A DNA stretch of 64,000 nt from NCBI RefSeq assembly GCF_014779595.1, contig NZ_JACXZT010000010.1, positions 248,001-312,000 on the forward strand, given 5' to 3'. Position numbers and translations under genes: made by a program. Under the pieces are notes generated by a model. The model made no database searches. It worked only from the letters and a program-made list of their open reading frames with translations, and was not told where the DNA came from. Source of the DNA: Halomonas sp. ML-15 (lineage in GTDB: Bacteria > Pseudomonadota > Gammaproteobacteria > Pseudomonadales > Halomonadaceae). Positions within the stretch are counted from its first letter, which is position 1, and each line of letters starts with the position of its first letter. Positions 1 through 64,000 of this stretch are shown here, in pieces.

Positions 1-1884
1 ATGGCCGGCGACGTGTTCGGTAACGGCATGCTGCTATCCAACAAGATCCGCCTGCTCGGCGCCTTCAACCATATGCATATCTTCGTCGACCCGTCACCGG
101 ACGCGGCCAAGTCGTTCGCCGAGCGGGAGCGGCTGTTCGGCCTGCCGCGCTCGAGCTGGGAGGACTACGATGCTGGCCTGATCTCCCAGGGGGGCGGTAT
201 CTTCTCGCGCCACGCCAAGTCGATCGCCATCAGCCCGGAGATGAAAGCGGCCTTCGGTATTCAGGCCGACAAGCTGTCGCCCAACGAGCTGATTCGCGCC
301 ATGCTCAAGTCTTCTGTAGACCTGATCTGGAACGGCGGCATCGGCACCTACGTCAAGGCCAGCGACGAGAGCGACGCCGAGGTCGGTGACAAGGCCAACG
401 ATGCGCTGCGCATCAACGGTCGCGAGCTGGCCTGCCGGGTGGTGGGCGAGGGCGGCAACCTGGGCCTGACCCAGCGTGGCCGCATGGAAGCCGCATGGCG
501 CGGCGTGCGGGTCAATACCGACTTTATCGACAACGCCGGCGGGGTCAACTGCTCCGACCATGAGGTCAACATCAAGATCCTGCTCGACGATATCGTCAAG
601 CGCGGCGACATGACCGACAAGCAGCGCAATCAGCTGCTGGCCGAGATGACCGAGGATGTGTCGCAGTTGGTGCTGCTCGACAATTACCGCCAGACCCAGG
701 CGCTGTCGCTATCGGAAGTGCTCTCCAAGGAGGGCATGGGCCCCTTCCGGCGCTTTATCAACGAGCTGGAGGCCAGCGGCCACCTGGATCGTGAGCTGGA
801 GTTCCTGCCTGACGACGAGTCGCTGATCGAGCGCGCCAACGCCGGTGAGGGCCTCAGCCTGCCCGAGTTGTCGGTACTGATCTCCTATGCCAAGAGCACC
901 CTCAAGGGCGACCTGATCGCCTCCGAGGTGCCCGACGATCCCTATATCCAGCAGCATCTCGAGCGGATCTTCCCGCAGGTGCTGGTGGAGCGCTTCAAGC
1001 CTGAGATGTACGAGCACAAGCTGAAGCGCGAGATCGTCGCCACCCAGATTGCCAACGACCTGGTCGATCACATGGGCATCGTCTTCGTGCGCCGGCTGAT
1101 GGATACCACGGGTGCCGGGCGTGCTGAGATTGCCCGCGCCTATATCATGGCCCGCGATAGTTTCAGCCTCAACGGCGTGTGGCACAAGATCGAGGCGCTC
1201 GACAACAAGGTCGAGAGCCGCGTCCAGTACCGTATGATGCTCGACCTGATGCGGCTGCTGCGTCGTGCCACGCGCTGGTTCCTGCGTCAGCGCAGCGGCA
1301 TGACCACCAAGGACTGCATCGAGCACTTCGCGCCGCGGCTGGCTCAGCTCCAGGAGAGTCTCGGCAAGCGCCTGCGTGGCGACGAGCGCGAGGCCTGGGA
1401 GGCGCGCCGCGCCGAGCTCAAGGCAGCCGGCGTACCCGATGCTCTGGCCAGCAGCGTGGCCTCGGCTCAGGGGCTCTACGCCGGGCTGGGGATCATTGAG
1501 GCCGCCAAGCAGACCGACGAGAAGATTCAGCGCGTCGCCGAGGTCTTCTATGAGGTGGGGCACCGTCTCGAGCTGCCGTGGATGATCGAGCAGATCAACG
1601 CGCTGGAGGTGCGCGACAGCTGGCAAGCGATGGCGCGGGAAGCCTTCCGCGACGACCTCGACCGCCAGCAGTTGGCGCTGACGGTGAGGGTGATCAAGCT
1701 CGACAGCGGGGCCCGCGACGTCGAGCAGCGCGTGGCCCAGTGGATCGAGCGCCACGATAGCCTCTTCCAGCGCTGGTGCAGCCTGACGGCCGAAGTTCGC
1801 TCCGGCAGTCAGGGCGGCTTCCCGCTGTTCGCCGTGGCGATCCGTGAGCTAATCGACCTCGCCGAGAGCAACGGCGAGAGCTGA
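1..1884 (+). CDS. gdhB: NAD-specific glutamate dehydrogenase, large (about 180 kDa) type, C-terminal part
   Basis: Only the last 627 residues are in the window; the frame is open at base 1 and the start lies upstream. The visible part opens with the GDVFGNGMLLS stretch and continues through GGIGTYVK, GEGGNLGLTQ and DNAGGVNCSDHE, typical of the catalytic core of the roughly 1,600-residue NAD-GDH family. It then runs into the long helical C-terminal domain of these enzymes. The reaction is oxidative deamination of glutamate to 2-oxoglutarate and ammonia in the cytoplasm. The ATG at base 1 is an internal Met, not a start. A terminator-like hairpin follows 20 nt after the stop. Confidence 0.93.
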   Translation: MAGDVFGNGMLLSNKIRLLGAFNHMHIFVDPSPDAAKSFAERERLFGLPRSSWEDYDAGLISQGGGIFSRHAKSIAISPEMKAAFGIQADKLSPNELIRAMLKSSVDLIWNGGIGTYVKASDESDAEVGDKANDALRINGRELACRVVGEGGNLGLTQRGRMEAAWRGVRVNTDFIDNAGGVNCSDHEVNIKILLDDIVKRGDMTDKQRNQLLAEMTEDVSQLVLLDNYRQTQALSLSEVLSKEGMGPFRRFINELEASGHLDRELEFLPDDESLIERANAGEGLSLPELSVLISYAKSTLKGDLIASEVPDDPYIQQHLERIFPQVLVERFKPEMYEHKLKREIVATQIANDLVDHMGIVFVRRLMDTTGAGRAEIARAYIMARDSFSLNGVWHKIEALDNKVESRVQYRMMLDLMRLLRRATRWFLRQRSGMTTKDCIEHFAPRLAQLQESLGKRLRGDEREAWEARRAELKAAGVPDALASSVASAQGLYAGLGIIEAAKQTDEKIQRVAEVFYEVGHRLELPWMIEQINALEVRDSWQAMAREAFRDDLDRQQLALTVRVIKLDSGARDVEQRVAQWIERHDSLFQRWCSLTAEVRSGSQGGFPLFAVAIRELIDLAESNGES

Positions 1885-1904
1885 ACCGCGCTGATCGCGC
1901 CGCG

Positions 1905-1928
1905 AACCCCCGCTGACCGGCGGGGGTT
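1905..1928 (+). terminator. GC-rich hairpin after the glutamate dehydrogenase gene
   Basis: A perfect 9-bp stem, AACCCCCGC with GCGGGGGTT, has a 6-nt loop and begins 20 nt after the stop codon. The following bases (CGTCGTTTACG) are only weakly T-rich, so termination efficiency is uncertain. A TATAAT hexamer at 1952-1957 may be the -10 of the pyrD promoter, but I found no good -35 at normal spacing. Confidence 0.6.
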
Positions 1929-1994
1929 CGTCGTTTACGGGGCGGCTGAGCTATAATCGCCGCCCGTCGCCCATCCGCCGCCCCGAGGAGTGCC

Positions 1995-3023
1995 ATGTAT
2001 TCGCTTGCCCGCTCGCTGCTGTTCCGACTCGATCCGGAGACTGCCCACGGCGTGACCCTCAAGGGGCTCGATCTGGCCAATGGTCTGGGCCTGGCCCGAT
2101 ATCTCGGCGGTGCCGGGGTGGAGGATCCGGTGGAGCTGATGGGGCTGCGTTTCCCCAATCGAGTCGGTCTGGCCGCCGGGCTCGACAAGAACGCCGACCA
2201 CCTCGATGCCCTGGGCGCGCTGGGCTTCGGCTTCGTCGAGGTGGGCACCGTGACTCCCAAGCCTCAGGATGGTAACCCCAAGCCGCGGATGTTCCGCCTA
2301 CCTGAGGCCGCAGCGATCATCAATCGCATGGGCTTCAACAATGCCGGCGTCGACCACCTGGTAACGCGGGTCAAGGCCAGCCGCTACCCGGGCGTGATCG
2401 GCATCAATATCGGCAAGAACCTCACCACGCCGGTGGAGCAGGCGGTCGATGACTATCTGATCTGCCTGCGCAAGGTGCACGCCCACGCCCATTACATCAC
2501 CGTCAATATCTCGTCGCCGAATACCCCTGGGCTGCGCAATCTGCAGTTCGGTGAGCATCTCGACGGGCTGCTCGGCCGCCTGCGCGAAGAGGCGACACAG
2601 TTGGATCAACGGAGCGGACGGCGCGTGCCGCTGGCGGTGAAGATCGCGCCGGACATGAGCGCCGAAGAGGTCGGACTGGTGGCCGCTTCGCTGACCCGCA
2701 GCGAGATCGACGCGGTGATCGCCACCAACACCACGGTGGCGCGGGAAGCGGTGGCGGGGTTGCAGCACGGCGATGAGCAGGGTGGACTGTCGGGACGGCC
2801 GGTGTTCGAGGCGTCCAACCGGGTCATTCGCGAGCTGCGCCGGCAGCTGCCGAGCATGCCAATCATTGGCGTGGGCGGTATCGAAAGCGGCGCGACGGCT
2901 AGCGCCAAGGTCGCGGCGGGCGCCGATCTGGTGCAGCTCTACTCAGGGTTCATCTACCGCGGCCCGGCGCTGGTGGGGGAGTGCGCGCAGGCGCTACGTG
3001 AAGCGCATGAGTCGGTGGCGTAA
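1995..3023 (+). CDS. pyrD: Dihydroorotate dehydrogenase (quinone), class 2
   Basis: The 342-residue protein has the class 2 layout: an N-terminal membrane-associating helix ([19 protein letters not shown]), then an FMN barrel. Visible motifs are [48 protein letters not shown] and the phosphate-binding GVGGIESG near the C-terminus. The Ser of SSPNTPG is the expected catalytic base of class 2 enzymes. It oxidises dihydroorotate to orotate in pyrimidine synthesis and passes electrons to quinone. GAGGAG lies 4-9 nt upstream of the ATG. The order pyrD-rmf-rlmKL is also found in Pseudomonas. Confidence 0.96.
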
Positions 3024-3036
3024 GCGGAGCAACAGA

Positions 3037-3061
3037 AAGGCCCGCGGGTGAGGCGGGCCTT
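3037..3061. terminator. Bidirectional terminator between pyrD and rmf
   Basis: A 9-bp stem, AAGGCCCGC with GCGGGCCTT, lies between the convergent pyrD and rmf genes. Read on the minus strand it is followed by TTCTGTT, a better T tract than on the plus strand. It therefore probably serves rmf best while also stopping pyrD transcripts. Confidence 0.7.
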
Positions 3062-3108
3062 GAAGGATTCATCGTATGCGTAGGCATTAAACGATGAAGA
3101 CAGTGATA

Positions 3109-3315
3109 TCACATCACCATGGGGTTCTTGTGAATGCCGGAGACACCTGTCATACCGGACCATTGATCCCCACGACCTTCACGCCAACCGCTCATCCAGT
3201 ATTCGCGAAGATTCACATCCTGACTGGGACAGTCATCACGGGAACGGCCGGTGATGCCTGCCTTGTAACCGTGAACATAAGCACGCTGGAAGCGATCACG
3301 TTTCTGTCGTTTCAT
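3109..3315 (-). CDS. rmf: Ribosome modulation factor
   Basis: The 68-residue basic protein begins MKRQKRDRFQRAYVHGY and continues with AGITGRSRDDCP and WMSGWREGR, the family pattern of RMF. The E. coli protein is 55 residues, so this copy has a short C-terminal extension. The start at 3315 is chosen because it matches the family N-terminus and has AAGAGG 6-7 nt upstream; an in-frame extension to 3429 has neither. RMF dimerises 70S ribosomes into inactive 100S particles in stationary phase. It is convergent with pyrD and divergent from rlmKL. The 245-bp gap to rlmKL must hold its promoter, which I could not place. Confidence 0.93.
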   Translation of the reverse strand: MKRQKRDRFQRAYVHGYKAGITGRSRDDCPSQDVNLREYWMSGWREGRGDQWSGMTGVSGIHKNPMVM

Positions 3316-3560
3316 CGGATGGCCTCTTGAAAGAACCAAGGATTTTTCGGGACATATGACGTCTGTGCGGTGAGTCGGGCCGACCCACCACACGCCATTG
3401 CCAATGGCGCCCATGGACAAGAAACGCATGCGTTTTCAGTAGCTACCCTTTTATATCTAGTTCATGATGCGGGGCCTTGTCGAGCCGCGATTTGGCATAA
3501 GGCCATTATCAGATTGACACTACAGGAATATGACCGGCACCAGAGCCATGGCACTTTTTT

Positions 3561-5774
3561 ATGACTGATCTTCAACTAGCTGATAGCCATCATCTTTTTG
3601 TCACCTGTCCGTGGGGTATCGAGGGGCTGCTGGCAGATGAGCTCAGCGCGCTTGGCGCGCGGGTCGACAAGACTACCGTGGCTGGCGTGCACGCCAGCGG
3701 CTCCCTCGAAGTGGCCTATCGGCTCTGCCTATGGTCGCGACTGGCCAATCGGGTGGTGCTGTGCCTGGCCCGGGAAGAGGGCATCGAACATCCCGAACAG
3801 CTCGCCGCCTGCGCCGCGGTACTGCCCTGGGCGCAGCACTGGCGGCCGGGAACGACCCTGGCGGTGGACTTTCACGGCCAGTCAGAGCATATCCGGCACA
3901 CCCGTTTCGGCGCCCAGACCGTCAAAGATGGGGTGGTCGAGGCGCTGCGCGCCGCTGGTGTCGGGCGCCCGGATATCGCCCCCAAGGCGCCGGATCTGCG
4001 TCTCTATGCTCACCTGCACCGTGGTCGCCTTACCCTGGGCATCGATCTGGCTGGAGAGAGCCTGCACAAGCGCGGCTACCGCCGCGAGCTTGGCCACGCT
4101 CCGCTCAAGGAGAATCTCGCCGCCGCGCTGCTGATGCGCGTCGACTGGCCGACCAGGGCCAAGGCCGGTGAGGCGCTGGTCGACCCGCTGTGTGGTGCTG
4201 GTACCCTGGTCATCGAAGCGGCGCTGATGGCCGCCGATGTGGCGCCGGGGCTGGCGCGGGAGCGCTTCGGTTTTCACGGCTGGGCCGGCCACGACGCGGC
4301 GCTGTGGGCCGAGCTCAAGCGCGAGGCCGAGGCCCGCGCCAGCATCGGTCGCAAGCGCTGCAAGAGCGCCCTGTTCGGCTTCGATCAGAGCCCGCCGGCG
4401 ATCGCCGCGGCCCAGGCCAACGCCATGCGCGCCGGGATTCCGGCGCCGATCACCTTCAGCGGCGGCGCGGTAAACCAGCTGACGCGCCCCGCGGCGCTGT
4501 CTGAGGAGACCCCGGGCCTGGTCATCACCAACCCGCCCTACGGCGAGCGTATCGGCGAGCTGCCCGAGCTGGTGCCGCTGTATGCCGCAATAGGCGAGCG
4601 CTGTCGGCGTGCCTTCCCGGGCTGGACCCTGGCGCTGTTCACCGGCAACCCGGACCTTGGCCACCGCACCGGGCTGCGCGCCGTCAAGCAGTACGCCTTC
4701 AAGAACGGTCCCCTGGACTGCAAGCTGCTGCTGATGCCGCTGCCCCAGGCCGAGCCGGGGGAGCCGCAGACGCCGAGAACTTCCACCGAGGCCGACGACG
4801 TCCCGCGGCGCAGCGAGGGCGCGCAGATGTTCGCCAATCGCCTGGAGAAGAACCGTAAACGTCTCAAGAAGTGGCTAAAGCAGCGCGGTGAGTCCTGCTA
4901 CCGGCTCTACGATGCCGATATGCCCGAGTACGCCCTGGCCATCGACGTCTACGCCGAGCGCGTGCACGTGCAGGAGTACGCGCCGCCGAAGACGGTCAAC
5001 GCCGCTCAGGCCCAGCGCCGCCTGCACGACGCCTTGCAGGTGATTCCCGAGGTGCTCGGCGTGCGCCCCGAGCATGTCTACGTCAAGCAGCGTGAGCGTC
5101 AGAGCGGGCGCGCCCAGTACCAGAAGCAGGCTGCCAGCGGCGAGCGCTTCGAGGTGCGCGAGGGGCGGGCGCGGCTGTGGGTCAACCTGCGCGACTACCT
5201 GGACACCGGGCTGTTCCTCGATCACCGTCCGGTGCGGCGACTGCTCGCCGAGCTGGCCCCCGGTGCGCGCTTCCTCAACCTGTTCTGCTATACCGCCACG
5301 GCGACCGTTCACGCCGCACTGGGCACCGAGCAGCAGGGCGGCGCCAGCGATAGCGTCAGCGTCGACCTGTCGAATACCTACCTGGAGTGGGCGCGGGACA
5401 ACTTCGCGCTCAACCGTCTCGATCCGAGCCGCCATCGGGTGGTGCGCGACGACTGCCTGCGTTGGCTGGAAACCGCCGGCAGCGAGTTCGACCTGATCTT
5501 CATGGACCCGCCGACCTTCTCCAACTCCAAGAAGATGGACACGACCCTGGATATCCAGCGCGACCACGGTCGTCTGATACGCCTGGCCATGGCGCGTCTG
5601 GCAACCGACGGCACCCTGGTGTTCTCCAACAACCAGCGCAAGTTCGTGCTCGATGACGATCTCGCTGCGGCCTACGCGGTGGAGGATATCTCGGCCAAGA
5701 CCTTCGATCCCGACTTCGCGCGCCGCCCGGATATCCATCACGTCTTCACGATCCGCCATCGGGAGGGCGCATGA
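3561..5774 (+). CDS. rlmL: Bifunctional 23S rRNA (guanine) methyltransferase RlmK/RlmL
   Basis: The 737-residue fusion has an N-terminal THUMP region, then an RlmL methyltransferase domain (m2G2445) with VDPLCGAGTLVIEAA and the NPPYGERIG motif at about residue 324. A second Rossmann domain (RlmK, m7G2069) carries FLNLFCYTATATVHAA and DPPTFSNSKKM at about residue 649. Size and order match the E. coli fused enzyme. The start is the first ATG that keeps the N-terminal CPWGIEGLLADEL segment; no clear ribosome binding site precedes it (TTTTTT abuts the ATG). The next gene overlaps its stop by 4 nt. Confidence 0.95.
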   Translation: MTDLQLADSHHLFVTCPWGIEGLLADELSALGARVDKTTVAGVHASGSLEVAYRLCLWSRLANRVVLCLAREEGIEHPEQLAACAAVLPWAQHWRPGTTLAVDFHGQSEHIRHTRFGAQTVKDGVVEALRAAGVGRPDIAPKAPDLRLYAHLHRGRLTLGIDLAGESLHKRGYRRELGHAPLKENLAAALLMRVDWPTRAKAGEALVDPLCGAGTLVIEAALMAADVAPGLARERFGFHGWAGHDAALWAELKREAEARASIGRKRCKSALFGFDQSPPAIAAAQANAMRAGIPAPITFSGGAVNQLTRPAALSEETPGLVITNPPYGERIGELPELVPLYAAIGERCRRAFPGWTLALFTGNPDLGHRTGLRAVKQYAFKNGPLDCKLLLMPLPQAEPGEPQTPRTSTEADDVPRRSEGAQMFANRLEKNRKRLKKWLKQRGESCYRLYDADMPEYALAIDVYAERVHVQEYAPPKTVNAAQAQRRLHDALQVIPEVLGVRPEHVYVKQRERQSGRAQYQKQAASGERFEVREGRARLWVNLRDYLDTGLFLDHRPVRRLLAELAPGARFLNLFCYTATATVHAALGTEQQGGASDSVSVDLSNTYLEWARDNFALNRLDPSRHRVVRDDCLRWLETAGSEFDLIFMDPPTFSNSKKMDTTLDIQRDHGRLIRLAMARLATDGTLVFSNNQRKFVLDDDLAAAYAVEDISAKTFDPDFARRPDIHHVFTIRHREGA

Positions 5775-6118
5775 TTCGGCTACGGCTCTACACCACCCTG
5801 GGCTGCCATCTGTGCAGCCAGCTCGAAGCGCTCTTGACCGAACTGAGCCGTGAGCCGGTGACCCTCGAGCATATCGAAATCAGCGAAGACGACGCCTTGA
5901 TGGCGCGCTATGGGGTGCGGATTCCGGTGCTCGCCGATGACCAGGGCGAGGAGCTCGATCGCGGCTTCGACCCGGCGCGACTGGCGGCCTGGCTGGAGGC
6001 GCGCGGCTGGCTGGATGCCGGCGCCTGGGAGGCCTTGCAGCGGCAGCTGTATGGCCAGCCGGCCCCCTCCGAGGCTAAGGGAGCCGTGATGCGCGGTGGG
6101 CGGCGCTACCTGGGCTAG
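5771..6118 (+). CDS. Glutaredoxin-like family protein (DUF836 type)
   Basis: The 115-residue protein has a thioredoxin-fold start, RLRLYTTLGCHLCSQLEALL, with a CHLC redox pair near residue 12. It goes on to YGVRIPVLADDQGEEL, which carries the cis-Pro expected before the third strand (IPVL). Family members are small predicted thiol oxidoreductases; the substrate is unknown. It overlaps the rlmKL stop codon (ATGA), so the two are probably translationally coupled. The C-terminal 25 residues look unstructured. Confidence 0.8.
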   Translation: MIRLRLYTTLGCHLCSQLEALLTELSREPVTLEHIEISEDDALMARYGVRIPVLADDQGEELDRGFDPARLAAWLEARGWLDAGAWEALQRQLYGQPAPSEAKGAVMRGGRRYLG

Positions 6119-6128
6119 CGCTCGGCGC

Positions 6129-6410
6129 TTACAGCGCCTCCAGCAGCGATAGCTGGCGCACGGCGTCGCGCCCCTCGGGGGAGTCGGCCTGCACCTCCAG
6201 CACCTTGCGAAAGCCGCGTGAAGTCTGGATATGGCCGACGTCGTCGAGCCACATCATCGCCTGCGTATAGTCGTCGGCCAACTGATGCTTGAGCCCTCCG
6301 AACTGGGTGCCGATCTGGCCCCAGGCGCGGCTGAAAATCCAGTCGCCAAACATGTCTTGATGGATATGCACCAGCACGTAGTCATGCTCACTCTCCCAGC
6401 GGACGATCAT
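6129..6410 (-). CDS. Stand-alone WGR-domain protein
   Basis: The 93-residue protein is essentially one WGR-like domain: a strand reading YVLVHIHQDMFGDWIFSRAWGQIGTQFGG, then a helix-rich end with GFRKV. The WGQIG block occupies the place of the WGRIG signature. WGR domains occur in PARPs and in bacterial proteins and probably bind nucleic acid; the role of lone copies is unknown. The start at 6410 (MIVRWESEHDY) is preferred because AGGAG lies 5 nt upstream on the minus strand; a longer frame begins at 6461. It is convergent with the glutaredoxin-like gene, with a 10-nt gap. Confidence 0.72.
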   Translation of the reverse strand: MIVRWESEHDYVLVHIHQDMFGDWIFSRAWGQIGTQFGGLKHQLADDYTQAMMWLDDVGHIQTSRGFRKVLEVQADSPEGRDAVRQLSLLEAL

Positions 6411-6533
6411 CGAGGCTCCTGCAAATGGTTGGCGAGCGAGGCGCTCGGTGGTGATGAGCATGCTATTGTAACGGCGCTATTGTCGTAGCCATAGCGCTAT
6501 GGCTGTACGTTAATCGCTTATTGAGAGGCCTGT

Positions 6534-7688
6534 ATGCGGGTGATCGTGGATGCCAATATTCCCGCCGCCGAGCACTGCTTTGGTGAACTGGGCGAGGTGC
6601 TGGCGCTGCCTGGTCGCGAGATCGAAGCGGCGAACCTAGCTGGCGCCGAGGCGTTAATTGTACGCTCCATCACCCGGGTCGATGAGGCCTTGCTGGATGC
6701 CGCCCATCGCGCCGGCGCCCGGCTGCGCTTTGTTGGCACCTGCACTATTGGCACTGACCATATCGATCAGGCAACCCTGGCCGCTCGCGGCATCGGTTTC
6801 GCCAGTGCCCCCGGCTGCAACGCCGAGGCGGTGGTCGACTATGTGCTGTCGAGTCTTGTGCTGCTGGCCGAGCGCGACGGGGCCGCCCTCGATCAGCGGC
6901 GGGTGGGTATCGTCGGCGCCGGTAACGTGGGCGAGCGCCTTTACCAGCGGCTGACGGCGCTGGGGCTTGATTGCCGCCGCTGCGACCCTCCCCGCGCCGA
7001 GGCCGAGCCGCAGACGCACTTCTACGGGCTGGACGAGCTCTGCCAGTGGGCCGACGTGCTCTGTCTGCACACCCCGCTGGTGCACAGCGGCCCGTATGCC
7101 ACCCATCACCTGCTGGACGCCGAGCGGCTTGCCGCACTGAGGCCTGGCTCCTGGCTACTCAATGCCGGTCGCGGCGACTGCTTGGATGGTGCTGCGCTGC
7201 GCCAGCGGCTGGCTACGGCAGGCGATCTGCGCGCGGTGCTCGATGTCTGGGAAGGGGAACCGGCTATCGATGAGCAGCTGTGGCAGTTGGCGGAGATCGC
7301 CACGCCGCATATCGCCGGCCATAGCCTGGATGGCAAGCTGCGCGGTACTCAGCAGGTCTATGCCGCCGCGCTGGGTTACTTTGGACTGCCGGTGGGGCTG
7401 CGATTCGACGACCTGGCGCCGCCGCCGCCGCTACCGCGTCTTGAGCTGGGGAGTGGGCTGCCGCCCTGGGAGGCGCTGCGGCTGTGCATGCGCGCCGTCT
7501 ATGACGTGCGCCGCGACCATGACGGTCTGGCACGGATGGTCGCCACTCATGGCATGGCCAAGGGCTTCGATGCCTGGCGCGCCAACTATCCGCTGCGCCG
7601 CGAGTTTGCCACCCTGGAGATCGCTATGGGGGCCGGCGGCCGGCCACTGGCACCGCTGCTCGCCGCAGCGGGGTTCCGAGTCAGCTGA
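6534..7688 (+). CDS. pdxB: Erythronate-4-phosphate dehydrogenase
   Basis: The 384-residue protein begins MRVIVDANIPAAEHCF, the typical PdxB start. It has FVGTCTIGTDHID (substrate region), the NAD-binding GIVGAGNVGERLYQRL, catalytic-region LHTPLVHSG and NAGRGD, a DVWEGEP block and the IAGHSLDGK segment with the catalytic His. A PdxB-specific dimerisation domain of about 85 residues ends the protein. It oxidises 4-phosphoerythronate to 2-oxo-3-hydroxy-4-phosphobutanoate in DXP-dependent pyridoxal phosphate synthesis. GAGAGG lies upstream of the ATG. It stands alone and is convergent with htpX across a strong hairpin. Confidence 0.95.
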   Translation: MRVIVDANIPAAEHCFGELGEVLALPGREIEAANLAGAEALIVRSITRVDEALLDAAHRAGARLRFVGTCTIGTDHIDQATLAARGIGFASAPGCNAEAVVDYVLSSLVLLAERDGAALDQRRVGIVGAGNVGERLYQRLTALGLDCRRCDPPRAEAEPQTHFYGLDELCQWADVLCLHTPLVHSGPYATHHLLDAERLAALRPGSWLLNAGRGDCLDGAALRQRLATAGDLRAVLDVWEGEPAIDEQLWQLAEIATPHIAGHSLDGKLRGTQQVYAAALGYFGLPVGLRFDDLAPPPPLPRLELGSGLPPWEALRLCMRAVYDVRRDHDGLARMVATHGMAKGFDAWRANYPLRREFATLEIAMGAGGRPLAPLLAAAGFRVS

Positions 7689-7709
7689 GGCGCGCAGCGC
7701 GGCAACGCA

Positions 7710-7737
7710 AACGGGCTCACCCATGGGTGAGCCCGTT
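7710..7737. terminator. Bidirectional terminator between pdxB and htpX
   Basis: A 13-bp perfect stem, AACGGGCTCACCC with GGGTGAGCCCGTT, has a 2-base formal loop (AT) and lies between the convergent pdxB and htpX stops. The minus-strand side is followed by TGCGTT. Position and symmetry support a shared terminator. Confidence 0.8.
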
Positions 7738-7770
7738 CCGCGAGTGGCCAAAGGGTAGGGCAGTGACGCC

Positions 7771-8673
7771 TTACTGCCGGTAGGCCGCCTCCTTGAGGGC
7801 GCGGATGCGGTCGTCGAGAGGCGGGTGGCTGGCGAACATCCGCTCCATCAGCGACTTGGTCTGGCCCTTGGTGATGGCCATGGCGCGCAGCGTATCCGGC
7901 ATCTGGTCAGGCAGCTCGGTCTCGGCCTTGAGGCGGGCCAGGGCGTTGATCATCGCCCCGGAACCGGCCAGCTGTGCGCCGGCGGCGTCGGCGCGGTATT
8001 CGCGGAAGCGCGAGAACCAGGCGACGATCGCCGAGGCGACGATGCCGAACACGATCTCGGCCACGATCACCACCGCAAAGTAGCCCATAAAGCCCAGCCC
8101 GGCACCGTCGGTGCGGCTTTTCAGGAAGCTGTCCACCAGGTGGGCGACGATGCGCGCGAAGAACATCACGAAGGTATTCACCACGCCCTGGATCAGCGCC
8201 AGGGTGACCATGTCGCCGTTGGCCACATGGCCGATCTCGTGGGCCAGCACCGCGCGCACTTCCTCCGGGCGCATGCGGTTGAGCAGGCCCGCCGAAACGG
8301 CGACCAGGGCGTCGTTCCTGTTCCAGCCGGTGGCGAAGGCGTTGGACTGCTGAGCCGGGAAGATGCCGACCTCCGGGGTCTTGATGCCCGCCTCGCGAGA
8401 CAGCTCCTCGACGGTGTCGAGCAGCCACTTCTCGGTACTGTTCGATGGCTGCTCGATGACCACCGTGCCGGTGCTGCGCTTGGCCATCCACTTGGAGATG
8501 AACAGCGAGATCATCGAGCCGGCCATGCCGAAAATAAAGCAGAAGATCAGCAGTGAGTTCATGTTCAGGCCTTGGGCGTTGAGGTAGGGCTCAACGCCGA
8601 GCAACCTGAGGGTGATACTGGCGACCAGGATCACACCCAGGTTGGTGGCCAGGAAAAGCAGGATTCTCATCAT
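7771..8673 (-). CDS. htpX: Membrane metalloprotease HtpX
   Basis: The 300-residue M48-family protein has two N-terminal transmembrane helices (about residues 4-24 and 38-60) and the zinc motif HEIGH at 145-149. Two more hydrophobic segments lie around 155-175 and 190-215, followed by [15 protein letters not shown] with the third zinc ligand Glu, and it ends in [10 protein letters not shown]. Length matches E. coli HtpX (293). It takes part in quality control of inner-membrane proteins. The nearest upstream gene on the same strand, alaA, is 92 nt away. Confidence 0.95.
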
Positions 8674-8765
8674 GTTACGCGGTCTCCGGCAAGAAACGAC
8701 AAATTAGCTGTGGATTAGATACGGCCACCGGACTGGGGTTTCAAGCGTCAGTGGCGTTTTATGGT

Positions 8766-9992
8766 TCATTGACGATAGCGCGACAGGAAACTGCCGAACC
8801 GCTCCAGGGCATCGTCGAGCTGCTCGGCCCACGGCAGGGTGACGATGCGCACGTGGTCCGGCTCCGGCCAGTTGAAGGCGGTGCCCTGGACCAGCAGGAT
8901 CTTCTCCTGCAGCAGCAGGTCGAGCACCAGCTGCTGGTCGTCGTGGATGTTGAATACCTTGGGGTCGAGGCGCGGGAAGGCGTAGAGCGCCCCCTTGGGC
9001 GTGGTGCAGGATACCCCGGGAATGGCGTTGAGCTTCTCCACGGTAATATCGCGCTGGGCACGCAGCCGCCCACCGGGCAGGATCAGGTCGTTGATCGACT
9101 GGTAGCCGCCCAGCGCGGTCTGGATGGCGTGCTGGGCCGGTACGTTGGCACACAGGCGCATCGAGGCGAGCATGGTCAGACCCTGGATATAGTCGGCGGC
9201 GCGCTGCTTGGCGACGCTGCCGGAGAGGATCATCCAGCCGGAGCGAAAGCCGGCGCAGCGGTAGCTCTTGGAGAGCCCGTTCATGGTCACCACCAGCTGG
9301 TCGTCACTGGCCAGGGCGCCGGTGGAGACGTGCTCGACCTCGTCGTAGAGGATCTTGTCGTAGATCTCGTCGGAGAACACCACCAGGTCGTGCTCCCGGG
9401 CGATGTCGAGCAGCTCGCTGATCACCGCCGGCGGATATACCGCCCCTGTGGGGTTGTTGGGGTTGATCAGCACGATGGCGCGGGTATGGCTGGTGACCTT
9501 GGCGCGAATATCGGCCATGTCCGGCGCCCAGTCGGCCTGCTCGTCGCACAGGTAGTGCACCGGGCGGCCGCCGGAGAGATTGGCGGCGGCGGTCCATAGC
9601 GGATAGTCGGGGGCCGGGATCAGCACCTCGTCGCCGTCGTTGAGCAGCGCCTGCATGGCCATCACGATCAGCTCCGAGACGCCGTTGCCGACGTAGATGT
9701 CCTCGATGCCGACGCCGGGGATCTGCTTGCGCTGGCACTCCTGCATGATCGCCTTGCGCGCCGAATAGAGCCCCTTGGAGTCGCAGTAGCCCTGGGCGGT
9801 GGGCAGGTTGCGCATCACGTCCTGGAGGATCTCCTCCGGCGCCTCGAAGCCGAACGGCGCGGGGTTGCCGATATTGAGCTTGAGGATGCGCTGACCTTCC
9901 TCTTCCAGGCGCTTGGCGTGGTCGAGCACCGGGCCGCGGATGTCGTAGCAGACGTTGTGGAGCTTGTGCGATTTCCTGATTGGGGTGTCCAT
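8766..9992 (-). CDS. alaA: PLP-dependent alanine aminotransferase (AlaA type)
   Basis: The 408-residue class I/II aminotransferase begins MDTPIRKSHKLHNVCYDIRG, like E. coli AlaA (405 residues). NIGNPAPFGFEAP, GNGVSELI, NPNNPTGAVY and SDEIYDKI are present, and the PLP-binding Lys is in SKSYR at 242. It makes alanine from pyruvate and glutamate. The start at 9992 fits the family N-terminus; a longer frame up to 10145 lacks similarity and runs into the gene upstream. A Shine-Dalgarno sequence is not obvious. The YlqF-like GTPase gene ends 46 nt upstream on the same strand. Confidence 0.93.
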   Translation of the reverse strand: MDTPIRKSHKLHNVCYDIRGPVLDHAKRLEEEGQRILKLNIGNPAPFGFEAPEEILQDVMRNLPTAQGYCDSKGLYSARKAIMQECQRKQIPGVGIEDIYVGNGVSELIVMAMQALLNDGDEVLIPAPDYPLWTAAANLSGGRPVHYLCDEQADWAPDMADIRAKVTSHTRAIVLINPNNPTGAVYPPAVISELLDIAREHDLVVFSDEIYDKILYDEVEHVSTGALASDDQLVVTMNGLSKSYRCAGFRSGWMILSGSVAKQRAADYIQGLTMLASMRLCANVPAQHAIQTALGGYQSINDLILPGGRLRAQRDITVEKLNAIPGVSCTTPKGALYAFPRLDPKVFNIHDDQQLVLDLLLQEKILLVQGTAFNWPEPDHVRIVTLPWAEQLDDALERFGSFLSRYRQ

Positions 9993-10038
9993 GGGGTGTC
10001 CGAAAGTGCGTCCAGTAGTGGGGCCCTTGAGGGGCGTC

Positions 10039-10992
10039 TTATGGGGTATCGGTGATATCCGGATTGTCGTCTTCGACGGGCGGCAGGGGGATGTCTGCCG
10101 GGGTCTCGAGCGTGACGGGGCCGAGCTTGCCGTCGCGCAGCTCATGCAGCAGCACTTCGGCGCCGCGGTGCAGGTCGACCTCGCCGCCGGATCTCAGGCC
10201 GCCGCGCTTGGCGGCGATCTCGGCGATAATGGCCGTGCCATCGAAGCCGGCCAGTGCCAGGAAGTCGGGGCGTTCCGGGCCGTCGGCCTCGACCCGCGCC
10301 GCCTCAGGATTGGCGGTATAGGCGGGCAGCGCCTTGAGCTTGTAGCGTGCGGTGATCGCCTCGGGATAGCGCTTGGCCAGCTCGGCAGCGGTGACCACCG
10401 CCACATCGAGATAGTCGATGGCGGTATCGCGGATCGCGCCGCTGGCCGCCAGGCGGTAGGCGCTGGCCTGGTCCTCGATCTTCGGCCACAGCACCCCAGG
10501 GGTGTCGATCAGCGCCACACGACCATCGATGCGCACCCGCTGCTGGCGCTTGGTCACCGCCGGCTCGTTGCCGGTCTTGGCGATCTTGCGGCCAGCCAGG
10601 CCGTTGATCAAGGTCGATTTACCCACGTTGGGAATGCCCATCACCATCACCCGCACATCGCGGTCGGCGCGGATATGGCCGGCCAGTTCGTGGCACAGCT
10701 TGGGGATGCGTTTGAGCTCGCGGGCGTTGGTGGTGGTGACCGCCAGGGCGCGGGTATCCGGCTGGGCGTCGAAGTGGGCGACCCACTCGGCGGTGCGTAT
10801 CGGGTCAGCAAGGTCGGCCCGCGACAGGATCTTGAGCACCGGCTTGTGCTCGGTGAGCACGGCGAGCATCGGATTGGCACTGGAGTAGGGCAGGCGGGCG
10901 TCGAGCACTTCGAGCACCACGTCGATTTCTGGCAGCGCCTCCTTGATCTGGCGGCGCGCCTTGTTCATGTGTCCCGGGAACCAGCCGAGCAT
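10039..10992 (-). CDS. Ribosome biogenesis GTPase, YlqF/RbgA family
   Basis: The 317-residue circularly permuted GTPase begins MLGWFPGHMNKARRQI, the hallmark start of YlqF proteins. The motif order is permuted as expected: the LSRADL box near residue 56, then the P-loop GIPNVGKS at 119-126, then DTPGVLWP at 163. A C-terminal helical domain binds rRNA in relatives. The family acts in late assembly of the large ribosomal subunit. The start at 10992 has GGAG 7 nt upstream; a GTG two codons earlier (10998) is possible. Confidence 0.92.
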   Translation of the reverse strand: MLGWFPGHMNKARRQIKEALPEIDVVLEVLDARLPYSSANPMLAVLTEHKPVLKILSRADLADPIRTAEWVAHFDAQPDTRALAVTTTNARELKRIPKLCHELAGHIRADRDVRVMVMGIPNVGKSTLINGLAGRKIAKTGNEPAVTKRQQRVRIDGRVALIDTPGVLWPKIEDQASAYRLAASGAIRDTAIDYLDVAVVTAAELAKRYPEAITARYKLKALPAYTANPEAARVEADGPERPDFLALAGFDGTAIIAEIAAKRGGLRSGGEVDLHRGAEVLLHELRDGKLGPVTLETPADIPLPPVEDDNPDITDTP

Positions 10993-11078
10993 GGCCACTC
11001 TCCATCCGCGTGCAAAAGGCGACCATTCTAGCAGAGCTTGACGTAAGCGTGGGCCGGCAGGCACCGGCCCAGGTGGCG

Positions 11079-11480
11079 TCATTCGCCGTCGTGGAAGCTC
11101 AGCGATACCGAGTTGATGCAGTAGCGCAGGCCGGTGGTCTCGGGCGGGCCGTCCGGGAAGACATGGCCGAGGTGGGCGTTGCAATGGGCGCAGACCACCT
11201 CGGTGCGCTGCATGCCGTGGGAGTCGTCGACGTGTTCTTCCACGGCATGGACCCCCAGGGGGCGGTCAAAGCTCGGCCAACCGCAGCCGGCGTCGAACTT
11301 GTGCTCGTTCTCGAACAGTGGCGCCTGGCAGCACACGCAGTGGTAGATACCGTGGTCGTTGCTGACCTGATAGTCGCCGCTAAATGGCGGCTCGGTGCCT
11401 TTTTCGCGGGTGACGCGATACTGCTCCGGGGTGAGTTGGGCACGCCACTCGGCGTCGCTTTTCTCGACTTTGTTGCGCAT
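11079..11480 (-). CDS. msrB: Peptide-methionine (R)-S-oxide reductase
   Basis: The 133-residue MsrB domain protein has paired zinc-binding cysteines in CVCC and CAHC, the GCGWPSFD block, and the catalytic Cys121 in GLRYCINS. It reduces methionine-R-sulfoxide in proteins using thioredoxin. The start at 11480 ([12 protein letters not shown]) is chosen for fit to the family; in-frame ATGs at 11516 and 11645 lead into sequence without similarity. AGAGA lies 8 nt before the ATG. It is divergent from the tRNA operon. Confidence 0.94.
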
Positions 11481-11607
11481 GGCGGTTTCTCTCGCTACAG
11501 GTGTATCTCTCGTCATCAAACACCGCTCAGGGGGTGCCTGGCTAGTCCCGACACGGGTATTAATCAGCGTAGCTGGCCGGCCGGGAAAATCCCGCTTGGC
11601 CAGTCGC

Positions 11608-11636
11608 TTGACACTCTCATGGGCGCTCAGTAACAT
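11608..11636 (+). promoter_or_regulatory. Promoter of the tRNA-Glu/tRNA-Gly operon
   Basis: TTGACA at 11608-11613 and TAACAT at 11631-11636 are separated by exactly 17 bp, close to the sigma-70 consensus. The bases after the -10 (ACGCGCCACC) are GC-rich, like the discriminators of stringently controlled stable-RNA promoters. The first tRNA starts 28 bp after the -10, leaving a short leader. Confidence 0.8.
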
Positions 11637-11664
11637 ACGCGCCACCTCGATGAGGGAACGCCGC

Positions 11665-11740
11665 GTCCCATTCGTCTAGTGGTCCAGGACACCGCCCTTT
11701 CACGGCGGTAACAGGGGTTCGAACCCCCTATGGGACGCCA
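11665..11740 (+). tRNA. tRNA-Glu (TTC), copy 1
   Basis: This 76-nt cloverleaf has the encoded CCA end. The anticodon stem CCGCC/GGCGG encloses the loop CTTTCAC with anticodon TTC at 11699-11701. The T loop is GTTCGAA, and the acceptor stem GTCCCAT pairs with ATGGGAC. The sequence is close to E. coli tRNA-Glu. Confidence 0.97.
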
Positions 11741-11782
11741 CTTCTTCTTGTCAGGTGCCGGATGATCGGTAGTGCGGGCAGT

Positions 11783-11857
11783 GCGGGAATAGCTCAGTGG
11801 TAGAGCACAACCTTGCCAAGGTTGGGGTCGCGAGTTCGAATCTCGTTTCCCGCTCCA
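11783..11857 (+). tRNA. tRNA-Gly (GCC), copy 1
   Basis: This 75-nt cloverleaf has the encoded CCA end. Acceptor stem GCGGGAA pairs with TTCCCGC; anticodon GCC sits in CTTGCCAAG; the T arm is GCGAG-TTCGAAT-CTCGT. It is identical to copy 3 over the tRNA body. Confidence 0.97.
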
Positions 11858-11873
11858 AGCCCACGCCCACTGC

Positions 11874-11949
11874 GTCCCATTCGTCTAGTGGTCCAGGACA
11901 CCGCCCTTTCACGGCGGTAACAGGGGTTCGAACCCCCTATGGGACGCCA
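11874..11949 (+). tRNA. tRNA-Glu (TTC), copy 2
   Basis: This 76-nt tRNA is identical in body to copy 1, including the anticodon loop CTTTCAC and the encoded CCA. It is the third gene in the operon, 16 nt after the first tRNA-Gly. Confidence 0.97.
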
Positions 11950-11976
11950 CTCGATCATCGGTAGGCTGCGATACAG

Positions 11977-12051
11977 GCGGGAATAGCTCAGTGGTAGAGC
12001 ATCGCCTTGCCAAGGCGAGGGTCGGGAGTTCGAATCTCCTTTCCCGCTCCA
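11977..12051 (+). tRNA. tRNA-Gly (GCC), copy 2, variant isodecoder
   Basis: This 75-nt tRNA has the same acceptor stem and GCC anticodon as the other glycine copies. Its anticodon stem (TCGCC/GGCGA) and T stem (GGGAG/CTCCT) differ from copies 1 and 3. It ends in an encoded CCA only 3 nt before the next tRNA-Glu. Confidence 0.96.
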
Positions 12052-12054
12052 TGC

Positions 12055-12130
12055 GTCCCATTCGTCTAGTGGTCCAGGACACCGCCCTTTCACGGCGGTA
12101 ACAGGGGTTCGAACCCCCTATGGGACGCCA
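12055..12130 (+). tRNA. tRNA-Glu (TTC), copy 3
   Basis: This 76-nt tRNA is identical in body to copies 1 and 2 and ends in an encoded CCA. Confidence 0.97.
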
Positions 12131-12151
12131 CATCGCACCTCTCATCGTTAT

Positions 12152-12226
12152 GCGGGAATAGCTCAGTGGTAGAGCACAACCTTGCCAAGGTTGGGGTCGC
12201 GAGTTCGAATCTCGTTTCCCGCTCCA
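12152..12226 (+). tRNA. tRNA-Gly (GCC), copy 3
   Basis: This 75-nt tRNA is identical in body to copy 1 and is the last intact tRNA of the operon. Its final 18 nt (12209-12226) recur twice just downstream as part of a 74-bp tandem repeat. Confidence 0.97.
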
Positions 12227-12374
12227 AGCAAGACCCGAGCAGGCCAACGTTACGGTCGCGAGCTGGTGCGCCAGCCCGGTCGATCTCGTTTCCCGCTCCA
12301 AGCAAGACCCGAGCAGGCCAGCGTTACGGTCGCGAGCTGGTGCGCCAGCCCGGTCGATCTCGTTTCCCGCTCCA
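12227..12374 (+). repeat. Two 74-bp tandem repeats carrying the tRNA-Gly 3' end
   Basis: Units lie at 12227-12300 and 12301-12374 and differ at one base that I can see (GGCCAACG versus GGCCAGCG). Each ends with the last 18 nt of tRNA-Gly, including CCA (12283-12300 and 12357-12374). Neither can fold as a tRNA: the 5' half is missing, and GTGCGCCAGC-type sequence replaces the T loop. The layout resembles the rtT repeats after E. coli tyrT, which carry 19 bp of the tRNA-Tyr end. A weak hairpin, CCGAGA/TCTCGG at 12399-12418, follows without a T tract. Confidence 0.85.
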
Positions 12375-12473
12375 AAGAACGCCCCCCTTTACGGCTCTCC
12401 GAGATCTTGAATTCTCGGCGATCGCCCATATCTTTAGTTGCCTAATGATTCACCCATTTCCCGGGAGATTTCG

Positions 12474-13439
12474 ATGGCCACACCGGCGCTGTCCATCCGT
12501 GGGCTGACCAAGGTCTACGGCAACGGTTTTCACGCCCTCAAGGGTATCGATCTCGACGTGCAGCAGGGCGACTTCTTCGCGCTGCTGGGCCCCAATGGGG
12601 CCGGCAAGTCCACTACCCTTGGTGTGGTCTGTTCGCTGGTGCAGAAGAGCGCCGGGCAACTCTCGATCTTCGGCATCGACACCGACCGCGATTTCGCCCG
12701 CGCCAAGTACCACCTCGGTGTGGTGCCCCAGGAGTTCAACTTCAACCAGTTCGAAAAGGTCATCGATATCGTCCTGGCCCAGGCTGGCTACTACGGTATG
12801 TCGCGCAGCGAGGCGTTGCCGCGAGCCAAGCGCCTGCTCGGCGACCTCGGCCTGTGGGACAAACGCGACGGTAGCGCGCGGATGCTGTCTGGCGGCATGA
12901 AGCGCCGGCTGATGATTGCCCGGGCGCTGATGCATCGTCCCAAGCTGCTGATCCTCGACGAGCCCACCGCCGGGGTGGATATCGAGCTGAGGCGCAGCAT
13001 GTGGGAGTACCTGCGCCGCATCAACCGCGAGGAGGGCACCACCATCATTCTCACCACCCACTACCTCGAGGAAGCCGAGAGCCTGTGCCGCAACGTGGCG
13101 ATAATCAACCACGGCGAGATCATTCGTAATACCAGCGTCAAGGCGCTGCTCACCGAGCTCGACACCGAGACCTTCCTGTTCGACCTCGCCGCCCCGCTGG
13201 ATGCGGCGCCGCAGATCGCAGGCTTCGAGGTGCAGCAGGTCGACAGTGCCCAGCTCGCCGTGATGGTGCATCGTGGCCAGCGGCTCAATGACATCTTCGC
13301 CGCACTAGGCGCCCAGGGGATCGAGGTGGTGTCGATGCGCAACCGGGCCAACCGCCTCGAAGAGATGTTCGTGACCATGGTCGAGCAGGGCAATGCCGAG
13401 CTCGATCGTGTCGCCGCGGCAGCGGAGGCGCGGGCATGA
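12474..13439 (+). CDS. ABC-2 type exporter, ATP-binding protein (YadG-like)
   Basis: The 321-residue ATPase has Walker A GPNGAGKST at 39-47, the Q loop VVPQEFNF, the signature LSGGMKRR at 138, Walker B LLILDEPTAGVD at 158 and the switch His in TTHYLEE. About 100 C-terminal residues follow the ATPase fold. Together with the next gene it resembles the E. coli YadG/YadH pair; the substrate is unknown. The start at 12474 (MATPALSIRG) has GGGAG 7 nt upstream, while a frame beginning at 12438 has no such site. The stop overlaps the permease start by 4 nt (ATGA). Confidence 0.9.
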   Translation: MATPALSIRGLTKVYGNGFHALKGIDLDVQQGDFFALLGPNGAGKSTTLGVVCSLVQKSAGQLSIFGIDTDRDFARAKYHLGVVPQEFNFNQFEKVIDIVLAQAGYYGMSRSEALPRAKRLLGDLGLWDKRDGSARMLSGGMKRRLMIARALMHRPKLLILDEPTAGVDIELRRSMWEYLRRINREEGTTIILTTHYLEEAESLCRNVAIINHGEIIRNTSVKALLTELDTETFLFDLAAPLDAAPQIAGFEVQQVDSAQLAVMVHRGQRLNDIFAALGAQGIEVVSMRNRANRLEEMFVTMVEQGNAELDRVAAAAEARA

Positions 13440-14209
13440 ACCCAACGCAGATCGCCATCGCGCTATGGACCCTGGTGCACAAGGAGATCAAGCGCTTCAC
13501 GCGCATCTGGCCGCAGACCCTGCTGCCACCGTCGATCACCATGACCATGTACTTCATCATCTTCGGCAATCTGATCGGTCCGCGGATCGGTGCCATGGAC
13601 GGCTTCACCTACATGGACTTTATCGTCCCTGGGCTGATCATGATGGCGGTGATCACCAACAGCTACTCCAACGTGGCGTCGAGCTTCTTCTCCAACAAGT
13701 TTCAGCGCTCCATCGAGGAGATGATGGTCTCGCCGATGCCCAACTGGGTGATCCTGGCCGGTTTCGTGCTGGGCGGCATGGCCCGTGGGCTGGGGGTGGG
13801 GCTGATCGTGACCATCGTGTCGCTATTCTTTACCCGCATCAGCATCGCCCATCCGCTGCTGACCATCTTCGTGGTGGTGCTGACCTCGGCGCTGTTCTCC
13901 ATCGGCGGTTTCATCAACGCGCTGCTGGCCGACAAGTTCGATGATATCTCCATCGTGCCGACCTTTATTCTTACCCCGCTGACCTACCTGGGTGGGGTTT
14001 TCTATTCGATCTCGATGCTGCCGGCGCTGTGGCAGGCGGTATCGATGCTCAACCCGATCCTGTATATGGTCAACGTCTTCCGCTACGGCTTTCTCGGCGT
14101 GTCGGATATCCCGGTAGGCTGGGCGTTGAGCGCCATCTTGGCGTTCATCGTGGTGCTGTTCGGCATCGCGCTGTGGATGCTGGATCGCGGAAAAGGGATT
14201 AGGAGCTGA
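13436..14209 (+). CDS. ABC-2 type exporter, permease (YadH-like)
   Basis: The 257-residue inner-membrane protein has about six hydrophobic segments and the ABC-2 signature region around NPILYMVNVFRYGFLG near residue 205. The amphipathic N-terminal helix KEIKRFTRIW precedes the first membrane segment, as in YadH. It is translationally coupled to the ATPase gene, and queF follows 2 nt after its stop, so the three may be cotranscribed. Confidence 0.9.
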   Translation: MNPTQIAIALWTLVHKEIKRFTRIWPQTLLPPSITMTMYFIIFGNLIGPRIGAMDGFTYMDFIVPGLIMMAVITNSYSNVASSFFSNKFQRSIEEMMVSPMPNWVILAGFVLGGMARGLGVGLIVTIVSLFFTRISIAHPLLTIFVVVLTSALFSIGGFINALLADKFDDISIVPTFILTPLTYLGGVFYSISMLPALWQAVSMLNPILYMVNVFRYGFLGVSDIPVGWALSAILAFIVVLFGIALWMLDRGKGIRS

Positions 14210-14211
14210 CC

Positions 14212-15042
14212 ATGCAACGACCCGAGACCCTCGCCAACGCCCCGCTGGGGCGCGAGTCCGCCTATCCAGAGCAGTACGACGCCGCGCTGCTCTACCCGAT
14301 CCCTCGGGCGGCCAACCGCGGGCCGCTGGGCATCGAGGAGGGCGCCTTGCCGTTCGTCGGCGAGGATGAGTGGCACGCCTTCGAGGTCTCCTGGCTAAAC
14401 GCCAGGGGTAAGCCGCTGGTCGCCGTGGCGCGCTTTCGGCTGCCGGCGGACTCGCCGAACCTGATCGAGTCCAAGTCCTGGAAGCTCTATCTCAATAGCT
14501 TCAACCAGACCCGTTTCGCCAGCCGCGGGGAGGTGATCACTACCCTTGAACGCGACCTGGGCGCTGCGGCCGGGGCAGCGGTCGAGGTGGCGCTGCTCGG
14601 CGTAGAGGATGAGACTCTGTCCCCACGCCCGCTGCCCGGCGAGTGCCTGGATGACCTGGATATCGCCATCGACGACTACACCCCGAGTGCCAGGCATCTG
14701 GTGGTGAGCGACGAGATCGTCGAGGAGACCCTGCATTCGCACCTGCTCAAGTCCAACTGCCCGGTGACCGGCCAGCCCGACTGGGGCAGCGTGCTGATCC
14801 GCTACCGCGGCCCCAAGCTCGACCGCGAGGGCCTGCTGCGCTATCTGATCGGCTATCGTCAGCACCAGGACTTCCACGAGCACTGTGTCGAGCATATCTT
14901 TACCGACCTGATGGCCCAGGCGCGTCCCGAGAAACTTCTGGTGCTGGCGCGCTACGTGCGCCGTGGCGGACTCGATATCTCGCCTTGGCGTGCAACCCCG
15001 GGGGAACGTCCCCCAGCGCCGCTGCGCCTGGCTCGGCAGTAA
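14212..15042 (+). CDS. queF: NADPH-dependent 7-cyano-7-deazaguanine reductase
   Basis: The 276-residue protein is of the bimodular E. coli type (two tandem T-fold halves). The N-terminal half has ESKSWKLYLNSFNQTRF. The C-terminal half has the catalytic Cys183 in LKSNCPVTGQPDWG, plus RYRGPKLDREGLLRYL and FHEHCVEHIF. It reduces preQ0 to preQ1 in queuosine synthesis. AGGAG lies 6 nt before the ATG, inside the end of the permease gene. Confidence 0.96.
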   Translation: MQRPETLANAPLGRESAYPEQYDAALLYPIPRAANRGPLGIEEGALPFVGEDEWHAFEVSWLNARGKPLVAVARFRLPADSPNLIESKSWKLYLNSFNQTRFASRGEVITTLERDLGAAAGAAVEVALLGVEDETLSPRPLPGECLDDLDIAIDDYTPSARHLVVSDEIVEETLHSHLLKSNCPVTGQPDWGSVLIRYRGPKLDREGLLRYLIGYRQHQDFHEHCVEHIFTDLMAQARPEKLLVLARYVRRGGLDISPWRATPGERPPAPLRLARQ

Positions 15043-15094
15043 GCCACTGCGGTAAGCTGGCGTAATCGATATTGCCACCACAAGGAGAGGCCGA

Positions 15095-15655
15095 ATGGAT
15101 GCCATGACGCTGCTGCACGAGCGGAGTTCCATGGGCAAGCTGATGGGGCCGCCCCCCGACGCCGCCCAGTGCGAGGCGCTGTATCGTGCTGCCCTGCGAG
15201 CCCCCGATCACAAGGAGCTGACGCCGTGGCGTTTCATCGAGTTTTCCGGCAAGGGCCTCGACCGGCTCGGTGAGCTGTTCGCCGAAGCCGAGTACCGCGA
15301 CGACCCCAACCGCGGCGATGAGGCGCTGAACGCCGCGCGCAAGAAGCCGCATCGGGCGCCGATGGTGATCGCGGTGATCGCCAAGGTCACCCCCGACTTG
15401 CCCAAGGTGCCGCCGGTGGAGCAGGTGATCTCCGCCGGCTGTGCTGCCCACGGCATCGTGCTGGCCGCTCATGCGCTGGGTCTTGGCGCGATGTGGCGCA
15501 GCGGCCATTACGCCTTCAACAGTACCGTGCGCAAAGGACTGGGGGTGGGTGAGCACGACGAGATCGTCGGTTTTCTCTACCTCGGCCAACTGGCCGGTCG
15601 CCACAAGCCATTGCCCGAGCGTGACCCGGCCGACTTCGTCGAGCGCTGGGACTAA
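15095..15655 (+). CDS. Nitroreductase family protein (YdjA-like)
   Basis: The 186-residue protein has the minimal nitroreductase fold of E. coli YdjA: LLHERSSMGKLMGPPPD (flavin phosphate contact), APDHKELTPWRF, then GCAAHGIVLAAHALGLGAMWRSG and GEHDEIVGFLYLG near the C-terminus. These enzymes bind FMN and act on nitro or quinone compounds, but the natural substrate of YdjA is not settled. AAGGAGAGG precedes the ATG. It is probably the last gene before the tRNA-Ser promoter. Confidence 0.88.
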   Translation: MDAMTLLHERSSMGKLMGPPPDAAQCEALYRAALRAPDHKELTPWRFIEFSGKGLDRLGELFAEAEYRDDPNRGDEALNAARKKPHRAPMVIAVIAKVTPDLPKVPPVEQVISAGCAAHGIVLAAHALGLGAMWRSGHYAFNSTVRKGLGVGEHDEIVGFLYLGQLAGRHKPLPERDPADFVERWD

Positions 15656-15735
15656 TCCGCTTGCTACGTCAGTCTCTTGGCCAGTTTCCGGGGGCTGAAC
15701 CCGCCCCAGAGAGGCGGTAGCTCGGGGAAAACCGC

Positions 15736-15764
15736 TTGCAATCACAGGCTTGGCTCGTTACAGT
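15736..15764 (+). promoter_or_regulatory. Promoter of tRNA-Ser
   Basis: TTGCAA at 15736-15741 and TACAGT at 15759-15764 are spaced by 17 bp, with a GC-rich discriminator (ATGCGCCG). The tRNA starts about 60 bp after the -10, so a 5' leader would need trimming. Confidence 0.6.
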
Positions 15765-15826
15765 ATGCGCCGTTCTGACGCACCGGCAGCAGTCCACTAA
15801 TGCCGCCCAGCGCAGAGCCACAATGC

Positions 15827-15914
15827 GGAGGGGTGTCCGAGTGGTCGAAGGAGCACGCCTGGAAAGTGTGTAAGTCGAAAGGCTTCGAGGGTTCGAATCC
15901 CTCCCCCTCCGCCA
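15827..15914 (+). tRNA. tRNA-Ser (GGA)
   Basis: This 88-nt class II tRNA has an encoded GCCA end, acceptor stem GGAGGGG pairing with CCCCTCC, anticodon GGA at 15861-15863 within CCTGGAAAG, and a long variable arm GTCGAAAGGC. The T loop is GGTTCGAATCC. A strong terminator follows 8 nt later. Confidence 0.96.
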
Positions 15915-15922
15915 CGAAATTT

Positions 15923-15967
15923 AGAAGGCGAATCAACATCTTATGTTGATTCGCCTTCTTCGTTTTT
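15923..15967 (+). terminator. Strong Rho-independent terminator of tRNA-Ser
   Basis: A 17-bp perfect stem (15923-15939 with 15943-15959) has a 3-nt CTT loop, followed by TCGTTTTT. It is the clearest intrinsic terminator in the window. Confidence 0.93.
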
Positions 15968-16163
15968 GAGTGTTGGACTCGGTGCTGGGAATGCTTAGAG
16001 GCCGAGGGGCTTCTCGATCAGGGCTGTGATGTGCACTGACGACCGACTTCAATGAGATGCTAGCCATTACACGGGGCAGTCAGAGGAACGGAGAGTTCAG
16101 CTATACTAATCGCCCTGGCTGTTGTAGATATCTTTTCCGGTGCGCCTCAACCGTGGGCAAGCA

Positions 16164-17042
16164 ATGAACACATGGAGCCGGGTTCCAAACTGTGAGCGAT
16201 TAAGGGACTTCGTCGAGTGCTACTGGTATCTGGAAGCACGCAACGCACCCCATGAGCCGGGACGAGCTGCGCCGCTTCTGCCACCCTCTGCACTATCCCA
16301 CTGCATACTCGCGCCATCGAATAGTCGGTTTCACTATGTGGCTGGCGAGCAAACCTTCCAGGGGTGGGGTTCCCACCTGCTCTTTGCCAACCGCCAGACG
16401 CTGCGCCTGAACGAAGCCTATCCGCTCGAGCGACTCGGCATCGCCTTCAAGCCCGGCACCCTCTACGCCTGGTGGGGGCCCCGAGGGGACGCCAGCAGGG
16501 TGATCGGCGACGCTGACTTGAGTCGTATCAGTGGCCTGGAGCGGATCAAGCCCTCCTGGCTTCTCGGCTCGGCTGCCACGCCCGACACTGTCGTTTCGTA
16601 CCTCGATAATATCCTGTCGCCTCTAATGGCATCCGCACGACTGGACCCGGCCTTTCAACTGGCGCGCCTCGCCATGGCCCACCTGGACGCAAGGTATGAC
16701 AATAGCTCCCAGGTGGCGGAATCCTTCGGCACCCACGCGCAGTTGGCAGATAGGCTCGGTTGTTCAAAGCGAACGCTGGAACGCGCCATGACGCGAGTCA
16801 CCGGTCTCACGCTTAGCCAGTATAAGACGATACTGACGTTGAACGGTCTGCTCGTTTATACCTACCGTCGATCTGAGCAGGAGATCGATTGGACGGCAAT
16901 CGCCCAATCCTTCGGCTTCAGTGACCAACCCCATCTCATTCGGCGACTCAAGCGGTTGATCGGTAGCACGCCCGGCGAGTACCTGCGACGGCGAAACGTG
17001 CTGATCGATGTCTATGGAGACTTCGACGCTACGTCGCGGTGA
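16164..17042 (+). CDS. AraC family transcriptional regulator
   Basis: The 292-residue protein has an N-terminal sensor domain of the DUF6597 type (WSRVPNCERLRDFVECYWY) and a C-terminal AraC double helix-turn-helix. The latter includes LADRLGCSKRTLERAMTRVTGLT and SFGFSDQPHLIRRLKRLIG. The inducer and targets are unknown. The start ATG at 16164 is preferred over a GTG at 16140; neither has a good ribosome binding site. The following GNAT gene could be its target. This 1.6-kb stretch looks less GC-rich than its neighbours and sits next to tRNA-Ser, which hints at acquired DNA, but I found no repeated tRNA end. Confidence 0.8.
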   Translation: MNTWSRVPNCERLRDFVECYWYLEARNAPHEPGRAAPLLPPSALSHCILAPSNSRFHYVAGEQTFQGWGSHLLFANRQTLRLNEAYPLERLGIAFKPGTLYAWWGPRGDASRVIGDADLSRISGLERIKPSWLLGSAATPDTVVSYLDNILSPLMASARLDPAFQLARLAMAHLDARYDNSSQVAESFGTHAQLADRLGCSKRTLERAMTRVTGLTLSQYKTILTLNGLLVYTYRRSEQEIDWTAIAQSFGFSDQPHLIRRLKRLIGSTPGEYLRRRNVLIDVYGDFDATSR

Positions 17043-17124
17043 CGCATTTGTTCAATACGTGGGATTCGCTACACCGTATGTTCCAGACCTGATATCGATT
17101 AGCAAACTGGAACAGGAGCCACCC

Positions 17125-17571
17125 ATGATCCGTGACTTCAGACCAGGCGACATGGATGCGGTCATCGACATTTGGTTGGATGCATCAATCGCCGCCCACG
17201 ATTTCATCGACGCCGGTTTCTGGCGATCGAAGGCAGACGACATGCGTGAGGTCTACATCCCTGCCTCCGAGACATATGTCTACGACCACGGCCAAGTGGT
17301 CAAAGGCTTCTTCTCGCTGCACGGCGACGCGCTTGCCGCCTTGTTCGTCGCCCCTGCCTGCCAAGGCCAAGGCATTGGCAGCGCTCTGCTTGAGCGAGCC
17401 AAGCGACTACGATCAGAGCTCACAATCGATGTCTATAAGGAAAACCGCAAGACCATCGGGTTCTATGAGTCCTGCGGTTTCGAAGCGATAACGGAGACAG
17501 TCTGCGAATACACAGGGCATCGAGAGCTGGTGATGAGACGGCGAAGGGCGCCATCCAAGGATGCAAGGTGA
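17125..17571 (+). CDS. GNAT family N-acetyltransferase (YiaC-like)
   Basis: The 148-residue GNAT protein begins MIRDFRPGDMDAVIDIWLDASIAAHDFI, which resembles E. coli YiaC. The acetyl-CoA-binding motif A is ALFVAPACQGQGIGSALLERA near residue 72, and motif B is NRKTIGFYESCGFE. The acceptor is unknown; YiaC acetylates protein lysines. The start at 17125 has AGGAG 7 nt upstream, and the longer in-frame start at 17008 would overlap the AraC gene. It probably forms an operon with the AraC gene, with an 82-nt gap. Confidence 0.85.
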   Translation: MIRDFRPGDMDAVIDIWLDASIAAHDFIDAGFWRSKADDMREVYIPASETYVYDHGQVVKGFFSLHGDALAALFVAPACQGQGIGSALLERAKRLRSELTIDVYKENRKTIGFYESCGFEAITETVCEYTGHRELVMRRRRAPSKDAR

Positions 17572-17615
17572 CGACAGCATGTTCGTGTGTCCCTGGGCAG
17601 CTATGTCGGGACATC

Positions 17616-17786
17616 TTATCTATCGTGGTGGCGATGCATCACCAGGTGGGCGCCGATACAGAGTGCCATTGGCAGCAATAGCCAGGCCCCGCCGCTTAGG
17701 GACTGGGCGCGCCACATCAGTAGTAGCATGGCTCCCACCATCAGTACCAGGCAAGCGGTCATCATCCAGTGGTGGAGCCGGTTCAT
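17616..17786 (-). CDS. Small His/Met-rich membrane protein (DUF2933-like)
   Basis: The 56-residue ORF begins MNRLHHWMMTACLVLMVGAM. Two hydrophobic stretches (about 9-25 and 32-50) flank a short polar loop, and it ends in VMHRHHDR. Its ATG overlaps the stop of the copper ATPase (ATGA), and AGGAG lies 7 nt upstream inside the ATPase gene, so it should be translationally coupled. Size, two-helix layout and the His-rich tail recall DUF2933 proteins, often found beside copper or silver resistance genes. The function is unknown; metal binding by the His tail is an inference. Confidence 0.72.
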   Translation of the reverse strand: MNRLHHWMMTACLVLMVGAMLLLMWRAQSLSGGAWLLLPMALCIGAHLVMHRHHDR

Positions 17787-20065
17787 GTTGATTCTCCTTG
17801 CGGGTTCTTGCGGATGAAGCCCCGCTTGAGCAGCAGCGAGTTGCCGATCACCGACAGGGAGCTGGCGGTCATGGCAATGACGCCGATCATGGGGTGCAGC
17901 AGGCCAACAGCGGCAATCGGAATGGCCGCGATGTTATAGGCGCTGGCCCAGATCAGGTTCTGAACGATCTTGCCGTAGGTGGCGCGGGAGAGGTGCATGG
18001 CGTCCACTACCGCGGTCAGTTCACCGCGCACCAGGGTCACGTCGGCGGCCTCGATGGCTACGTCGGCGCCGGCGCCGATGGCGATGCCGACGTTGGCCTG
18101 CTTGAGCGCCGCGGCGTCGTTGATGCCGTCGCCGACCATGGCCACGTGGTTGCCGTGCTTCTCCTGCAGCGCGCGGATGGCATCCACCTTGCCTTCTGGC
18201 AGTACGCCGGCCTGAACTTCGTCGATGCCGACTTCCTCGGCCACGGCGTGAGCGGCACGCTCGTTGTCGCCGGTGATCATTACCACGTGCAGCCCCAGCG
18301 CGTGCATGCCGCGAATGGCCTCGATCGACTCCTTCTTGAGGGTATCGGCCACAGCCACCAGCCCGAGGGCTCGACCGTTAGCAGCGACGATCACCACGGT
18401 GCGCCCCTTGCCCTCAAGCTCGCCCATGGCACTGTCCAGAGCGTCGAGACCCTGCACGCCCTCTTCTTCCAGTAGGTGGCGATTGCCGATCAGTACGCTC
18501 TCGTCGCCGACCTTCCCCGAGACGCCGCGGGCCCCGGTGGAGCGAAACTCGCTGACATCGCCGGGTTTGACGCCGCGTTCGTCGGCACCCTCCACGATGG
18601 CGCGAGCAATGGGATGTTCCGAGGCGTTTTCGACACTGGCGGCAAGCGTCAACAGCTTGGTTTCATTGACGCCTTCAGCGGTGACCACTTCGGTGAGCTT
18701 CGGCTCGCCGCGGGTAATGGTGCCGGTCTTGTCGAGGACCATGACCTTGACGTCCTTGAAGGTCTGGATCGCCTCCCCGGAGCGAATCAGGATGCCGCGC
18801 TCGGCGCCGATGCCAGAGCCCACCATCAGGGCGGTGGGGGTGGCCAGGCCCAGGGCACAGGGGCAGGCAATGACCAGTACGGCGATGGCGGCGATGAGCG
18901 CCAGGACCGGTGTGGTAGCGTCGGGATTCACCCAGGGCAGGAAAGTTGCGCCCCAGTCGAGTATCGGGCGCATGACGTCTGGCACCGTCAGCCATATGAT
19001 CAGGCTGGCAAGGGCGATCAACAGCACCGTCGGCACGAAGCGGCCGGTCATGCGGTCGGCGAATTCCTGAATGGGTACCCGCGAGCCTTGGGCCTGGTCG
19101 ATCAGGCGCACTACTTGGGCGAGAAAGGTATCGCCGCCGACTCTTGTCGCCTTGACCCGCAGTCGCCCCTCCTTGTTGATAGTTGCGCCGATCACGCTGT
19201 CACCTGTGCTTTTGAAGACCGGTATCGACTCGCCGGTGGCGATGGACTCGTCGAGGTGGCCCTCGCCCTCGACCACCTCGCCGTCGGTGGGCATCTTGTC
19301 ACCGGGGCGCACGATCATAATGTCGCCGAGGGCCAGCTCCTTCACCGGCACCTCGACCTCCTTGCCGTCGCGCTCCACCCGCGCCGTCTTGGCGCCCAGG
19401 GTCATCAGGCGGCGGATGGCCTGGGATGCGCGTCCCTTGGCCAGTGCCTCCAGGTAGCGGCCCAGCAGGTGGAAGGTCATGATGGTGGCGGCCATCTCGA
19501 TGAATGAGGTCATCGGCGTAATGAAGCCGACCAGGCCGATCAGGTAGGGGGGCAGGCTGCCCATGGAGATCAGCACGTCCATGTTGAACGTGCCGTTCTT
19601 CAGCGACCGCCAGGTCGACTTGTGGGTGGCGATACCGCCATAAAGGAACACCACCGGAAAGGCGAGCAGGGCGACAATCGCTAGATAGCCCGGGATCGGC
19701 TGCCAGAACATGTGCGGCATCATCAGCAGCATGATCAGGGTGGTAGGTATAGCAGCGATGATCAGGCGCTTGCGGGCCTGGGAGAGATAGGCTTCTTCGA
19801 TCTCGGCGTCGCCGTGGGCGTCCTCCGCCTGGTCGGCCTGGACGGCCGCCACATCGTAGCCTGCGCCCTCGACGGCTTCCTTCAGGGAATCACCATCGGG
19901 CCCGCCATCATCGAGAGTCACGCTGACATGGTGGTTGGCAATGTTGGTCTGGATTTCACCTACACCATCGAGACGCTCGAGCGTCTTGCGTACGATCCCG
20001 GCACAATGGTCGCTGCCCATGCCGGGTACCGTCAGGGTGATTGTTTTAGACATGGTGTCGCGCAT
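17783..20065 (-). CDS. copA: Copper-translocating P1B-type ATPase
   Basis: The 760-residue pump has a single N-terminal metal-binding domain (residues 7-72). Eight expected membrane segments follow, with the CPC ion motif at 401-403, the phosphorylated Asp445 in DKTGT, the SEHPIARA nucleotide motif and GDGINDAAALKQ. The last membrane helices carry ASAYNI and MTASSLSVIGNSLLL, which matches Cu(I) ATPases. It exports Cu(I) to the periplasm. Oddly, the metal site of the N-terminal domain reads GMGSDHC (15-21), with Ser in place of the first Cys. The start at 20065 is supported by GGAGG 6 nt upstream. It lies downstream of the Met-rich protein gene on the same strand. Confidence 0.95.
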   Translation of the reverse strand: MRDTMSKTITLTVPGMGSDHCAGIVRKTLERLDGVGEIQTNIANHHVSVTLDDGGPDGDSLKEAVEGAGYDVAAVQADQAEDAHGDAEIEEAYLSQARKRLIIAAIPTTLIMLLMMPHMFWQPIPGYLAIVALLAFPVVFLYGGIATHKSTWRSLKNGTFNMDVLISMGSLPPYLIGLVGFITPMTSFIEMAATIMTFHLLGRYLEALAKGRASQAIRRLMTLGAKTARVERDGKEVEVPVKELALGDIMIVRPGDKMPTDGEVVEGEGHLDESIATGESIPVFKSTGDSVIGATINKEGRLRVKATRVGGDTFLAQVVRLIDQAQGSRVPIQEFADRMTGRFVPTVLLIALASLIIWLTVPDVMRPILDWGATFLPWVNPDATTPVLALIAAIAVLVIACPCALGLATPTALMVGSGIGAERGILIRSGEAIQTFKDVKVMVLDKTGTITRGEPKLTEVVTAEGVNETKLLTLAASVENASEHPIARAIVEGADERGVKPGDVSEFRSTGARGVSGKVGDESVLIGNRHLLEEEGVQGLDALDSAMGELEGKGRTVVIVAANGRALGLVAVADTLKKESIEAIRGMHALGLHVVMITGDNERAAHAVAEEVGIDEVQAGVLPEGKVDAIRALQEKHGNHVAMVGDGINDAAALKQANVGIAIGAGADVAIEAADVTLVRGELTAVVDAMHLSRATYGKIVQNLIWASAYNIAAIPIAAVGLLHPMIGVIAMTASSLSVIGNSLLLKRGFIRKNPQGEST

Positions 20066-20143
20066 CCTGTGCCTCCTGCCGCTGTCGCCGCGTGGACGGC
20101 CAAGGGGCCGTCCGTCCAGTTACCTCTTCACAGTCATCGACAA

Positions 20144-20707
20144 TCAGTGATGGGCGTCATGGTCATCGGGATCTACGTCGGCGGGTGCGTCCTGGCGAAG
20201 TTGCTCGCGCTGCTCATCGGTCATGAGGTCGTTCATGGCGTTACGCATGCGCACCATGTCGGCCATCATCTCGCCGTGCAGCTCGGCCATGCGCGCATGG
20301 CGTTCCTGCACGGACTCTGGGTCTGGGCGCTCCTGCTGCATCTCTGCCATCAGGTCCTCGCGCAGATTCATCATTTGCCCCATGCGTTCGAACTGGGCGG
20401 GGCGGTGCTCCTGCATCAGCTCGCGCATCTCGCTGCGCTGCTCGGGGTCGAGCATCGACATCATGCCCATGCCCTCTCCCATCATCGGACAGGGCATCAT
20501 GCCGCCCCCCATCATGTCGGAGCCCATACCGCCCTGGCTGCCGCCCATCATGCCGGAGCCCATCCCTCCCTGGTTGCCGCCCATCATGCCGGGGCCCATG
20601 CCGCCCTGGCTGTCGCCCATCATTCCCTGAGCGTGGGTGAGGCTTGTACCGCCTGCCACGAGTGCCAAGGCGAGTCCTAGGGCGATAGTGTGCTTGCGAG
20701 TCTTCAT
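20144..20707 (-). CDS. Periplasmic Met-rich Spy/CpxP-like protein
   Basis: The 187-residue protein has a signal peptide (MKTRKHTIALGLALALVAGG, cleavage near THA-QG). Next come four Met/Gly repeats of the form QGGMGxxMMGG (about residues 28-70) and a helical Spy-like part with LDPEQRSEMRELMQEHR and MNDLMTDEQREQLRQ. It ends in DPDDHDAHH. The Met and His runs suggest Cu(I) binding or chaperoning in the periplasm; this is inferred. The start at 20707 is preferred because GGGAG lies 7 nt upstream, whereas the ATG at 20713 abuts it. A hairpin (20094-20113, GGACGGCC/GGCCGTCC) lies between this gene and copA. Confidence 0.85.
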   Translation of the reverse strand: MKTRKHTIALGLALALVAGGTSLTHAQGMMGDSQGGMGPGMMGGNQGGMGSGMMGGSQGGMGSDMMGGGMMPCPMMGEGMGMMSMLDPEQRSEMRELMQEHRPAQFERMGQMMNLREDLMAEMQQERPDPESVQERHARMAELHGEMMADMVRMRNAMNDLMTDEQREQLRQDAPADVDPDDHDAHH

Positions 20708-20755
20708 ATTCATTCTCCCGTCGGGCGAGGGGCCCGATCGATGGTCATCGTCTGC

Positions 20756-20787
20756 ATTCTGTGAGCTGTGTGGGGCACAGAGGTCAA
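20756..20787 (-). promoter_or_regulatory. MerR-family (CueR-like) promoter for the spy-like/copA operon
   Basis: On the minus strand TTGACC (-35, 20787-20782) and CAGAAT (-10, 20761-20756) are separated by 20 bp. The spacer holds a perfect inverted repeat CTGTG-N5-CACAG (20766-20780). An overlong 19-20 bp spacer with a centred palindrome is the signature of MerR-family control, as with CueR at copA promoters. It lies about 50 bp upstream of the Met-rich protein start. No MerR-type regulator is in the window. Confidence 0.72.
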
Positions 20788-20827
20788 TGCCACGTCACAA
20801 CCTATTGCGGTGGGAGATCATCGAAAC

Positions 20828-21250
20828 TCACGATCTGAAACGCTGCGTCAGGAGATAGACCGGGATCGCCGAGGAGAGGGTAGGGGGTCTTGGCACACCG
20901 CATTGGGTCAGGTTGCGTGGGGGCGTGTCGGTGTCACGCAGAGAGTGGTGAACCGTCTCGTCTTCGCTATCCTGAGGCGCTACGCGAGGTAAACCACCGA
21001 CGATCTGACGTGCCGCATAGCCATGGTGGCAGTGCGGCATATCGGGGGGTGTGGTAAGCCAGGAAGCGGGCGAAGCTTCGGGGGAGGAAAATTCGAGGCT
21101 TGTGGAGATAGCAGAGTTGGCAAAGGTTCCCTCATGGGCATTGGCCGAATGAGGCACCAGCAGCACTAGCAGCAACAACAAGGCGCCAAGCCAGAGCGGT
21201 AGTCCGCTTTGGTCGGGTATCGCGCTCTGTTCAGGCGCCTGTGGCTGCAT
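20828..21250 (-). CDS. Small secreted His-containing protein of the copper cluster
   Basis: The 140-residue ORF has a hydrophobic export segment (about residues 17-36, LPLWLGALLLLLVLLVPHS, likely cleavage after ANA or NAH). A polar mature part includes MPHCHHGY and ends PVYLLTQRFRS. I do not recognise the family. Its setting between copper genes and the CHH cluster suggest a metal-linked role. No good ribosome binding site precedes the ATG at 21250, and the gene could be a chance ORF. It is divergent from the next secreted protein. Confidence 0.5.
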   Translation of the reverse strand: MQPQAPEQSAIPDQSGLPLWLGALLLLLVLLVPHSANAHEGTFANSAISTSLEFSSPEASPASWLTTPPDMPHCHHGYAARQIVGGLPRVAPQDSEDETVHHSLRDTDTPPRNLTQCGVPRPPTLSSAIPVYLLTQRFRS

Positions 21251-21314
21251 GACGATGGGTTCGCTTATCGGTGCTGTGTGTTCCTAACACTAGTTCACCG
21301 CCGCCGCCCGTCCA

Positions 21315-21328
21315 TTGATACACGTCAA
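21315..21328. promoter_or_regulatory. Possible FNR/Anr box
   Basis: TTGAT-ACAC-GTCAA matches the FNR consensus TTGAT-N4-ATCAA at 9 of 10 positions. It lies in the divergent region between two small secreted protein genes of the copper cluster, about 100 bp before the rightward start and 65 bp before the leftward start. A second symmetric element, GTGTT-CCT-AACAC, is at 21278-21290. Confidence 0.5.
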
Positions 21329-21429
21329 GAGATGTCCACTGCGGAACTTGTGTGCCGGGCTCAGGTTGCTGGGCGCTAAGGGCCGTGGAATACTGGCGCT
21401 CCCAATGGCTCACATGGCCGCCTCACCTC

Positions 21430-21768
21430 ATGTCTCGACTCCACCGCCACCGGCTGATCTGCCTGATGTTGGCCTTGATACTGGCCATAGCCACGCCTGT
21501 GGTGGCGGTTGGACATCATGGCGATGCCTCCTGCCTGCAGAGCTTGGCAAGTCACGATCAGGTGGCACTGGATATGTCTGAAGCGATCGAGACGAGCGAC
21601 TCACACCCTACTGCGGCGTCTCCTTGCTGTATGCCCTGCGCTCAGTGTGCTGTCTCCATGGGGCCGTTGGCCGCCGGTGAGGTGGCACTGGCCTCACCCT
21701 TGCCTGAGCTAGGCTTGAGCAAACCTTCAGGACAACCCGCCCCCTACGAGCGTCCTCCTCGCGCCTGA
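21430..21768 (+). CDS. Small secreted Cys/His protein (DUF2946/CopL-like)
   Basis: The 112-residue ORF begins with an export signal (MSRLHRHRLICLMLALILAI, cleavage near VVAVG). The mature part has HHGDASC, then the Cys-rich segment SPCCMPCAQC around residues 64-73, and ends YERPPRA. A similar small secreted protein at 26691 ends LERPPRV, and both recall DUF2946-type proteins of copper clusters. Metal binding is inferred from CCxxCxxC. The start is the ATG before the signal peptide; no strong ribosome binding site is seen. Confidence 0.62.
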   Translation: MSRLHRHRLICLMLALILAIATPVVAVGHHGDASCLQSLASHDQVALDMSEAIETSDSHPTAASPCCMPCAQCAVSMGPLAAGEVALASPLPELGLSKPSGQPAPYERPPRA

Positions 21769-21838
21769 ACCTCTTACCGCTTACGGCACCGTGGTGATCA
21801 ATCCTCGGTGAGAGTGTTCATGCTACGAGGAAAACTTC

Positions 21839-23434
21839 ATGAATCGTCGCGAATTTTTGGGCTATTCGGCGCTAGGAGCCCTGGTGCTATCGACGGCGGG
21901 CACCATGGGCTTTGCCCTGTCACGCCAACACCCCCATTCGGCTCTACCCGCCGTTCTTACCGCCTTACCGGAGGGCGGCCGGCCGCTGCAGCCGCTGCCA
22001 CGCATCGTTAACCTGAGCGATGCTGTTGGCCATTTTCAAAGCGCCCTGACCCCGGCTCCGCATACGGTGCCTCTGAGCGATGAGCTTGAGGCCAGACTGT
22101 GGCTCTACAACGGCAAAGTGCTGCCGCTGATAGAAGTGCGCGAGGGGGATGAACTGGACGTCACCCTGTTCAACGAACTGTCGCATGAGACCACCGTCCA
22201 TTGGCATGGCGTGCCGGTACCAAAAGCGCAGGATGGTGCGCCTTGGGATTCCGTCGCGCCGGGAGAATCGCGCCGCTACCGCTTCACTCTCCCGGAAAAT
22301 AGTGCCGGCCTGCACTGGTTCCATCCCCATCCTCATCACGGCACAGCCCGGCAAATCGCCCACGGTTTGGCAGGGGCATTGCTGGTAAGGCCCGCTCAGG
22401 ATGTGCTGCCTATGGAGGTGGATGAGCATCTGCTGGTGGTCAGCGACCTGCGTCTGAATGTGGACGGTACAGTGGCACCCCATACCGACGAGGACTGGAT
22501 GAACGGACGCGAGGGTGAGCTGCTGTTGGTCAATGGCCAGCGTGAACCGCGTCTGGATGTGGCGCCGGGTACGACCCTGCGGCTGAGGATAGTCAACGCC
22601 TGTGCTGGCCGGTATTTACGCTTGCGTCTGGATGAACATGAGCTTGCCCTGATTGGTACCGATGGCGGGTTGATTGAGCGGCCACAGCCGTTGGAGGAAC
22701 TGCTGCTCACTCCTGGGGAGCGGGCCGACCTGCTGGTAAGGGTGAGTGAGTCGGCTGAGGGCCGCTTCATGCTGGCAAGCCACCCCTACGAACGCGGCTG
22801 GATGGGCGCTCGGCCACCCCACCTGGACGAGATAGCACCGCTGTTGTTCATCCATACCCTTAATGCTGGCGTCTATCCTGCGGTTTCACTCCCCGACGCT
22901 CTGGCGCATATCCAGCCCCTGGGTGAGCCGGCAGTACGACGACAAGTGGAGCTCACTGAGGTGATGCCAGACCACGATGACCACGGCCCAGGGCACAGCG
23001 ACCCTCATGCTGCCCACGGCGGTGGTAGCCATCATGGCACCCATGGCCCCGGGCATGCGGCTGACCAAGCGATGGATGAACCGGCAGCGCCCCCCGAGGT
23101 GGACTTCCTGATCAATGGACGAGCCTTCGCCATGGACGAGGTCCTGTTCGAGGGCCAGGCCGACGAGGTGGAAGAGTGGGAGGTCTTCAACAACTCCCAC
23201 ATGGACCATCCCTTCCATGTGCATGGCACCCATTTCCAGGTGATCTCGACCCGTGATGCCGATGGCGAGTGGCGGGAGGCGCCCTGGCTGGCTTGGAAGG
23301 ACACCGTCAACATGGCGCCCTATCAGCGCCTGCGGCTGCGCATGGTGTTCCGCGAGCCCGGCGATTGGCTGTTCCACTGCCACATCATCGAACACGAAGA
23401 GCTAGGCATGATGGCGACGATCCGAGTGAGCTGA
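21839..23434 (+). CDS. Tat-exported multicopper oxidase
   Basis: The 531-residue protein begins MNRREFLGYSALGALVL, a twin-arginine signal. The copper-site motifs are HWHG (about residue 121), WFHPHPH (about 160), HPFHVHG (about 459) and the T1/T3 block HCHIIEHEELGMM near the C-terminus. A His-rich insert (DHDDHGPGHSDPHAAHGGG, about 380-405) lies before the last domain, in the place of the Met-rich segment of CueO. It probably oxidises Cu(I) in the periplasm, like CueO. GAGG lies upstream of the ATG, and a T-rich stretch (CTTTTTTATTT) follows the stop. Confidence 0.92.
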   Translation: MNRREFLGYSALGALVLSTAGTMGFALSRQHPHSALPAVLTALPEGGRPLQPLPRIVNLSDAVGHFQSALTPAPHTVPLSDELEARLWLYNGKVLPLIEVREGDELDVTLFNELSHETTVHWHGVPVPKAQDGAPWDSVAPGESRRYRFTLPENSAGLHWFHPHPHHGTARQIAHGLAGALLVRPAQDVLPMEVDEHLLVVSDLRLNVDGTVAPHTDEDWMNGREGELLLVNGQREPRLDVAPGTTLRLRIVNACAGRYLRLRLDEHELALIGTDGGLIERPQPLEELLLTPGERADLLVRVSESAEGRFMLASHPYERGWMGARPPHLDEIAPLLFIHTLNAGVYPAVSLPDALAHIQPLGEPAVRRQVELTEVMPDHDDHGPGHSDPHAAHGGGSHHGTHGPGHAADQAMDEPAAPPEVDFLINGRAFAMDEVLFEGQADEVEEWEVFNNSHMDHPFHVHGTHFQVISTRDADGEWREAPWLAWKDTVNMAPYQRLRLRMVFREPGDWLFHCHIIEHEELGMMATIRVS

Positions 23435-23515
23435 TTCTTCCTTTTTTATTTCGCCGCCGCGCGGATGCTTTGCGTGGCACTAGCCCTATCTGACGAGTGA
23501 TTAGGAACTGACTTG

Positions 23516-24379
23516 ATGACCTATTATCGCTGGCTACTTGCCGTGGCCGTTCTGGTAACCCTGCTGGCGGGCTGCTCCCGTGAACCAAGCGGTATCAGTC
23601 TTGAGCAGTTGCGAGAGCAGACCCACATTCACGGTCTGGCCTTCAATCGATCCGATAGCGAACAACTGTGGCTGGCCACTCACCATGGCTTCTATGCCGT
23701 TGGGCGCGATGGAATGGCTCGCCGGGTCTCGGAGGAGACCCATGACTTCATGGGCTTTGCGCCTCATCCCGAAGACGGCGAGACGTTCTTCGCCAGCGGC
23801 CACCCGGCCAGGGGAGGCAATCTGGGCGTAGTGAAGTCCAGCGATGCGGGGCGCAGCTGGTCACGGCACGCCTCAGGGGTAGATGGCCCGGTAGATTTCC
23901 ATCAGATGACTATCAGTCCAGCAAGTCCCAGCGTCCTTTATGGGGCCTATGGCGGACAGCTCCAGGTCAGCCACGATGGTGGTGCCAGCTGGCAGGTTCG
24001 CGCCAAGGCGCCCGCTGGACTGATTGCCCTGGCGGCCTCGAGCCGAGATCCCGATCAGCTCTATGCCGCCACCCAGACGGGACTCTTGATGAGCCCTGAC
24101 GGCGGTGAGCGCTGGCGTCAGATATTTCCTGAGCGCCGTCCCGCCAGCTTGGTGGTGGCCAGCCAGGGGGAGCTATATGCCTTCATGATAGGGGGCGGCT
24201 TGCTGAGAGCGGAAGAGGGCAACCGTGATTGGGAGGTGGTGAAGCGCGGCTGGGGGGAACGCTACCTGCTGCACCTGGCAGTGGATCCGAACGACCCCCA
24301 GCGTCTGCTGGTTGCCGATGACCAGGGACACTTACTCTTGAGCGCAAATGGCGGGCGAGACTGGTCGCCTCTCGAGTGA
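23516..24379 (+). CDS. Lipoprotein with BNR/sialidase-like beta-propeller repeats
   Basis: The 287-residue protein has a lipoprotein signal (MTYYRWLLAVAVLVTLLAGC, lipobox LAGC near residue 20). Repeated Asp-box-like motifs follow: SSDAGRSW, SHDGGASW, SPDGGERW and SANGGRDW, spaced by about 45-90 residues. This is the F510_1955-type glycosyl-hydrolase-like family, which usually lacks proven enzyme activity. It probably forms a periplasmic propeller anchored to a membrane. The ATG at 23516 is preferred to the overlapping TTG at 23513. It follows the multicopper oxidase by 81 nt and is likely in the same unit. Confidence 0.8.
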   Translation: MTYYRWLLAVAVLVTLLAGCSREPSGISLEQLREQTHIHGLAFNRSDSEQLWLATHHGFYAVGRDGMARRVSEETHDFMGFAPHPEDGETFFASGHPARGGNLGVVKSSDAGRSWSRHASGVDGPVDFHQMTISPASPSVLYGAYGGQLQVSHDGGASWQVRAKAPAGLIALAASSRDPDQLYAATQTGLLMSPDGGERWRQIFPERRPASLVVASQGELYAFMIGGGLLRAEEGNRDWEVVKRGWGERYLLHLAVDPNDPQRLLVADDQGHLLLSANGGRDWSPLE

Positions 24380-24470
24380 ACCTGACGTGACTGCATGCTG
24401 CAATATCCCCCAGACTGGTCCGGTGGCCAATAGGTCACCGAGGTGGGCATGCCCATGAATGAATCGTGTC

Positions 24471-24489
24471 ATAGTGAGCGCACTATAAC
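24471..24489 (+). promoter_or_regulatory. Perfect palindrome overlapping a possible -10 box
   Basis: ATAGTG-AGCG-CACTAT (24471-24486) is a perfect 6-4-6 inverted repeat. Its right arm runs into TATAAC (24484-24489), a plausible -10 for the gene starting at 24517. A repressor bound here would block the promoter. No convincing -35 is visible. Confidence 0.45.
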
Positions 24490-24516
24490 GATCACAGTCA
24501 GAGGGAACGCTGTCAC

Positions 24517-26484
24517 ATGAACACACGGGATCCCAGTGCCCCTGAACATCCCGCAGCCTTGCAGCTCGACGCTGCGCTGCAACGACTCGCCCAGGCACGA
24601 TTGTCGGAACCGCTGGCCGCCAAGGACGAGGTGCTGGCGTCGGCCAGAGCTGTAATGGCGCTCGACGGTGGGCTGGACGCTCTCTATGCCCGGGTGTCGG
24701 CCATCGAGTCGGCGGGTGTTTTCGCCAACAGTGACTGGGAACAGCCGGTGATACTGCAACCCGCCTTGGCGATGCGCTCGTTGCGACAGGGTGACGCCAG
24801 CCTCACGGTCATCGAAGTCCTCAGCGAGATCCGCCTGCTGGCCGTCGCCAAGGGCGATGTCTTTCACCCGGGCATCTCGGCGGAACAGGCCCAGCGCTTC
24901 CTGAACCAGGTGATGGCGCTCAACCTCGACCTGCTATCCGCAACCTTGAGCGAGGCCGACCGCCAGCGCCCCCAGGCACTGGGCGAGATCGTGCATGCGC
25001 TGTACCGCTACCTGCTCGAGAGTCTCGGCTACGAGAACATCCACGAGAGCCTGGTCGGGGAGGTCAGCCGGCTGCTCTCCCAGCGTCCGGTTCAGACGGA
25101 AAGCATCAAGCAGATGATCGGTCAGATTGCCGAGTGCCTTTTCGACCCCGAGGCCGACACCGCGGGCATGGATGAGGCGGCGCGCCTGGTGAGTGCGCTC
25201 TTCGGGCCGGCCCCCGGCTGTCGTGACGACCCGGGCCTGACGGTGTACCGCCAGCGACTCAAGGCGATGGACGAGGCCGCACTTGGCGACGAGGCCGCCG
25301 CTTTCGCTTCGGCAATGCACGACACTGGCCTGGTCTCGCCCTATCACCCGCTGCTCCTGCGCTACCTGCGGGGCTATCGCGAGGAGTTGATTCCCTGCGC
25401 GCTGGGGCTGAGCATGACGGGGCACGATGTTCTGCAGTGTTACAGCCAACTGGTGGATACCCTGATCGACGAGGCCGTCTATCCGGAAACCTGCCAATCG
25501 CTATACGGTCTGGCCATGTTGCTCGAGCGCGGCACGCTGTTCACCCCTGCAGTCGCATCGGGGCTGTGGAGGCAGATCGGCCTGACACTGTGCACTGAAT
25601 CATCGCAGAAGTTGGCGACTGTCTTTGGCGATGCACATCCCCCGCGGGTCTTCTTGCTCGCCGGTGTGATCGGCCTGCTGGGCCAGCCGCTGGGAGTCGG
25701 ACAGGGCAATAACCCGACCTGCCAATCGGTGATCGGTCTCTCCATGTGGGCTTACAACGACCCCGACTATCTGCTGCAGCTGGTTGTATGGGCGGCTCGA
25801 GACGACGAGATCACCATGCGCTTCGAGGGCCAGCGAGTCTCCTCCCGGGATCTCGAGGCAGGTCTGGCGAAAGAGCCGCCTGTCGATGTCGATGCGGTAT
25901 CGTTGATCCTGGTGGCCCATCTGGACCGTATTTATATCGAAATGGGCCGGCTGTGCGGTCAACGCGACGATGACCTGCACCGCTGGATCAACCCGGAGCT
26001 TTACGGCTGGTGGGTGGGCGAGGGCTTTCGGGTGGTGGTGGGCATACACTCGCAAAAGCTCGACGACTACGATGACTTCATTCGCCACTTCTATGCCTGC
26101 TACCACCCATTCTACAACGGTAACCTGCCGGTGGTTCACCCGCAGCCGGCGGGCATTGCGGTTACAGACAGCGGTGCACGCCTAGTGGGCCGGCATGCGA
26201 TCACCATACTCCGCGTCGCCCTGGATACCGGCCACCAGATGCGCGTCTATTTCTTCAACCCCAACAATGATAGCGGCCAGAACTGGGGGCAGGGCATCAC
26301 CTGTACCACCCATGGTTACGGCGAACGCCCTGGCGAGGCCTCGCTGCCGATTGCCGAGTTTGCCTCTCGGCTCTATGTGTTTCATTACGACCCCCTGGAG
26401 GTGGGTAATCGCCAGGCAGTTCCGGCCTCAGAGGTGGCACGCATCGCGGCGCTGGGAGAAACCAGCTGGGCAAAGGGGCTTTGA
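24517..26484 (+). CDS. Uncharacterised 655-aa protein with predicted papain-like core (paralogue 1)
   Basis: I do not recognise a named family. The N-terminal 380 residues look mostly helical. The C-terminal part has QGNNPTC with Gln396 and Cys402, GRHAITILRV with His560, and YFFNPNNDSGQNWG with Asn581. Gln six residues before Cys, then a His-Ala-hydrophobic strand, then Asn near a WG, is the pattern of papain-like enzymes (Q19-C25-H159-N175 in papain), so I infer a clan CA-type fold, possibly a peptidase, amidase or transferase. No signal peptide is seen. A paralogue at 53573-55618 has the same three residues at identical spacing. The ribosome binding site is AGAGGGA before the ATG. Confidence 0.8.
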   Translation: MNTRDPSAPEHPAALQLDAALQRLAQARLSEPLAAKDEVLASARAVMALDGGLDALYARVSAIESAGVFANSDWEQPVILQPALAMRSLRQGDASLTVIEVLSEIRLLAVAKGDVFHPGISAEQAQRFLNQVMALNLDLLSATLSEADRQRPQALGEIVHALYRYLLESLGYENIHESLVGEVSRLLSQRPVQTESIKQMIGQIAECLFDPEADTAGMDEAARLVSALFGPAPGCRDDPGLTVYRQRLKAMDEAALGDEAAAFASAMHDTGLVSPYHPLLLRYLRGYREELIPCALGLSMTGHDVLQCYSQLVDTLIDEAVYPETCQSLYGLAMLLERGTLFTPAVASGLWRQIGLTLCTESSQKLATVFGDAHPPRVFLLAGVIGLLGQPLGVGQGNNPTCQSVIGLSMWAYNDPDYLLQLVVWAARDDEITMRFEGQRVSSRDLEAGLAKEPPVDVDAVSLILVAHLDRIYIEMGRLCGQRDDDLHRWINPELYGWWVGEGFRVVVGIHSQKLDDYDDFIRHFYACYHPFYNGNLPVVHPQPAGIAVTDSGARLVGRHAITILRVALDTGHQMRVYFFNPNNDSGQNWGQGITCTTHGYGERPGEASLPIAEFASRLYVFHYDPLEVGNRQAVPASEVARIAALGETSWAKGL

Positions 26485-26690
26485 GAGCGGCCCCGCCATC
26501 CTGGTCAGCCCAATGATTTCGATGGCCCATGATCTTGGCTAATGACTGCCTCGAGCCGCGGTGGGGCCTTCAGGCCAGCGTGACAATGGGCGGCGCTCCC
26601 AACCAGGGTGCGGCCCCTTGGTTGCTGGGTGCTGAGCAGCGTGAAATACTCCTCTGCGTAACTCATATCTCTGGCGAATCAATTCGATCC

Positions 26691-27032
26691 ATGCTGCGAC
26701 ATCTCCTCTACTGGCTGCTATGCCTGCCACTGGTGCTTGCCATGACGCTGCCCTCCGCAGCGGCAGGGGAGCGCCTGCATGGTGAAGAGAGTTGTCCCTT
26801 CCATGGCGAGCCGTCCATGGAACTGCTGTCTTCGCTCGACATCGCTATCGGCGTTGAACTCTCCGAAGAGGAGAGTAGCGGTACGGGCTGCGTTAGCCCC
26901 TGCGTCAATCTCGCCGGTTGGGTCTCGCCCACGAGCGGATGGCTTCCTCCCTCCAGCGAGGCGCTGCATGCGCCTGACGCTGCCTGGCTGTCTACCTCCC
27001 CCGGGCGTCTTGAACGCCCCCCTCGCGTCTGA
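26691..27032 (+). CDS. Small secreted Cys-containing protein
   Basis: The 113-residue ORF has an export signal (MLRHLLYWLLCLPLVLAMTL, cleavage near SAAA-GE). The mature part has ESCPFHGE and GTGCVSPCVNLAG and ends LERPPRV. The ending and size match the secreted protein at 21430 (YERPPRA), so both may belong to one DUF2946-like group. The start is the first ATG before the signal; no clear ribosome binding site precedes it. The 206 bases between this gene and the stop at 26484 hold no gene or clear signal that I can see. Confidence 0.6.
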   Translation: MLRHLLYWLLCLPLVLAMTLPSAAAGERLHGEESCPFHGEPSMELLSSLDIAIGVELSEEESSGTGCVSPCVNLAGWVSPTSGWLPPSSEALHAPDAAWLSTSPGRLERPPRV

Positions 27033-27097
27033 CTCGCTGCTGATTGGCGGCTCGTATTACTGACGAGTCAATCTTCACGAGAGACGAGAGGTTATCC

Positions 27098-27181
27098 ATG
27101 ACCTACTGCACAGAGTGGCACGCCATCTGCTGGGTGGCGTTGCCGACGGACGCTGGCAGCAAGCCGCGGAGGGGCGTCTGA
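27098..27181 (+). CDS. 27-codon leader ORF coupled to lgt
   Basis: ATG at 27098 is preceded by GAGAGG at a spacing of 6 nt. The frame encodes MTYCTEWHAICWVALPTDAG plus seven more residues, and stops at TGA 27179-27181, overlapping the lgt ATG by one base (TGATG). The peptide has three Trp/Cys-rich steps but no known motif. The strong ribosome binding site and the overlap suggest translational coupling; a regulatory leader role is inferred. Confidence 0.45.
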   Translation: MTYCTEWHAICWVALPTDAGSKPRRGV

Positions 27182-28008
27182 TGGACTATCCCAATATCGA
27201 TCCAGTGGCGATTTCGCTTGGGCCACTGCAGATTCACTGGTACGGCTTGATGTATGTGGTGGGCTTCGTTGCCGCTTGGTGGCTGGGATGTCGGCGCGCC
27301 CATCGGGTCGGTCTTGGCCAGGATGCTATCGGTGACCTGGTGTTCTATGCGGCGCTGGGCGTAGTGGCAGGCGGCCGTCTCGGCTACGCCCTGTTTTACG
27401 GTGTCGAGCGGCTAGTGGCCGATCCGCTGTGGCTTTTCCAGATCTGGGATGGCGGCATGAGCTTCCACGGCGGCCTGCTTGGAGTACTGGTGGCGGCCCT
27501 GCTGTTCGCGCGCAAGCATCGGCTCGGCTACTTCCAGCTCACCGACTTTATCGCGCCCCTGGTGCCGATCGGTCTGGGCGCGGGAAGGATCGGCAACTTT
27601 ATCAATCACGAGTTGCCCGGTCGGGTCAGCGAGCTGCCCTGGGCGATGCCATTTCCCCATATGGGGCCCGAACCGCGCCACCCCTCGGCGCTGTATGAAT
27701 TTGCCCTGGAAGGCGTGGTGTTGTTCGTACTGCTGTGGTGGCTGTCCGCAGAGCCGCGGCGACGGGGGATGATCTCCGGCATGTTCATGCTGCTCTACGG
27801 CGTGTTCCGCTTTGCCGTGGAGTTCGTGCGACTGCCGGATGAGCACCTCGGCTTTATCGCCTTTGGCTGGGTCACCATGGGCATGCTGCTGACTGCGCCG
27901 ATGATCATCGTCGGCATGGTGCTGGTCGCATGGTCGCGTCGGCAGCCGATAGACGCTAAGCGTGACGACGGTCAAGTGCCGCAGCACGGTCAGCGGGGGG
28001 CCTTATGA
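27181..28008 (+). CDS. lgt: Prolipoprotein diacylglyceryl transferase
   Basis: The 275-residue inner-membrane enzyme has seven hydrophobic segments, IHWYGLMYVVGF near the start, and GGRLGYALFYG. The Lgt signature is GAGRIGNFINHELPGR, and HPSALYEFALEG follows. It transfers diacylglycerol from phosphatidylglycerol to the lipobox Cys of prolipoproteins. The start at 27181 (MDYPNIDPVAISLGPL) has GGAGGGG 8 nt upstream. It overlaps the next gene by 4 nt. Confidence 0.96.
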   Translation: MDYPNIDPVAISLGPLQIHWYGLMYVVGFVAAWWLGCRRAHRVGLGQDAIGDLVFYAALGVVAGGRLGYALFYGVERLVADPLWLFQIWDGGMSFHGGLLGVLVAALLFARKHRLGYFQLTDFIAPLVPIGLGAGRIGNFINHELPGRVSELPWAMPFPHMGPEPRHPSALYEFALEGVVLFVLLWWLSAEPRRRGMISGMFMLLYGVFRFAVEFVRLPDEHLGFIAFGWVTMGMLLTAPMIIVGMVLVAWSRRQPIDAKRDDGQVPQHGQRGAL

Positions 28009-29054
28009 TGATCCCCCGAACCTGCCGAGTCGCGCTACCTGCCAGGAGCGGGCCGTGTGGACTGCTGCTCACCCTCACGCTGCTGGTCGCGTCGCCAGCG
28101 CTGGCCGAGGAGACCACGGAGTGGCCGTTGGGCCACTACCGGTTACCGGAAAACGGCGATGTGATTGGCGAAACCTACACCATCGTGGTGGAGAGTGAGG
28201 AGGACACCCTGCTCGACATCGCGCGTGCCCATAATCTGGGCTATGAGGAGATACGTCGCGCCAATCCCGACGTCAGCATCTGGGTGCCAGGTGTCGGGAC
28301 CGAGGTGGTAGTGCCGGCCCGGCATATCCTGCCCGATGCGGAACGCACGGGCATCGTGATCAATATCCCTGAACTGCGTCTTTACTACTTTCCCGAGCCA
28401 GCGCTGGGGGAGACGCCGAGAGTCGAGACCTACCCGATCGGTATCGGTCGCGAGGGCTACGACACGCCGCTGGGCGTGACCCAAACGACCATGCGGCTGG
28501 AGGACCCGGCCTGGTATCCGCCCCGCTCCATGCGCGAGGAGGCGGCGGCGCGAGGGGAGCCGGCACCGGCGGTCGTGCCGCCTGGGCCCGACAACCCGCT
28601 GGGCAGGCATGCCATTCTGCTGGATATCCCCGGGTATCTGATACATGGCACCAATGATCCGGACGGTATCGGTATGCGTGCCAGCCGCGGCTGTATCCGC
28701 ATGTACCCGGAGGATATCGAGGCGATATTCGGTGCCGTGCCGGTGGGCACTCAGGTCAATATTGTCGACCAGCCGATCAAGGTAGGCTGGGACGATGGTA
28801 CGCCCTTCGTGCAAGTGTATGAGTTGCTGGAGGATCAAGAGCACGGCATGGAGGCGCTGGTGTCGACGCTGGGGATGCTCGACCTGGAAGGAGGCGAGGT
28901 GCCGCACTTCGGCCAGCTCAGAACGCTACTGGAGCGCCCGGATGGCCAGGTGGCGGCCGTTGAGCCACCGGTCGAGCCGTGCCCGGATGAGCTCGATGGC
29001 GAACCTGAGCAGCAGGCTTCGGGGTGGTATGAGGCGCTCGAACTGCGGCACTGA
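28005..29054 (+). CDS. Periplasmic L,D-transpeptidase (YkuD fold) with LysM
   Basis: The 349-residue protein has a signal peptide ending near ALA-EE and a LysM-like segment (YTIVVESEEDTLLDIARAHN to VPGVGTEVVVP, about 57-105). The YkuD catalytic domain carries HGTN around residue 217 and SRGCIRMYPEDIE around 232. The Cys of RGCIRM is the nucleophile. E. coli relatives (ErfK/YbiS) link Braun lipoprotein to peptidoglycan or form 3-3 crosslinks. The ATG overlaps the lgt stop. The acidic C-terminal 90 residues are extra to the fold. Confidence 0.92.
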   Translation: MMIPRTCRVALPARSGPCGLLLTLTLLVASPALAEETTEWPLGHYRLPENGDVIGETYTIVVESEEDTLLDIARAHNLGYEEIRRANPDVSIWVPGVGTEVVVPARHILPDAERTGIVINIPELRLYYFPEPALGETPRVETYPIGIGREGYDTPLGVTQTTMRLEDPAWYPPRSMREEAAARGEPAPAVVPPGPDNPLGRHAILLDIPGYLIHGTNDPDGIGMRASRGCIRMYPEDIEAIFGAVPVGTQVNIVDQPIKVGWDDGTPFVQVYELLEDQEHGMEALVSTLGMLDLEGGEVPHFGQLRTLLERPDGQVAAVEPPVEPCPDELDGEPEQQASGWYEALELRH

Positions 29055-29071
29055 GCGGGCCGGTTGCCACG

Positions 29072-29109
29072 CCTCGGGCTGGTTCATCTCAGGATGTTCC
29101 AGCCCGAGG
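29072..29109. terminator. Bidirectional terminator between the L,D-transpeptidase and rhodanese genes
   Basis: CCTCGGGCTGG pairs perfectly with CCAGCCCGAGG across a 16-nt loop, and CCAC/GGTGG extend the stem outside a one-base mismatch. It sits between convergent genes. There is no strong T tract on either side. Confidence 0.6.
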
Positions 29110-29141
29110 TGGTGGTTAGGTCTTAGGCCTTGCGCGATACG

Positions 29142-30092
29142 TCAGTCGCCGCTGATCAGCTCGAGGCCGCGGCGGGCCAACTGTACTGGGCGAGATTCAC
29201 CGATGGTCCAGGCGGCCATCGACCCATCGTACATGGCGACATTGTCGAAGCCGGCGATCTCGCTGAGCACGAACCAGTCGGTAGCGGCCCAGTGGCCGGT
29301 GTTGCAGAACGCAATGGTGCGCTCATCGCGGCTCAGTTCGGCGGCATTGATGCGTGCATCGAGCCCTGCGGTGTCCAGATAGAAGGCGCCGTTGCGGTCA
29401 TTCAGATGGCTCTGGTGTGGCAGGTTGCGCGCATCGGGGATCGTGCCCGCCAGGCGCACCGCCGGGGAGGTGGTTTCGCCGGTAAAATAGTCCGCCGGAC
29501 GTGCGTCAACCAGTTGGGTCTGGTGCTGACGCGCCTCTTCCACCTGTTCGGTGGTGGCGATCAGCGCTTCACGCAGTTCGGCCCGAAAGGTGGCGGGCTC
29601 TAGGCTGGGTGTCGGGCCGCTGACCACCTCGAAGCCCTGCTGCTGCCAGCCGGCGAAGCCGCCGTCGAGAATCGCCACCTGGTCGTGGCCGAGGATCTTG
29701 AAGGTCCAGTAGATGCGCGCGGCGGTGCCGAAATCGGTGGGTCCGGTGCCTGCGGGTACGATCACCACACGGTTGTCATTATCGATGCCAAGCTCGCCGA
29801 TCAGCTGTTCCAGCTCTTCGACCGCAGGCATCAGGCCGGCGACGTCGTTACGGCTCTCGCGCCAGCCATCTTCGCCGTAGCGGGTATGCAGGCTACCGGG
29901 AATCTGCGCCGCTTCGAACGCGTCACGGCCACCGCCGCCGTCGATATCCGAGCGCACGTCGAGTACCACCAGGTTGTCCTCGTCGAGGTGGCGATCGAGC
30001 CATTCGGCGTCGATCAGGGGCGTCATATCGCTGGCGTATAGCTGCGTCGAAAACCACAGCGTCGCTAACGACAGGGTCAGAATGCGTAACAT
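29142..30092 (-). CDS. Periplasmic sulfurtransferase, two rhodanese domains
   Basis: The 316-residue protein has a signal peptide (MLRILTLSLATLWFSTQLYA, then SDMTPL). The inactive N-terminal rhodanese domain starts at DAEWLDRHLDEDNLVVLDVRS. The catalytic C-terminal domain includes LVDARPADYFTGE, IPDARNLPHQS and the active-site loop AFCNTGHWAATDW with the nucleophilic Cys. The two-domain layout fits thiosulfate or 3-mercaptopyruvate sulfurtransferases (SseA type). Periplasmic export is unusual for SseA, so the acceptor is uncertain. It lies after the AhpD-like gene on the same strand, separated by a hairpin. Confidence 0.88.
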   Translation of the reverse strand: MLRILTLSLATLWFSTQLYASDMTPLIDAEWLDRHLDEDNLVVLDVRSDIDGGGGRDAFEAAQIPGSLHTRYGEDGWRESRNDVAGLMPAVEELEQLIGELGIDNDNRVVIVPAGTGPTDFGTAARIYWTFKILGHDQVAILDGGFAGWQQQGFEVVSGPTPSLEPATFRAELREALIATTEQVEEARQHQTQLVDARPADYFTGETTSPAVRLAGTIPDARNLPHQSHLNDRNGAFYLDTAGLDARINAAELSRDERTIAFCNTGHWAATDWFVLSEIAGFDNVAMYDGSMAAWTIGESRPVQLARRGLELISGD

Positions 30093-30117
30093 GGGATTGC
30101 CCTCATGCGAATGATGT

Positions 30118-30149
30118 CATGCCGGTGCAGCGCATGCTGCACCGGCATG
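30118..30149 (-). terminator. Hairpin after the AhpD-like gene
   Basis: A 14-bp perfect stem, with the core GCCGGTGCAGC/GCTGCACCGGC and a GCAT loop, begins 11 nt after the AhpD-like stop codon on the minus strand. No T tract follows, so it may be a weak terminator or an mRNA-stabilising hairpin upstream of the rhodanese gene. Confidence 0.5.
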
Positions 30150-30159
30150 CTTGGATAGG

Positions 30160-30729
30160 TTAGCCCTGCCAGGCATGGCCGGCAAAGGCATCATCCAGCT
30201 CCGGGTGGTTCACATGGTTGGCGTAGTTGGAGAGCGTCTTTACCGCCATGGCCAAGACGATCTGCAGGATATGCTGCTCCTCGAAGCCGGCCGCAAGAAA
30301 TGCCGTGACGTCCTCGTTGGCTGGCTTGCCGCGGCTCTCGAACATGACGCTAGTGAAAGCGCTGAGCGCGGCCAGGCGCTGATCGGGAATCGGTTTATCG
30401 TCACGGATGGCTTCGAGCACGTCGGCCGGCACCTGCGACATCTTATCGGCCAGCATGCTGTGCGCCGACATGCAGTAGCCGCAGCCGTTGAGGCGGCTGA
30501 TGGTCAGGAACACGACCTCCTGCTCGGGCGGGGTGAAACCAGACGCCTCGCGGAAGAGCTCATAGCCGTGCAGGTAGGTGTCCAGTACGCCTGGCGCCTT
30601 GGCCATGCCGGCGTACATGTTGGGCACGAAACCGAGCTTGGCATTGGCCTGTTCGAGCAGGGGGCGAGCGCGCTCGTCGGCGTTGTCGAGGGTCTGTGGG
30701 GCGAGTTGCATCTTGTAGTCTGCTGACAT
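30160..30729 (-). CDS. Carboxymuconolactone decarboxylase / AhpD-like peroxidase-related protein
   Basis: The 189-residue all-helical protein has the AhpD redox motif CGYCMSAH near residue 102. It begins with LDNADERARPLLEQANAKLGFVPNMY, typical of peroxidase-related CMD proteins. The vicinal cysteines support thiol-based alkylhydroperoxide reduction. GGAGACACAGC precedes the ATG. It lies downstream of the TetR gene on the same strand and has its own upstream copy of the probable TetR operator (30769-30790). Confidence 0.88.
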   Translation of the reverse strand: MSADYKMQLAPQTLDNADERARPLLEQANAKLGFVPNMYAGMAKAPGVLDTYLHGYELFREASGFTPPEQEVVFLTISRLNGCGYCMSAHSMLADKMSQVPADVLEAIRDDKPIPDQRLAALSAFTSVMFESRGKPANEDVTAFLAAGFEEQHILQIVLAMAVKTLSNYANHVNHPELDDAFAGHAWQG

Positions 30730-30768
30730 GCTGTGTCTCCTGACTTGCTGTGGAAGGTACGCGTAGCA

Positions 30769-30790
30769 CCTGAAATATGGATCGATCAGT
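30769..30790. promoter_or_regulatory. Probable TetR operator at the AhpD-like promoter
   Basis: The reverse complement reads ACTGATCGATCCATATTTCAGG. It matches ACCGACCAGTCCATATTTCAAG upstream of the tetR gene at 17 of 22 positions, including an unbroken TCCATATTTCA. It lies 40-61 bp upstream of the AhpD-like start. Confidence 0.6.
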
Positions 30791-30846
30791 TCAAAATAGT
30801 CGCAAGAAGTTATCTGGTTGTTTGCATCCAGCGACGAGGCTGGCGG

Positions 30847-31434
30847 TTAGCGAAGTGACGCCAAAAACAGCCTGGCAGCGGATTCCGTGGCGGTTCGGTC
30901 GTGGGTCGACTTGAGCAGAGCGCGCAGGCCGGCCATACCCATGGTCAGATAGGTGGCCAGCACCTGTGGGTCTAGCTGAACGTCAATCTCCCCTTGATGC
31001 TGGGCGGCGGTCACCGCCTCACGAAACAGTGCGGTAATAGCATCCAAGCTGCGTCTCGCCTCTTCGGCAGCAAGCCCCTCTTGCTGCCCCAGTTCGCTGG
31101 CGGAGTTGAAGATCAAACAGCCTAGCGCGGCGCGATCACTGCCGGCCTCGGCGGCGGTATCCAGAAACAGACTCTCGATGAAGGCCAAGGCAGAGGGGGC
31201 CTCTTTCGAGCGCTTTTCGAGACGCTCGAGCAGGTGGTCACGGTAGTGGCGCAGCGCCTCGAGAAACAGCTGCTCCTTGTTGCCGTAGGCCTGGTAGAGG
31301 CTACTGCGCGAGATCTGCATGGCATTGAGCAGATCGCGGGTAGAGGCGCTGTTATAGCCCTGTGCCCAGAACACCTGCATGGCGGCGCTGGTGGCTTGGT
31401 GGGGGCTGAAGTTGAGAGGGCGTCCGCGTGTCAT
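30847..31434 (-). CDS. TetR family transcriptional regulator
   Basis: The 195-residue protein has an N-terminal helix-turn-helix (AMQVFWAQGYNSASTRDLLNAMQISRSSLYQAYGNKEQLF, residues 18-57). A helical ligand domain follows with a conserved CLIFNSASELG segment. The Cys of that segment is a possible redox or electrophile sensor, as in some TetR proteins that control oxidoreductases, but this is inference. Matching elements 15 nt before its own start and before the AhpD-like gene point to autoregulation and control of that gene. Confidence 0.88.
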   Translation of the reverse strand: MTRGRPLNFSPHQATSAAMQVFWAQGYNSASTRDLLNAMQISRSSLYQAYGNKEQLFLEALRHYRDHLLERLEKRSKEAPSALAFIESLFLDTAAEAGSDRAALGCLIFNSASELGQQEGLAAEEARRSLDAITALFREAVTAAQHQGEIDVQLDPQVLATYLTMGMAGLRALLKSTHDRTATESAARLFLASLR

Positions 31435-31448
31435 GCCGTGAATTTAGT

Positions 31449-31470
31449 ACCGACCAGTCCATATTTCAAG
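31449..31470. promoter_or_regulatory. Probable TetR autoregulatory operator
   Basis: ACCGACCAGTCCATATTTCAAG lies 15-36 bp upstream of the tetR start and matches the element at 30769-30790. It contains the partial symmetry GACCAGTC. A poly-T stretch (TATTTTTT) is just outside it. Confidence 0.6.
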
Positions 31471-31647
31471 CGGTGTATTTTTTCACAGCGGGTCGAATGG
31501 GCTGTAAGGATCCCGGCATGGCGGTGACGAAACCTGTATGGCACCAGAGACGACTCGGCCGCTAATGCCCGACCGAGCATTGAGTATGGCGCCATGGCAC
31601 GGCGACAGACGCCGGCGCCGCTTAACCGTGATCGAGGAGGTCAAACA

Positions 31648-32328
31648 ATGACAATACAAGATGAGAAACGCCGCAGCATGCTTAGTCGGCTAAGCCGTCA
31701 GCTAGGCTACACCGCGCCGGCTCTGCTGCTGGTAGCCGGTGGATCGGCGTTTCAGGCGGTGGCCAGCGATGCCGCTGACAGCAGTGCATTTACCAGCAGC
31801 CAGGAAGCACCGCTGATGCTGGCGGAGGCTCACGCCGAGGGGGAAGCCGAAGCCGAGGGGGAGGCCGAAGCGGAGGGTGAAGCCGAAGCAGAGGGGGAAG
31901 CGGAGGGTGAAGCCGAAGCGGGCGACCACGATAGATCCGCTGTCGAGCGCCCCGAGGGATATACGCCGGGCTATGACGAGTCGGGTGATAATCCCGCCGA
32001 GCTGATTGCCCGCGGCGAAGCGCTGTTCAACGACGCGTCACTGAGTAGCAACGGCCTCTCCTGTGCCAGCTGTCACGGCGCCGATGGCCTGTCCGGATAC
32101 CAGGAGTCGTTCAACCAAACCTATCCTCACCAGGTTGCCATGGGCATGGACATGTTCTCCATGGAGCATGTGCATGCTGATGAGATGGTCCAGCTGTGCA
32201 TGATCGCCCCGATGGAGGCCGAGCCACTGGACTGGGAGTCGGACGAGCTGGCGGCGCTATCGGCCTATGTGGTCGATGCTCAGCAGCGCTTTGCTGGCAG
32301 CAGCGCAGGACATAACTGCGATACCTGA
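31648..32328 (+). CDS. c-type cytochrome with shared leader and Glu-rich repeat linker
   Basis: The 226-residue protein has three parts. Residues 1-40 form a leader (MTIQDEKRRSMLSRLSRQLG, then a hydrophobic stretch ending AVAS) that is 33/40 identical to the leader of the small protein at 34930. Residues 51-64 (SQEAPLMLAEAHAE) are identical in both, and residues 65-92 are alternating Glu/Ala/Gly. A haem domain follows with CASCH at 139-143 and Met-rich MGMDMFSM as possible ligand. It is probably periplasmic. GAGGAGG lies 7 nt before the ATG; an in-frame start at 31594 lacks one. The TTL-like ligase gene follows 175 nt downstream. Confidence 0.88.
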   Translation: MTIQDEKRRSMLSRLSRQLGYTAPALLLVAGGSAFQAVASDAADSSAFTSSQEAPLMLAEAHAEGEAEAEGEAEAEGEAEAEGEAEGEAEAGDHDRSAVERPEGYTPGYDESGDNPAELIARGEALFNDASLSSNGLSCASCHGADGLSGYQESFNQTYPHQVAMGMDMFSMEHVHADEMVQLCMIAPMEAEPLDWESDELAALSAYVVDAQQRFAGSSAGHNCDT

Positions 32329-32503
32329 CCCCGTGCGTCAAGGGGAAGGCTGCTCCTTCCCCTTTATCGCCGCCGCTACCCGGGAGGGCGTTAGGCCCGT
32401 CGGGCATGAGGGCTTGTAAGGATTGACGTGCGGCGACGACATACGGGGAGGGCATGCAAAGGTTGAACGACATCGCGACGTAGCCAAATGGGGGGGCAGT
32501 GGG

Positions 32504-34861
32504 ATGACGGAGCAGACTTCGCCGCAACGGCGGTTCTGGCTGGGCGGTAAGCGGGCCGACGAACAGGATCGTTTTTTTCGCGAGGCGCTGGAGGCGCTAG
32601 GCTGGCGCCGGGGGGATGACACTCGTTGGGAAGCTGCTTGGATCACCGGGATGCCCGACGCCAAGCAGTTTCGCCAGGTATCACCCCAGCGTCGCATGAA
32701 CCATTTCCCGGGCAATGCGGCGCTGACGGTCAAGAGCCGTCTTCACGCGAGCCTGGCGGCGCTACGTGAGCGTATGCAACAAATCCACGGCGCCGATAGT
32801 GAGTGGGCCGAGCGGCTGGCGTTCTTTCCGCGCTCCTATGAGATGCCGCAGGATTACCACACCCTACAGGTCGCTGCCCGCGAGGCACCGCAGCAGCGTT
32901 GGATTCTCAAGCCCACCAATGCCTCCAAGGGCAAGGGGATACAGGTTTTGCAGAGAGTGGCAGAGGCGCCGCTGAAGCCTGACTGGCTGGTGCAGGAGTA
33001 CCTGGCCAACCCGCATACCATTCGTGGCCACAAGTATGTGCTGCGTCTCTATGTACTGATCTCGTCAATCGAGCCGCTGCGCGTCTACCTCTATCGTCAG
33101 GGGTTTGCCAAGCTTGCCTCCGAGCCCTGGGATCCTGACGATGTCGACAACCCCTTCAGCCAGTTGACCAACCCCGACATCAACGCGCTCAACACAGAGG
33201 CCGACGTGCCGGTGGAGTTTATCGATCTCGAGCGCTATCGAGACTGGCTGCGTGAGCAGGGGCACGACGATGCTCAGCTGTTTGCCAAGATCGAGGACCT
33301 GGTCGCCTTGACCGCTATCTCGGCGCTCGACGCCATCAAGCAGCGTACCGCCCAGGCCGGTGCAGACCCCCGCGGCTGCTATGAGCTGCTGGGACTCGAC
33401 TGCCTGGTGGACGACACCCTCAAACCGTGGATTCTCGAGTGCAACTTGAGCCCTTCACTGGGTACCTGCGCTGCGCCGGAGAGTGGCGGGGTGATCGAGG
33501 AGGAGATCAAGGGTGGCCTGGTGCGGGACATGCTCAGGCTGCTCGGCATCGGCGAGCCCCAGGCCGCTGGCGACGACTCCCCGCTAGCCGAAACGCAGGC
33601 GGAGCAGGCTCGCGCTGGCAGCTTTCAGCGATTGTTGCCGGCCAGTGAGCAGCAGCGCTATCTGCCCTATTTTTCGTTGCCGGCGCCTGCCGACCTGCAG
33701 TTGGCCGATGCCATGAGCGGCGAGCGGGTGGCGCGGCCACAGTTGATGCGTCGCCACGTGGCAGAGCTTTTCGAGGGTGACCAGCTGGCGCTCTACGCCA
33801 CCCATACCCATCGTTACTACCGTCCCAATGATACCGCCGCACTGATTTGGCTACTGGCCAGCGAGGGCTTCGATCCCGACACCATTGCCGACCAACTGGC
33901 TCGCTCCACCGGTGAGGATCACTCGGCGTTGCGTGACGAGGTCTGGTCCAGCCTGGCGGGCTGGTGTCGCGAGGGATTGCTGTGTCAGCAGGGGGCAGAG
34001 GGTGAAATCGCCGCGGTAGCCCCGGCGGCCAGGATGCACGACGAGCCCCAGGCGCTGCAGTTGGGTTTTGATGGCAAGCAGTGGGCGCTGCATCTTCACG
34101 ATGCGCCTGCACTGGACACGTTGACGATGCTGTTTGCCGGAGCGCTGGTGCCGCTCAGTGATAGCTCGGCGCTGCGTCTGCCTCGACTCGAAGTGCTCAA
34201 GGCGTCCGCCGGTTATAGCCTGGCCGCCAACGGTGAGATGGTCGCCGCGCGGCTGACGCTGGCTCAACTCGGCCCGGCCCTGCTGGGTTACTTGATGCGC
34301 CAGGCCCTTCTGCCGGGGCGCCAGGTGCTCGACGCGGGCTTGCTGATCACCCCCGGGGGGACCGGGGTGCTGTGTCTGTTTCCCATCGTCGAACGTGCCG
34401 AGGTGGCGCAGCGGCTGGTGTCGGCAACCCAGGGCGTGCTGTCGCGCGGAGTGCGCCTGACACTGGGTGAGACGCCGCGAGTCGAGCCGCTCGGCTTGCC
34501 GATCCCCGACGTTATCAGCCCAGGGCTGGTCGACGTGCCGGGGTCCATCGCGCTTGAGGCGGTGCTGTGCAGTGGGGAGGACGGCGTCAGCCATGAGCTG
34601 AGTGAGATCGACGTTCTCGATGCGCTGGGCGACCTGCTGCCCTGCTGCCTCTTCGACGACGATGCTCCTGCTGGGGCAGCGACGGTGGTGGCGCTCAATG
34701 ACTGGTTGGCCGGGCTTTCGCGCCGCGCCATGGGCACTCAGGCGCCCTCCTTTACCGCGCTGTCGCACTGGCTCAAGGCGCTCGAGGCAGGGGAAAGGCT
34801 CACCGAGCAGAAGACGCCACCGTCCCAGGACGGTGGCGCCGTAAGGGCGTCAACCCTATAG
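32504..34861 (+). CDS. TTL-like ATP-grasp ligase fused to PqqD-like and HPr-kinase-like domains
   Basis: The 785-residue protein carries a full tubulin-tyrosine-ligase-like domain (about 1-350): NHFPG (67-70), ILKPTNASKGKGIQ (134-147), VQEYL, KYVLRLYVL (177-185), LTNPDINA, and YELLGLDCL...ILECNLSPSL (293-319) with the metal-binding Asp, Glu and Asn. Residues about 437-493 (RYYRPNDTAALIWLL to CREGLL) resemble PqqD, a peptide-binding RiPP recognition fold. Residues about 510-665 resemble HPr-kinase-related domains, but the P-loop is degenerate (LLITPGGTGVLCL). TTLL enzymes ligate Glu, Gly or Tyr to Glu-rich tails. Flanking genes encode Glu-rich tails, the likely substrates (inferred). The start at 32504 follows a G-rich site. 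Confidence 0.85.
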   Translation: MTEQTSPQRRFWLGGKRADEQDRFFREALEALGWRRGDDTRWEAAWITGMPDAKQFRQVSPQRRMNHFPGNAALTVKSRLHASLAALRERMQQIHGADSEWAERLAFFPRSYEMPQDYHTLQVAAREAPQQRWILKPTNASKGKGIQVLQRVAEAPLKPDWLVQEYLANPHTIRGHKYVLRLYVLISSIEPLRVYLYRQGFAKLASEPWDPDDVDNPFSQLTNPDINALNTEADVPVEFIDLERYRDWLREQGHDDAQLFAKIEDLVALTAISALDAIKQRTAQAGADPRGCYELLGLDCLVDDTLKPWILECNLSPSLGTCAAPESGGVIEEEIKGGLVRDMLRLLGIGEPQAAGDDSPLAETQAEQARAGSFQRLLPASEQQRYLPYFSLPAPADLQLADAMSGERVARPQLMRRHVAELFEGDQLALYATHTHRYYRPNDTAALIWLLASEGFDPDTIADQLARSTGEDHSALRDEVWSSLAGWCREGLLCQQGAEGEIAAVAPAARMHDEPQALQLGFDGKQWALHLHDAPALDTLTMLFAGALVPLSDSSALRLPRLEVLKASAGYSLAANGEMVAARLTLAQLGPALLGYLMRQALLPGRQVLDAGLLITPGGTGVLCLFPIVERAEVAQRLVSATQGVLSRGVRLTLGETPRVEPLGLPIPDVISPGLVDVPGSIALEAVLCSGEDGVSHELSEIDVLDALGDLLPCCLFDDDAPAGAATVVALNDWLAGLSRRAMGTQAPSFTALSHWLKALEAGERLTEQKTPPSQDGGAVRASTL

Positions 34862-34871
34862 GGGTTGACGC
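34847..34871 (+). terminator. Hairpin spanning the stop codon of the TTL-like gene
   Basis: GCGTCAACCC pairs perfectly with GGGTTGACGC across a 5-nt loop that contains most of the TAG stop (34859-34861). A second GC-rich hairpin (CGCCACCGTCC/GGACGGTGGCG, about 34816-34838) lies just before it. No T tract follows. The structures may attenuate or separate expression of the short Glu-rich protein gene downstream. Confidence 0.45.
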
Positions 34872-34929
34872 TACTGCATGGCGGCATGCCATCGCATGTC
34901 GCTTACTCGTCACCATGGAGGTCTTGATC

Positions 34930-35229
34930 ATGACACTGCAAGACGAAAAACGCCGCAGCCTGCTGAGCCGGCTCAGCCGTCAACTGGGCTATGCTGCCCC
35001 GGCGCTGGTGCTGGTCGCCAGCGGGGTAGCCTTTCAGGCCGTTGCGGATGACGCCACCACTGGCGCGGGGTTCTCGGGTAGCCAGGAGGCGCCGCTGATG
35101 CTGGCAGAAGCGCATGCCGAAGCGGATCCCGAGGCGGAGGGCGAAGGCGACGCGGAAGGAGAGGCAGAAGGAGAAGCGGAAGGAGAAGGTGAAGCGGAAG
35201 GAGAGGCCGAGGCGGAAGCCGAAGGCTGA
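34930..35229 (+). CDS. Short leader plus Glu-rich tail protein, probable modification substrate
   Basis: The 99-residue protein begins MTLQDEKRRSLLSRLSRQLG, then a hydrophobic stretch (21-38) ending AFQAVADD, like a long signal peptide with a basic RR-containing front. SQEAPLMLAEAHAE (51-64) follows, and the last 35 residues are almost only Glu, Ala and Gly in GEAEGEAE-type repeats ending EAEAEAEG. It has no haem motif, unlike the cytochrome at 31648, so it resembles a bare substrate. The acidic tail looks like a tubulin C-terminal tail, the natural target of TTLL enzymes. The ATG at 34930 has GGAGG 8 nt upstream. A bulged GC hairpin (35246-35269) follows the stop. Confidence 0.82.
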   Translation: MTLQDEKRRSLLSRLSRQLGYAAPALVLVASGVAFQAVADDATTGAGFSGSQEAPLMLAEAHAEADPEAEGEGDAEGEAEGEAEGEGEAEGEAEAEAEG

Positions 35230-35305
35230 TTCTGCTACATGCCGGGCCGGACGCCGCTTAGGCGCCGGCACGGCTGACTTCCACGCGATCCACGGGGTAA
35301 TCGCT

Positions 35306-35863
35306 ATGCCGACACCACTACCCACCTCCTGCACCACGGAACAGGCGCTTATCGAAGAGAACCTGTTGGCCTTGGCGCAGCTCAGACAATTTATTGCAGA
35401 CCTGCAGGCGGATGACTATCAGCAACCGCTGGGTCGCCACGGACGGCATACGCTGGGCAAGCATGTCCGGCATATCATCGATCATTATGATGCCCTGCTC
35501 GCCGCTAGCCAGCCTGACCTGGGTGACCCTCTGGTCGACTACGAGCATCGCCGCCGGGACGAGCGTCTGGAGTGTTCTCCACGCTTGGCGCTAACCCGCC
35601 TGGAGGAGGTTGCCTCGCAGCTCGAACTCGAGTCGGTCGCGTGTCTCGCAAGCCTCTCTTATCCCGTCGACGACCAGATGCTAACGCTCGAGTCCAGCGT
35701 GGCGCGAGAGCTGGCCTTTCTGACCAGCCATACTATCCACCACATGGCGATCATCGGCCTGCTAGCCGAGCAGCTGGATATTCCGTTAGCCGAAGACTTC
35801 GGTGTCCACCCCTCCACGCTCAGGCATTGGCAGCGGGAAGCGACTAGTGCGGCGGTGAGTTAA
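35306..35863 (+). CDS. DinB-like (YfiT/DinB fold) protein
   Basis: The 185-residue four-helix protein has the metal-site histidines of DinB-like proteins: GKHVRHIIDHYDALL near residue 50 and SHTIHHMAIIGLL near 146. It begins EENLLALAQLRQFIADL, as in this fold. Members may act as metal-dependent transferases of small thiols, but most are uncharacterised. The start at 35306 follows GGGG at a distance of about 8 nt. A longer frame begins at 35114 inside the Glu-rich gene and is not credible. It is probably in the same unit as the TTL-like gene. Confidence 0.75.
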   Translation: MPTPLPTSCTTEQALIEENLLALAQLRQFIADLQADDYQQPLGRHGRHTLGKHVRHIIDHYDALLAASQPDLGDPLVDYEHRRRDERLECSPRLALTRLEEVASQLELESVACLASLSYPVDDQMLTLESSVARELAFLTSHTIHHMAIIGLLAEQLDIPLAEDFGVHPSTLRHWQREATSAAVS

Positions 35864-35917
35864 GGGCCGCGGCACAGCAACGCGGGGTAGCGTCATCGCC
35901 AGGCACCTAGCGTGACA

Positions 35918-36118
35918 TCAGTCCTTAGCTGCGTCGTCACCTAGGATATCGTGCTGCATGCGCTCTCCGGCCTCATGCAGCAGCGCAAACTGCTTGTCGC
36001 ACTGGCGGCAGGGATCGCACATCATCAAGTGGAGCCTCAATGACATGCGCTCCTGGAGTGTCAAAGCGCGATCCTGTTTGAGCGACATCAGCTGCGTCGC
36101 CCCTTTGCACATCATCAT
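35918..36118 (-). CDS. Zinc-finger anti-sigma factor
   Basis: The 66-residue protein MMMCKGATQLMSLKQDRALT continues to the ZAS-type metal motif HLMMCDPCRQC (about residues 30-40), the anti-sigma zinc finger found in small soluble regulators of ECF sigma factors. The start at 36118 overlaps the stop of the sigma gene (ATGA), a typical arrangement. There is no membrane segment, so it would act in the cytoplasm, perhaps as a redox-responsive partner. Confidence 0.8.
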   Translation of the reverse strand: MMMCKGATQLMSLKQDRALTLQERMSLRLHLMMCDPCRQCDKQFALLHEAGERMQHDILGDDAAKD

Positions 36119-36732
36119 AGCGTCTCCCCCTTCAGCCAACCGCTCTCGAGGCAGCTGCGCAGCCGCAGTCGCGCGCGGTGCAGGATGACCCAGCAGTTGT
36201 TCTCCTTGATGCCGATTTCCTGGCAGATCTCGGCGGTGGAGAGGCCCATCAGCTCGCGCAGCGAGAAGACCCGTGCCACGTTATCCGGTAAGGCGATCAT
36301 GCAGGCGTCGAATACCTGCCAGAAGCGCTCATTCTCGAACACGGTATGCGGTTCGCCCCAGCTGGCGGGGCGGGCGTGCTGCTGCCAGCGACCGCTCGAC
36401 TGAAACTGACGCTCAATAGAATCGTCGTCGCCCTCTTCCTCAAGCGGTTGCCAAACTCCCTGGCGTTTCTGAGCGCGCATCATGTCGAGAATCTTGTACT
36501 TGAGGATGCCGAAGACCCAGGTTTCATAGCCGGAGCGCCCGGCAAAGCTGGCGTCCTTCTCGATCGCGGCCATCAGCGCTTCCTGCACGGCATCCTCGGC
36601 CTGGGCGCTGTCGCGCAGGTGCAGGCGGGCAAAGGAGAGCAGGCGGGGCCGCACCGCCGTCAGCCGCTCCATGCGTGAGGGCGATGTGGAGGGGCTGTCC
36701 TCGTCGGGCAGCGGGTCTGTCATATCTGTCAT
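36115..36732 (-). CDS. ECF-type RNA polymerase sigma factor
   Basis: The 205-residue protein has sigma region 2 (LLSFARLHLRDSAQAEDAVQEALMAA, then YETWVFGILKYKILDMMR, about 30-85) and region 4 (ALPDNVARVFSLRELMGLSTAEICQEIGIKENNCWVILHRARLRLR, about 148-193). An acidic linker separates them. It is cotranscribed with the zinc-finger anti-sigma gene that overlaps its end. The targets are unknown; I could not find a shared ECF promoter motif before nearby genes by eye. Confidence 0.88.
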   Translation of the reverse strand: MTDMTDPLPDEDSPSTSPSRMERLTAVRPRLLSFARLHLRDSAQAEDAVQEALMAAIEKDASFAGRSGYETWVFGILKYKILDMMRAQKRQGVWQPLEEEGDDDSIERQFQSSGRWQQHARPASWGEPHTVFENERFWQVFDACMIALPDNVARVFSLRELMGLSTAEICQEIGIKENNCWVILHRARLRLRSCLESGWLKGETL

Positions 36733-36875
36733 CCTCTAGTCGCAACATCGCCACGCCTGATGGGCTCTAGTGTAAGGTCTGTGAAGACGACTGTCCTGCG
36801 GACATGATCAACGGTCGTTCGGCAGCCAGCAGTCATCGGCAATTGCGTAGACAACCGGCCCAAAGGAGGTGGTAG

Positions 36876-37862
36876 ATGTTCAAGGCGTTGGTGATTGACA
36901 AGCATGACGATGTCCAGCAGGTGGGGATCAAGACGCTGGAGGACACCCAGCTTCCCGAGGGCGACGTTACGGTGCGCGTGGCGTGCAGCACGCTGAATTA
37001 CAAGGACGCCCTGGCCATCACCGGCCAGGGGCCGGTGGTGCGCAAGTTTCCGATGGTGCCGGGTATCGACCTGGCCGGGGTGGTAGAGGACTCGCAGAGC
37101 GATGCTTTCAAGCCTGGCGATGCGGTGCTGCTTAACGGTTGGGGCGTCGGCGAGGCGCACTGGGGCGGTCTGGCAGAGAAGGCCCGCCTGGACAGCCGCT
37201 GGTTGATCCCGTTGCCCCTGGCATTTACCCCGCAGCAGGCCATGGCGGTTGGCACCGCTGGCTATACCGCGATGCTGTCGGTGATGGCGCTGCAGCGCCA
37301 CGGCGTCACCCCTGACCACGGCGAGGTGCTGGTCACCGGCGCCAACGGCGGGGTGGGCAGCTACGCCATCGCCTTGCTGGCGGCGCTGGGCTACCGGGTC
37401 ATCGCGTCCACGGGGCGCCCTCAGGAGGCCGACTATCTGCGCGCGCTGGGGGCGCAGGAGATCATCGAGCGGGAGACTCTGTCTGCGCCAGGACGCCCGC
37501 TGGCCAAGGAGCGCTGGGCCGGCGCCATTGACTCGGTGGGCAGCCACACCCTGGCCAATGTACTGGCAGGGACCCGTTACGGTGGCGTGGTGGCGGCGTG
37601 CGGACTGGCCCAGGGAATGGATCTGCCTGCCAGCGTGGCGCCGTTCATTCTACGTGGCGTGACGCTGGCGGGCATCGACAGCGTGATGCGGCCCTATGAG
37701 GATCGCGTCGAGGCATGGCAGCGGCTGGGCGAGCTGCTCGATCCCGCGCAGTTCGATGCCATCACCCGTACGATTCTCCTCGAGGAGGCTATCGACACCG
37801 CCCAGGCGCTGCTTGCCGGTCAGGTCCGCGGCCGGGTGGTGGTAACCCTCGACGGTGCTTGA
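36876..37862 (+). CDS. acuI: Acryloyl-CoA reductase / YhdH-type quinone oxidoreductase
   Basis: The 328-residue MDR-superfamily protein has the YhdH/AcuI pattern: [31 protein letters not shown] (about residues 45-75), [11 protein letters not shown], and the NADPH-binding [23 protein letters not shown] (about 150). [28 protein letters not shown] and a C-terminal GRVVVTLDG complete it. AcuI reduces acryloyl-CoA to propionyl-CoA, relevant to DMSP or 3-hydroxypropionate breakdown; no DMSP gene is nearby, so the physiological role is open. GGAGG lies 6 nt before the ATG. Confidence 0.88.
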
Positions 37863-38209
37863 GTCGGGATAAGCGGGTGTCTTTCCATATCCACTTTCTT
37901 TGCCCTCCCTTAACCTGGGTTAGCTACATCGGTCTTTATCCATGAGAGGCTGGGGATCACTGAGCAAGGAGCCGCTCAGCCATGGAAGACGCGCCTGGGA
38001 CGGCGCATTTAAGCACAGGGATGTATGGGCAGGATGCCCATGGAGGCGGCAAGGAGCGCAACGCTAAGAAGGGCCTGGCCGGTAACGGTCGGGCCTTTCT
38101 TCTCTGCGTGGTATGCAGACGGCGCCTTCGCACAGCGCCGCGCCTGGGCTAAGCTGTCGAAACACCGCGCCTGTGACAAGGCGTCATTCACTGTTTCGGA
38201 GGTTGTCCC
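37863..38209. other. 347-bp intergenic region with hairpins, no gene seen
   Basis: No credible coding frame was found between acuI and the DUF3617 gene. The stretch holds a small hairpin TGGGCA-GGA-TGCCCA (38027-38041) and a longer terminator-like hairpin (38066-38101). A short untranslated RNA of about 150-200 nt ending at the terminator is possible, but I see no convincing promoter. Confidence 0.4.
38066..38101 (+). terminator. Terminator-like hairpin upstream of the DUF3617 gene
   Basis: AAGAAGGGCC pairs with GGGCCTTTCTT (one G-T pair), with a second inner stem GGCC/GGTC. It is followed by CTCTGC after a T-rich arm. It could end transcripts from acuI or from an unannotated small RNA. Confidence 0.6.
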
Positions 38210-38635
38210 ATGCTATTACGCGCCCTGGCATCTGCTGCGCTGCTCGCTTTCCCACTTGCCGCCATGGCGGAAACCCCCAATCTCACCCCGGGCGAATGGG
38301 AGTTCACCAGTACCACCACGGTGGAGGGCGATTTCCCGATCCCCGATGAAACCGATACCCATCGCGAGTGCCTGACTCAGGATGCCATCGACGAGGCCAA
38401 CGCGGCCTTCGTTCAGGAAGAGGAGGGCTGCGAGTTCCTCGAGCAGGAGACCAGCAGTGAGCACATGAGCTATCGCATGTCGTGCCAGGGCGAAGGCGGT
38501 GAAGCCCTGGTCGAGGGGGAAATGCGCTACTTCGAGGAGCGCATGGAAGGCGACATGCGGGTCGAGACCACCACACCGATGGGTGACATGGTCATGAACA
38601 CCAATATGGAAGGTGAGCGGCTCGGCGACTGCTGA
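38210..38635 (+). CDS. DUF3617 family periplasmic protein
   Basis: The 141-residue protein has a signal peptide (MLLRALASAALLAFPLAAMA, then ETPNL). The DUF3617 layout is LTPGEWEFTSTT..., RECLTQDAIDEA, GCEFLEQETSSEHMSYRMSC and GEMRYFEERMEGDMRVETTT. Conserved cysteines at about 58, 73, 91 and the C-terminus may form disulfides. The function is unknown. GGAGG lies 8 nt before the ATG. It is convergent with the SpoIIAA-like gene 27 nt downstream. Confidence 0.82.
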   Translation: MLLRALASAALLAFPLAAMAETPNLTPGEWEFTSTTTVEGDFPIPDETDTHRECLTQDAIDEANAAFVQEEEGCEFLEQETSSEHMSYRMSCQGEGGEALVEGEMRYFEERMEGDMRVETTTPMGDMVMNTNMEGERLGDC

Positions 38636-38662
38636 ACGGCAGCGCCTCTACCGCGCACGCTT

Positions 38663-39076
38663 TCAGACTGCCGTGGCGGGCGCCACGGCAGGCTCTGGCG
38701 CCTCGGGCAGGTGCCTGGCCCACTCCAGCGCGATGTCGTGCTGGTGAGTGGGGAAGACGCGCATCTCCAGCGAGCGAAATAGCCGATCCTCGAAGCGCAC
38801 CAGGCGCTTGACCCAGCGCTTGTCGCTGACCACTGCGGCGCGGTAGTAGTGTGATAGCTCGCCCAGCTGCGTCAGTCCGTAGCCGATGTCGCGCAGCAGT
38901 GCGGTGGCGGTCATCCAGCGCATCTGATCGAGTTCGACGTAGAAACTGATGCGCGGATGCTGGCGCTTGGTCTCTTCGATGGCGTCTATGATGGTCTGCA
39001 GATCGCGTCCATCGACGCGGCCGCTGACGCGGACCGCGACCAGATGGGCAGCGCCTGACGGGAGTAGTTCGATCAT
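38663..39076 (-). CDS. SpoIIAA-like (STAS-fold) protein
   Basis: The 137-residue protein begins MIELLPSGAAHLVAVRVSGR and continues with DLQTIIDAIEETKRQHPRISFYVELDQMRWMTATALLRDI, the SpoIIAA-like domain (PF11964 type). Family members lack the phosphorylated Ser of classic anti-anti-sigma factors; their role is unclear. GGAGGG lies 7 nt before the ATG. The last codons include a strong hairpin (38668-38691) that could terminate transcription from the opposite side. It lies downstream of the RND operon on the same strand. Confidence 0.8.
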   Translation of the reverse strand: MIELLPSGAAHLVAVRVSGRVDGRDLQTIIDAIEETKRQHPRISFYVELDQMRWMTATALLRDIGYGLTQLGELSHYYRAAVVSDKRWVKRLVRFEDRLFRSLEMRVFPTHQHDIALEWARHLPEAPEPAVAPATAV

Positions 39077-39144
39077 CTAATACCCTCCTGTTGAATCCGC
39101 TGCCGAATGCTGAGATGTCCATCAACAGTAGCATAGCAGCCCCG

Positions 39145-42100
39145 TCACTCAGAAGCCGATGCGGGCGTGTGATGGTCGTCCATCTCGCGCTGCAGGCGGC
39201 GCTGCACGTCCCCCGGAGAGCCGGTATTGCGTGCCAGCAGGTCGTAGGCCACCGGCACCACGAACAGCGTGAACAGGGTCGCCGCGGCCACCCCGCACAT
39301 GATTACGGTACCGATCACCAGCCGCGTCTCGGCGCCGGCACCGCTGCCGATCAGCAGCGGGATCGACCCGGCCATGGTGGTCACTGCCGTCATCAGGATC
39401 GGGCGCAGGCGTGTCACCGAGGCATCGACCAAGGCGTCGTGGAAGGCCACGCCCTGGTCGCGCAACTGATTGACGAATTCGACAATCAGGATGCCGTTCT
39501 TGGCTGCCAGTCCGATCAGCATCACCAGCCCCACCTGGCTATAGATGTTCAGCGACTGCCCGGTGAGGAACAGCCCCAGCAAGGCGCCGCTCATCGCCAG
39601 CGGCACGGTGAGCATGATCACGAAGGGGTGCACGAAGCTCTCGAACTGGGCGGCCAGTACCAGGAAGACGACCAGCGCCCCCAGCAGCAGCAGGAAGGTG
39701 GTGGCGCCGCTGGCTTCCTGGAAGTCCCGCGAGGGGCCGTCGACATCGGTCTGGGCCTCGGCGGGCAGAATCTCGTCGGCAGTCTGCTGCAGATAGTCGA
39801 GCGCTTCGCCTAGCGGATAGCCCCCTGCCAGGTTGGCCTCGAGGGTGATCGAGCGCACCCGGTTGAAGCGGTTCAGGGTGCTGGGGCCGGCGAAGTCGGT
39901 GAGGGTCACCAGGCTGGCCAGCGGAATCAGCTCACCGGAGCTCGACGAGCGTACCTGGATGTTGTCGAGTGCGCGGGCGCTGCGCTGGGCGCTACGGTCA
40001 CCTTCGAGGATAACGTCGTACTCCTCACCGTCGTCCACGTAGCGGGTCACGTTGCGTCCGCCGAGCAGGGTCTCCAGAGTGCGGCCGATCTCGGTGACGG
40101 TAACACCCAGCGAGGCGGCGCGCTCGTAGTTGATGTCGACGCGCAGCTGCGGCTGGGTCTCCTGATAGTTGCTGTCCAGGGCGGTGAGGCGCGGGTTGTT
40201 GTCACGGATATGGTCGAACATGGTGTCGCGCCACTCGGCAAGCTCTTCATAGGTGCCGCCGCCGAGCACGAACTGGACCGGTTTCTGAATGCGCTGCCCG
40301 AAGCCTTGGCGCATCACCGGGGTAGCGGTCACCCCGGGTAGATCGCGCAGCTTGGCGCGTACCTCGTCCATGATCTCCCAGGCGCTGCGGCGACTGCCCC
40401 AGTCGGCCATATTGACGATGATAAAGCCGTTGTTGAAGTTCTCGATGTTGCCGAAGCCCCGTGGCGCGCGGATTACCACCCGCTCCAGCTCGCCCGACTC
40501 CACCATCGGCTCCATGCGACTCTCGATCTCGTCCATATAGTCCATGATGTAGTCGAAGGTCGCCCCCTCGGGGCCGTTGACCAGGATAATGAAGTTGCCG
40601 CGATCCTCCTGGGGGGTGTACTCGTTGGGCAGGTGGCTGGCCAGCCAGCCGGTACCTGCCACTAGCCCGATGAACAGCGCCAGCACCAGCAAGCGCAGCT
40701 TGAGTACCGTGAGCAGCGCGCGGCGATAGAGGCGCTGAGTAAACTCCAGGAGCGTCTGCACGGCGTGGGCCAGTCTGCCTTCATGCATGTCGGGGCTGAG
40801 AATCTTCGACGCCATCATCGGCGTCAGGGTCAGCGCCAGCAGGCTGGAGATGGCCACCGCAGCGGCCAGGGTCAGCGCAAACTCCGAGAACAGCCGGCCG
40901 ATATCACCCTGCAGCATGCTCAGTGGCACGAATACGGCGATCAGTACCAGAGTGGTGGCGATCACCGCGAAGGCGATCTGGCGGGTGCCGCGAAAGGCGG
41001 CCACCAGCGGCGTCTCGCCGTAGGCCTGCATACGGCGATTGATGTTCTCCAGTACCACGATGGCGTCATCGACGATCAGGCCGATGGCCAGCACCAGTGC
41101 CAGCAGCGTCAGCAGGTTGATCGAGAAGCCCAGCGCGGCGAGGGCGATAAAGGCGCCGACTAGCGCGATGGGAACGGTTACCGCCGGCACCAGGGTGGTA
41201 CGCAGGTTGCCGAGGAACATGAAGATCACCACCACCACCAGCCCCATGGCGATGAACAGCGTCATCACTACCTGCCGAATAGCGCCTGAGACGAACACCG
41301 AAGAGTCGAAATTCATGCTCAGTTCCATGCCCTCGGGCAGGGTGTCCTGCAGGCGTTCCATCTCGGCGCTGACGCCTTGCGAGACCTCCAGCACATTGGC
41401 CGTGGACTGCTTGATCATGCCTAGCCCGACCATTGGCACGCCGTTGGCGCGGAACACCGAGCGATCCTCTACCGAGCCGATCTCGATGCGCGCCACATCG
41501 CCCAGTCTTACGATGTAGTCGTCGCTGCGCGACAGCGCCAGAGAGCGGAAGTTGTCCGGCGTGGCGAAGCTGCGCGGCAGGCGCACCACGAACTGGCGGT
41601 CGTCGGATTCGATGGAGCCCGCCGGCAGTTCGACGTTCTCGGCACGCAGGGCATCCTCGACGTCTCCGGCGGTGAGATTACGCGCCGCCAAGGCGTTGCG
41701 ATCGAGCCACACGCGCATGGCGTAGTCGCGGCCGCCGCCGACGCGGACCCGGGCCACGCCGGGCTGTACCGAGAAACGGTCGACCAGAAAGCGGTTGGCG
41801 TAATCGGTGAGTTCGGGAATGCTGAAGTTCTCGCCGGAGAGGCTCAGCCACAGGATCACGTCCTCGCTGCTGTCGGCTTTCTGTACCTCGGGTGGGTCGG
41901 CCTCGTCGGGCAGATTGCGCAGGGCGCCGGAGATGCGGTCGCGGATGTCGTTGGCGGCGGCGTCGATATCCATCTCCAGGCCGAACTCGATATTGATCCG
42001 CGAGCGGCCGTCCTCGCTGGAGGAGGTGATGAGCTGGATGCCCTCGACCCCGGCGATACGGTCCTCCAGCACCTGGGTGATGCGGGTTTCGACCACGCCG

Positions 42101-42267
42101 GCCGAGGCGCCGGGGTAGCGGGTATCGATACTCACTACCGGCGGGTCGATGGCGGGGTACTCCTGCAGCGGCAGGCGATCGAGAGCCATAATGCCAAAGG
42201 CCACGATCAGCAGGGCAAGGACCGTGGCCAGCACCGGGCGTTGAACCGAGACATCCGAGAGGCGCAT
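39145..42267 (-). CDS. RND efflux transporter, HAE1 family
   Basis: The 1,040-residue inner-membrane pump has the duplicated RND layout: a first membrane helix (VLATVLALLIVAFGIMALDRLPLQEYP), a large periplasmic loop, six membrane helices with the proton-relay region GLIVDDAIVVLENI (about residue 405), then a second half ending GLAAKNGILIVEFVNQLRDQG. Length equals AcrB-type pumps. It probably exports drugs or other amphiphiles with the fusion protein encoded upstream; the start overlaps that gene's stop by one base. No outer-membrane factor gene is in the window. Confidence 0.95.
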   Translation of the reverse strand: MRLSDVSVQRPVLATVLALLIVAFGIMALDRLPLQEYPAIDPPVVSIDTRYPGASAGVVETRITQVLEDRIAGVEGIQLITSSSEDGRSRINIEFGLEMDIDAAANDIRDRISGALRNLPDEADPPEVQKADSSEDVILWLSLSGENFSIPELTDYANRFLVDRFSVQPGVARVRVGGGRDYAMRVWLDRNALAARNLTAGDVEDALRAENVELPAGSIESDDRQFVVRLPRSFATPDNFRSLALSRSDDYIVRLGDVARIEIGSVEDRSVFRANGVPMVGLGMIKQSTANVLEVSQGVSAEMERLQDTLPEGMELSMNFDSSVFVSGAIRQVVMTLFIAMGLVVVVIFMFLGNLRTTLVPAVTVPIALVGAFIALAALGFSINLLTLLALVLAIGLIVDDAIVVLENINRRMQAYGETPLVAAFRGTRQIAFAVIATTLVLIAVFVPLSMLQGDIGRLFSEFALTLAAAVAISSLLALTLTPMMASKILSPDMHEGRLAHAVQTLLEFTQRLYRRALLTVLKLRLLVLALFIGLVAGTGWLASHLPNEYTPQEDRGNFIILVNGPEGATFDYIMDYMDEIESRMEPMVESGELERVVIRAPRGFGNIENFNNGFIIVNMADWGSRRSAWEIMDEVRAKLRDLPGVTATPVMRQGFGQRIQKPVQFVLGGGTYEELAEWRDTMFDHIRDNNPRLTALDSNYQETQPQLRVDINYERAASLGVTVTEIGRTLETLLGGRNVTRYVDDGEEYDVILEGDRSAQRSARALDNIQVRSSSSGELIPLASLVTLTDFAGPSTLNRFNRVRSITLEANLAGGYPLGEALDYLQQTADEILPAEAQTDVDGPSRDFQEASGATTFLLLLGALVVFLVLAAQFESFVHPFVIMLTVPLAMSGALLGLFLTGQSLNIYSQVGLVMLIGLAAKNGILIVEFVNQLRDQGVAFHDALVDASVTRLRPILMTAVTTMAGSIPLLIGSGAGAETRLVIGTVIMCGVAAATLFTLFVVPVAYDLLARNTGSPGDVQRRLQREMDDHHTPASASE

Positions 42268-43361
42268 CAGGCATCATCCTCACGGTGCTGCTCGAGGATC
42301 TCGCGGACCGAGTGCTCATCGTCGGCGATGCCCAGCAACCGTACGCGGTCACCGTCGCGTACCCGCTGCACGCCGTGGCTTACGATCAGTTCGCCGGGCT
42401 CGAGCCCCTCCAGCACTTCTGCCTGGCCGGCGCGGCGCTCGCCGATGACGATTTCGCGGCGGCTGATGCGATTCTCATCCTGCTCGTCGATGACCATCAC
42501 ATATTGTCGCTCACCGCTGGGCACCAGCACGCTTTCGGCGACCACTATGGTGTCCCGCGGGCTGCGCTGCAGCACTACCTCCATCAGCATGCCGGGGCGC
42601 AGGATCAAGTCGGGATTGTCGAACTCGGCGCGCACCTGCACGCTGCGGGTGACCGGGTCGACCCGGGCGCCGATGCTGGCCACCTCGCCCTCGAAACGCT
42701 CATCGGGGAAGGCCACGCTATGGGCACGCAGTGTCAGGCCGGGCCGCAGGATCGACAGGTACACCTCGGGTACGCTGAAATCGAGCTTGACGACATCCAG
42801 CTTGTCGAGGGTGACCAGCTCCATGCCCGGCGTGACCAGCGCGCCGACGCTGATATTGCGAAAGCCCACTACGCCGTCGAAGGGGGCGCGGATGCGGTGA
42901 CTCGAGAGGCGTGCTTCGATGGCTTCGATATCGGCTTCTACCTGTCGCAGCCGCGCCTGGCTGTCCTCGACGTCAGCGCGTGAGCCGAGGTTACGCGACT
43001 CCAGCTGTGAGGCGCGGGAGACGGCGTTACGGCGCTCGTCGCGCAGCGCCTGGGTGGCACGCAGTTGGGCCTGCTCCTCGCTGTCATCGAGCTGCACCAG
43101 CAGCTGGCCGGCCTCCACCTGCTCGCCGTCGATGAAATTAAGCTCGCGGACGATCTCGGTAACGGTGGCCGAGAGGGTGACGCTCTCGTCGGCGCGCAGG
43201 GTGCCCAAGGCTTCGAGGGGGTCGGACCAGCGCTGCTGCTCGGCACGGGCGCCGATTACCGCCGTGCGCTCATCGCTCAAGGCGAGCGAGCTGAATAGCG
43301 TCAGGGAGAGGATCAGGGAGAGCGTCAGCCAGGCGCGAGGCGCCATCGAGATAAGGATCAT
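42267..43361 (-). CDS. RND efflux membrane fusion protein (HlyD/AcrA family)
   Basis: The 364-residue protein has an export signal (MAPRAWLTLSLILSLTLFSS, cleavage near ALS-DE). The lipoyl half-motifs are VEAGQLLVQLDDSEEQAQL and HRIRAPFDGVVGFRNISVGALVTPG, separated by a coiled coil (about residues 95-150). A beta-barrel region is followed by the membrane-proximal domain. No lipobox is visible, so it should be anchored by its N-terminus or free. The start at 43361 or Met6 (43346) cannot be decided from ribosome binding sites. Confidence 0.92.
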   Translation of the reverse strand: MILISMAPRAWLTLSLILSLTLFSSLALSDERTAVIGARAEQQRWSDPLEALGTLRADESVTLSATVTEIVRELNFIDGEQVEAGQLLVQLDDSEEQAQLRATQALRDERRNAVSRASQLESRNLGSRADVEDSQARLRQVEADIEAIEARLSSHRIRAPFDGVVGFRNISVGALVTPGMELVTLDKLDVVKLDFSVPEVYLSILRPGLTLRAHSVAFPDERFEGEVASIGARVDPVTRSVQVRAEFDNPDLILRPGMLMEVVLQRSPRDTIVVAESVLVPSGERQYVMVIDEQDENRISRREIVIGERRAGQAEVLEGLEPGELIVSHGVQRVRDGDRVRLLGIADDEHSVREILEQHREDDA

Positions 43362-43473
43362 GATGTCTCTACACGGTCAATGAGTCGGCAGGCGCACCTC
43401 CTGTGCTCCCCCTTTCCTTAGGCTACTTATCACTATGGCCAAAAGTGTGACAAGAATGAGAACACTGCCATGC

Positions 43474-43491
43474 TATACAAAAGCTGTACAA
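43474..43491. promoter_or_regulatory. Inverted repeat upstream of the RND operon
   Basis: TATACA-AAAGC-TGTACA is an imperfect palindrome about 115 bp upstream of the fusion protein start. It lies in AT-rich sequence unlike the surrounding DNA. Together with the nearby TTGTCA and GATAAG hexamers on the minus strand it may be a repressor site and promoter for the efflux operon. No regulator gene is adjacent. Confidence 0.4.
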
Positions 43492-43514
43492 GAGAGAAGA
43501 CGCTAGAAGCAAGT

Positions 43515-43536
43515 ATGCCGCCCCGGGGGACGGCAT
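43515..43536 (-). terminator. Hairpin after the TctC-like gene
   Basis: On the minus strand ATGCCGTCCCC pairs with the following GGGGCGGCAT (one bulge), and ACTTGCTTCT follows. It starts 21 nt after the TctC stop codon and should end that transcript before the RND promoter region. Confidence 0.6.
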
Positions 43537-43557
43537 TCGATGACGTGGGGGCTGGCG

Positions 43558-44529
43558 TTACTCTTCCACGCCGCCCATCTCCTCGATCAGCTCGGCAAAG
43601 GCCTCGGACTGTTCATAGAGAGTGTCGGTAAGGGTGGCTTCATCCATATGGTCCACCGGTAGCAGCAAGCGCTCTTCGGTGACTTCGATGAAACGCTCGT
43701 CCTCGGTGGCTCTCGCCAGGGCCTCTTCGAGTCGCTCGGCGCGCGCATCGGGCGCATCGGCGGGCATGATCGCCATCAGGATATCGCCGGGAGTGATGTC
43801 GTAACCCGCTTCCACCAGCGTCGGGGCGTCAGGGAAGGCGACCAGGCGATCGGCGGCGAGGCTCAGCATCACCGGCATCTCGCCGCTGTCAGCGTAGCCG
43901 GAGTGGGTACCGCCACTGTAGCCGAAGTCGACGTCACCGGAGAGAATCAGCGGGGCCATGCCTGAACCGCCCTCGGTGGGCACCACACGCAGGTCGAGGC
44001 CTTCCTGCTCGGCGATATAGTCGATGATCAGACGATCCTGCGCCGTCTGAGTGGCGTAGCTGACCCCGGGGTTCTCCCGCGCGTACTCCAGCAGGTCCTC
44101 CCAGCTGTCGCCGAAGGGGCGCTCTTCGCCGGTGACGATGGCGGCCTGAGCCAGCGATACGCTGGCAACATAGCGGAAGTCGTCCATGGCGTAGTCGGTG
44201 GGCGTCGCCAAGGGACCAAAGGTGATCGGCGAGGAGGGCCCATAGATGAAGGTGTAGCCCTCGTCGCTATTGCTGGCCAGGCGCGTCAGCGCTACGCCGC
44301 CTCCGGCGCCGGGTTGGTTGACCACGTTGACCGGCTGGCCGAGCTCCTCTTCCAGCACGTTGGCCAGCACGCGGCCCTGAATATCGGTACTGCCCCCGGA
44401 GCCGAAGGGAATGACCATGGTCAGCGGTTCACTGGGAAAGTCGTCGGCCATGGCCAGCCCGGCAAGGCCGAACGTCATGCCTGAGGCGAGCGTGCCGGCA
44501 ACCAGCCACCGTCGGTTCATGCGCGTCAT
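43558..44529 (-). CDS. Tripartite tricarboxylate transporter substrate-binding protein (TctC/Bug family)
   Basis: The 323-residue protein begins MTRMNRRWLVAGTLASGMTF, with a signal peptide ending ...AMA-DD and an NRR motif that could allow Tat export. The Bug fold shows in YPSEP-like FPSEPLTMVIPFGSGGSTDIQGR, VNVVNQPGAGGGVAL, GYTFIYGPSSP and a C-terminal DAPDARAERLEEALA segment. It binds a carboxylate-type solute in the periplasm. No TctA/TctB membrane genes are adjacent, so it is an orphan binding protein. AGAGGA lies 7 nt upstream. Confidence 0.88.
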   Translation of the reverse strand: MTRMNRRWLVAGTLASGMTFGLAGLAMADDFPSEPLTMVIPFGSGGSTDIQGRVLANVLEEELGQPVNVVNQPGAGGGVALTRLASNSDEGYTFIYGPSSPITFGPLATPTDYAMDDFRYVASVSLAQAAIVTGEERPFGDSWEDLLEYARENPGVSYATQTAQDRLIIDYIAEQEGLDLRVVPTEGGSGMAPLILSGDVDFGYSGGTHSGYADSGEMPVMLSLAADRLVAFPDAPTLVEAGYDITPGDILMAIMPADAPDARAERLEEALARATEDERFIEVTEERLLLPVDHMDEATLTDTLYEQSEAFAELIEEMGGVEE

Positions 44530-44697
44530 GAGATATCCTCTTGATCGTTGCGTGTAATGTCGGTGCTATTACACGCTATCACAGCGCCTTATACAGCCAC
44601 TCAACGCAGTAGCGCGACGCCCGCCGGTTGGCTTGCTAGAATGCCGCGCCTCACCCATCCCGCCTTACGCCAAGGCCCAGCCGGGAGTCGCTTGCCC

Positions 44698-45888
44698 ATG
44701 ACCTACGACGTTGTTGTGATCGGTGCCGGTGCCGCCGGCATGATGTGCGCCCTCACCGCTGGCTATGCCGGGCGGCGGGTGCTGCTTATCGATCATGCCA
44801 ACAAGGCCGGCAAGAAGATCCTGATGTCGGGAGGAGGGCGCTGCAACTTCACCAATATGGCGACCACCCCGGCGAACTTCTTTTCGGGCAATCCGCACTT
44901 CTGCATCTCGGCGCTCAAGCGCTACCGACCCGAGCACTTCGTCGAGCTGGTCGAGCGCCATGCCATCGACTACGTGGAGAAGGCGCCGGGCCAGTTGTTC
45001 TGTGCCGATTCGGCCAAGCAGATCGTGGCCATGCTGCTTACCGAGTGCGAGTGGGCTGGCGTCGAGGTGTCCCTGAAGAGTGCGGTCACCGGGGTCGAGC
45101 GCTGTGGCGAGAGTATGCGCTTGCACACCTCGCTCGGCGCGATCGACGCGGGGGCAGTCGTGGTGGCCTGCGGGGGCCTGTCGATTCCGAGCATGGGGGC
45201 CAGCGGGTTCGGCTACGATATCGCTCGCCAGTTTGGCCTGGCGGTGACCGAGACCCGCCCGGCGCTGGTGCCCTTTACCCTGACCTCGCAGTGGAAAGCC
45301 CGTGCCAGCGAGCTGGCTGGGGTGGCCTGCGAGGTGAGCGTTCACTGTCGGCGTGAGGGCCAGCAACACGGGCACTATCGCGAGCCGCTGCTGTTTACCC
45401 ACCGTGGCCTCTCAGGGCCGGCGATGCTGCAAATTTCCAGCTACTGGCAGCCCGGCGATGAGCTGGAGATCGATCTGCTGCCCGGCGTGTCGGTCGCCGA
45501 GGCGCTGGCCGCGGCTCGCCGTGAGACGCCGCGCCGTCAGCTGGCGACCTGGCTAAGTGAGCGCTTACCACGGCGCTTGGCCACGGCAGTGGGGGAGTGG
45601 TACGGCGAGGCGCCGACCCTGGCCGAACTCTCCAACGCTCAGCTGGAGGCCTGGCAGCAGCGGCTGTCGGCATGGCGTATCAAGCCTGCGGGGACTGAAG
45701 GCTGGCGTACCGCGGAGGTGACCCTGGGTGGCGTCGATACCCAGGCGATCTCCTCCAAGACGTTTGCCGTCAATGACATGCCGCAGCTGCGCTTTATTGG
45801 CGAGGTGCTCGACGTTACCGGCGAGCTGGGTGGTTATAACTTCCAGTGGGCGTGGGCCTCAGGGGTGGCCTGTGGGCAGTCGCTGTAG
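44698..45888 (+). CDS. FAD/NAD(P)-binding flavoprotein, HI0933/YhiN family
   Basis: The 396-residue protein begins MTYDVVVIGAGAAGMMCALT, an FAD-binding dinucleotide fold. The family motif GKKILMSGGGRCNFTN follows near residue 38, then VVACGGLSIPSMGASGFGYDIA and FTHRGLSGPAMLQIS. The C-terminal GEVLDVTGELGGYNFQWAWASG is also conserved. The reaction of this family is not known. The start at 44698 is set by the Rossmann fold and GGGAG upstream; an in-frame ATG at 44548 lies in non-conserved sequence. Confidence 0.9.
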   Translation: MTYDVVVIGAGAAGMMCALTAGYAGRRVLLIDHANKAGKKILMSGGGRCNFTNMATTPANFFSGNPHFCISALKRYRPEHFVELVERHAIDYVEKAPGQLFCADSAKQIVAMLLTECEWAGVEVSLKSAVTGVERCGESMRLHTSLGAIDAGAVVVACGGLSIPSMGASGFGYDIARQFGLAVTETRPALVPFTLTSQWKARASELAGVACEVSVHCRREGQQHGHYREPLLFTHRGLSGPAMLQISSYWQPGDELEIDLLPGVSVAEALAAARRETPRRQLATWLSERLPRRLATAVGEWYGEAPTLAELSNAQLEAWQQRLSAWRIKPAGTEGWRTAEVTLGGVDTQAISSKTFAVNDMPQLRFIGEVLDVTGELGGYNFQWAWASGVACGQSL

Positions 45889-45901
45889 AAGAGGGGGCTG
45901 A

Positions 45902-46201
45902 TTAGCGTCGAATCATCTGCAGCAGCCGCTGAGCGCGCCTGAACAGCAGCACGCCGGCGATACCGCGCTGAGCGAAGCGCACCAGGGCATGGGGGTGCCG
46001 CGCGCTGGCCAGCAGTGCCAAGGCACCCAGCGTATAGGTGGGCAGCTTGAAGCGTTGGAAGGTGCTATCGATCTGCTGTGTCGCGCCTAGCCAGCGGCTC
46101 GACTCGACCATCAAGTCGATCCGCTGCTGCTCGATCTGTGTTTCCAGCGCGGCCTTGCGCTGGCGACGCAGTTCCCGGGCGGACGGTGCCTTAGTCGTCA
46201 C
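45902..46201 (-). CDS. YqjK-like protein
   Basis: The 99-residue protein has a basic helical N-terminus (ARELRRQRKAALETQIEQQRIDL), one hydrophobic stretch (LPTYTLGALALLASA) and a basic C-terminus. It is the third gene of a yqjD-yqjE-yqjK-like trio; its start overlaps the end of the YqjE-like gene by 11 nt. In E. coli this trio is induced in stationary phase; the role is unclear. Confidence 0.72.
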   Translation of the reverse strand: MTTKAPSARELRRQRKAALETQIEQQRIDLMVESSRWLGATQQIDSTFQRFKLPTYTLGALALLASARHPHALVRFAQRGIAGVLLFRRAQRLLQMIRR

Positions 46202-46583
46202 GGGAGGTCTCCATCAGCGCTCGGTCGGTGGCGAGATGCTTGAGAGTACTCTTGAGCAGGGTGGGGCGTTTGGCGAGGCGTATCACCCAGGCGGCAAGCG
46301 CCAGGCCGCCGCCGAGCAGTACCAGCGCGCTGGCAGCAATCGCCATCAGGCGATGGGTTTCCCAGAACAGCACCACCACGAACAGCGTCAGCACGGTCAA
46401 TCCCAGCATCACCATCAGCAGGCTGATGCCCGCCAGGAGGAGCAGGGTGAAAAGCCGCGCTCGCTCCTCCTCGAGTTCAACGACGGCGAGGCGCAAGCGC
46501 GCCTCGCCGTTACTCAGCAGGCTGGCGATCAGCCGCTTGGTGGCGCCGAACAGTCGCTCGGCCGGTCCTTGGCCTTGACTCAT
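46191..46583 (-). CDS. Phage holin family / YqjE-like membrane protein
   Basis: The 130-residue protein has a cytoplasmic helix (ATKRLIASLLSNGEARLRLAVVELEEERARL) and two membrane segments (LFTLLLLAGISLLMVMLGLTVLTLFVVVLF and LMAIAASALVLLGGGLALAAWVI). This is the Phage_holin_3_6/YqjE layout. It starts at the last base of the DUF883 gene (TGATG) and overlaps the YqjK-like gene. Confidence 0.82.
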   Translation of the reverse strand: MSQGQGPAERLFGATKRLIASLLSNGEARLRLAVVELEEERARLFTLLLLAGISLLMVMLGLTVLTLFVVVLFWETHRLMAIAASALVLLGGGLALAAWVIRLAKRPTLLKSTLKHLATDRALMETSRDD

Positions 46584-46915
46584 CAGCGCCGTCCGAGCAG
46601 CAGGCCGATCACCATCCCCGCGGCGGCGGCGATGCCGACGCTGGACCAGGGATTGTCGTGGACATACTTGTCGCAGACGTCGACCTGGTCGCGTACCGTG
46701 TCGCGCGCTTCGCCATACAGGCGCTCTCCGCGGGCTTCCAGACGGTCACGGGTGTCGTGCAGACGTTTTTCGGCGCGCTCGCGTAGCTCCTTGATATTGC
46801 TGCGTGAGTCGTCGGCGGTGGCGTGTACCAGTTCCTCGATCGTCTGTGTCAGGTGGTGGAGGTCAGCCTTGAGCTGCTCGGTATTGGCATCGGTATTCGG
46901 TTTGCGGCTTGCCAT
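46583..46915 (-). CDS. DUF883 family protein (YqjD/ElaB-like)
   Basis: The 110-residue protein has a long helix (about residues 15-80, with heptad-like charged sequence), then HDNPWSSVGIAAAAGMVIGLLLGRR, the C-terminal membrane anchor shared by YqjD, ElaB and YgaM. In E. coli YqjD binds 100S/70S ribosomes at the membrane in stationary phase. It heads the yqjD-E-K-like operon; rmf, acting on the same ribosomes, is elsewhere in this window. Confidence 0.88.
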   Translation of the reverse strand: MASRKPNTDANTEQLKADLHHLTQTIEELVHATADDSRSNIKELRERAEKRLHDTRDRLEARGERLYGEARDTVRDQVDVCDKYVHDNPWSSVGIAAAAGMVIGLLLGRR

Positions 46916-47048
46916 CGTAGTCTTCCTTTGACGGTGAATGACGTCACTGAAACCTGTCGGATTTGGCCGGTCGCGTTGTCGATCAGCGTCAAGCCCGACA
47001 GGCTCCTAGCATAGCAGTTCGCCCTGCGACTTCAATCAGCCGCGAGGG

Positions 47049-48083
47049 CTAGAGCTCCGGTCGCCCGGTAAACAGCGGGTTGAGGCTGAAACCCACGCTC
47101 AGGCGATGGTTGGAGTTGTCGTAGTCGATCATGCTCTCGCCGTAACCGACATAGTACTGCACATGCCCGCGTATGTTGCCGAATAGCGGCCAGGAGTAGT
47201 CGACCTGGGAGCCCATGTTGCCGGCACTGGGATTGCCGCGTACCAGCATGCTGGCCTCGTGGTCGTTAGCGAAACGATGCGCGACCTCGATGTCGCCGTA
47301 GCCCATGTAGCGATCGATATCGGGATTGTCATCGTCGCCCTCCGACTCGGGAATGCGCCAGTGCGGCGTCACGGTCAGTGCCCAGTCACCGCGCTGGAAG
47401 GTGCTCTCCAGGTAGATTCGGTTCCAGCTGCGTGACAGCTCCGTGGAGCGGCCGTTGGAGAGATGATTGAAGGCCAGCCGGTTGCGGGTGTTGGTCCAGC
47501 CGAACAGCCGTGAGTCGTTGTCGAAGCTCAAGAAAGCTTCGGGCTCATAGTTGGTTTCGCGAAAGGGGGACGAGGCGTTGGAGTTGTAGGCCTGCCACCA
47601 GCTGCGTTGGGTGTAGGCAAAATAGAGATCGGCGCGATCACCGAACAGCCCCTCGACCAGATTGACCTTGGCGCTGAACTGGAACTTGACCTCGACATCA
47701 TCGACGCCATTCTCCTCGCTGATGAAGCGGAAGTTCTCAGGATTCTGGCGCGAATTATAGCTTACCGGCAGCAGATAGTTGCGGCGATAGGCGGTGATGG
47801 CCAGCGGATTACGGTCCGACTCACGTTCCAGGGCACGCCGTTCCTGGGCCTGTTGCAGCGTATCGACGGCAGTCTGGTCGACGTCTGGCTGAAATGCGTC
47901 GTTGCTGCTGTCGTCGGGAACCGTCTCGAGTTCCGACTGCAGGCTATCCAGCTCCTGCTGCAGGGCGTCGATGCGGTTTTCAATCTCGGCACGCCGGGTG
48001 TCGGCGTGGGCCCCTGCCGTGGCGACCAGGCTAAGGATGATCAGCGCGGTGCCGGCGGTGGCAGTGGTACGAAGCAGGGTCAT
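47049..48083 (-). CDS. pldA: Outer-membrane phospholipase A
   Basis: The 344-residue protein has a signal peptide ending near AHA-DT. A coiled-coil stretch follows (RRAEIENRIDALQQELDSLQ, about 30-55), which is extra to the E. coli enzyme. The OMPLA barrel carries NHLSNGRS with His207 and Ser209 and SRSWNR with Asn221, the same spacing as the catalytic H142-S144-N156 of E. coli. It hydrolyses phospholipids that reach the outer leaflet. The ATG at 48083 is taken over a TTG one codon earlier. It is divergent from mscK. Confidence 0.93.
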   Translation of the reverse strand: MTLLRTTATAGTALIILSLVATAGAHADTRRAEIENRIDALQQELDSLQSELETVPDDSSNDAFQPDVDQTAVDTLQQAQERRALERESDRNPLAITAYRRNYLLPVSYNSRQNPENFRFISEENGVDDVEVKFQFSAKVNLVEGLFGDRADLYFAYTQRSWWQAYNSNASSPFRETNYEPEAFLSFDNDSRLFGWTNTRNRLAFNHLSNGRSTELSRSWNRIYLESTFQRGDWALTVTPHWRIPESEGDDDNPDIDRYMGYGDIEVAHRFANDHEASMLVRGNPSAGNMGSQVDYSWPLFGNIRGHVQYYVGYGESMIDYDNSNHRLSVGFSLNPLFTGRPEL

Positions 48084-48239
48084 CAACGAGTGCTCACAAG
48101 GAGGATACGATCCACCGTTCTACCACGCCGGGAGGGCAAGTCAACCGCCGTGGCGTCGGAACGTAAAGAGATTGCCTTGGCGCCGCCGGAGACCCAGAAT
48201 CGAGCCTTGGGCTGCTATCGCTCCCGCCCGGAGAATATC

Positions 48240-51200
48240 GTGATTTGTCGTGTTGCTCGCGTCCCGCTCTGCCTGCTCGTAATGTCGCTGCTACTGCTAT
48301 GGCTGCCTTCATCGGCGCTTGCCGAGTTGCCTGGCGCGGAGCAGCTGGAGTCTCAGCTTGCCGAACTCGAACCCGGTGAGGGCGAGGCCCTGAGCCAGGC
48401 CCAGCAGCGCCAGCGAGATGCGCTAGAAGATGCCCTAGATGCCATACAGAGACTGGAGGACGTCGAGGAGCGTCTGGCCACTCTCGAGCGCCGTCTGCAG
48501 GATGCCCCCACCGAGCTGCTAAGGCTTGAACGCGAACTGCAAGATGAAGAGCAGAGCGCGGCGGAGCTCTCGGCGACGGATCTCGATGACCGACCACTGG
48601 CCGAGCTCGAGGATCGTCAACAGCAGGCGCTTGGCGAACTGCAGCGGCTGCAGGACCGTCTGGCCGACGTCAACGCCCAGTTGCTGACCGCCCAGACCCT
48701 TCCGGAGCGAGCTCAGCAGGCAATCCCTGACGCCATGCAGCGCGCCGAGCAGGCGCGCCGGGCGCTGGATGAACTGGCCGGACGTGATATCGCCGACGAC
48801 GACCCGCGCATGCTGGCGCTGCGCGCCGAGCGGCAGTTGGCCGAGCGCGAGCTGCACCTGCATCAGCGCGAGCTGGGCTCGAATACCCGCCTGCGCGAGC
48901 TTGCCCAGCAGCGTCGCGAGCTGCTGACGGCGCAGATCGAGCATCAGCAGAGCCTGTTGCTGATGCTGCAGAGTGTGATCGACCGACAGCGTCGCCTGGC
49001 CGCCGAGCAGGCGATTGCCGACGCGGCGCGTGATGACCCGCTGATTGCCGCCGGCCATCCGGTACTGGAGCGCGCCCAGCAGATCAATCGCGACTTGAGC
49101 CTAGAGCTGCTGCGTGCCAACGATCGCCGCAATGCCCTGCTGCGTGAGGCGATTACGGTGCGCAGCCAGCTTGACCAGGTCACCCAGCTGCAGCGCAGTC
49201 TCAATGAGCAGATCAATGCAGTGCGTGGCAGCTTGTTACTGTCGCGGATCCTGCGTGAGCAGCGTCAGTCGTTGCCCCAGGTGGCGACGCGGCGCGACCT
49301 TCAGGAGGAGATCGCCGATCTTCGCCTGCGGCAGTTTGATCTGGGGCGTCAGCGCGACCTGCTGCGCCAGGGGGAGCGCTTGGCCAACCAGCGTCTGGAG
49401 GAGGCGGGGGTCGAGATTACTGAGGAGCTGGTCGATTCGCTGCAGCGGCTCTACCAGTCGCGTCGTGAGCTGGTCGACCAGCTCGAGCAGACCTACGGTG
49501 AGCTGCTGAGCACCGGTATCGAGCTGCAATTGAACCAGCAGCAGCTGCTTGGAAACGCACAGTCGCTGCGCGCCACCATCGACGAACAGCTGTTCTGGGT
49601 CGCCAATAGCCGGCCGCTGGACTGGAGTTGGCTGCGTCAGTTGCCGACCAACCTGATGCTCGAATGGCGCGAGGGGGAGTGGCGCGAGGGGCTGCCCACT
49701 CGCTGGAGCATGCCGGGGCCTCGGGCGCTGCTGGGCGCACCCTTCCTGCTGCTGGCAGTGGGGCTGGTGGTGGCACGCCGACGCATCCGCGCGCGATTGG
49801 CGCTGCTAAACGAGCAGATCGGTCGACTGCGCAGTGATAGCCAGGGCCACACGCCCCAGGCGGTGGCGCTCAACGCGCTGCTGGCGATGCCGGTGTCGCT
49901 GGTGTTGGCGGGGATAGGCACTGGCCTGGTGGCCAGCGGCGAAGGGATCGTCGTGGCGCTGGGTGTCGCGCTGTGGCACCTGGCGCTGGCCTGGGCGACC
50001 ATCGCCTGGTCGCGACGGCTGCTGGTCAAGGATGGCGTGGCCATGCGTCACTTCTACTGGCCGGCCGGCTATGCCGCGCGGCTGCGCTGGCTGCTGCTGT
50101 GGCTGGGGGGTGCGCTGGTGCCGGTGCTGCTGATCACGCCGCTGGTGCGTGATACCGAGGTGACCCTGGCGTCTCGCCCCCTGGCGCTGGCGCTGCTGGT
50201 GAGCGGTCTGGTGGCGATGAGTGTGCTCCTGGCACGTTTGATTCTGGCGCATGTCCCGTTTTTCGGCGTCAAGCTGTTCCGGCTGCTGCTGGGGCTCATG
50301 CTGGCGCTGGTGCCGCTGCTGCTGGTGGGATTGATCGTCGCCGGCTTCGAGTACACGGCGCTGAGCCTGGTGGGCCGCTTTGTGATCACCCTCTATCTGC
50401 TGGGGCTATGGATTCTGGTCGAGGCCGCGGTAGTGCGTGGCCTGGCCGTGGCGGCGCGACGACTGGCCTACCGCCGGGCGCTGATGCGCCGCCGGGCCCA
50501 GGTACAGGAGGGCGCCGAAGGCGGGCTGGAGGTGGTCGAGGAGCCGCCCCTCGATATGCAGCAGGTCAATCAGCAGTCACTGCGACTCTCCAAGCTGATT
50601 CTGCTGATCGGCTTCGCCGCGCTGTTCTATCTGGTGTGGGCCGATCTGCTGTCGGTGCTCGGCTACCTCGATCGGGTGGCGATATGGGAGGCAGCGAACG
50701 GCGATAGTCCGGAGCTGGTGGCGAGCACCGTGTCGCTGTCAGATATCGTCACGGCGCTGGTGATCGTGGGCTTGACGCTGATGCTGGCGGGCAATCTGCC
50801 GGGCCTGCTGGAGGTGATGGTGCTGTCGCGGCTTACCCTCAAGCAGGGTAGCGCCTATGCCATTACCTCGCTGCTCTCCTACACCATCGTCGGTACCGGC
50901 CTGGTCATGTCGCTGGCGACTCTGGGGGTGGCCTGGAGCCAGCTGCAGTGGTTAGTGGCGGCGCTGGGGGTGGGCCTGGGCTTCGGCCTGCAGGAGATCT
51001 TTGCCAACTTCATCTCGGGGTTGATCATTCTCTTCGAGCGGCCGGTTCGGATCGGCGACACCATTACCATCGGCAACCTCACCGGTACGGTAAGCAAGAT
51101 ACGCATCCGTGCCACCACGGTGACCGATTTCGACCGCAAGGAGATCATCATCCCCAACAAGACTTTCGTCACCGACCAGCTGATCAACTGGTCGCTGTCC

Positions 51201-51617
51201 GACAGCATTACCCGGGTGGTGCTCAACTACGGGGTGGCCTATGGCTCCGACCATCGCCTGGTGCACCGCCTGCTGCGCAAGGCTGCCGATGAAAACCCGC
51301 GGGTGATGAGCGACCCCGAGCCGCAGGTGTTCTTCATGGATTACGGCGACAGCACCCTCAACTTCGAGCTGCGTATCTTCGTCAATGCGCTGGGTGACCG
51401 GCTCTATGCCACCGACGAGATCAACTGTCGGGTGGGGGAGCTATTCGAGGAGCACGGCATCGACATCGCCTTCAATCAGCTCGATGTCTGGCTGCATCGC
51501 AGCGGCGGTGGGTCACAGAAGGTCCAGAGCGTCGCCGGAGGGCAGGTCAGCAACCCGGACTTTCCGCCGCCGGGGGCCAAGGGCGATCCGGGAGATATCG
51601 ATGCCGACGGCCGCTAG
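48240..51617 (+). CDS. mscK: Large mechanosensitive channel, MscK/KefA family
   Basis: The 1,125-residue protein has a signal peptide (VARVPLCLLVMSLLLLWLP, cleavage near ALA-EL) and a roughly 450-residue periplasmic coiled-coil domain. About ten membrane helices follow, then the MscS core with LQWLVAALGVGLGFGLQEIFANFISGLIILFERP near residue 905 and a cytoplasmic beta domain with IRATTVTDFDRKEIIIPN. The length fits E. coli MscK (1,120). It releases solutes on osmotic downshift. The start is GTG at 48240, with GGAG 6 nt upstream; the frame stays open far upstream through the pldA gene, which is not coding. Its stop overlaps the tlyA stop (CTAG). Confidence 0.92.
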   Translation: MICRVARVPLCLLVMSLLLLWLPSSALAELPGAEQLESQLAELEPGEGEALSQAQQRQRDALEDALDAIQRLEDVEERLATLERRLQDAPTELLRLERELQDEEQSAAELSATDLDDRPLAELEDRQQQALGELQRLQDRLADVNAQLLTAQTLPERAQQAIPDAMQRAEQARRALDELAGRDIADDDPRMLALRAERQLAERELHLHQRELGSNTRLRELAQQRRELLTAQIEHQQSLLLMLQSVIDRQRRLAAEQAIADAARDDPLIAAGHPVLERAQQINRDLSLELLRANDRRNALLREAITVRSQLDQVTQLQRSLNEQINAVRGSLLLSRILREQRQSLPQVATRRDLQEEIADLRLRQFDLGRQRDLLRQGERLANQRLEEAGVEITEELVDSLQRLYQSRRELVDQLEQTYGELLSTGIELQLNQQQLLGNAQSLRATIDEQLFWVANSRPLDWSWLRQLPTNLMLEWREGEWREGLPTRWSMPGPRALLGAPFLLLAVGLVVARRRIRARLALLNEQIGRLRSDSQGHTPQAVALNALLAMPVSLVLAGIGTGLVASGEGIVVALGVALWHLALAWATIAWSRRLLVKDGVAMRHFYWPAGYAARLRWLLLWLGGALVPVLLITPLVRDTEVTLASRPLALALLVSGLVAMSVLLARLILAHVPFFGVKLFRLLLGLMLALVPLLLVGLIVAGFEYTALSLVGRFVITLYLLGLWILVEAAVVRGLAVAARRLAYRRALMRRRAQVQEGAEGGLEVVEEPPLDMQQVNQQSLRLSKLILLIGFAALFYLVWADLLSVLGYLDRVAIWEAANGDSPELVASTVSLSDIVTALVIVGLTLMLAGNLPGLLEVMVLSRLTLKQGSAYAITSLLSYTIVGTGLVMSLATLGVAWSQLQWLVAALGVGLGFGLQEIFANFISGLIILFERPVRIGDTITIGNLTGTVSKIRIRATTVTDFDRKEIIIPNKTFVTDQLINWSLSDSITRVVLNYGVAYGSDHRLVHRLLRKAADENPRVMSDPEPQVFFMDYGDSTLNFELRIFVNALGDRLYATDEINCRVGELFEEHGIDIAFNQLDVWLHRSGGGSQKVQSVAGGQVSNPDFPPPGAKGDPGDIDADGR

Positions 51618-52387
51618 GCCGCGGTGTCGCGCACCGCATGAAGCAGAAATTCGCGGTTGCCGTCGCCGCCGCGAAGAGGGCTCTCCTGCCAGTGGCGAAT
51701 GGTCAGGCCGTGCTCTGTGCAGCAGTCGCGGATGCGTGCTTCCACCTCGGCATAGCGTGCCGGTTCGCTGACGATGCCGCGGGCATTGACGCCGCCGGGT
51801 CCCACCTCGAACTGCGGCTTGACCAGGCTCAGCAGCTCGCCGCCGGGGACCAGCAGGGCAGCGAGCTGGGGCAGAATCAGCGTCTGTGAAATAAACGACA
51901 CATCCATGACCGCACAGTCGAGGCCGGCCGGTATCAAGGCGTCGAGGGCCGCGCTCAGGCGCGGGTCCGCGGCCATGTCGCGGGCGTTGAGCCCCTCGAG
52001 GCAGGTGACCCGCGGGTCGTCGCGCAGGGCCGGGTCGAGCTGATCGTGGCCCACCTCCACGCCGATCATATGGCGCGCGCCGTGCTGTAGCGCGCAGTCG
52101 CTGAAGCCGCCGGTAGACTGCCCCACGTCGAGCACCACACGCCCGGTAAGATCCAGCTTGCGCTGTGCCAGCAGCGCCTCGAGCTTGAGACCGGCGCGGG
52201 ATACATAGCGCTCTTCGGGGTCGGCCTCGACTAGCAGGCCTATGTCGTCGGGTAGTTTTTCGCCGGGCTTGGTCAGCACTCGTCCGTCCTTCTCGAGACT
52301 CACCCGTCCATGCCGGATCAGGCGCTGGGCACGCGTGCGGGAGCGGGCCAAGCCCTGGCTGACGAGGAGCTGATCGAGACGCGGCAT
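51614..52387 (-). CDS. tlyA: TlyA family rRNA methyltransferase / hemolysin A-like protein
   Basis: The 257-residue protein has an N-terminal S4 RNA-binding domain (MPRLDQLLVSQGLARSRTRAQRLI, residues 1-60) and an FtsJ-like methyltransferase domain with VVLDVGQSTGGFSDCALQHGA, DCAVMDVSFISQ and LVKPQFEVG. Mycobacterial TlyA 2'-O-methylates 16S and 23S rRNA; gammaproteobacterial members are less studied. In the usual DVGASTGGFTD motif Ala is replaced by Gln here. AAGGA precedes the ATG. Confidence 0.9.
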   Translation of the reverse strand: MPRLDQLLVSQGLARSRTRAQRLIRHGRVSLEKDGRVLTKPGEKLPDDIGLLVEADPEERYVSRAGLKLEALLAQRKLDLTGRVVLDVGQSTGGFSDCALQHGARHMIGVEVGHDQLDPALRDDPRVTCLEGLNARDMAADPRLSAALDALIPAGLDCAVMDVSFISQTLILPQLAALLVPGGELLSLVKPQFEVGPGGVNARGIVSEPARYAEVEARIRDCCTEHGLTIRHWQESPLRGGDGNREFLLHAVRDTAA

Positions 52388-52495
52388 AAGTATGTCCTTG
52401 AGCGATTCGCCGTCGATTATAGCGCCACTGTCAACGCCTGGCGTCGAACGTGCGATACTGGAGATTCGTTAGCCGGTTAATCAAAGGAGCGACGG

Positions 52496-53572
52496 GTGTC
52501 CTATGCCTCGCTGATGGCCTTATGTCGCGCGCTGCTGATCGGTGCGCTGGGTGGGGTATTGTTTGCGCTACTCAACCTGCCACTGCCGTGGATGCTGGGG
52601 CCGCTGGTGGCCAATCTGCTGGCCTCGGGGCGTGGCATCGACGTGCGGGTGCCGGAAGGGTTGCGGGAGGCTTTTCTTGGGGTGATGGGGCTGGTGCTGG
52701 GCAGCCAGGTAACGCCGCAGCTGGCCGAGCGACTGCTCGATTGGCCGCTTTCGGCGGCGCTGCTGCTGGTGGGCGTAGCGGCGTCTACCGCGGTGGCGGC
52801 GGCCTGGTACCGGCGCTGTGGCTTCGACCCGGTCAGCGCCTGGTTCGCCGCTGCCCCCGGAGCGATGCCGACCATGATCCTGCTCGGCGAGAAGTGCGGC
52901 GGCGACCCGCAGCGCGTTGCCGTGGCCCAGTCGCTGCGCATCATCCTGGTGATTCTGCTGCTGCCGCCGCTGTTCTGGGCCTACGAGGGGGGCGCATCAG
53001 CCCAGGAGGCCGTCAGCGAACCGGCGGCGCACCTGTGGATGCTGCTGGCGCTACCGCTGCTGATTCCGTTGGGCAACTGGCTGCGCTTGCCGAGTGCTTC
53101 GCTGCTGGCGCCACTGGCGTTTGCCGCACTGCTGTCGGGCACCGACATGGCCAGCCTGACGCTACCGGACTGGGGCATGAACGTGATGCTGTGGGGGCTT
53201 GGGAGTGCTATCGGCTGCAAATTTCAAGGGCTGTCGCGGCGGCGCTTCGGCAAGTACCTGTGGCAGGCCGCCCTGGCCACGCTGCTGGCGCTGTTGGTGC
53301 TGGCGCTATTCGCCGAACTCATCCACCGCCTGTTGGGCGTGCCGCGAGACGTGGCGCTGCTGGCACTGGCGCCCGGCGGCATCGGCGAGATGGCGATCCT
53401 TGCCGTGGCACTGGATATCGATCCTGTCTTCGTCGCTTTTCATCACATCCTGCGCATGGTGGCGCTGATGGCCGTTGCGCCGTTCTGGGCACGCTATCTG
53501 GCGCGTCGCTATCCGCTGCCCAGTAATGACATTGCCCGGCAGGCGGCAGCGCCGCCGCCGGGCAAGGAGTGA
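52496..53572 (+). CDS. AbrB/AidB-regulator family membrane protein (COG3180)
   Basis: The 358-residue protein has about ten hydrophobic segments in two repeated halves. Each half has the PWMLGPLVANLLAS / APGGIGEMAILAVAL type helix pair, with AAPGAMPTMILLGEKCGGDPQRVAVAQSLRIILV in the middle. COG3180 members are predicted transporters, some named ammonia monooxygenase in error. The start is GTG with AAAGGAG upstream. Its stop abuts the stop of the convergent papain-like gene. Confidence 0.85.
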   Translation: MSYASLMALCRALLIGALGGVLFALLNLPLPWMLGPLVANLLASGRGIDVRVPEGLREAFLGVMGLVLGSQVTPQLAERLLDWPLSAALLLVGVAASTAVAAAWYRRCGFDPVSAWFAAAPGAMPTMILLGEKCGGDPQRVAVAQSLRIILVILLLPPLFWAYEGGASAQEAVSEPAAHLWMLLALPLLIPLGNWLRLPSASLLAPLAFAALLSGTDMASLTLPDWGMNVMLWGLGSAIGCKFQGLSRRRFGKYLWQAALATLLALLVLALFAELIHRLLGVPRDVALLALAPGGIGEMAILAVALDIDPVFVAFHHILRMVALMAVAPFWARYLARRYPLPSNDIARQAAAPPPGKE

Positions 53573-55618
53573 TCAGGCACCATCGATGCCGGGACTGGCC
53601 TGCAGGTCGGTGGCCGGCACCCGATCAGCGCCCCAGCTACGGTGGACGTGGCCGATGACCCGGTCGAGTTCCTGCTGGGAGACAGTGGCCAACTCGCCGC
53701 GCTCCAGCGGATCGAAGTGGAAGATATACAGCCGTGAGGCGAGTTGCTCGAAGGGCAGCGAGGCCTCACCGAAGCGCTCGCCCTGGCCCGCGGTACTGAC
53801 CTTGACGCCGTCACCCCAGTCCTGGCCGCTGTCGTTATTGGGATTGTAGAAATAGACCCGCATCACGTCCTGGGGGTCGAGGTTGACCCGCAGCAGGGTA
53901 ATGGCGTGCCAGCCGATGAAGCGTGCGGCACTGTCGGTCACGGCAATGCCCGCCGGCTGAGGATGAATCAGCGGCTGATTGCCGTTGTAGTAGGGGTGAT
54001 AGGCCGCATAGAAGTGGCGCAGGAAGTCCTCGAGGTCATCGAGCTGTCCGGTCGCGACATCAACGTTGATGCGAAATCCACGCCCTGACCACCAGCCGTG
54101 GAACTCCGGGTTGACCCAGCGGTGCGGGTCACCCTCGCGGCCGATGCAGCGCCGCCCCATCTCGGCATAGATACGGTCGAGGTGCGGTACCACCAGCAGC
54201 GACACCGCGTCGAGGTCCATGGGCAGTTCGGTGGCTACCCCTGACAGGCTCTCACGGGATGAGATCGGCTGGCCCTCGAAGTGCATCACGATCTCGTCAT
54301 CACGGGCCGCCCAGGCAACCATCTGCAGCAGGTAGTCGGGGTCGTTGTAGGCCCACATCGATAGCGCGCGGGCCGACTGACAGGTCGGGTTGTTGCCCTG
54401 GCCCACCCCCAGTGGCAGCCCCAGCATGCACATCACGCCCTCGAGTAGCCGCGCTCGCGGCGATACGGCGTCACCGTGGGCCATGTTCAGGCGCTGCTGC
54501 GACCACTCCGAGAGCGTCAATCCCAGCTGGCGCCACATCGCCGGGGCGACCGGTGGCTGATAGAGAATGCCGCGCTCGAGCATCAGCGCCAGGCCATAGA
54601 TGGCCTGAGGCGTAGCCGGATAGATGCCACTACGGATCAGCGCATGGACCAGTTCGCGGTAGCAGAGCAGGCAGTCGCGACCGGTGGAAGAAAGGCCCAT
54701 TGTCTCGGCCAGCAGGTGGTCGCTGTGCTCAAGCAAGTGGCGCATCAGTACGCCGTGATAGGGCGACACCAGGCCGGTATCGTGCATGGCGCGGGCGAAG
54801 CCGCTGGCTTCATACTGCAGGGCGGCCTGATCCATGCTCTCCAGTCGCTCGCGGTAGACGTCCAGACCGGGGTCTTCGCGACACGCCTGGGTCGGGCCGA
54901 ACAGCGAGCTGACCAGGCGATCGGCGCCCTGGCCGCTGGACCCCAGATCGATGGCCGGGTTGGCCTGACAGATGGCGATCTGGGTGATCATCTGTTTGAC
55001 CGGTTCGACCTGCAGTGGGCGCTGACGCAGGATGCGCCAGATCTCATCGATCAACTGGTCGACGATATGTTCATAGCCGATGCGCTCGGCGAGGTGCTGG
55101 AACAGCAGCCGCGGCAGCTGGGCCAGTCGCCCCTGGGTCTCGCGCTCGGCTTCGCTAGGTGCACCGAACAGCAGCCACAGGTTCAATGCCATCACCTGGG
55201 TCAAGTAGTGATGGGCCTGCTCGGCAGAGAGCATTGGGTGACGATAGTCGCCCATGGCCACCGCCAGCAGGCGCAGCTCGCTGAGCGACTCGATCACTAC
55301 GCTGTTGGGGTCAGCGCTCTTCAATGCATGGGTCGTCAACGAGGGCACCAGATACTGCGGCGTCGCCCAGTCGGAACCGAGGAATAGCCCAGCCGACTCG
55401 AAGGCCTCGGCGCGGGCCTCCATCGCCGCACAGCCGCCGGGTTGCATCATCACCCGGCGGGCGGTGTCGAGCACGCGCCCCAACTTGCCCGGCTTTGCGA
55501 ACTCGCGGGCTGCATCGAGCAGTTGGATCGCCTCGTCCAGCTTGTCCAGTAACCCGCTCAGCTTATCCCCCTCGGATGAGGGGGATGTTGCACGATTTGT
55601 CTCAGGGTGCTCAGTCAC
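53573..55618 (-). CDS. Uncharacterised 681-aa protein with predicted papain-like core (paralogue 2)
   Basis: It is a paralogue of the 655-aa protein at 24517-26484, alignable along nearly the whole length. The predicted catalytic residues are Gln407 and Cys413 in QGNNPTC, His571 in GWHAITLLRV and Asn592 in YFYNPNNDSGQDWG. The C-H (158) and H-N (21) spacings are the same as in paralogue 1. No signal peptide is visible. It follows an ATP-grasp gene by 31 nt on the same strand, with AGGAG 8 nt before its ATG, so the two form an operon. An ATP-grasp ligase next to a papain-like enzyme suggests making and cutting amide bonds on a small molecule or peptide (inference). Confidence 0.82.
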   Translation of the reverse strand: MTEHPETNRATSPSSEGDKLSGLLDKLDEAIQLLDAAREFAKPGKLGRVLDTARRVMMQPGGCAAMEARAEAFESAGLFLGSDWATPQYLVPSLTTHALKSADPNSVVIESLSELRLLAVAMGDYRHPMLSAEQAHHYLTQVMALNLWLLFGAPSEAERETQGRLAQLPRLLFQHLAERIGYEHIVDQLIDEIWRILRQRPLQVEPVKQMITQIAICQANPAIDLGSSGQGADRLVSSLFGPTQACREDPGLDVYRERLESMDQAALQYEASGFARAMHDTGLVSPYHGVLMRHLLEHSDHLLAETMGLSSTGRDCLLCYRELVHALIRSGIYPATPQAIYGLALMLERGILYQPPVAPAMWRQLGLTLSEWSQQRLNMAHGDAVSPRARLLEGVMCMLGLPLGVGQGNNPTCQSARALSMWAYNDPDYLLQMVAWAARDDEIVMHFEGQPISSRESLSGVATELPMDLDAVSLLVVPHLDRIYAEMGRRCIGREGDPHRWVNPEFHGWWSGRGFRINVDVATGQLDDLEDFLRHFYAAYHPYYNGNQPLIHPQPAGIAVTDSAARFIGWHAITLLRVNLDPQDVMRVYFYNPNNDSGQDWGDGVKVSTAGQGERFGEASLPFEQLASRLYIFHFDPLERGELATVSQQELDRVIGHVHRSWGADRVPATDLQASPGIDGA

Positions 55619-55649
55619 ACCGACTCCTTATCCCGGTCTCAGCCAGGGA

Positions 55650-56873
55650 TTATACATAGAAGTCCAGATCCTCCTGGTGCTTGAGCAGGTCACGCAGCTG
55701 GTGAGGATCCTCGCCCTTGAAGTAGATCAGCCCCCAGTGAGTGCCGAAGGCGGTACGCTTGGTGACGGTTTCTTCCGCCGGCGGAGTCAGTTCGTGCGAC
55801 TCGAAGTAGGGGTGATCTTCGACCTCTTCGGGGATCTCCAGCCGGTTGACCACGCGGCGCCGCGGATAGACGCCGAAACAGCCGGCGTAGCCGTTGGCAT
55901 CCTCGACCTCCTTGGGGAAGTATGACTGGACCTCTTCGGCGGTGGACTTGGGGTCGAACACCAGCATCGACGCCTGGTAGGCGTTGAAACCATAGACTCG
56001 CTCGAGCAGCTCGAACACCTTGAAGCCCGGCGGACGATAGGCCACTTCGCCGAAGTACATCTCGCCGTCGCTGGTGACAAAGTATTCCGGATGAATCAAG
56101 CCGAACTCGATATCGAAGGTCTTGATCAGCTTCTCGATCTGAGCGGTGATCTGCGGGCGATACTGCTCCAGCTCCGGCGAGGCCGGTACGAAGACAGAGT
56201 AGCCGAGGGTCACGTACTCGGAAATGTTGAGGAAGACGATCTTGCCGTCGTGAATCCAGGCCTCCACGGCGAACTCCCAGCCGTCGAGGTGAGACTCCAT
56301 AAGTACCGGGAATTCCTCGTCGGGGATCGAATCGACCTCATCCGGGGTACGGATCACTCGGTGACCGAGGCAGCCGGCTTTGTCGAAGGCCTTGAGGTGG
56401 ATCGGGTCGTTGGGGTCGCCGTCGAGCTTGAGCAGCGTCTGGTTGACCCGCTTGAGGAAGCGCACCACATCTTCCTTGTCGTGGGCTTCTTCGAAGATAC
56501 CCACGCGGATGCCGCCGAGCTGAGCACGACGCTTCATCAGTGCCTTGTCGCGCAGCAGCAGCGACTGGCCGTAGAGGCGCGGATTGTCGAGCAGCACCGA
56601 GTTGATGGCGCCGGCCCACTCGACGGTCTCCTCGTACAGTGGGATGGCGACATCGACGCCCATCTCCTGCAGCGTCTCGGCGATTTCCAGGGAGCGGTCA
56701 TTGAGACGCTCGAAGTTCCAGGACACGTAGGGGATATCGTGCTTCTTGCAGTACTCTTCGGCCCAGTCTGGAGCCACCACCACATAGCGACGATCGAAGT
56801 TCTCGGCGGCTTCTACAGCACTCAGGCTCCAGCCCAGGAGCGCGATATAGCCCTTGTTGGGGTCCTTGGTCAT
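55650..56873 (-). CDS. ATP-grasp domain protein of unknown substrate
   Basis: The 407-residue protein has an ATP-grasp fold. A Rossmann-like N-terminus (GYIALLGWSLSAVEAAENF) precedes DKALMKRRAQLGGIRVGIF, HLKAFDKAGCLGHRVI with Lys161, FPVLMESHLDGWEFAVEAWI with Glu200 and Glu204, and GLIHPEYFVTSDGEMYFGEVAYRPPGFK with the metal-binding Glu276. These correspond to the ATP and Mg sites of carboxylate-amine ligases such as carbamoyl-phosphate-synthetase-like enzymes. I cannot name the product. Unlike peptide ligases of the RimK type, the usual ExNxR is EVAYR. GGAGG lies 7 nt before the ATG. It is the first gene of the operon with papain-like paralogue 2. Confidence 0.85.
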   Translation of the reverse strand: MTKDPNKGYIALLGWSLSAVEAAENFDRRYVVVAPDWAEEYCKKHDIPYVSWNFERLNDRSLEIAETLQEMGVDVAIPLYEETVEWAGAINSVLLDNPRLYGQSLLLRDKALMKRRAQLGGIRVGIFEEAHDKEDVVRFLKRVNQTLLKLDGDPNDPIHLKAFDKAGCLGHRVIRTPDEVDSIPDEEFPVLMESHLDGWEFAVEAWIHDGKIVFLNISEYVTLGYSVFVPASPELEQYRPQITAQIEKLIKTFDIEFGLIHPEYFVTSDGEMYFGEVAYRPPGFKVFELLERVYGFNAYQASMLVFDPKSTAEEVQSYFPKEVEDANGYAGCFGVYPRRRVVNRLEIPEEVEDHPYFESHELTPPAEETVTKRTAFGTHWGLIYFKGEDPHQLRDLLKHQEDLDFYV

Positions 56874-57024
56874 GGTAGTGCCTCCGTTGGAAATAGGTTG
56901 GACAATGCCTATACGCTACACCCTGTGATGAGAACTTAACAGCGGCGAGGGCATTCACGGCCGGCGTCTACCGGTATGGGTCCGACGCGTGAAGTGCGCC
57001 AGGGGTTCCCCTCGATTGACGTGG

Positions 57025-57053
57025 TTGCGAGGTCATGGGGGCGCTGTTATAGT
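57025..57053 (+). promoter_or_regulatory. Probable promoter of the 4.5S RNA gene
   Basis: TTGCGA at 57025-57030 and TATAGT at 57048-57053 have 17-bp spacing and a GC-rich discriminator (GCGCCTCG). The mature RNA would start about 60 nt later, implying a 5' leader removed by RNase P. Confidence 0.65.
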
Positions 57054-57118
57054 GCGCCTCGCTCGGTCTGGATAGGCGAACATCCGCCCAGGATGCCAGC
57101 GTCCAGATCAGCCGTTAT

Positions 57119-57230
<112 letters not shown>

Positions 57231-57386
57231 TCCATTTAAGGTAGTCGATTCCGACTGCTTGCTCTGACGTCGCTTTCCCCTGCGAGTCCCAGCCGCTAGA
57301 ATGAAGTCCCTGTCATGACAGTGCCCGCAGGTCTCTGGCCTTAGGCAATTTATGTCGTGTACCCGGCCGCAAGGATTCTGCCCCCA

Positions 57387-59369
57387 ATGAGTTATCAGGT
57401 ACTGGCCCGCAAGTGGCGCCCGCGCACCTTCCACGAGCTGGTCGGCCAGGATCACGTGCAGCGAGCGCTGGTCAACGCTCTCGACCAGGGGCGTCTGCAC
57501 CACGCCTATCTATTTACCGGCACCCGCGGCGTGGGCAAGACCACCCTGGCGAGGATCCTCGCCAAGTGTCTCAACTGCACGGCCAAGGGCCATGGCGAGG
57601 AGGGCGTGACCTCGACTCCCTGCGGCGAGTGCGACAGCTGCCGGGCCATTGACGAGGGGCGCTTCGTCGACCTGATCGAGGTGGATGCCGCCTCGCGCAC
57701 CAAGGTCGAAGACACCCGCGAGCTGCTCGATAACGTGCAGTACGCGCCGACCCAGGGCCGTTTCAAGGTGTACCTCATCGATGAGGTACACATGCTCTCG
57801 ACTCACAGCTTCAACGCGCTGCTCAAGACCCTCGAAGAGCCACCGCCCCACGTCAAGTTCCTGCTCGCCACCACCGACCCGCAGAAGCTGCCGGTCACGG
57901 TGCTGTCGCGCTGCCTGCAGTTTACCCTCAAGAACATGCCGCCGGAACGCATCGTCGATCATCTCGGCAAGGTGCTCGCTGCCGAGGGTATCGATTTCGA
58001 TGAATCGGCCTTGTGGCTGCTGGGGCGCTCTGCCGATGGCTCGATGCGCGATGCCATGAGCCTCACCGATCAGGCCATCGCCTTCGGTCAGGGCGTCGTG
58101 CGTCAGGCCGACGTGGCTGCCATGCTCGGCACCCTCGATCATCGCCACCTGCTGGCCCTGGTCGAGGCCCTGGCCGAGGTCGATGCCGCCCGAGTCCTAG
58201 GCCAGGTAGCGGCACTCGCCGAGCAGGGCCCCGACTTTGCCGGCGTGCTCGACGATCTGGTCGGCACCCTGCATCGCCTGGCGGTGGCCCAGATGGTCCC
58301 CGACGCCCTCGATAACGGCCACGGTGACCGCGATACCCTGCTGGCGCTGGCGGCGCGTTTCACCGCTGAAGATGTTCAGCTCTACTATCAGATCGGCTTG
58401 CAGGGGCGTGGTGACATGGAGCACGCGCCGGATGCCCGCACGGCGCTGGAGATGACCCTGCTACGCATGCTGGCGTTCCGCCCTCAGGGCGTGCCCAAGC
58501 CGGCTACCACGTCGCTGCCGATCAGCGGCATCACCCCGGCTCAGGGGCAGCCCGCGCCACAGGCGCCACCGGCCGCCGAACCCGAGTCTGCACCCCCGGC
58601 GCCCAGCGCTGAGAGCGCGACGCTGTCGAGCCCCGCTGAGCCCGCAGCGTCGAATCGCGAGCCGCCGCCATGGGAAATGCCGGCCGCGGATCACGCCAAC
58701 CAGGCGCCGCCTGTTGTAGAGGCCGAGCCCGTCAGCGCAGCGCCGGCCGAGCCGACCGTGGCCCCTGCTGATGTCGTTGAGTCGGCCGAAGAGGACATGG
58801 CGGTTGCCGCGGTTGCCGATCAGGCCGCGGTCGAGCCGATGGTCGAGAGCCAGCCGGATACTGCCGAGCTTGCCCCCGGCGTGCCTGCCCCAGGTGAACC
58901 CAGTGAAGAAGTACCGTCCGATGTTGCGCCCGCACCAACTAGCGACGCCCATCAGGGCGCCTTCGATCACGACGCCTGGCTGGCGCGCTTCGACGACCTC
59001 GGGCTGGGCGGCCTGACCCGCAACCTCGCCGCCCACTGCCTGGTCGAGCATGACGATGGCCAGCGCCTGCAGCTGAGGCTCGATCCCTCCCAGGCGGCGA
59101 TGAACGCCGAGGTCCATGAAGAGCGGGTCGAGAAGGCGCTGCTCGAGCTGGGCCTGACTCGCAAGGTCAGCATCGTACCCGGCGAACTGCCACCCGGCAT
59201 CGAGACTCCCCGGGCCATGGCTGATCGCCTCAACGCCGAGCGCCACGCCGCCGCGGTGCAGTCGCTGGAGGCCGACCCCCACGTACAGGAACTCCGCGAG
59301 GCCTTCGGTGCCCGACTGCTCGAAGCCTCGGTGTCCCCACAGCAGCGCAGCGGCGAGGCCGCGCGCTGA
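57387..59369 (+). CDS. dnaX: DNA polymerase III subunit tau (gamma/tau)
   Basis: The 660-residue protein begins [20 protein letters not shown]. Walker A is [16 protein letters not shown] (about 44-59), followed by a four-Cys zinc module (CLNC...CGECDSC), the Walker B region [10 protein letters not shown] and sensor SRC. A Pro/Ala/Glu-rich linker runs from about 385 to 530, and the tau C-terminal alpha/DnaB-binding domain follows. I saw no A-AAA-AAG slippery site, so a frameshifted gamma form is not evident. The start at 57387 fits the family; an in-frame ATG at 57357 does not. It heads dnaX-ebfC-recR. Confidence 0.95.
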
Positions 59370-59394
59370 TCACTTCGATCCAGGAGCATTAGCC

Positions 59395-59721
59395 ATGATG
59401 AAGGGCGGAATGGGCAACCTGATGAAACAGGCCCAGGAAATGCAGGAAAAGATGCAGCGCATGCAGGAAGAGGCGCAGAAAGCCGAGGTCACTGGCGAGG
59501 CCGGCGCTGGCATGGTCAAGGTGACCATGAACGGACGCCACGATGTCAGCAAGGTGGACATCGACCCGAGCGTGCTGGAGGAGGACAAGGAGCTGCTCGA
59601 GGACCTGCTGGCCGCCGCGGTCAATGATGCGGTGCGCAAGGTCGAGGAGACCACTCGGGAGCGGATGGAAGAAGCCACCGCTGGCCTCGATCTGCCGCCC
59701 GGTTTCAAGATGCCGTTCTGA
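59395..59721 (+). CDS. ebfC: Nucleoid-associated protein, YbaB/EbfC family
   Basis: The 108-residue protein begins [20 protein letters not shown] and has the conserved core [19 protein letters not shown] and a C-terminal LPPGFKMPF. It is a small DNA-binding dimer, usually encoded between dnaX and recR, as here. AGGAG lies 9 nt before the ATG. The next gene overlaps its stop by one base. Confidence 0.95.
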
Positions 59722-60326
59722 TGAGTTTTTCTCCGCTTGTCGATCGTCTACTCGAGTCGCTGCGCGTGCTGCCCGGAGTCGGTCCCAAGAGTGCCCAGCG
59801 GATGGCGCTGCACCTCCTCGAGCGCGATCGCGAGGGCGGCCAGCGGCTGGCGGCGGTGCTTGCCCAGGCCCTCGATGAGGTCGGCTATTGTCAACGCTGC
59901 CGCACGCTGACGGAGGAGGAGATCTGCGGGCTGTGCCGCAACCCGCGGCGTGATGACAGCATCCTCTGCGTGGTCGAGTCGCCGGCTGATATGCTGGCCA
60001 TCGAGGACGCGGGCGGTTATCTGGGGCAGTATTTCGTGCTCCACGGCCACCTCTCGCCGCTGGATGGCATCGGCCCCGAGGATATTGGCCTCGACCAGCT
60101 CGAGGCGCGGATCGACGCCGAGGCGGTCAGCGAGGTGATTCTGGCCACCAACCCGACCGTCGAGGGCGAAGCTACCGCCCACTACATTGCGGCTCAGCTC
60201 GCCGGCCGGCCGCTGCGGCTCTCGCGCCTTGCCTACGGCGTGCCGATGGGCGGCGAGCTCGAGTACGTCGACGGCGGCACCCTCAGTCGCGCCTTCAACG
60301 GCCGCCTGCCTTTTCAAAGTGAATGA
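59721..60326 (+). CDS. recR: Recombination protein RecR
   Basis: The 201-residue protein has a helix-hairpin-helix ([20 protein letters not shown]), a four-Cys zinc finger (CQRC...CGLC), a Toprim domain ([21 protein letters not shown]) and a C-terminal Walker-B-like segment. With RecF and RecO it loads RecA at gaps. It starts within the ebfC stop codon (TGATG). Confidence 0.96.
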
Positions 60327-60356
60327 GCCGCTTCGCGGCCAGGACACCCCCTGACT

Positions 60357-61505
60357 ATGCCTATCACGTCCACCGGGCCCGACAGCCTCGATATCCGTTG
60401 GGTCGATACCCCGGCAGCACTTGACGCTGCCTGCGCCGACCTGGCCAGCGCCGAGATCCTGGCGCTGGATACCGAGTTCTTTCGTGAATCGACCTTTCAC
60501 CCGGTGCCGGCGCTGCTGCAGCTCTCGGCCGGCGAAGCGGTCTACCTGATCGACCCCCAGGCCCTCGACGCCAGCCCGGCGCTGTGTGAACTGTTGGCGG
60601 GCGGACCGCTCAAGCTGCTGCATGCCAGCAGCGAGGACCTCGAGGTGCTGCGCAACTGGGCAGACGTATTGGTGGCCCCGCTGGTCGATACACAGGTCGC
60701 CCAGGGCCTGCTGGGCGAGGATCCGGCGATGGGCTACCAGCGGCTGGTCGAGCACTGGACCGGCGAGACCCTGCCCAAGGATGAGACCCGCTCCGACTGG
60801 CTCGAACGGCCACTCTCCGACGCCCAGTGTCGGTATGCGGCACTCGATGTGGTCTACCTGCTCGAGGTCTGGAAGCAGCAGCGCGAGCGGCTGGTCGAGC
60901 TCGGAAGATTGGACTGGCTCGAGGCCGACTGCGCCGAGCTGCTGGCTCAGGCGGGGCGTAACGGCGACGCCGACGGTCAGTGGTACCTGCGCCATCGTCA
61001 GCTGTGGCGTCTCACGCCGCGTCAGATCGACGCCTATCGGCGCCTGACGATCTGGCGCGAAGGGGAGGCGCGGCGGCGCAATCTACCGCGTGGCTGGCTG
61101 GTCAACGACAAGCTGCTCTACGCCATCGCCGAGGCCTTGCCGCAGCATCGCCAGGCGCTGGCCGCCATCGAAGGGGTCAAGCCGACGCTGGTCAAGCGCG
61201 AGGGCGACACCCTGCTGGCGCTGGTCGGTGAGGCGCGTCGGGCCGACGAAAGTGACCTGCCTGAGGCGCTGCCATCGCCCCTGGCGGGGGCTTTCAAGAA
61301 GCGTTTCAAGGCGCTCAAGCGGGTTGTAAGCGCCGACGCCGAAGCGCTGGGAGTGGCGCCGGAGGTGCTGCTGCGGCGCCGCGACCTGGAAGCCGTAGTG
61401 GCCGCCGACCTGCTGGATCGCCCGCTGCCTCTCCCCAAGGGCTGGCGCGGCGAGCGGCTCTCGGCGAGGCTGGCCGCGGCGCTGTCAGAGGGAGGAGAGG
61501 CATGA
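60357..61505 (+). CDS. rnd: Ribonuclease D
   Basis: The 382-residue protein has a DEDD exonuclease domain: ILALDTEFFREST (about residue 33), LKLLHASSEDLEVL, and YAALDVVYLLEVW with the last Asp and Tyr. An HRDC domain follows (RQIDAYRRLTIWREGEARRRNLPRGWLVNDKLL, about 220-255), then a second helical HRDC-like region. It trims 3' ends of tRNA precursors and other stable RNAs. The next gene overlaps its stop by 4 nt (ATGA). Confidence 0.94.
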   Translation: MPITSTGPDSLDIRWVDTPAALDAACADLASAEILALDTEFFRESTFHPVPALLQLSAGEAVYLIDPQALDASPALCELLAGGPLKLLHASSEDLEVLRNWADVLVAPLVDTQVAQGLLGEDPAMGYQRLVEHWTGETLPKDETRSDWLERPLSDAQCRYAALDVVYLLEVWKQQRERLVELGRLDWLEADCAELLAQAGRNGDADGQWYLRHRQLWRLTPRQIDAYRRLTIWREGEARRRNLPRGWLVNDKLLYAIAEALPQHRQALAAIEGVKPTLVKREGDTLLALVGEARRADESDLPEALPSPLAGAFKKRFKALKRVVSADAEALGVAPEVLLRRRDLEAVVAADLLDRPLPLPKGWRGERLSARLAAALSEGGEA

Positions 61506-61798
61506 GCGGCGACAAACTGATATGCGAGATATACAAGAGTCCGCGCAAGGACGAGCTGTACCTGTATGTCGACAAGCGCCGGGGGCTCAGCGACGTGCCT
61601 GAGGCGCTACTCGAGCACTTCGGCACGCCGCTGTCGTTGACCACCATGCTGCTGACCGCCGACAAGCGTCTGGCGCGTGCCGAGGCCAGCGAAGTCATGG
61701 CGCAGATCGCCGAGAAAGGCTTCTACCTGCAGATGCCGCCTGCCAAGGAGCCCTATCTGCTCGACCTCTATCGTGCGCCAACGCAATCACGCTACTGA
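61502..61798 (+). CDS. ycgL: YcgL domain protein
   Basis: The 98-residue protein reads ICEIYKSPRKDELYLYVDKRRGLSDVPEALLEHFG and ends FYLQMPPAKEPYLLDLYR, the YcgL (UPF0745) pattern. It is often located between rnd and ycgN, as here. The biochemical role is unknown. It is translationally coupled to rnd. Confidence 0.9.
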   Translation: MSGDKLICEIYKSPRKDELYLYVDKRRGLSDVPEALLEHFGTPLSLTTMLLTADKRLARAEASEVMAQIAEKGFYLQMPPAKEPYLLDLYRAPTQSRY

Positions 61799-61825
61799 GC
61801 GCCGCCGGCGCGTAGGAGACACAGG

Positions 61826-62275
61826 ATGCGCGAGCTGTTCTGGGAGCGCTATCGCCTCGACGAGCTCACCAATGAGGAGTGGGAGGCGTTGTGCGATGGC
61901 TGCGGACAGTGCTGCCTGCTCAAGTTTCATGACGACGATAGCGGTGAACTGGCGGTGCTTAACGTGGCCTGCGAGCTACTCGATATCGACAGCTGTCGCT
62001 GCGGTGACTACGCCAATCGATTCGCCCGGGTTCCCGACTGCACGCAGCTGACTCCAGCGCGCATCGACGAATTTCGCTGGCTGCCCGGCTCCTGCGCCTA
62101 TCGCCGCCTGGCCGAGGGGCGCAGCCTGGCGCGTTGGCATCCGTTGATCTCCGGTGATAGCCGCCGCATGCACCGCAAGGGCATCAGCGTGGCCAGCTTC
62201 GCCGTCTCCCAGCGCGATGTGCCCGAAGCCGATTACGACGAGCATATCATCGCCATCCTGCCGATCGACGGTTAG
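61826..62275 (+). CDS. ycgN: YcgN family cysteine-cluster protein (UPF0260)
   Basis: The 149-residue protein has clustered cysteines: CDGCGQCCLLKF (about residues 26-37), CELL...CRCGDYANRFARVPDC (about 51-74) and GSCAYR. This probably makes a zinc or iron-sulfur site of the CxxCxxCC type. The function is unknown. GGAGA lies 6 nt before the ATG. It closes the rnd-ycgL-ycgN block. Confidence 0.9.
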   Translation: MRELFWERYRLDELTNEEWEALCDGCGQCCLLKFHDDDSGELAVLNVACELLDIDSCRCGDYANRFARVPDCTQLTPARIDEFRWLPGSCAYRRLAEGRSLARWHPLISGDSRRMHRKGISVASFAVSQRDVPEADYDEHIIAILPIDG

Positions 62276-62466
62276 CCCCTTTCAGCCGTTTCCACCAGCA
62301 CTTAACCCCATGACGCCTGACAGGGCTGAGCCAACTGGTGCGCCATAATCATCTTGCCTTCTGATTGTGGTGGCCGCTTCTCCCGACGATGCTGATCAGT
62401 GTATGTAACAGCGTGTTGCTGGCGGCCTACTGAGCCAGCGACGGGGATCGGTATGGGGGATGGAAC

Positions 62467-63207
62467 ATGAAAGGCTATCGGAGGGTAGGGTTGCCGCTAG
62501 TGTGCATGATGCTGGCGGCACCGGTTGCCTGGTCGCAGGCGACCGACTGGGATGCGATTTCAGCGCCTGGTGAACTCGAGTCACTGGCGGATGACGAACT
62601 GTTGGAAATGATCGACGACCTGCCCCCCACCGCCGCCGGCGGTGGGGGCGGCGGTGGCTGCGGGGCTGGGGGCGGTGAGGAAGGAGGCGGCTGCGGAGGC
62701 GGTTTCTTGCTCAGCGTCAACACCAGTGCCGATGCCGAAGCGCCGCTGCCACCGGCGCAGCCGGTAGTGGTGGCCAATCCGTCAACGCCAGGCAATGGCG
62801 GTAACGGTGGCGGGAACGGCGGGGGTAACGGTGGCGGCGGTAATGGCGGCTCCGGCGGTGGCAATGGCGGGGGCGCCGGCGGTGGTGGTAACGGTGGCTC
62901 CGGCGGTGGCAATGGCGGGGGCGCCGGAGGTGGTGGTAACGGTGGCTCCGGCGGTGGCAATGGCGGGGGCGCCGGAGGTGGTGGTAACGGTGGCTCTGGT
63001 GGTGGCAATGGCGGGGGCGCCGGAGGTGGTGGTAACGGTGGCTCCGGCGGAGGCAATGGCGGGGGCGCCGGAGGTGGTGGTAATGGTGGCTCCGGCGGCG
63101 GTAGTGCTGGTGGCGGTGCTGGCGGTGGCGCCAACGGTGGCAGCGGCGGTAACGGCGGTGGGGGAGCCGGCGGCGGTGCCAATGGTGGTAGCGGCGGTGG
63201 CAGCTAA
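62467..63207 (+). CDS. Secreted glycine-rich repeat protein
   Basis: The 246-residue protein has a signal peptide (MKGYRRVGLPLVCMMLAAPV, cleavage near WSQ-AT) and an acidic leader-like stretch (ELESLADDELLEMIDDLP). A first Gly run follows with two cysteines (GCGAGGGEEGGGCGGG), then a short linker, then about 130 residues of Gly/Asn/Ser/Ala repeats with a 16-residue period (GGGGNGGSGGGNGGGA). It has no known domain. A Gly-rich extracellular or surface protein is the simplest reading. GGGGGA lies upstream of the ATG. The 191-nt gap before it shows no other gene. Confidence 0.78.
   Translation: MKGYRRVGLPLVCMMLAAPVAWSQATDWDAISAPGELESLADDELLEMIDDLPPTAAGGGGGGGCGAGGGEEGGGCGGGFLLSVNTSADAEAPLPPAQPVVVANPSTPGNGGNGGGNGGGNGGGGNGGSGGGNGGGAGGGGNGGSGGGNGGGAGGGGNGGSGGGNGGGAGGGGNGGSGGGNGGGAGGGGNGGSGGGNGGGAGGGGNGGSGGGSAGGGAGGGANGGSGGNGGGGAGGGANGGSGGGS
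62830..63117 (+). repeat. 48-bp tandem repeat inside the glycine-rich gene
   Basis: Four near-identical 48-bp units are at 62878-62925, 62926-62973, 62974-63021 and 63022-63069, with diverged partial copies on both sides. Each encodes GGGGNGGSGGGNGGGA. The few differences are mostly at third codon positions. Copy number is likely to vary between strains. Confidence 0.88.
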
Positions 63208-63214
63208 GGTCATG

Positions 63215-63239
63215 GCCACTGCCCCGTGGGGGCAGTGGC
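63215..63239. terminator. Bidirectional terminator between the Gly-rich and oligopeptidase genes
   Basis: GCCACTGCCCC pairs with GGGGCAGTGGC around a short GTG loop between two convergent stop codons. Neither side has a marked T tract. Confidence 0.65.
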
Positions 63240-63258
63240 AGGTCACTCCCTGAGTGCC

Positions 63259-64000
63259 TTAATCGTCGAGCATGCCCAGCGCCCAGAGGATGAAGGCGTC
63301 CTGGCGAGCGCCATCATGCCACGCCTTGAAGCGCCCTGAAGCGCCAGCGTGGCCGGCGGCCATATCGGTACGCAGCAGCACCGGCCCGCGGGCGCTGCCC
63401 AGCTCGCGTAGGCGCGCATAGAGCTTGGCCGGCTCCCAGTAGGGCACCCGCGTATCGTGCCAACTGCCCTGCAGAAAGACAGTTGGGTAGGGCAGCGTAG
63501 CGAGGTTGTCGAGCGGTGAGTAGTCGCGGATACGCTTGCGGGCGGCTGGCTCATCGGGGTTGCCCCACTCGGTGTATTCGGCCGTGGTCAGCGGCAGATC
63601 GGGGTTCTCCATGGTGCGCAGCACATCGACGAACGGCACGTCGAGCACTGCGGCACAGAACGCCTCGGGGGCCAGATTGAGGCTGGCGCCGACCAGCAGG
63701 CCGCCGGCGCTGGCGCCATAGGCGGCGATGCGAGTCGGATCGCTGAGGCCGCTGTCGGCGAGGGCGTCGCGGGCGGCCAGGAAGTCGCGAAAGCTGTTCT
63801 GCTTATGCTCCATCTTGCCGGCCAGATACCATGGCTCGCCGCGGTCGCCGCCGCCGCGCACGTGGGCCACGGCGAAGGCCACTCCACGCTCGAGCAGTTC
63901 CAGCCTGGCCACCGAGAACCAGGGGTCGAGCACTTCGCCGTAGGCGCCGTAGCCGTACAGCAGCGTGGGCAGTGGCGTCTGGCCGAGCCGGTCGGCGCGG
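63259..64000 (-). CDS. ptrB: Oligopeptidase B / prolyl oligopeptidase family, C-terminal part
   Basis: The gene enters from the right edge; only about 247 C-terminal residues are visible, beginning within the YGYGAYGE oxyanion-hole region. GVAFAVAHVRGGGDRGEPWYLAGK follows, then the nucleophile in YGASAGGLLVGA, the catalytic Asp region QGSWHDTRVPYWEP and the catalytic His in DMAAGHAGASGR. These match oligopeptidase B, a cytoplasmic serine peptidase cutting after basic residues in short peptides. The N-terminal propeller is outside the window. Confidence 0.9.
   Translation of the reverse strand, partial: RADRLGQTPLPTLLYGYGAYGEVLDPWFSVARLELLERGVAFAVAHVRGGGDRGEPWYLAGKMEHKQNSFRDFLAARDALADSGLSDPTRIAAYGASAGGLLVGASLNLAPEAFCAAVLDVPFVDVLRTMENPDLPLTTAEYTEWGNPDEPAARKRIRDYSPLDNLATLPYPTVFLQGSWHDTRVPYWEPAKLYARLRELGSARGPVLLRTDMAAGHAGASGRFKAWHDGARQDAFILWALGMLDD

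Follow-up and report, generated by a model that had tools for sequence, protein, structure and literature searches.

The analysed stretch of DNA, hereafter the window, comprises 64,000 nt of Halomonas sp. ML-15 (GCF_014779595.1, NZ_JACXZT010000010.1, positions 248,001-312,000 of the forward strand), and all coordinates given below are window positions, position 1 being its first letter. Four genes follow one another on the plus strand, encoding a leader-tagged cytochrome, a tubulin-tyrosine-ligase-like (TTLL) enzyme, a short leader-tagged peptide, and a DinB-like protein (Table 1). The preliminary description of this DNA had placed the enzyme between an upstream and a downstream gene for leader-bearing, Glu-rich proteins, and translations and Pfam searches located all of these parts where it had put them. 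The HprK-like third domain of the enzyme, the DinB-like gene, the Marinobacter lineage, and the bias towards Glu over Asp are absent from that description. For the 99-aa peptide, the open reading frame list starts 15 bases upstream of the ATG at 34930, which is favoured by the preceding GGAGG and by homologues. A consensus scan for promoters and terminators gave a single candidate of each kind, each on the minus strand and within the range seen in shuffled sequences.

Table 1. Features of the locus (window positions) and the evidence on which each assignment rests.
Feature	Position	Strand	Evidence
Leader-tagged c-type cytochrome, 226 aa, SoxA/TsdA-type haem domain	31648..32328	+	Translation, Pfam
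Cytochrome leader, ~aa 1-40	31648..31767	+	Alignment, leader-model matches
Glu/Ala/Gly tract inside the cytochrome, ~aa 60-91, putative site of modification	31825..31920	+	Sequence, E:D bias
Cytochrome c domain with CxxCH	32011..32274	+	PF21342, aa 122-209
TTLL-RRE-HprK-like enzyme, 785 aa	32504..34861	+	Pfam, PDB comparison, structure models
TTL/TTLL ATP-grasp domain, ~aa 8-346, predicted catalytic	32525..33541	+	PF03133, TTLL6 match, invariant residues
PqqD/RRE domain, ~aa 412-496, proposed leader-binding module	33737..33991	+	PF05402, lasso B1 fold match
HprK/PEPCK-like domain, ~aa 515-768, P-loop lost	34046..34807	+	Fold and profile matches
Short leader-tagged peptide, 99 aa, proposed main substrate	34930..35229	+	Sequence, conservation downstream of the enzyme
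Glu/Ala/Gly tail of the short peptide, ~aa 63-99	35116..35226	+	Sequence, tail composition of 100 unique peptides
DinB-like protein, 185 aa, conserved module member	35306..35863	+	PF05163, conserved neighbourhood

The enzyme matches the TTL family over aa 62-325 (PF03133, E=3.8e-52), which confirms the domain assigned in the preliminary description from the motifs NHFPG, KPTNASKGKG, LRLYVL, and ILECNLSPSL, all of them present in the translation. In a PDB sequence search, the nearest solved structures were TTLL6 (E=8e-42) and TTLL7 (1e-38), then TTLL11 (6e-18), with weaker matches to 5vlq (2.5e-11), which we take to be the TTLL3 glycylase, and to TTL (2e-9 at best). The predicted enzyme model superposes on TTLL6 with Z 42.3 and an rmsd of 2.4 over 362 aligned residues. 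Six residues placed by aligning the enzyme to TTLL6 (K136, K177, R181, D299, E312, and N314, comprising Lys, Arg, Asp, and the ExN motif), presumably the ATP/Mg-binding and catalytic positions of TTL/TTLL, are invariant in 46/46 enzymes. Judged by sequence, the closest relatives of the enzyme among solved structures are the polyglutamylases TTLL6/7. Mean pairwise identity is 0.68 for the TTL domain, 0.48 for the RRE, and 0.29 for the HprK-like domain.

Since the VIA-align rows for the whole enzyme model mostly span aa 8-391, the C-terminal part was modelled and compared on its own. Past aa ~405, the structure model predicts an RRE followed by an HprK-like domain. PqqD (PF05402) matches aa 429-493 of the window enzyme with 28.4 bits (cut-off 23.4); among three distant enzymes, L174 lies over the cut-off, and L141 (Marinobacter) and L169 (Ectothiorhodospiraceae) lie under it. 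In structure searches, the C-terminal model comes closest to leader-bound lasso B1 proteins (6jx3_B, with leader peptide, Z 13.8; TbiB1 in Foldseek, 7e-5). For the third domain, the matches to HprK (Z 8.1-9.3; best row Z 9.3, 128 residues, rmsd 3.4) and PEPCK (Z 7.5-8.8) are modest in value, and Foldseek returned PEPCK at 2e-4 and HprK at 2e-3. Profile comparison of this last domain gave a probability of 49-53% with PqqD-HprK proteins and no match (1.8%) with HprK_rel_A proteins alone. The predicted HprK/PEPCK-like identity of the third domain is carried by the structural match and backed by the profile matches. PqqD joined to an HprK-related fold is also found at the HPr-rel-A loci (TIGR04352/TIGR04353), for which we know of no function, and some of these adjoin exported-looking proteins with RR...AP...-type N-termini; they differ, however, in having no fused TTL and in possessing the P-loop, which is lost here in 46/46 enzymes (Walker A pattern GxxxxGK[ST] in the third domain, 0/46).

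The leader common to the cytochrome and the 99-aa peptide, RRxxLxxLSRxxxYxAP followed by a hydrophobic stretch, resembles a signal peptide by eye and is 78% identical between the two proteins over 64 aa. No other protein of the host genome matched the leader well: these two stood at E 1e-35 and 2e-26, and the next candidates at E 0.05 (a porin-like ORF by eye) and 0.8. Among 24,978 ORF segments taken from the fetched loci, which include the 20 model-building sequences and some genomes scanned twice under different names, the leader model gave 186 matches at E<=0.001 and one at 0.001-1; the same segments reversed gave no match at E<=10. Because [RK]R occurs within the first 14 residues of just 101/137 unique leader proteins, the leader is not strictly twin-arginine, and Tat export was rejected as its defining trait. 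A possible link of this leader with those at PqqD-HprK loci is based on a single match at E=3e-4 among 1541 segments, the next standing at 0.046; a hit that scored better than this match, L208, is itself a family member.

Two kinds of protein carry this leader. In the 226-aa protein it precedes an E/A/G repeat and a SoxA/TsdA cytochrome c domain (PF21342, E=1.2e-8, CASCH), and the scanned loci contain 29 unique leader proteins with CxxCH; the haem clients are mostly c-type cytochromes, with haem proteins of two different families among the leader proteins. The cytochrome gene is usually not adjacent to the enzyme gene, lying within 12.8 kb of it in only 9/60 Halomonadaceae loci. The short leader peptide is encoded downstream of the enzyme on the same strand, at a distance of <=560 bases, in 57/60 fetched loci, and in the remaining three genomes it is located elsewhere, adjoining a DinB-like gene. 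The module shares with RRE-dependent RiPP systems an RRE/PqqD domain fused to the enzyme and a genetically linked precursor with a conserved leader and a variable core.

The shared leader and the RRE offer a direct link between enzyme and clients, and we consider it probable that they belong to a leader-guided protein-modification system in which the leader is held by the RRE, and amino acids are joined by the TTLL domain to the Glu side chains of the tract. A cytoplasmic enzyme would use its PqqD/RRE domain to bind the common N-terminal leader, which doubles as an apparent export signal, on both the short peptide and the haem protein (mostly a c-type cytochrome). Through isopeptide bonds, the ATP-grasp domain would then attach amino acids to side-chain carboxyls in the Glu-rich tract, probably producing short glutamate branches such as TTLL6/7 make on tubulin tails. 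Modification would precede export and leader removal, and the periplasm would receive a hyper-acidic peptide and a cytochrome with a modified acidic arm.

The preliminary description had likewise proposed a bacterial system that modifies exported Glu-rich proteins, and its suggestion to look for co-occurrence beyond this strain was followed in 275 Halomonadaceae and 124 Marinobacter genomes, with a result in its favour: co-occurrence in two lineages strongly supports both the system and the pairing of enzyme and substrates. In Halomonadaceae, the leader was found in 78/79 genomes with a strong enzyme match vs 4/196 without one (Fisher p=1.5e-62, genomes being counted without correction for phylogeny); the 79 include the truncated enzyme of G001 and were kept from 91 after 12 weak partial TTL matches had been dropped (eight genomes of genus g13 and four of genus g15; best E 1e-9 to 6e-4). 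Twenty of the counted proteins had served to build the leader model, and <=25 first-look candidates were scored per family genome, so a divergent leader may have escaped. In Marinobacter, the leader accompanies the enzyme in 27/27 genomes and occurs in 0/97 of the others, two of the 29 enzyme matches (G1084 and G1107, neither with a leader match) having been dropped as fragments. The module is conserved and is not a strain oddity.

Several observations tell against the proposed system. A leader cytochrome is retained in G046, a complete genome with no detectable enzyme, and in G1056/L160 enzyme and leader cytochrome occur with no short peptide match. The missing DinB-like gene in the stretch searched of G090, the usual distance between cytochrome and enzyme genes, and the far lower conservation of the RRE and HprK-like domains relative to the TTL domain count in the same direction. 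Five of 145 scanned sources showed no leader match at the locus (L166, L039, L114, L170, and L173): L166 is a contig end, and for L114, L170, and L173, as well as for L039 (genome G042), the leader lies elsewhere in the genome. In Pararhodobacter (L173), the protein found elsewhere combines the leader with a Glu tract and CxxCH. The sole enzyme-positive family genome without leader is G001, in which the truncated enzyme frame runs into a remnant of a DinB-like gene, a combination indicating joint decay. Outside these lineages, the enzyme seems to be rare, with few matches in a class sample (7/369 genomes, four with long matches, our own included; two candidates scored per genome) and in a phylum sample (4/398 at PF03133 E<=1e-12, our own genome and G240 included).

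The DinB-like protein (PF05163, E=3.2e-7) may be an accessory of the module. Its gene is kept in 56/60 loci and in 19/21 Marinobacter-group loci, and stands beside the peptide in 3/3 relocations away from the enzyme; in G090, enzyme and peptide are present with no DinB-like gene within the stretch searched. The host genome yielded no M14 match (control positive in 5/14 genomes), and a CCP-type M14 deglutamylase was rejected as a partner.

The tracts themselves are Glu-specific, Glu being enriched over Asp, and only there. In 100 unique peptides, the tails contain 40.5% E and 0.9% D, and in the 26/29 cytochromes whose linker/haem boundary was found by pattern, E:D is 490:10 in the linker vs 259:210 in the haem domain of the same proteins. 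Poly-acidic stretches are frequent in halophilic and halotolerant organisms, and most of the named hosts belong to genera that we take to be halophilic or halotolerant, so that the tracts could be an unmodified salt adaptation or cation buffer, with the enzyme acting on another target. We regard this as very improbable in view of the near-perfect co-inheritance in two lineages, the confinement of the enrichment to Glu within the tract, and the direct link through leader and RRE. Chance or slippage alone was rejected as the origin of the tails, in which all four Ala and all four Gly codons are employed and Asp is avoided. A high-copy E/A/G repeat can also expand through DNA slippage, which was counted against the leader-guided modification proposed above.

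The position of the tract bears on where residues would be added. The enzyme might lengthen the peptide at its free C-terminus, in the manner of TTL, RimK, and TTLL11. The C-terminal end of alpha-tubulin resembles the GY/AY/TY with which 9/100 tails end, and TTLL11 initiates chains at a free C-terminal carboxyl, as the available part of one report describes (PMC11574253). The cytochrome, however, bears the same leader and holds its tract internally, ahead of the C-terminal haem domain, which argues for side-chain over C-terminal modification; the C-terminal residues of the peptides also vary, and long Glu tracts would be needless for such a reaction, which makes it improbable.

A graspetide-type reaction, in which the ATP-grasp domain would cross-link tail carboxyls to Ser/Thr/Lys by ester or amide bonds, appears quite improbable, although an ATP-grasp enzyme with a genetically linked precursor defines an established peptide class in the portion consulted of PMC8939145. 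Ser or Thr often occurs between leader and tail, and 42/100 tails have two or more Lys/Ser/Thr, but 29/100 have none and another 29 have one, so that many tails are short of cross-link nucleophiles. Moreover, the domain is a TTL, a different ATP-grasp family, and Pfam/NCBIfam scans of the enzyme at E up to 1 returned no graspetide-ligase name, graspetides having been compared by names only.

With side-chain ligation preferred, Glu would be the donor considerably more probably than Gly. Glycylation of the tail glutamates, or addition of another amino acid, as by TTLL3/8/10 on tubulin, is a rather unlikely variant of the same system; Gly and Ala are abundant beside Glu in the tails, and glycylation of Glu gamma-carboxyls lies within TTLL chemistry according to the accessible text of PMC12340829. 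TTLL6/7/11 nevertheless rank well above 5vlq by sequence, a similarity that does not settle the donor.

TTLL enzymes are viewed as tools of the eukaryotic cytoskeleton. A bacterial TTL protein, that of the Riftia symbiont, has been interpreted as host-directed in the part available of PMC6918071. The enzyme described here has apparent bacterial clients, as seen from genomics alone, and our search of the open-licence literature found no published description of such a system; the data point to an undescribed route by which salt-loving bacteria may tag periplasmic proteins. On balance, we lean towards a bacterial counterpart of the tubulin code, in which an RRE-steered TTLL would write branched chains on Glu-rich arms and the leader would mark the periplasmic recipients of a polyanionic coat. 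If true, this would establish a novel type of leader-guided modification of proteins, as well as a novel RiPP class, and no TTLL pathway before it would have had bacterial substrates of its own. The leader tag could then be transferable to other cargo, the question would arise of what polyanionic arms do for the periplasmic cytochromes of halophiles, and a clue to the origin or destination of the eukaryotic TTLL toolkit would be at hand.

Eukaryotic TTLL6/TTLL7/TTLL11 (PF03133) share with this enzyme the ATP-grasp fold, catalytic motifs, and acidic Glu-rich target tails, and the present system differs in being bacterial, in its C-terminal RRE and degenerate HprK-like domain, and in exported clients with a common leader. 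RimK belongs to a separate ATP-grasp family and adds to the C-terminus, and to our knowledge it has neither an RRE nor a leader. Polyglutamylation of ribosomal protein S6 by RimK/RimABK is similar in that a bacterial glutamate ligase of the ATP-grasp type acts on a protein (PMC11957791). Legionella SidJ is also a bacterial protein polyglutamylase (PMC6858067, excerpt), but one of unrelated fold, a kinase-fold effector acting on SidE effectors in host cells (PMC8548325, excerpt). In bufferins, RiPPs with a Sec signal peptide, as far as covered by the available part of PMC12452194, the export signal is likewise suspected as recognition element, with an RRE-type partner domain, and some cytochrome c fusions occur; they differ in the MNIO modifying enzyme and the Cys-containing precursors. 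A search of the entire host genome for MNIO (PF05114) gave nothing at E<=0.001 (control positive in 2/14 genomes). A DoxX gene accompanies many bufferin clusters (PMC12452194, same part), and a DoxX-like gene, assigned by BLAST cluster and checked with Pfam in one case, is present in 6/80 named loci of the module studied here.

The preliminary description placed a tubulin-tyrosine-ligase-like (TTL) enzyme between two genes for Glu-rich proteins sharing an N-terminal leader, a layout borne out by the open reading frames, their translations and Pfam searches (see table). The enzyme is the sole TTL-family match in the whole 4.8-Mb host genome. The leaders of the 226-aa and 99-aa proteins share 78% identity over a 64-aa stretch; elsewhere in the host genome, the next-best leader matches reach E-values of only 0.05 and 0.8. 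Past the cytochrome stop codon, window positions 32340-32365 hold an inverted repeat rich in G and C, AAGGGGAAGG...CCTTCCCCTTT, together with a few consecutive T residues; it is terminator-like by eye and missing from the output of the terminator scan. Given this repeat, the cytochrome gene may form a separate transcription unit.

Genes encoding the enzyme and its neighbours in the window
Product	Length (aa)	Window positions	Features	Placement	Basis
Leader cytochrome	226	31648-32328	Leader, E/A/G repeat, SoxA/TsdA-type cytochrome c domain	Upstream of enzyme	
Enzyme	785	32504-34861	TTL, aa 62-325; PqqD, aa 429-493		Pfam
Short protein	99	34930-35229	Leader as in cytochrome, E/A/G tail	Downstream of enzyme	
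DinB-like protein	185	35306-35863		After 99-aa gene	

Among the 275 genomes of the window's family (Halomonadaceae), 79 have a strong enzyme match and 82 a leader (both in 78, the enzyme alone in one, the leader alone in four, neither in 192; Fisher p=1.5e-62, a statistic that ignores shared ancestry). In a second genus, 27 of 124 genomes carry a full-length or two-frame enzyme (split across two frames in genomes G1064 and G1082), and leaders occur in exactly those 27. This genus is Marinobacter, because loci fetched under host names and those fetched under genome handles share coordinates (e.g., L143 = G1027, L144 = G1040). Co-occurrence beyond this strain, the check set in the preliminary description, is thus seen in 78/79 enzyme-positive family genomes and throughout the enzyme-positive Marinobacter genomes.

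Sixty neighbourhoods were fetched, covering 60 of the 79 strong family matches. In 57 of them, a short leader peptide is encoded downstream of the enzyme, on the same strand and within 560 bases, and the DinB-like gene comes next in 56. The four loci lacking the latter are the three peptide-less ones, whose genomes (G031, G042, G074) encode the peptide elsewhere with a DinB-like gene adjoining it, and locus L060 (genome G090), where none was found in the 8 kb searched. In G001, the sole enzyme-only genome, the enzyme frame is by eye truncated and runs into the remaining end of a DinB-like gene, which is read as joint decay of the enzyme, peptide and DinB-like genes. A natural deletion at this locus (L202, G001:C12) has taken out the enzyme end together with the peptide and the greater part of the DinB-like gene, and its genome is without any leader match. 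Three of the four leader-only family genomes are just 74-86% complete; G266 retains a leader remnant about 4 kb from a fragment of the enzyme gene, and the complete leader-only genome G046 retains the cytochrome alone. Genome G022 has the same coordinates as named locus L095, from Franzmannia pantelleriensis, within the window's genus.

The named loci, comprising the best 80 of 92 relatives and including many duplicates of genomes also counted under genome handles, come by our own grouping from 54 Halomonadaceae, 21 Marinobacter and relatives, and 5 other hosts, the last including an Ectothiorhodospiraceae MAG, a Competibacteraceae MAG and Alphaproteobacteria. The usual gene order in the Marinobacter group is enzyme, short peptide, DinB-like gene and leader cytochrome (upstream in the window), with the cytochrome cluster present in 19/21 loci. 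A leader match was obtained in 140 of the 145 sequences scanned; for one of the other five, L173 from Pararhodobacter, a whole-genome search located a leader protein on a different contig. Loci L133, L137, L140 and L158 encode two short leader peptides apiece.

Two or three leader matches are present in 69/82 leader-positive family genomes. The leader cytochrome lies inside the 12.8-kb locus in 9/60 cases; otherwise, among the places listed, it may be tens of kb away or on a separate contig. The 19 second or odd leader ORFs fetched, covering a subset of genomes, comprise 16 CxxCH leader cytochromes, one relocated short peptide, one ORF truncated where its contig stops and one 69-aa remnant. 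The Pararhodobacter protein (L242:1474-2403) carries the leader, an (EAEG)-type tract and CADCH, and its end matches cytochrome P460 weakly (20.1 bits against a cut-off of 27). In another alphaproteobacterial locus, a larger tract-bearing protein encoded near the peptide (L174:7517-8694) ends in a similarly weak match (20.6 bits, cut-off 27). As these stand beside SoxA/TsdA-type cytochromes, the predicted haem clients span more than one family. L174 additionally carries a leader peptide with a GDGY end.

The tails of 100 unique short peptides (median length 37, range 14-67) consist of 40.5% E, 24.6% G, 23.9% A, 2.8% K, 1.4% S and 0.9% D, with every Ala and Gly codon in use; the tails thus retain Glu and avoid Asp. 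An internal control comes from the leader cytochromes, where the E:D count is 490:10 in the tract versus 259:210 in the haem domain (26/29 proteins, three being left out because the search pattern missed the tract boundary). Such a bias would be expected for a ligase acting on the gamma-carboxyl of Glu, and a need for mere acidity would be indifferent to it. The motif L[LIM]xx[LV]xx...P occurs in 136 of the 137 unique leader proteins from which it was derived, and the leader model gave 186 matches in 24,978 segments and zero in reversed segments.

In a search against all PDB sequences, the nearest to the enzyme were the polyglutamylases TTLL6 (8e-42) and TTLL7 (1e-38), followed by TTLL11 (6e-18), 5vlq (2.5e-11; named only LOC100158544 protein in the PDB listing and which we take to be TTLL3 glycylase) and TTL (best 2e-9). 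A model built from a 46-sequence alignment including that of the window (mean pLDDT 86.9) superposes on TTLL6 with Z 42.3 and rmsd 2.4 over 362 residues, and K136, K177, R181, D299, E312 and N314 are identical in all 46 aligned enzymes. E312, which is the Glu of the ExN motif, probably corresponds to the TTLL11 residue whose change E531G is described as ligase-dead (PMC11574253). When the region from aa 405 onward was folded separately (pLDDT 88.2), its first 90 residues resembled lasso B1 proteins with a bound leader (Z 13.2-13.8, rmsd 1.6-1.7), and the remainder resembled, at modest values, HprK (Z 8.1-9.3) and PEPCK (Z 7.5-8.8); the P-loop of this last domain is missing in 46/46 enzymes. 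Two other genomes of the class encode PqqD-HprK proteins that the whole-enzyme profile also matches (E 4e-13 and 4e-12). In these proteins the P-loop is intact, and they are similar to HprK-related kinase A (1e-26 and 3e-28), with scores below the cut-off of that family. Because of these PDB and model matches, the lost P-loop and the profile matches, the enzyme is a TTLL joined to a RiPP recognition element (RRE) domain and an apparently dead HprK-like domain.

In the mechanism we propose, the RRE would hold the leader, as its fold and the co-inheritance suggest, and the TTLL domain would put amino acids on the Glu side chains of the tract, because of its fold, the invariant residues, the Glu bias and the internal position of the tract in the cytochromes. 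The donor would be Glu, on the sole basis of the ranking of relatives. The reaction would take place in the cytoplasm and export would follow, since no export signal is discernible by eye in the enzyme sequence, ATP is needed and c-type cytochromes receive their haem in the periplasm. A modified polyanionic arm on a cytochrome of the periplasm, alongside a free polyanionic peptide, could serve ion or metal handling or redox-partner docking. A DoxX-like gene clusters by BLAST near the enzyme in 6 of the named loci (best 80 of 92 relatives), confirmed with Pfam in L133, where it lies between the enzyme and the peptides (L133:7395-7847). Bufferins are described as exported RiPPs that bind copper, carry signal peptides and occur with RRE-type partners, DoxX and fusions to cytochromes (PMC12452194). 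They resemble the present system in the signal-peptide-like leader, the RRE-type domain, the DoxX-like genes and the cytochrome clients. By analogy, the DoxX-like genes and this parallel suggest a role in ion or metal handling or docking.

To our knowledge, this combination was not known before; its components are of known kinds, and there is a fair chance that together they form a class of their own. Among the matches listed from the open-licence PMC literature, we found no published TTL-RRE enzyme or bacterial TTLL with bacterial clients. RRE-glycosyltransferase and RRE-GST fusions are named in the RRE-Finder paper (PMC7470986), and the word tubulin is absent from its main text, as it is from the main texts of a graspetide survey (PMC8939145) and a 2025 RRE paper (PMC12710340). 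A paper on the CDC123 clade cites TTLs as tubulin modifiers (PMC4431377), and another study reads a TTL protein from the symbiont of Riftia as acting on host tubulin (PMC6918071).

Related neighbourhoods were also noted. In genome G468, a stand-alone 367-aa TTL (L203:4917-6962; PF03133, E=6.5e-44) precedes a 248-aa protein that looks exported, has a double arginine at its N-terminus and contains LPAHAQTS; the two are possibly a second bacterial TTL-client pair, here without RRE fusion. At another locus of this genome (L204:453-3065), a PqqD-HprK protein that keeps its P-loop intact is encoded along with an NTP_transf_5 protein and a peptide of 71 aa; the N-terminus of this peptide, NRRAFLKKAGKFAVYTPPAMM, fits the leader model at E=3e-4. 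In a pattern search, 5 of 20 HprK-related loci (L215, L217, L218, L221 and L223) encoded proteins of roughly 220 aa that look exported and whose N-termini resemble RRR-LK-AAAPV--T-ASRPA-G, similar in layout to the present leader; perhaps PqqD/HprK systems recognise such N-termini as a general type of leader.
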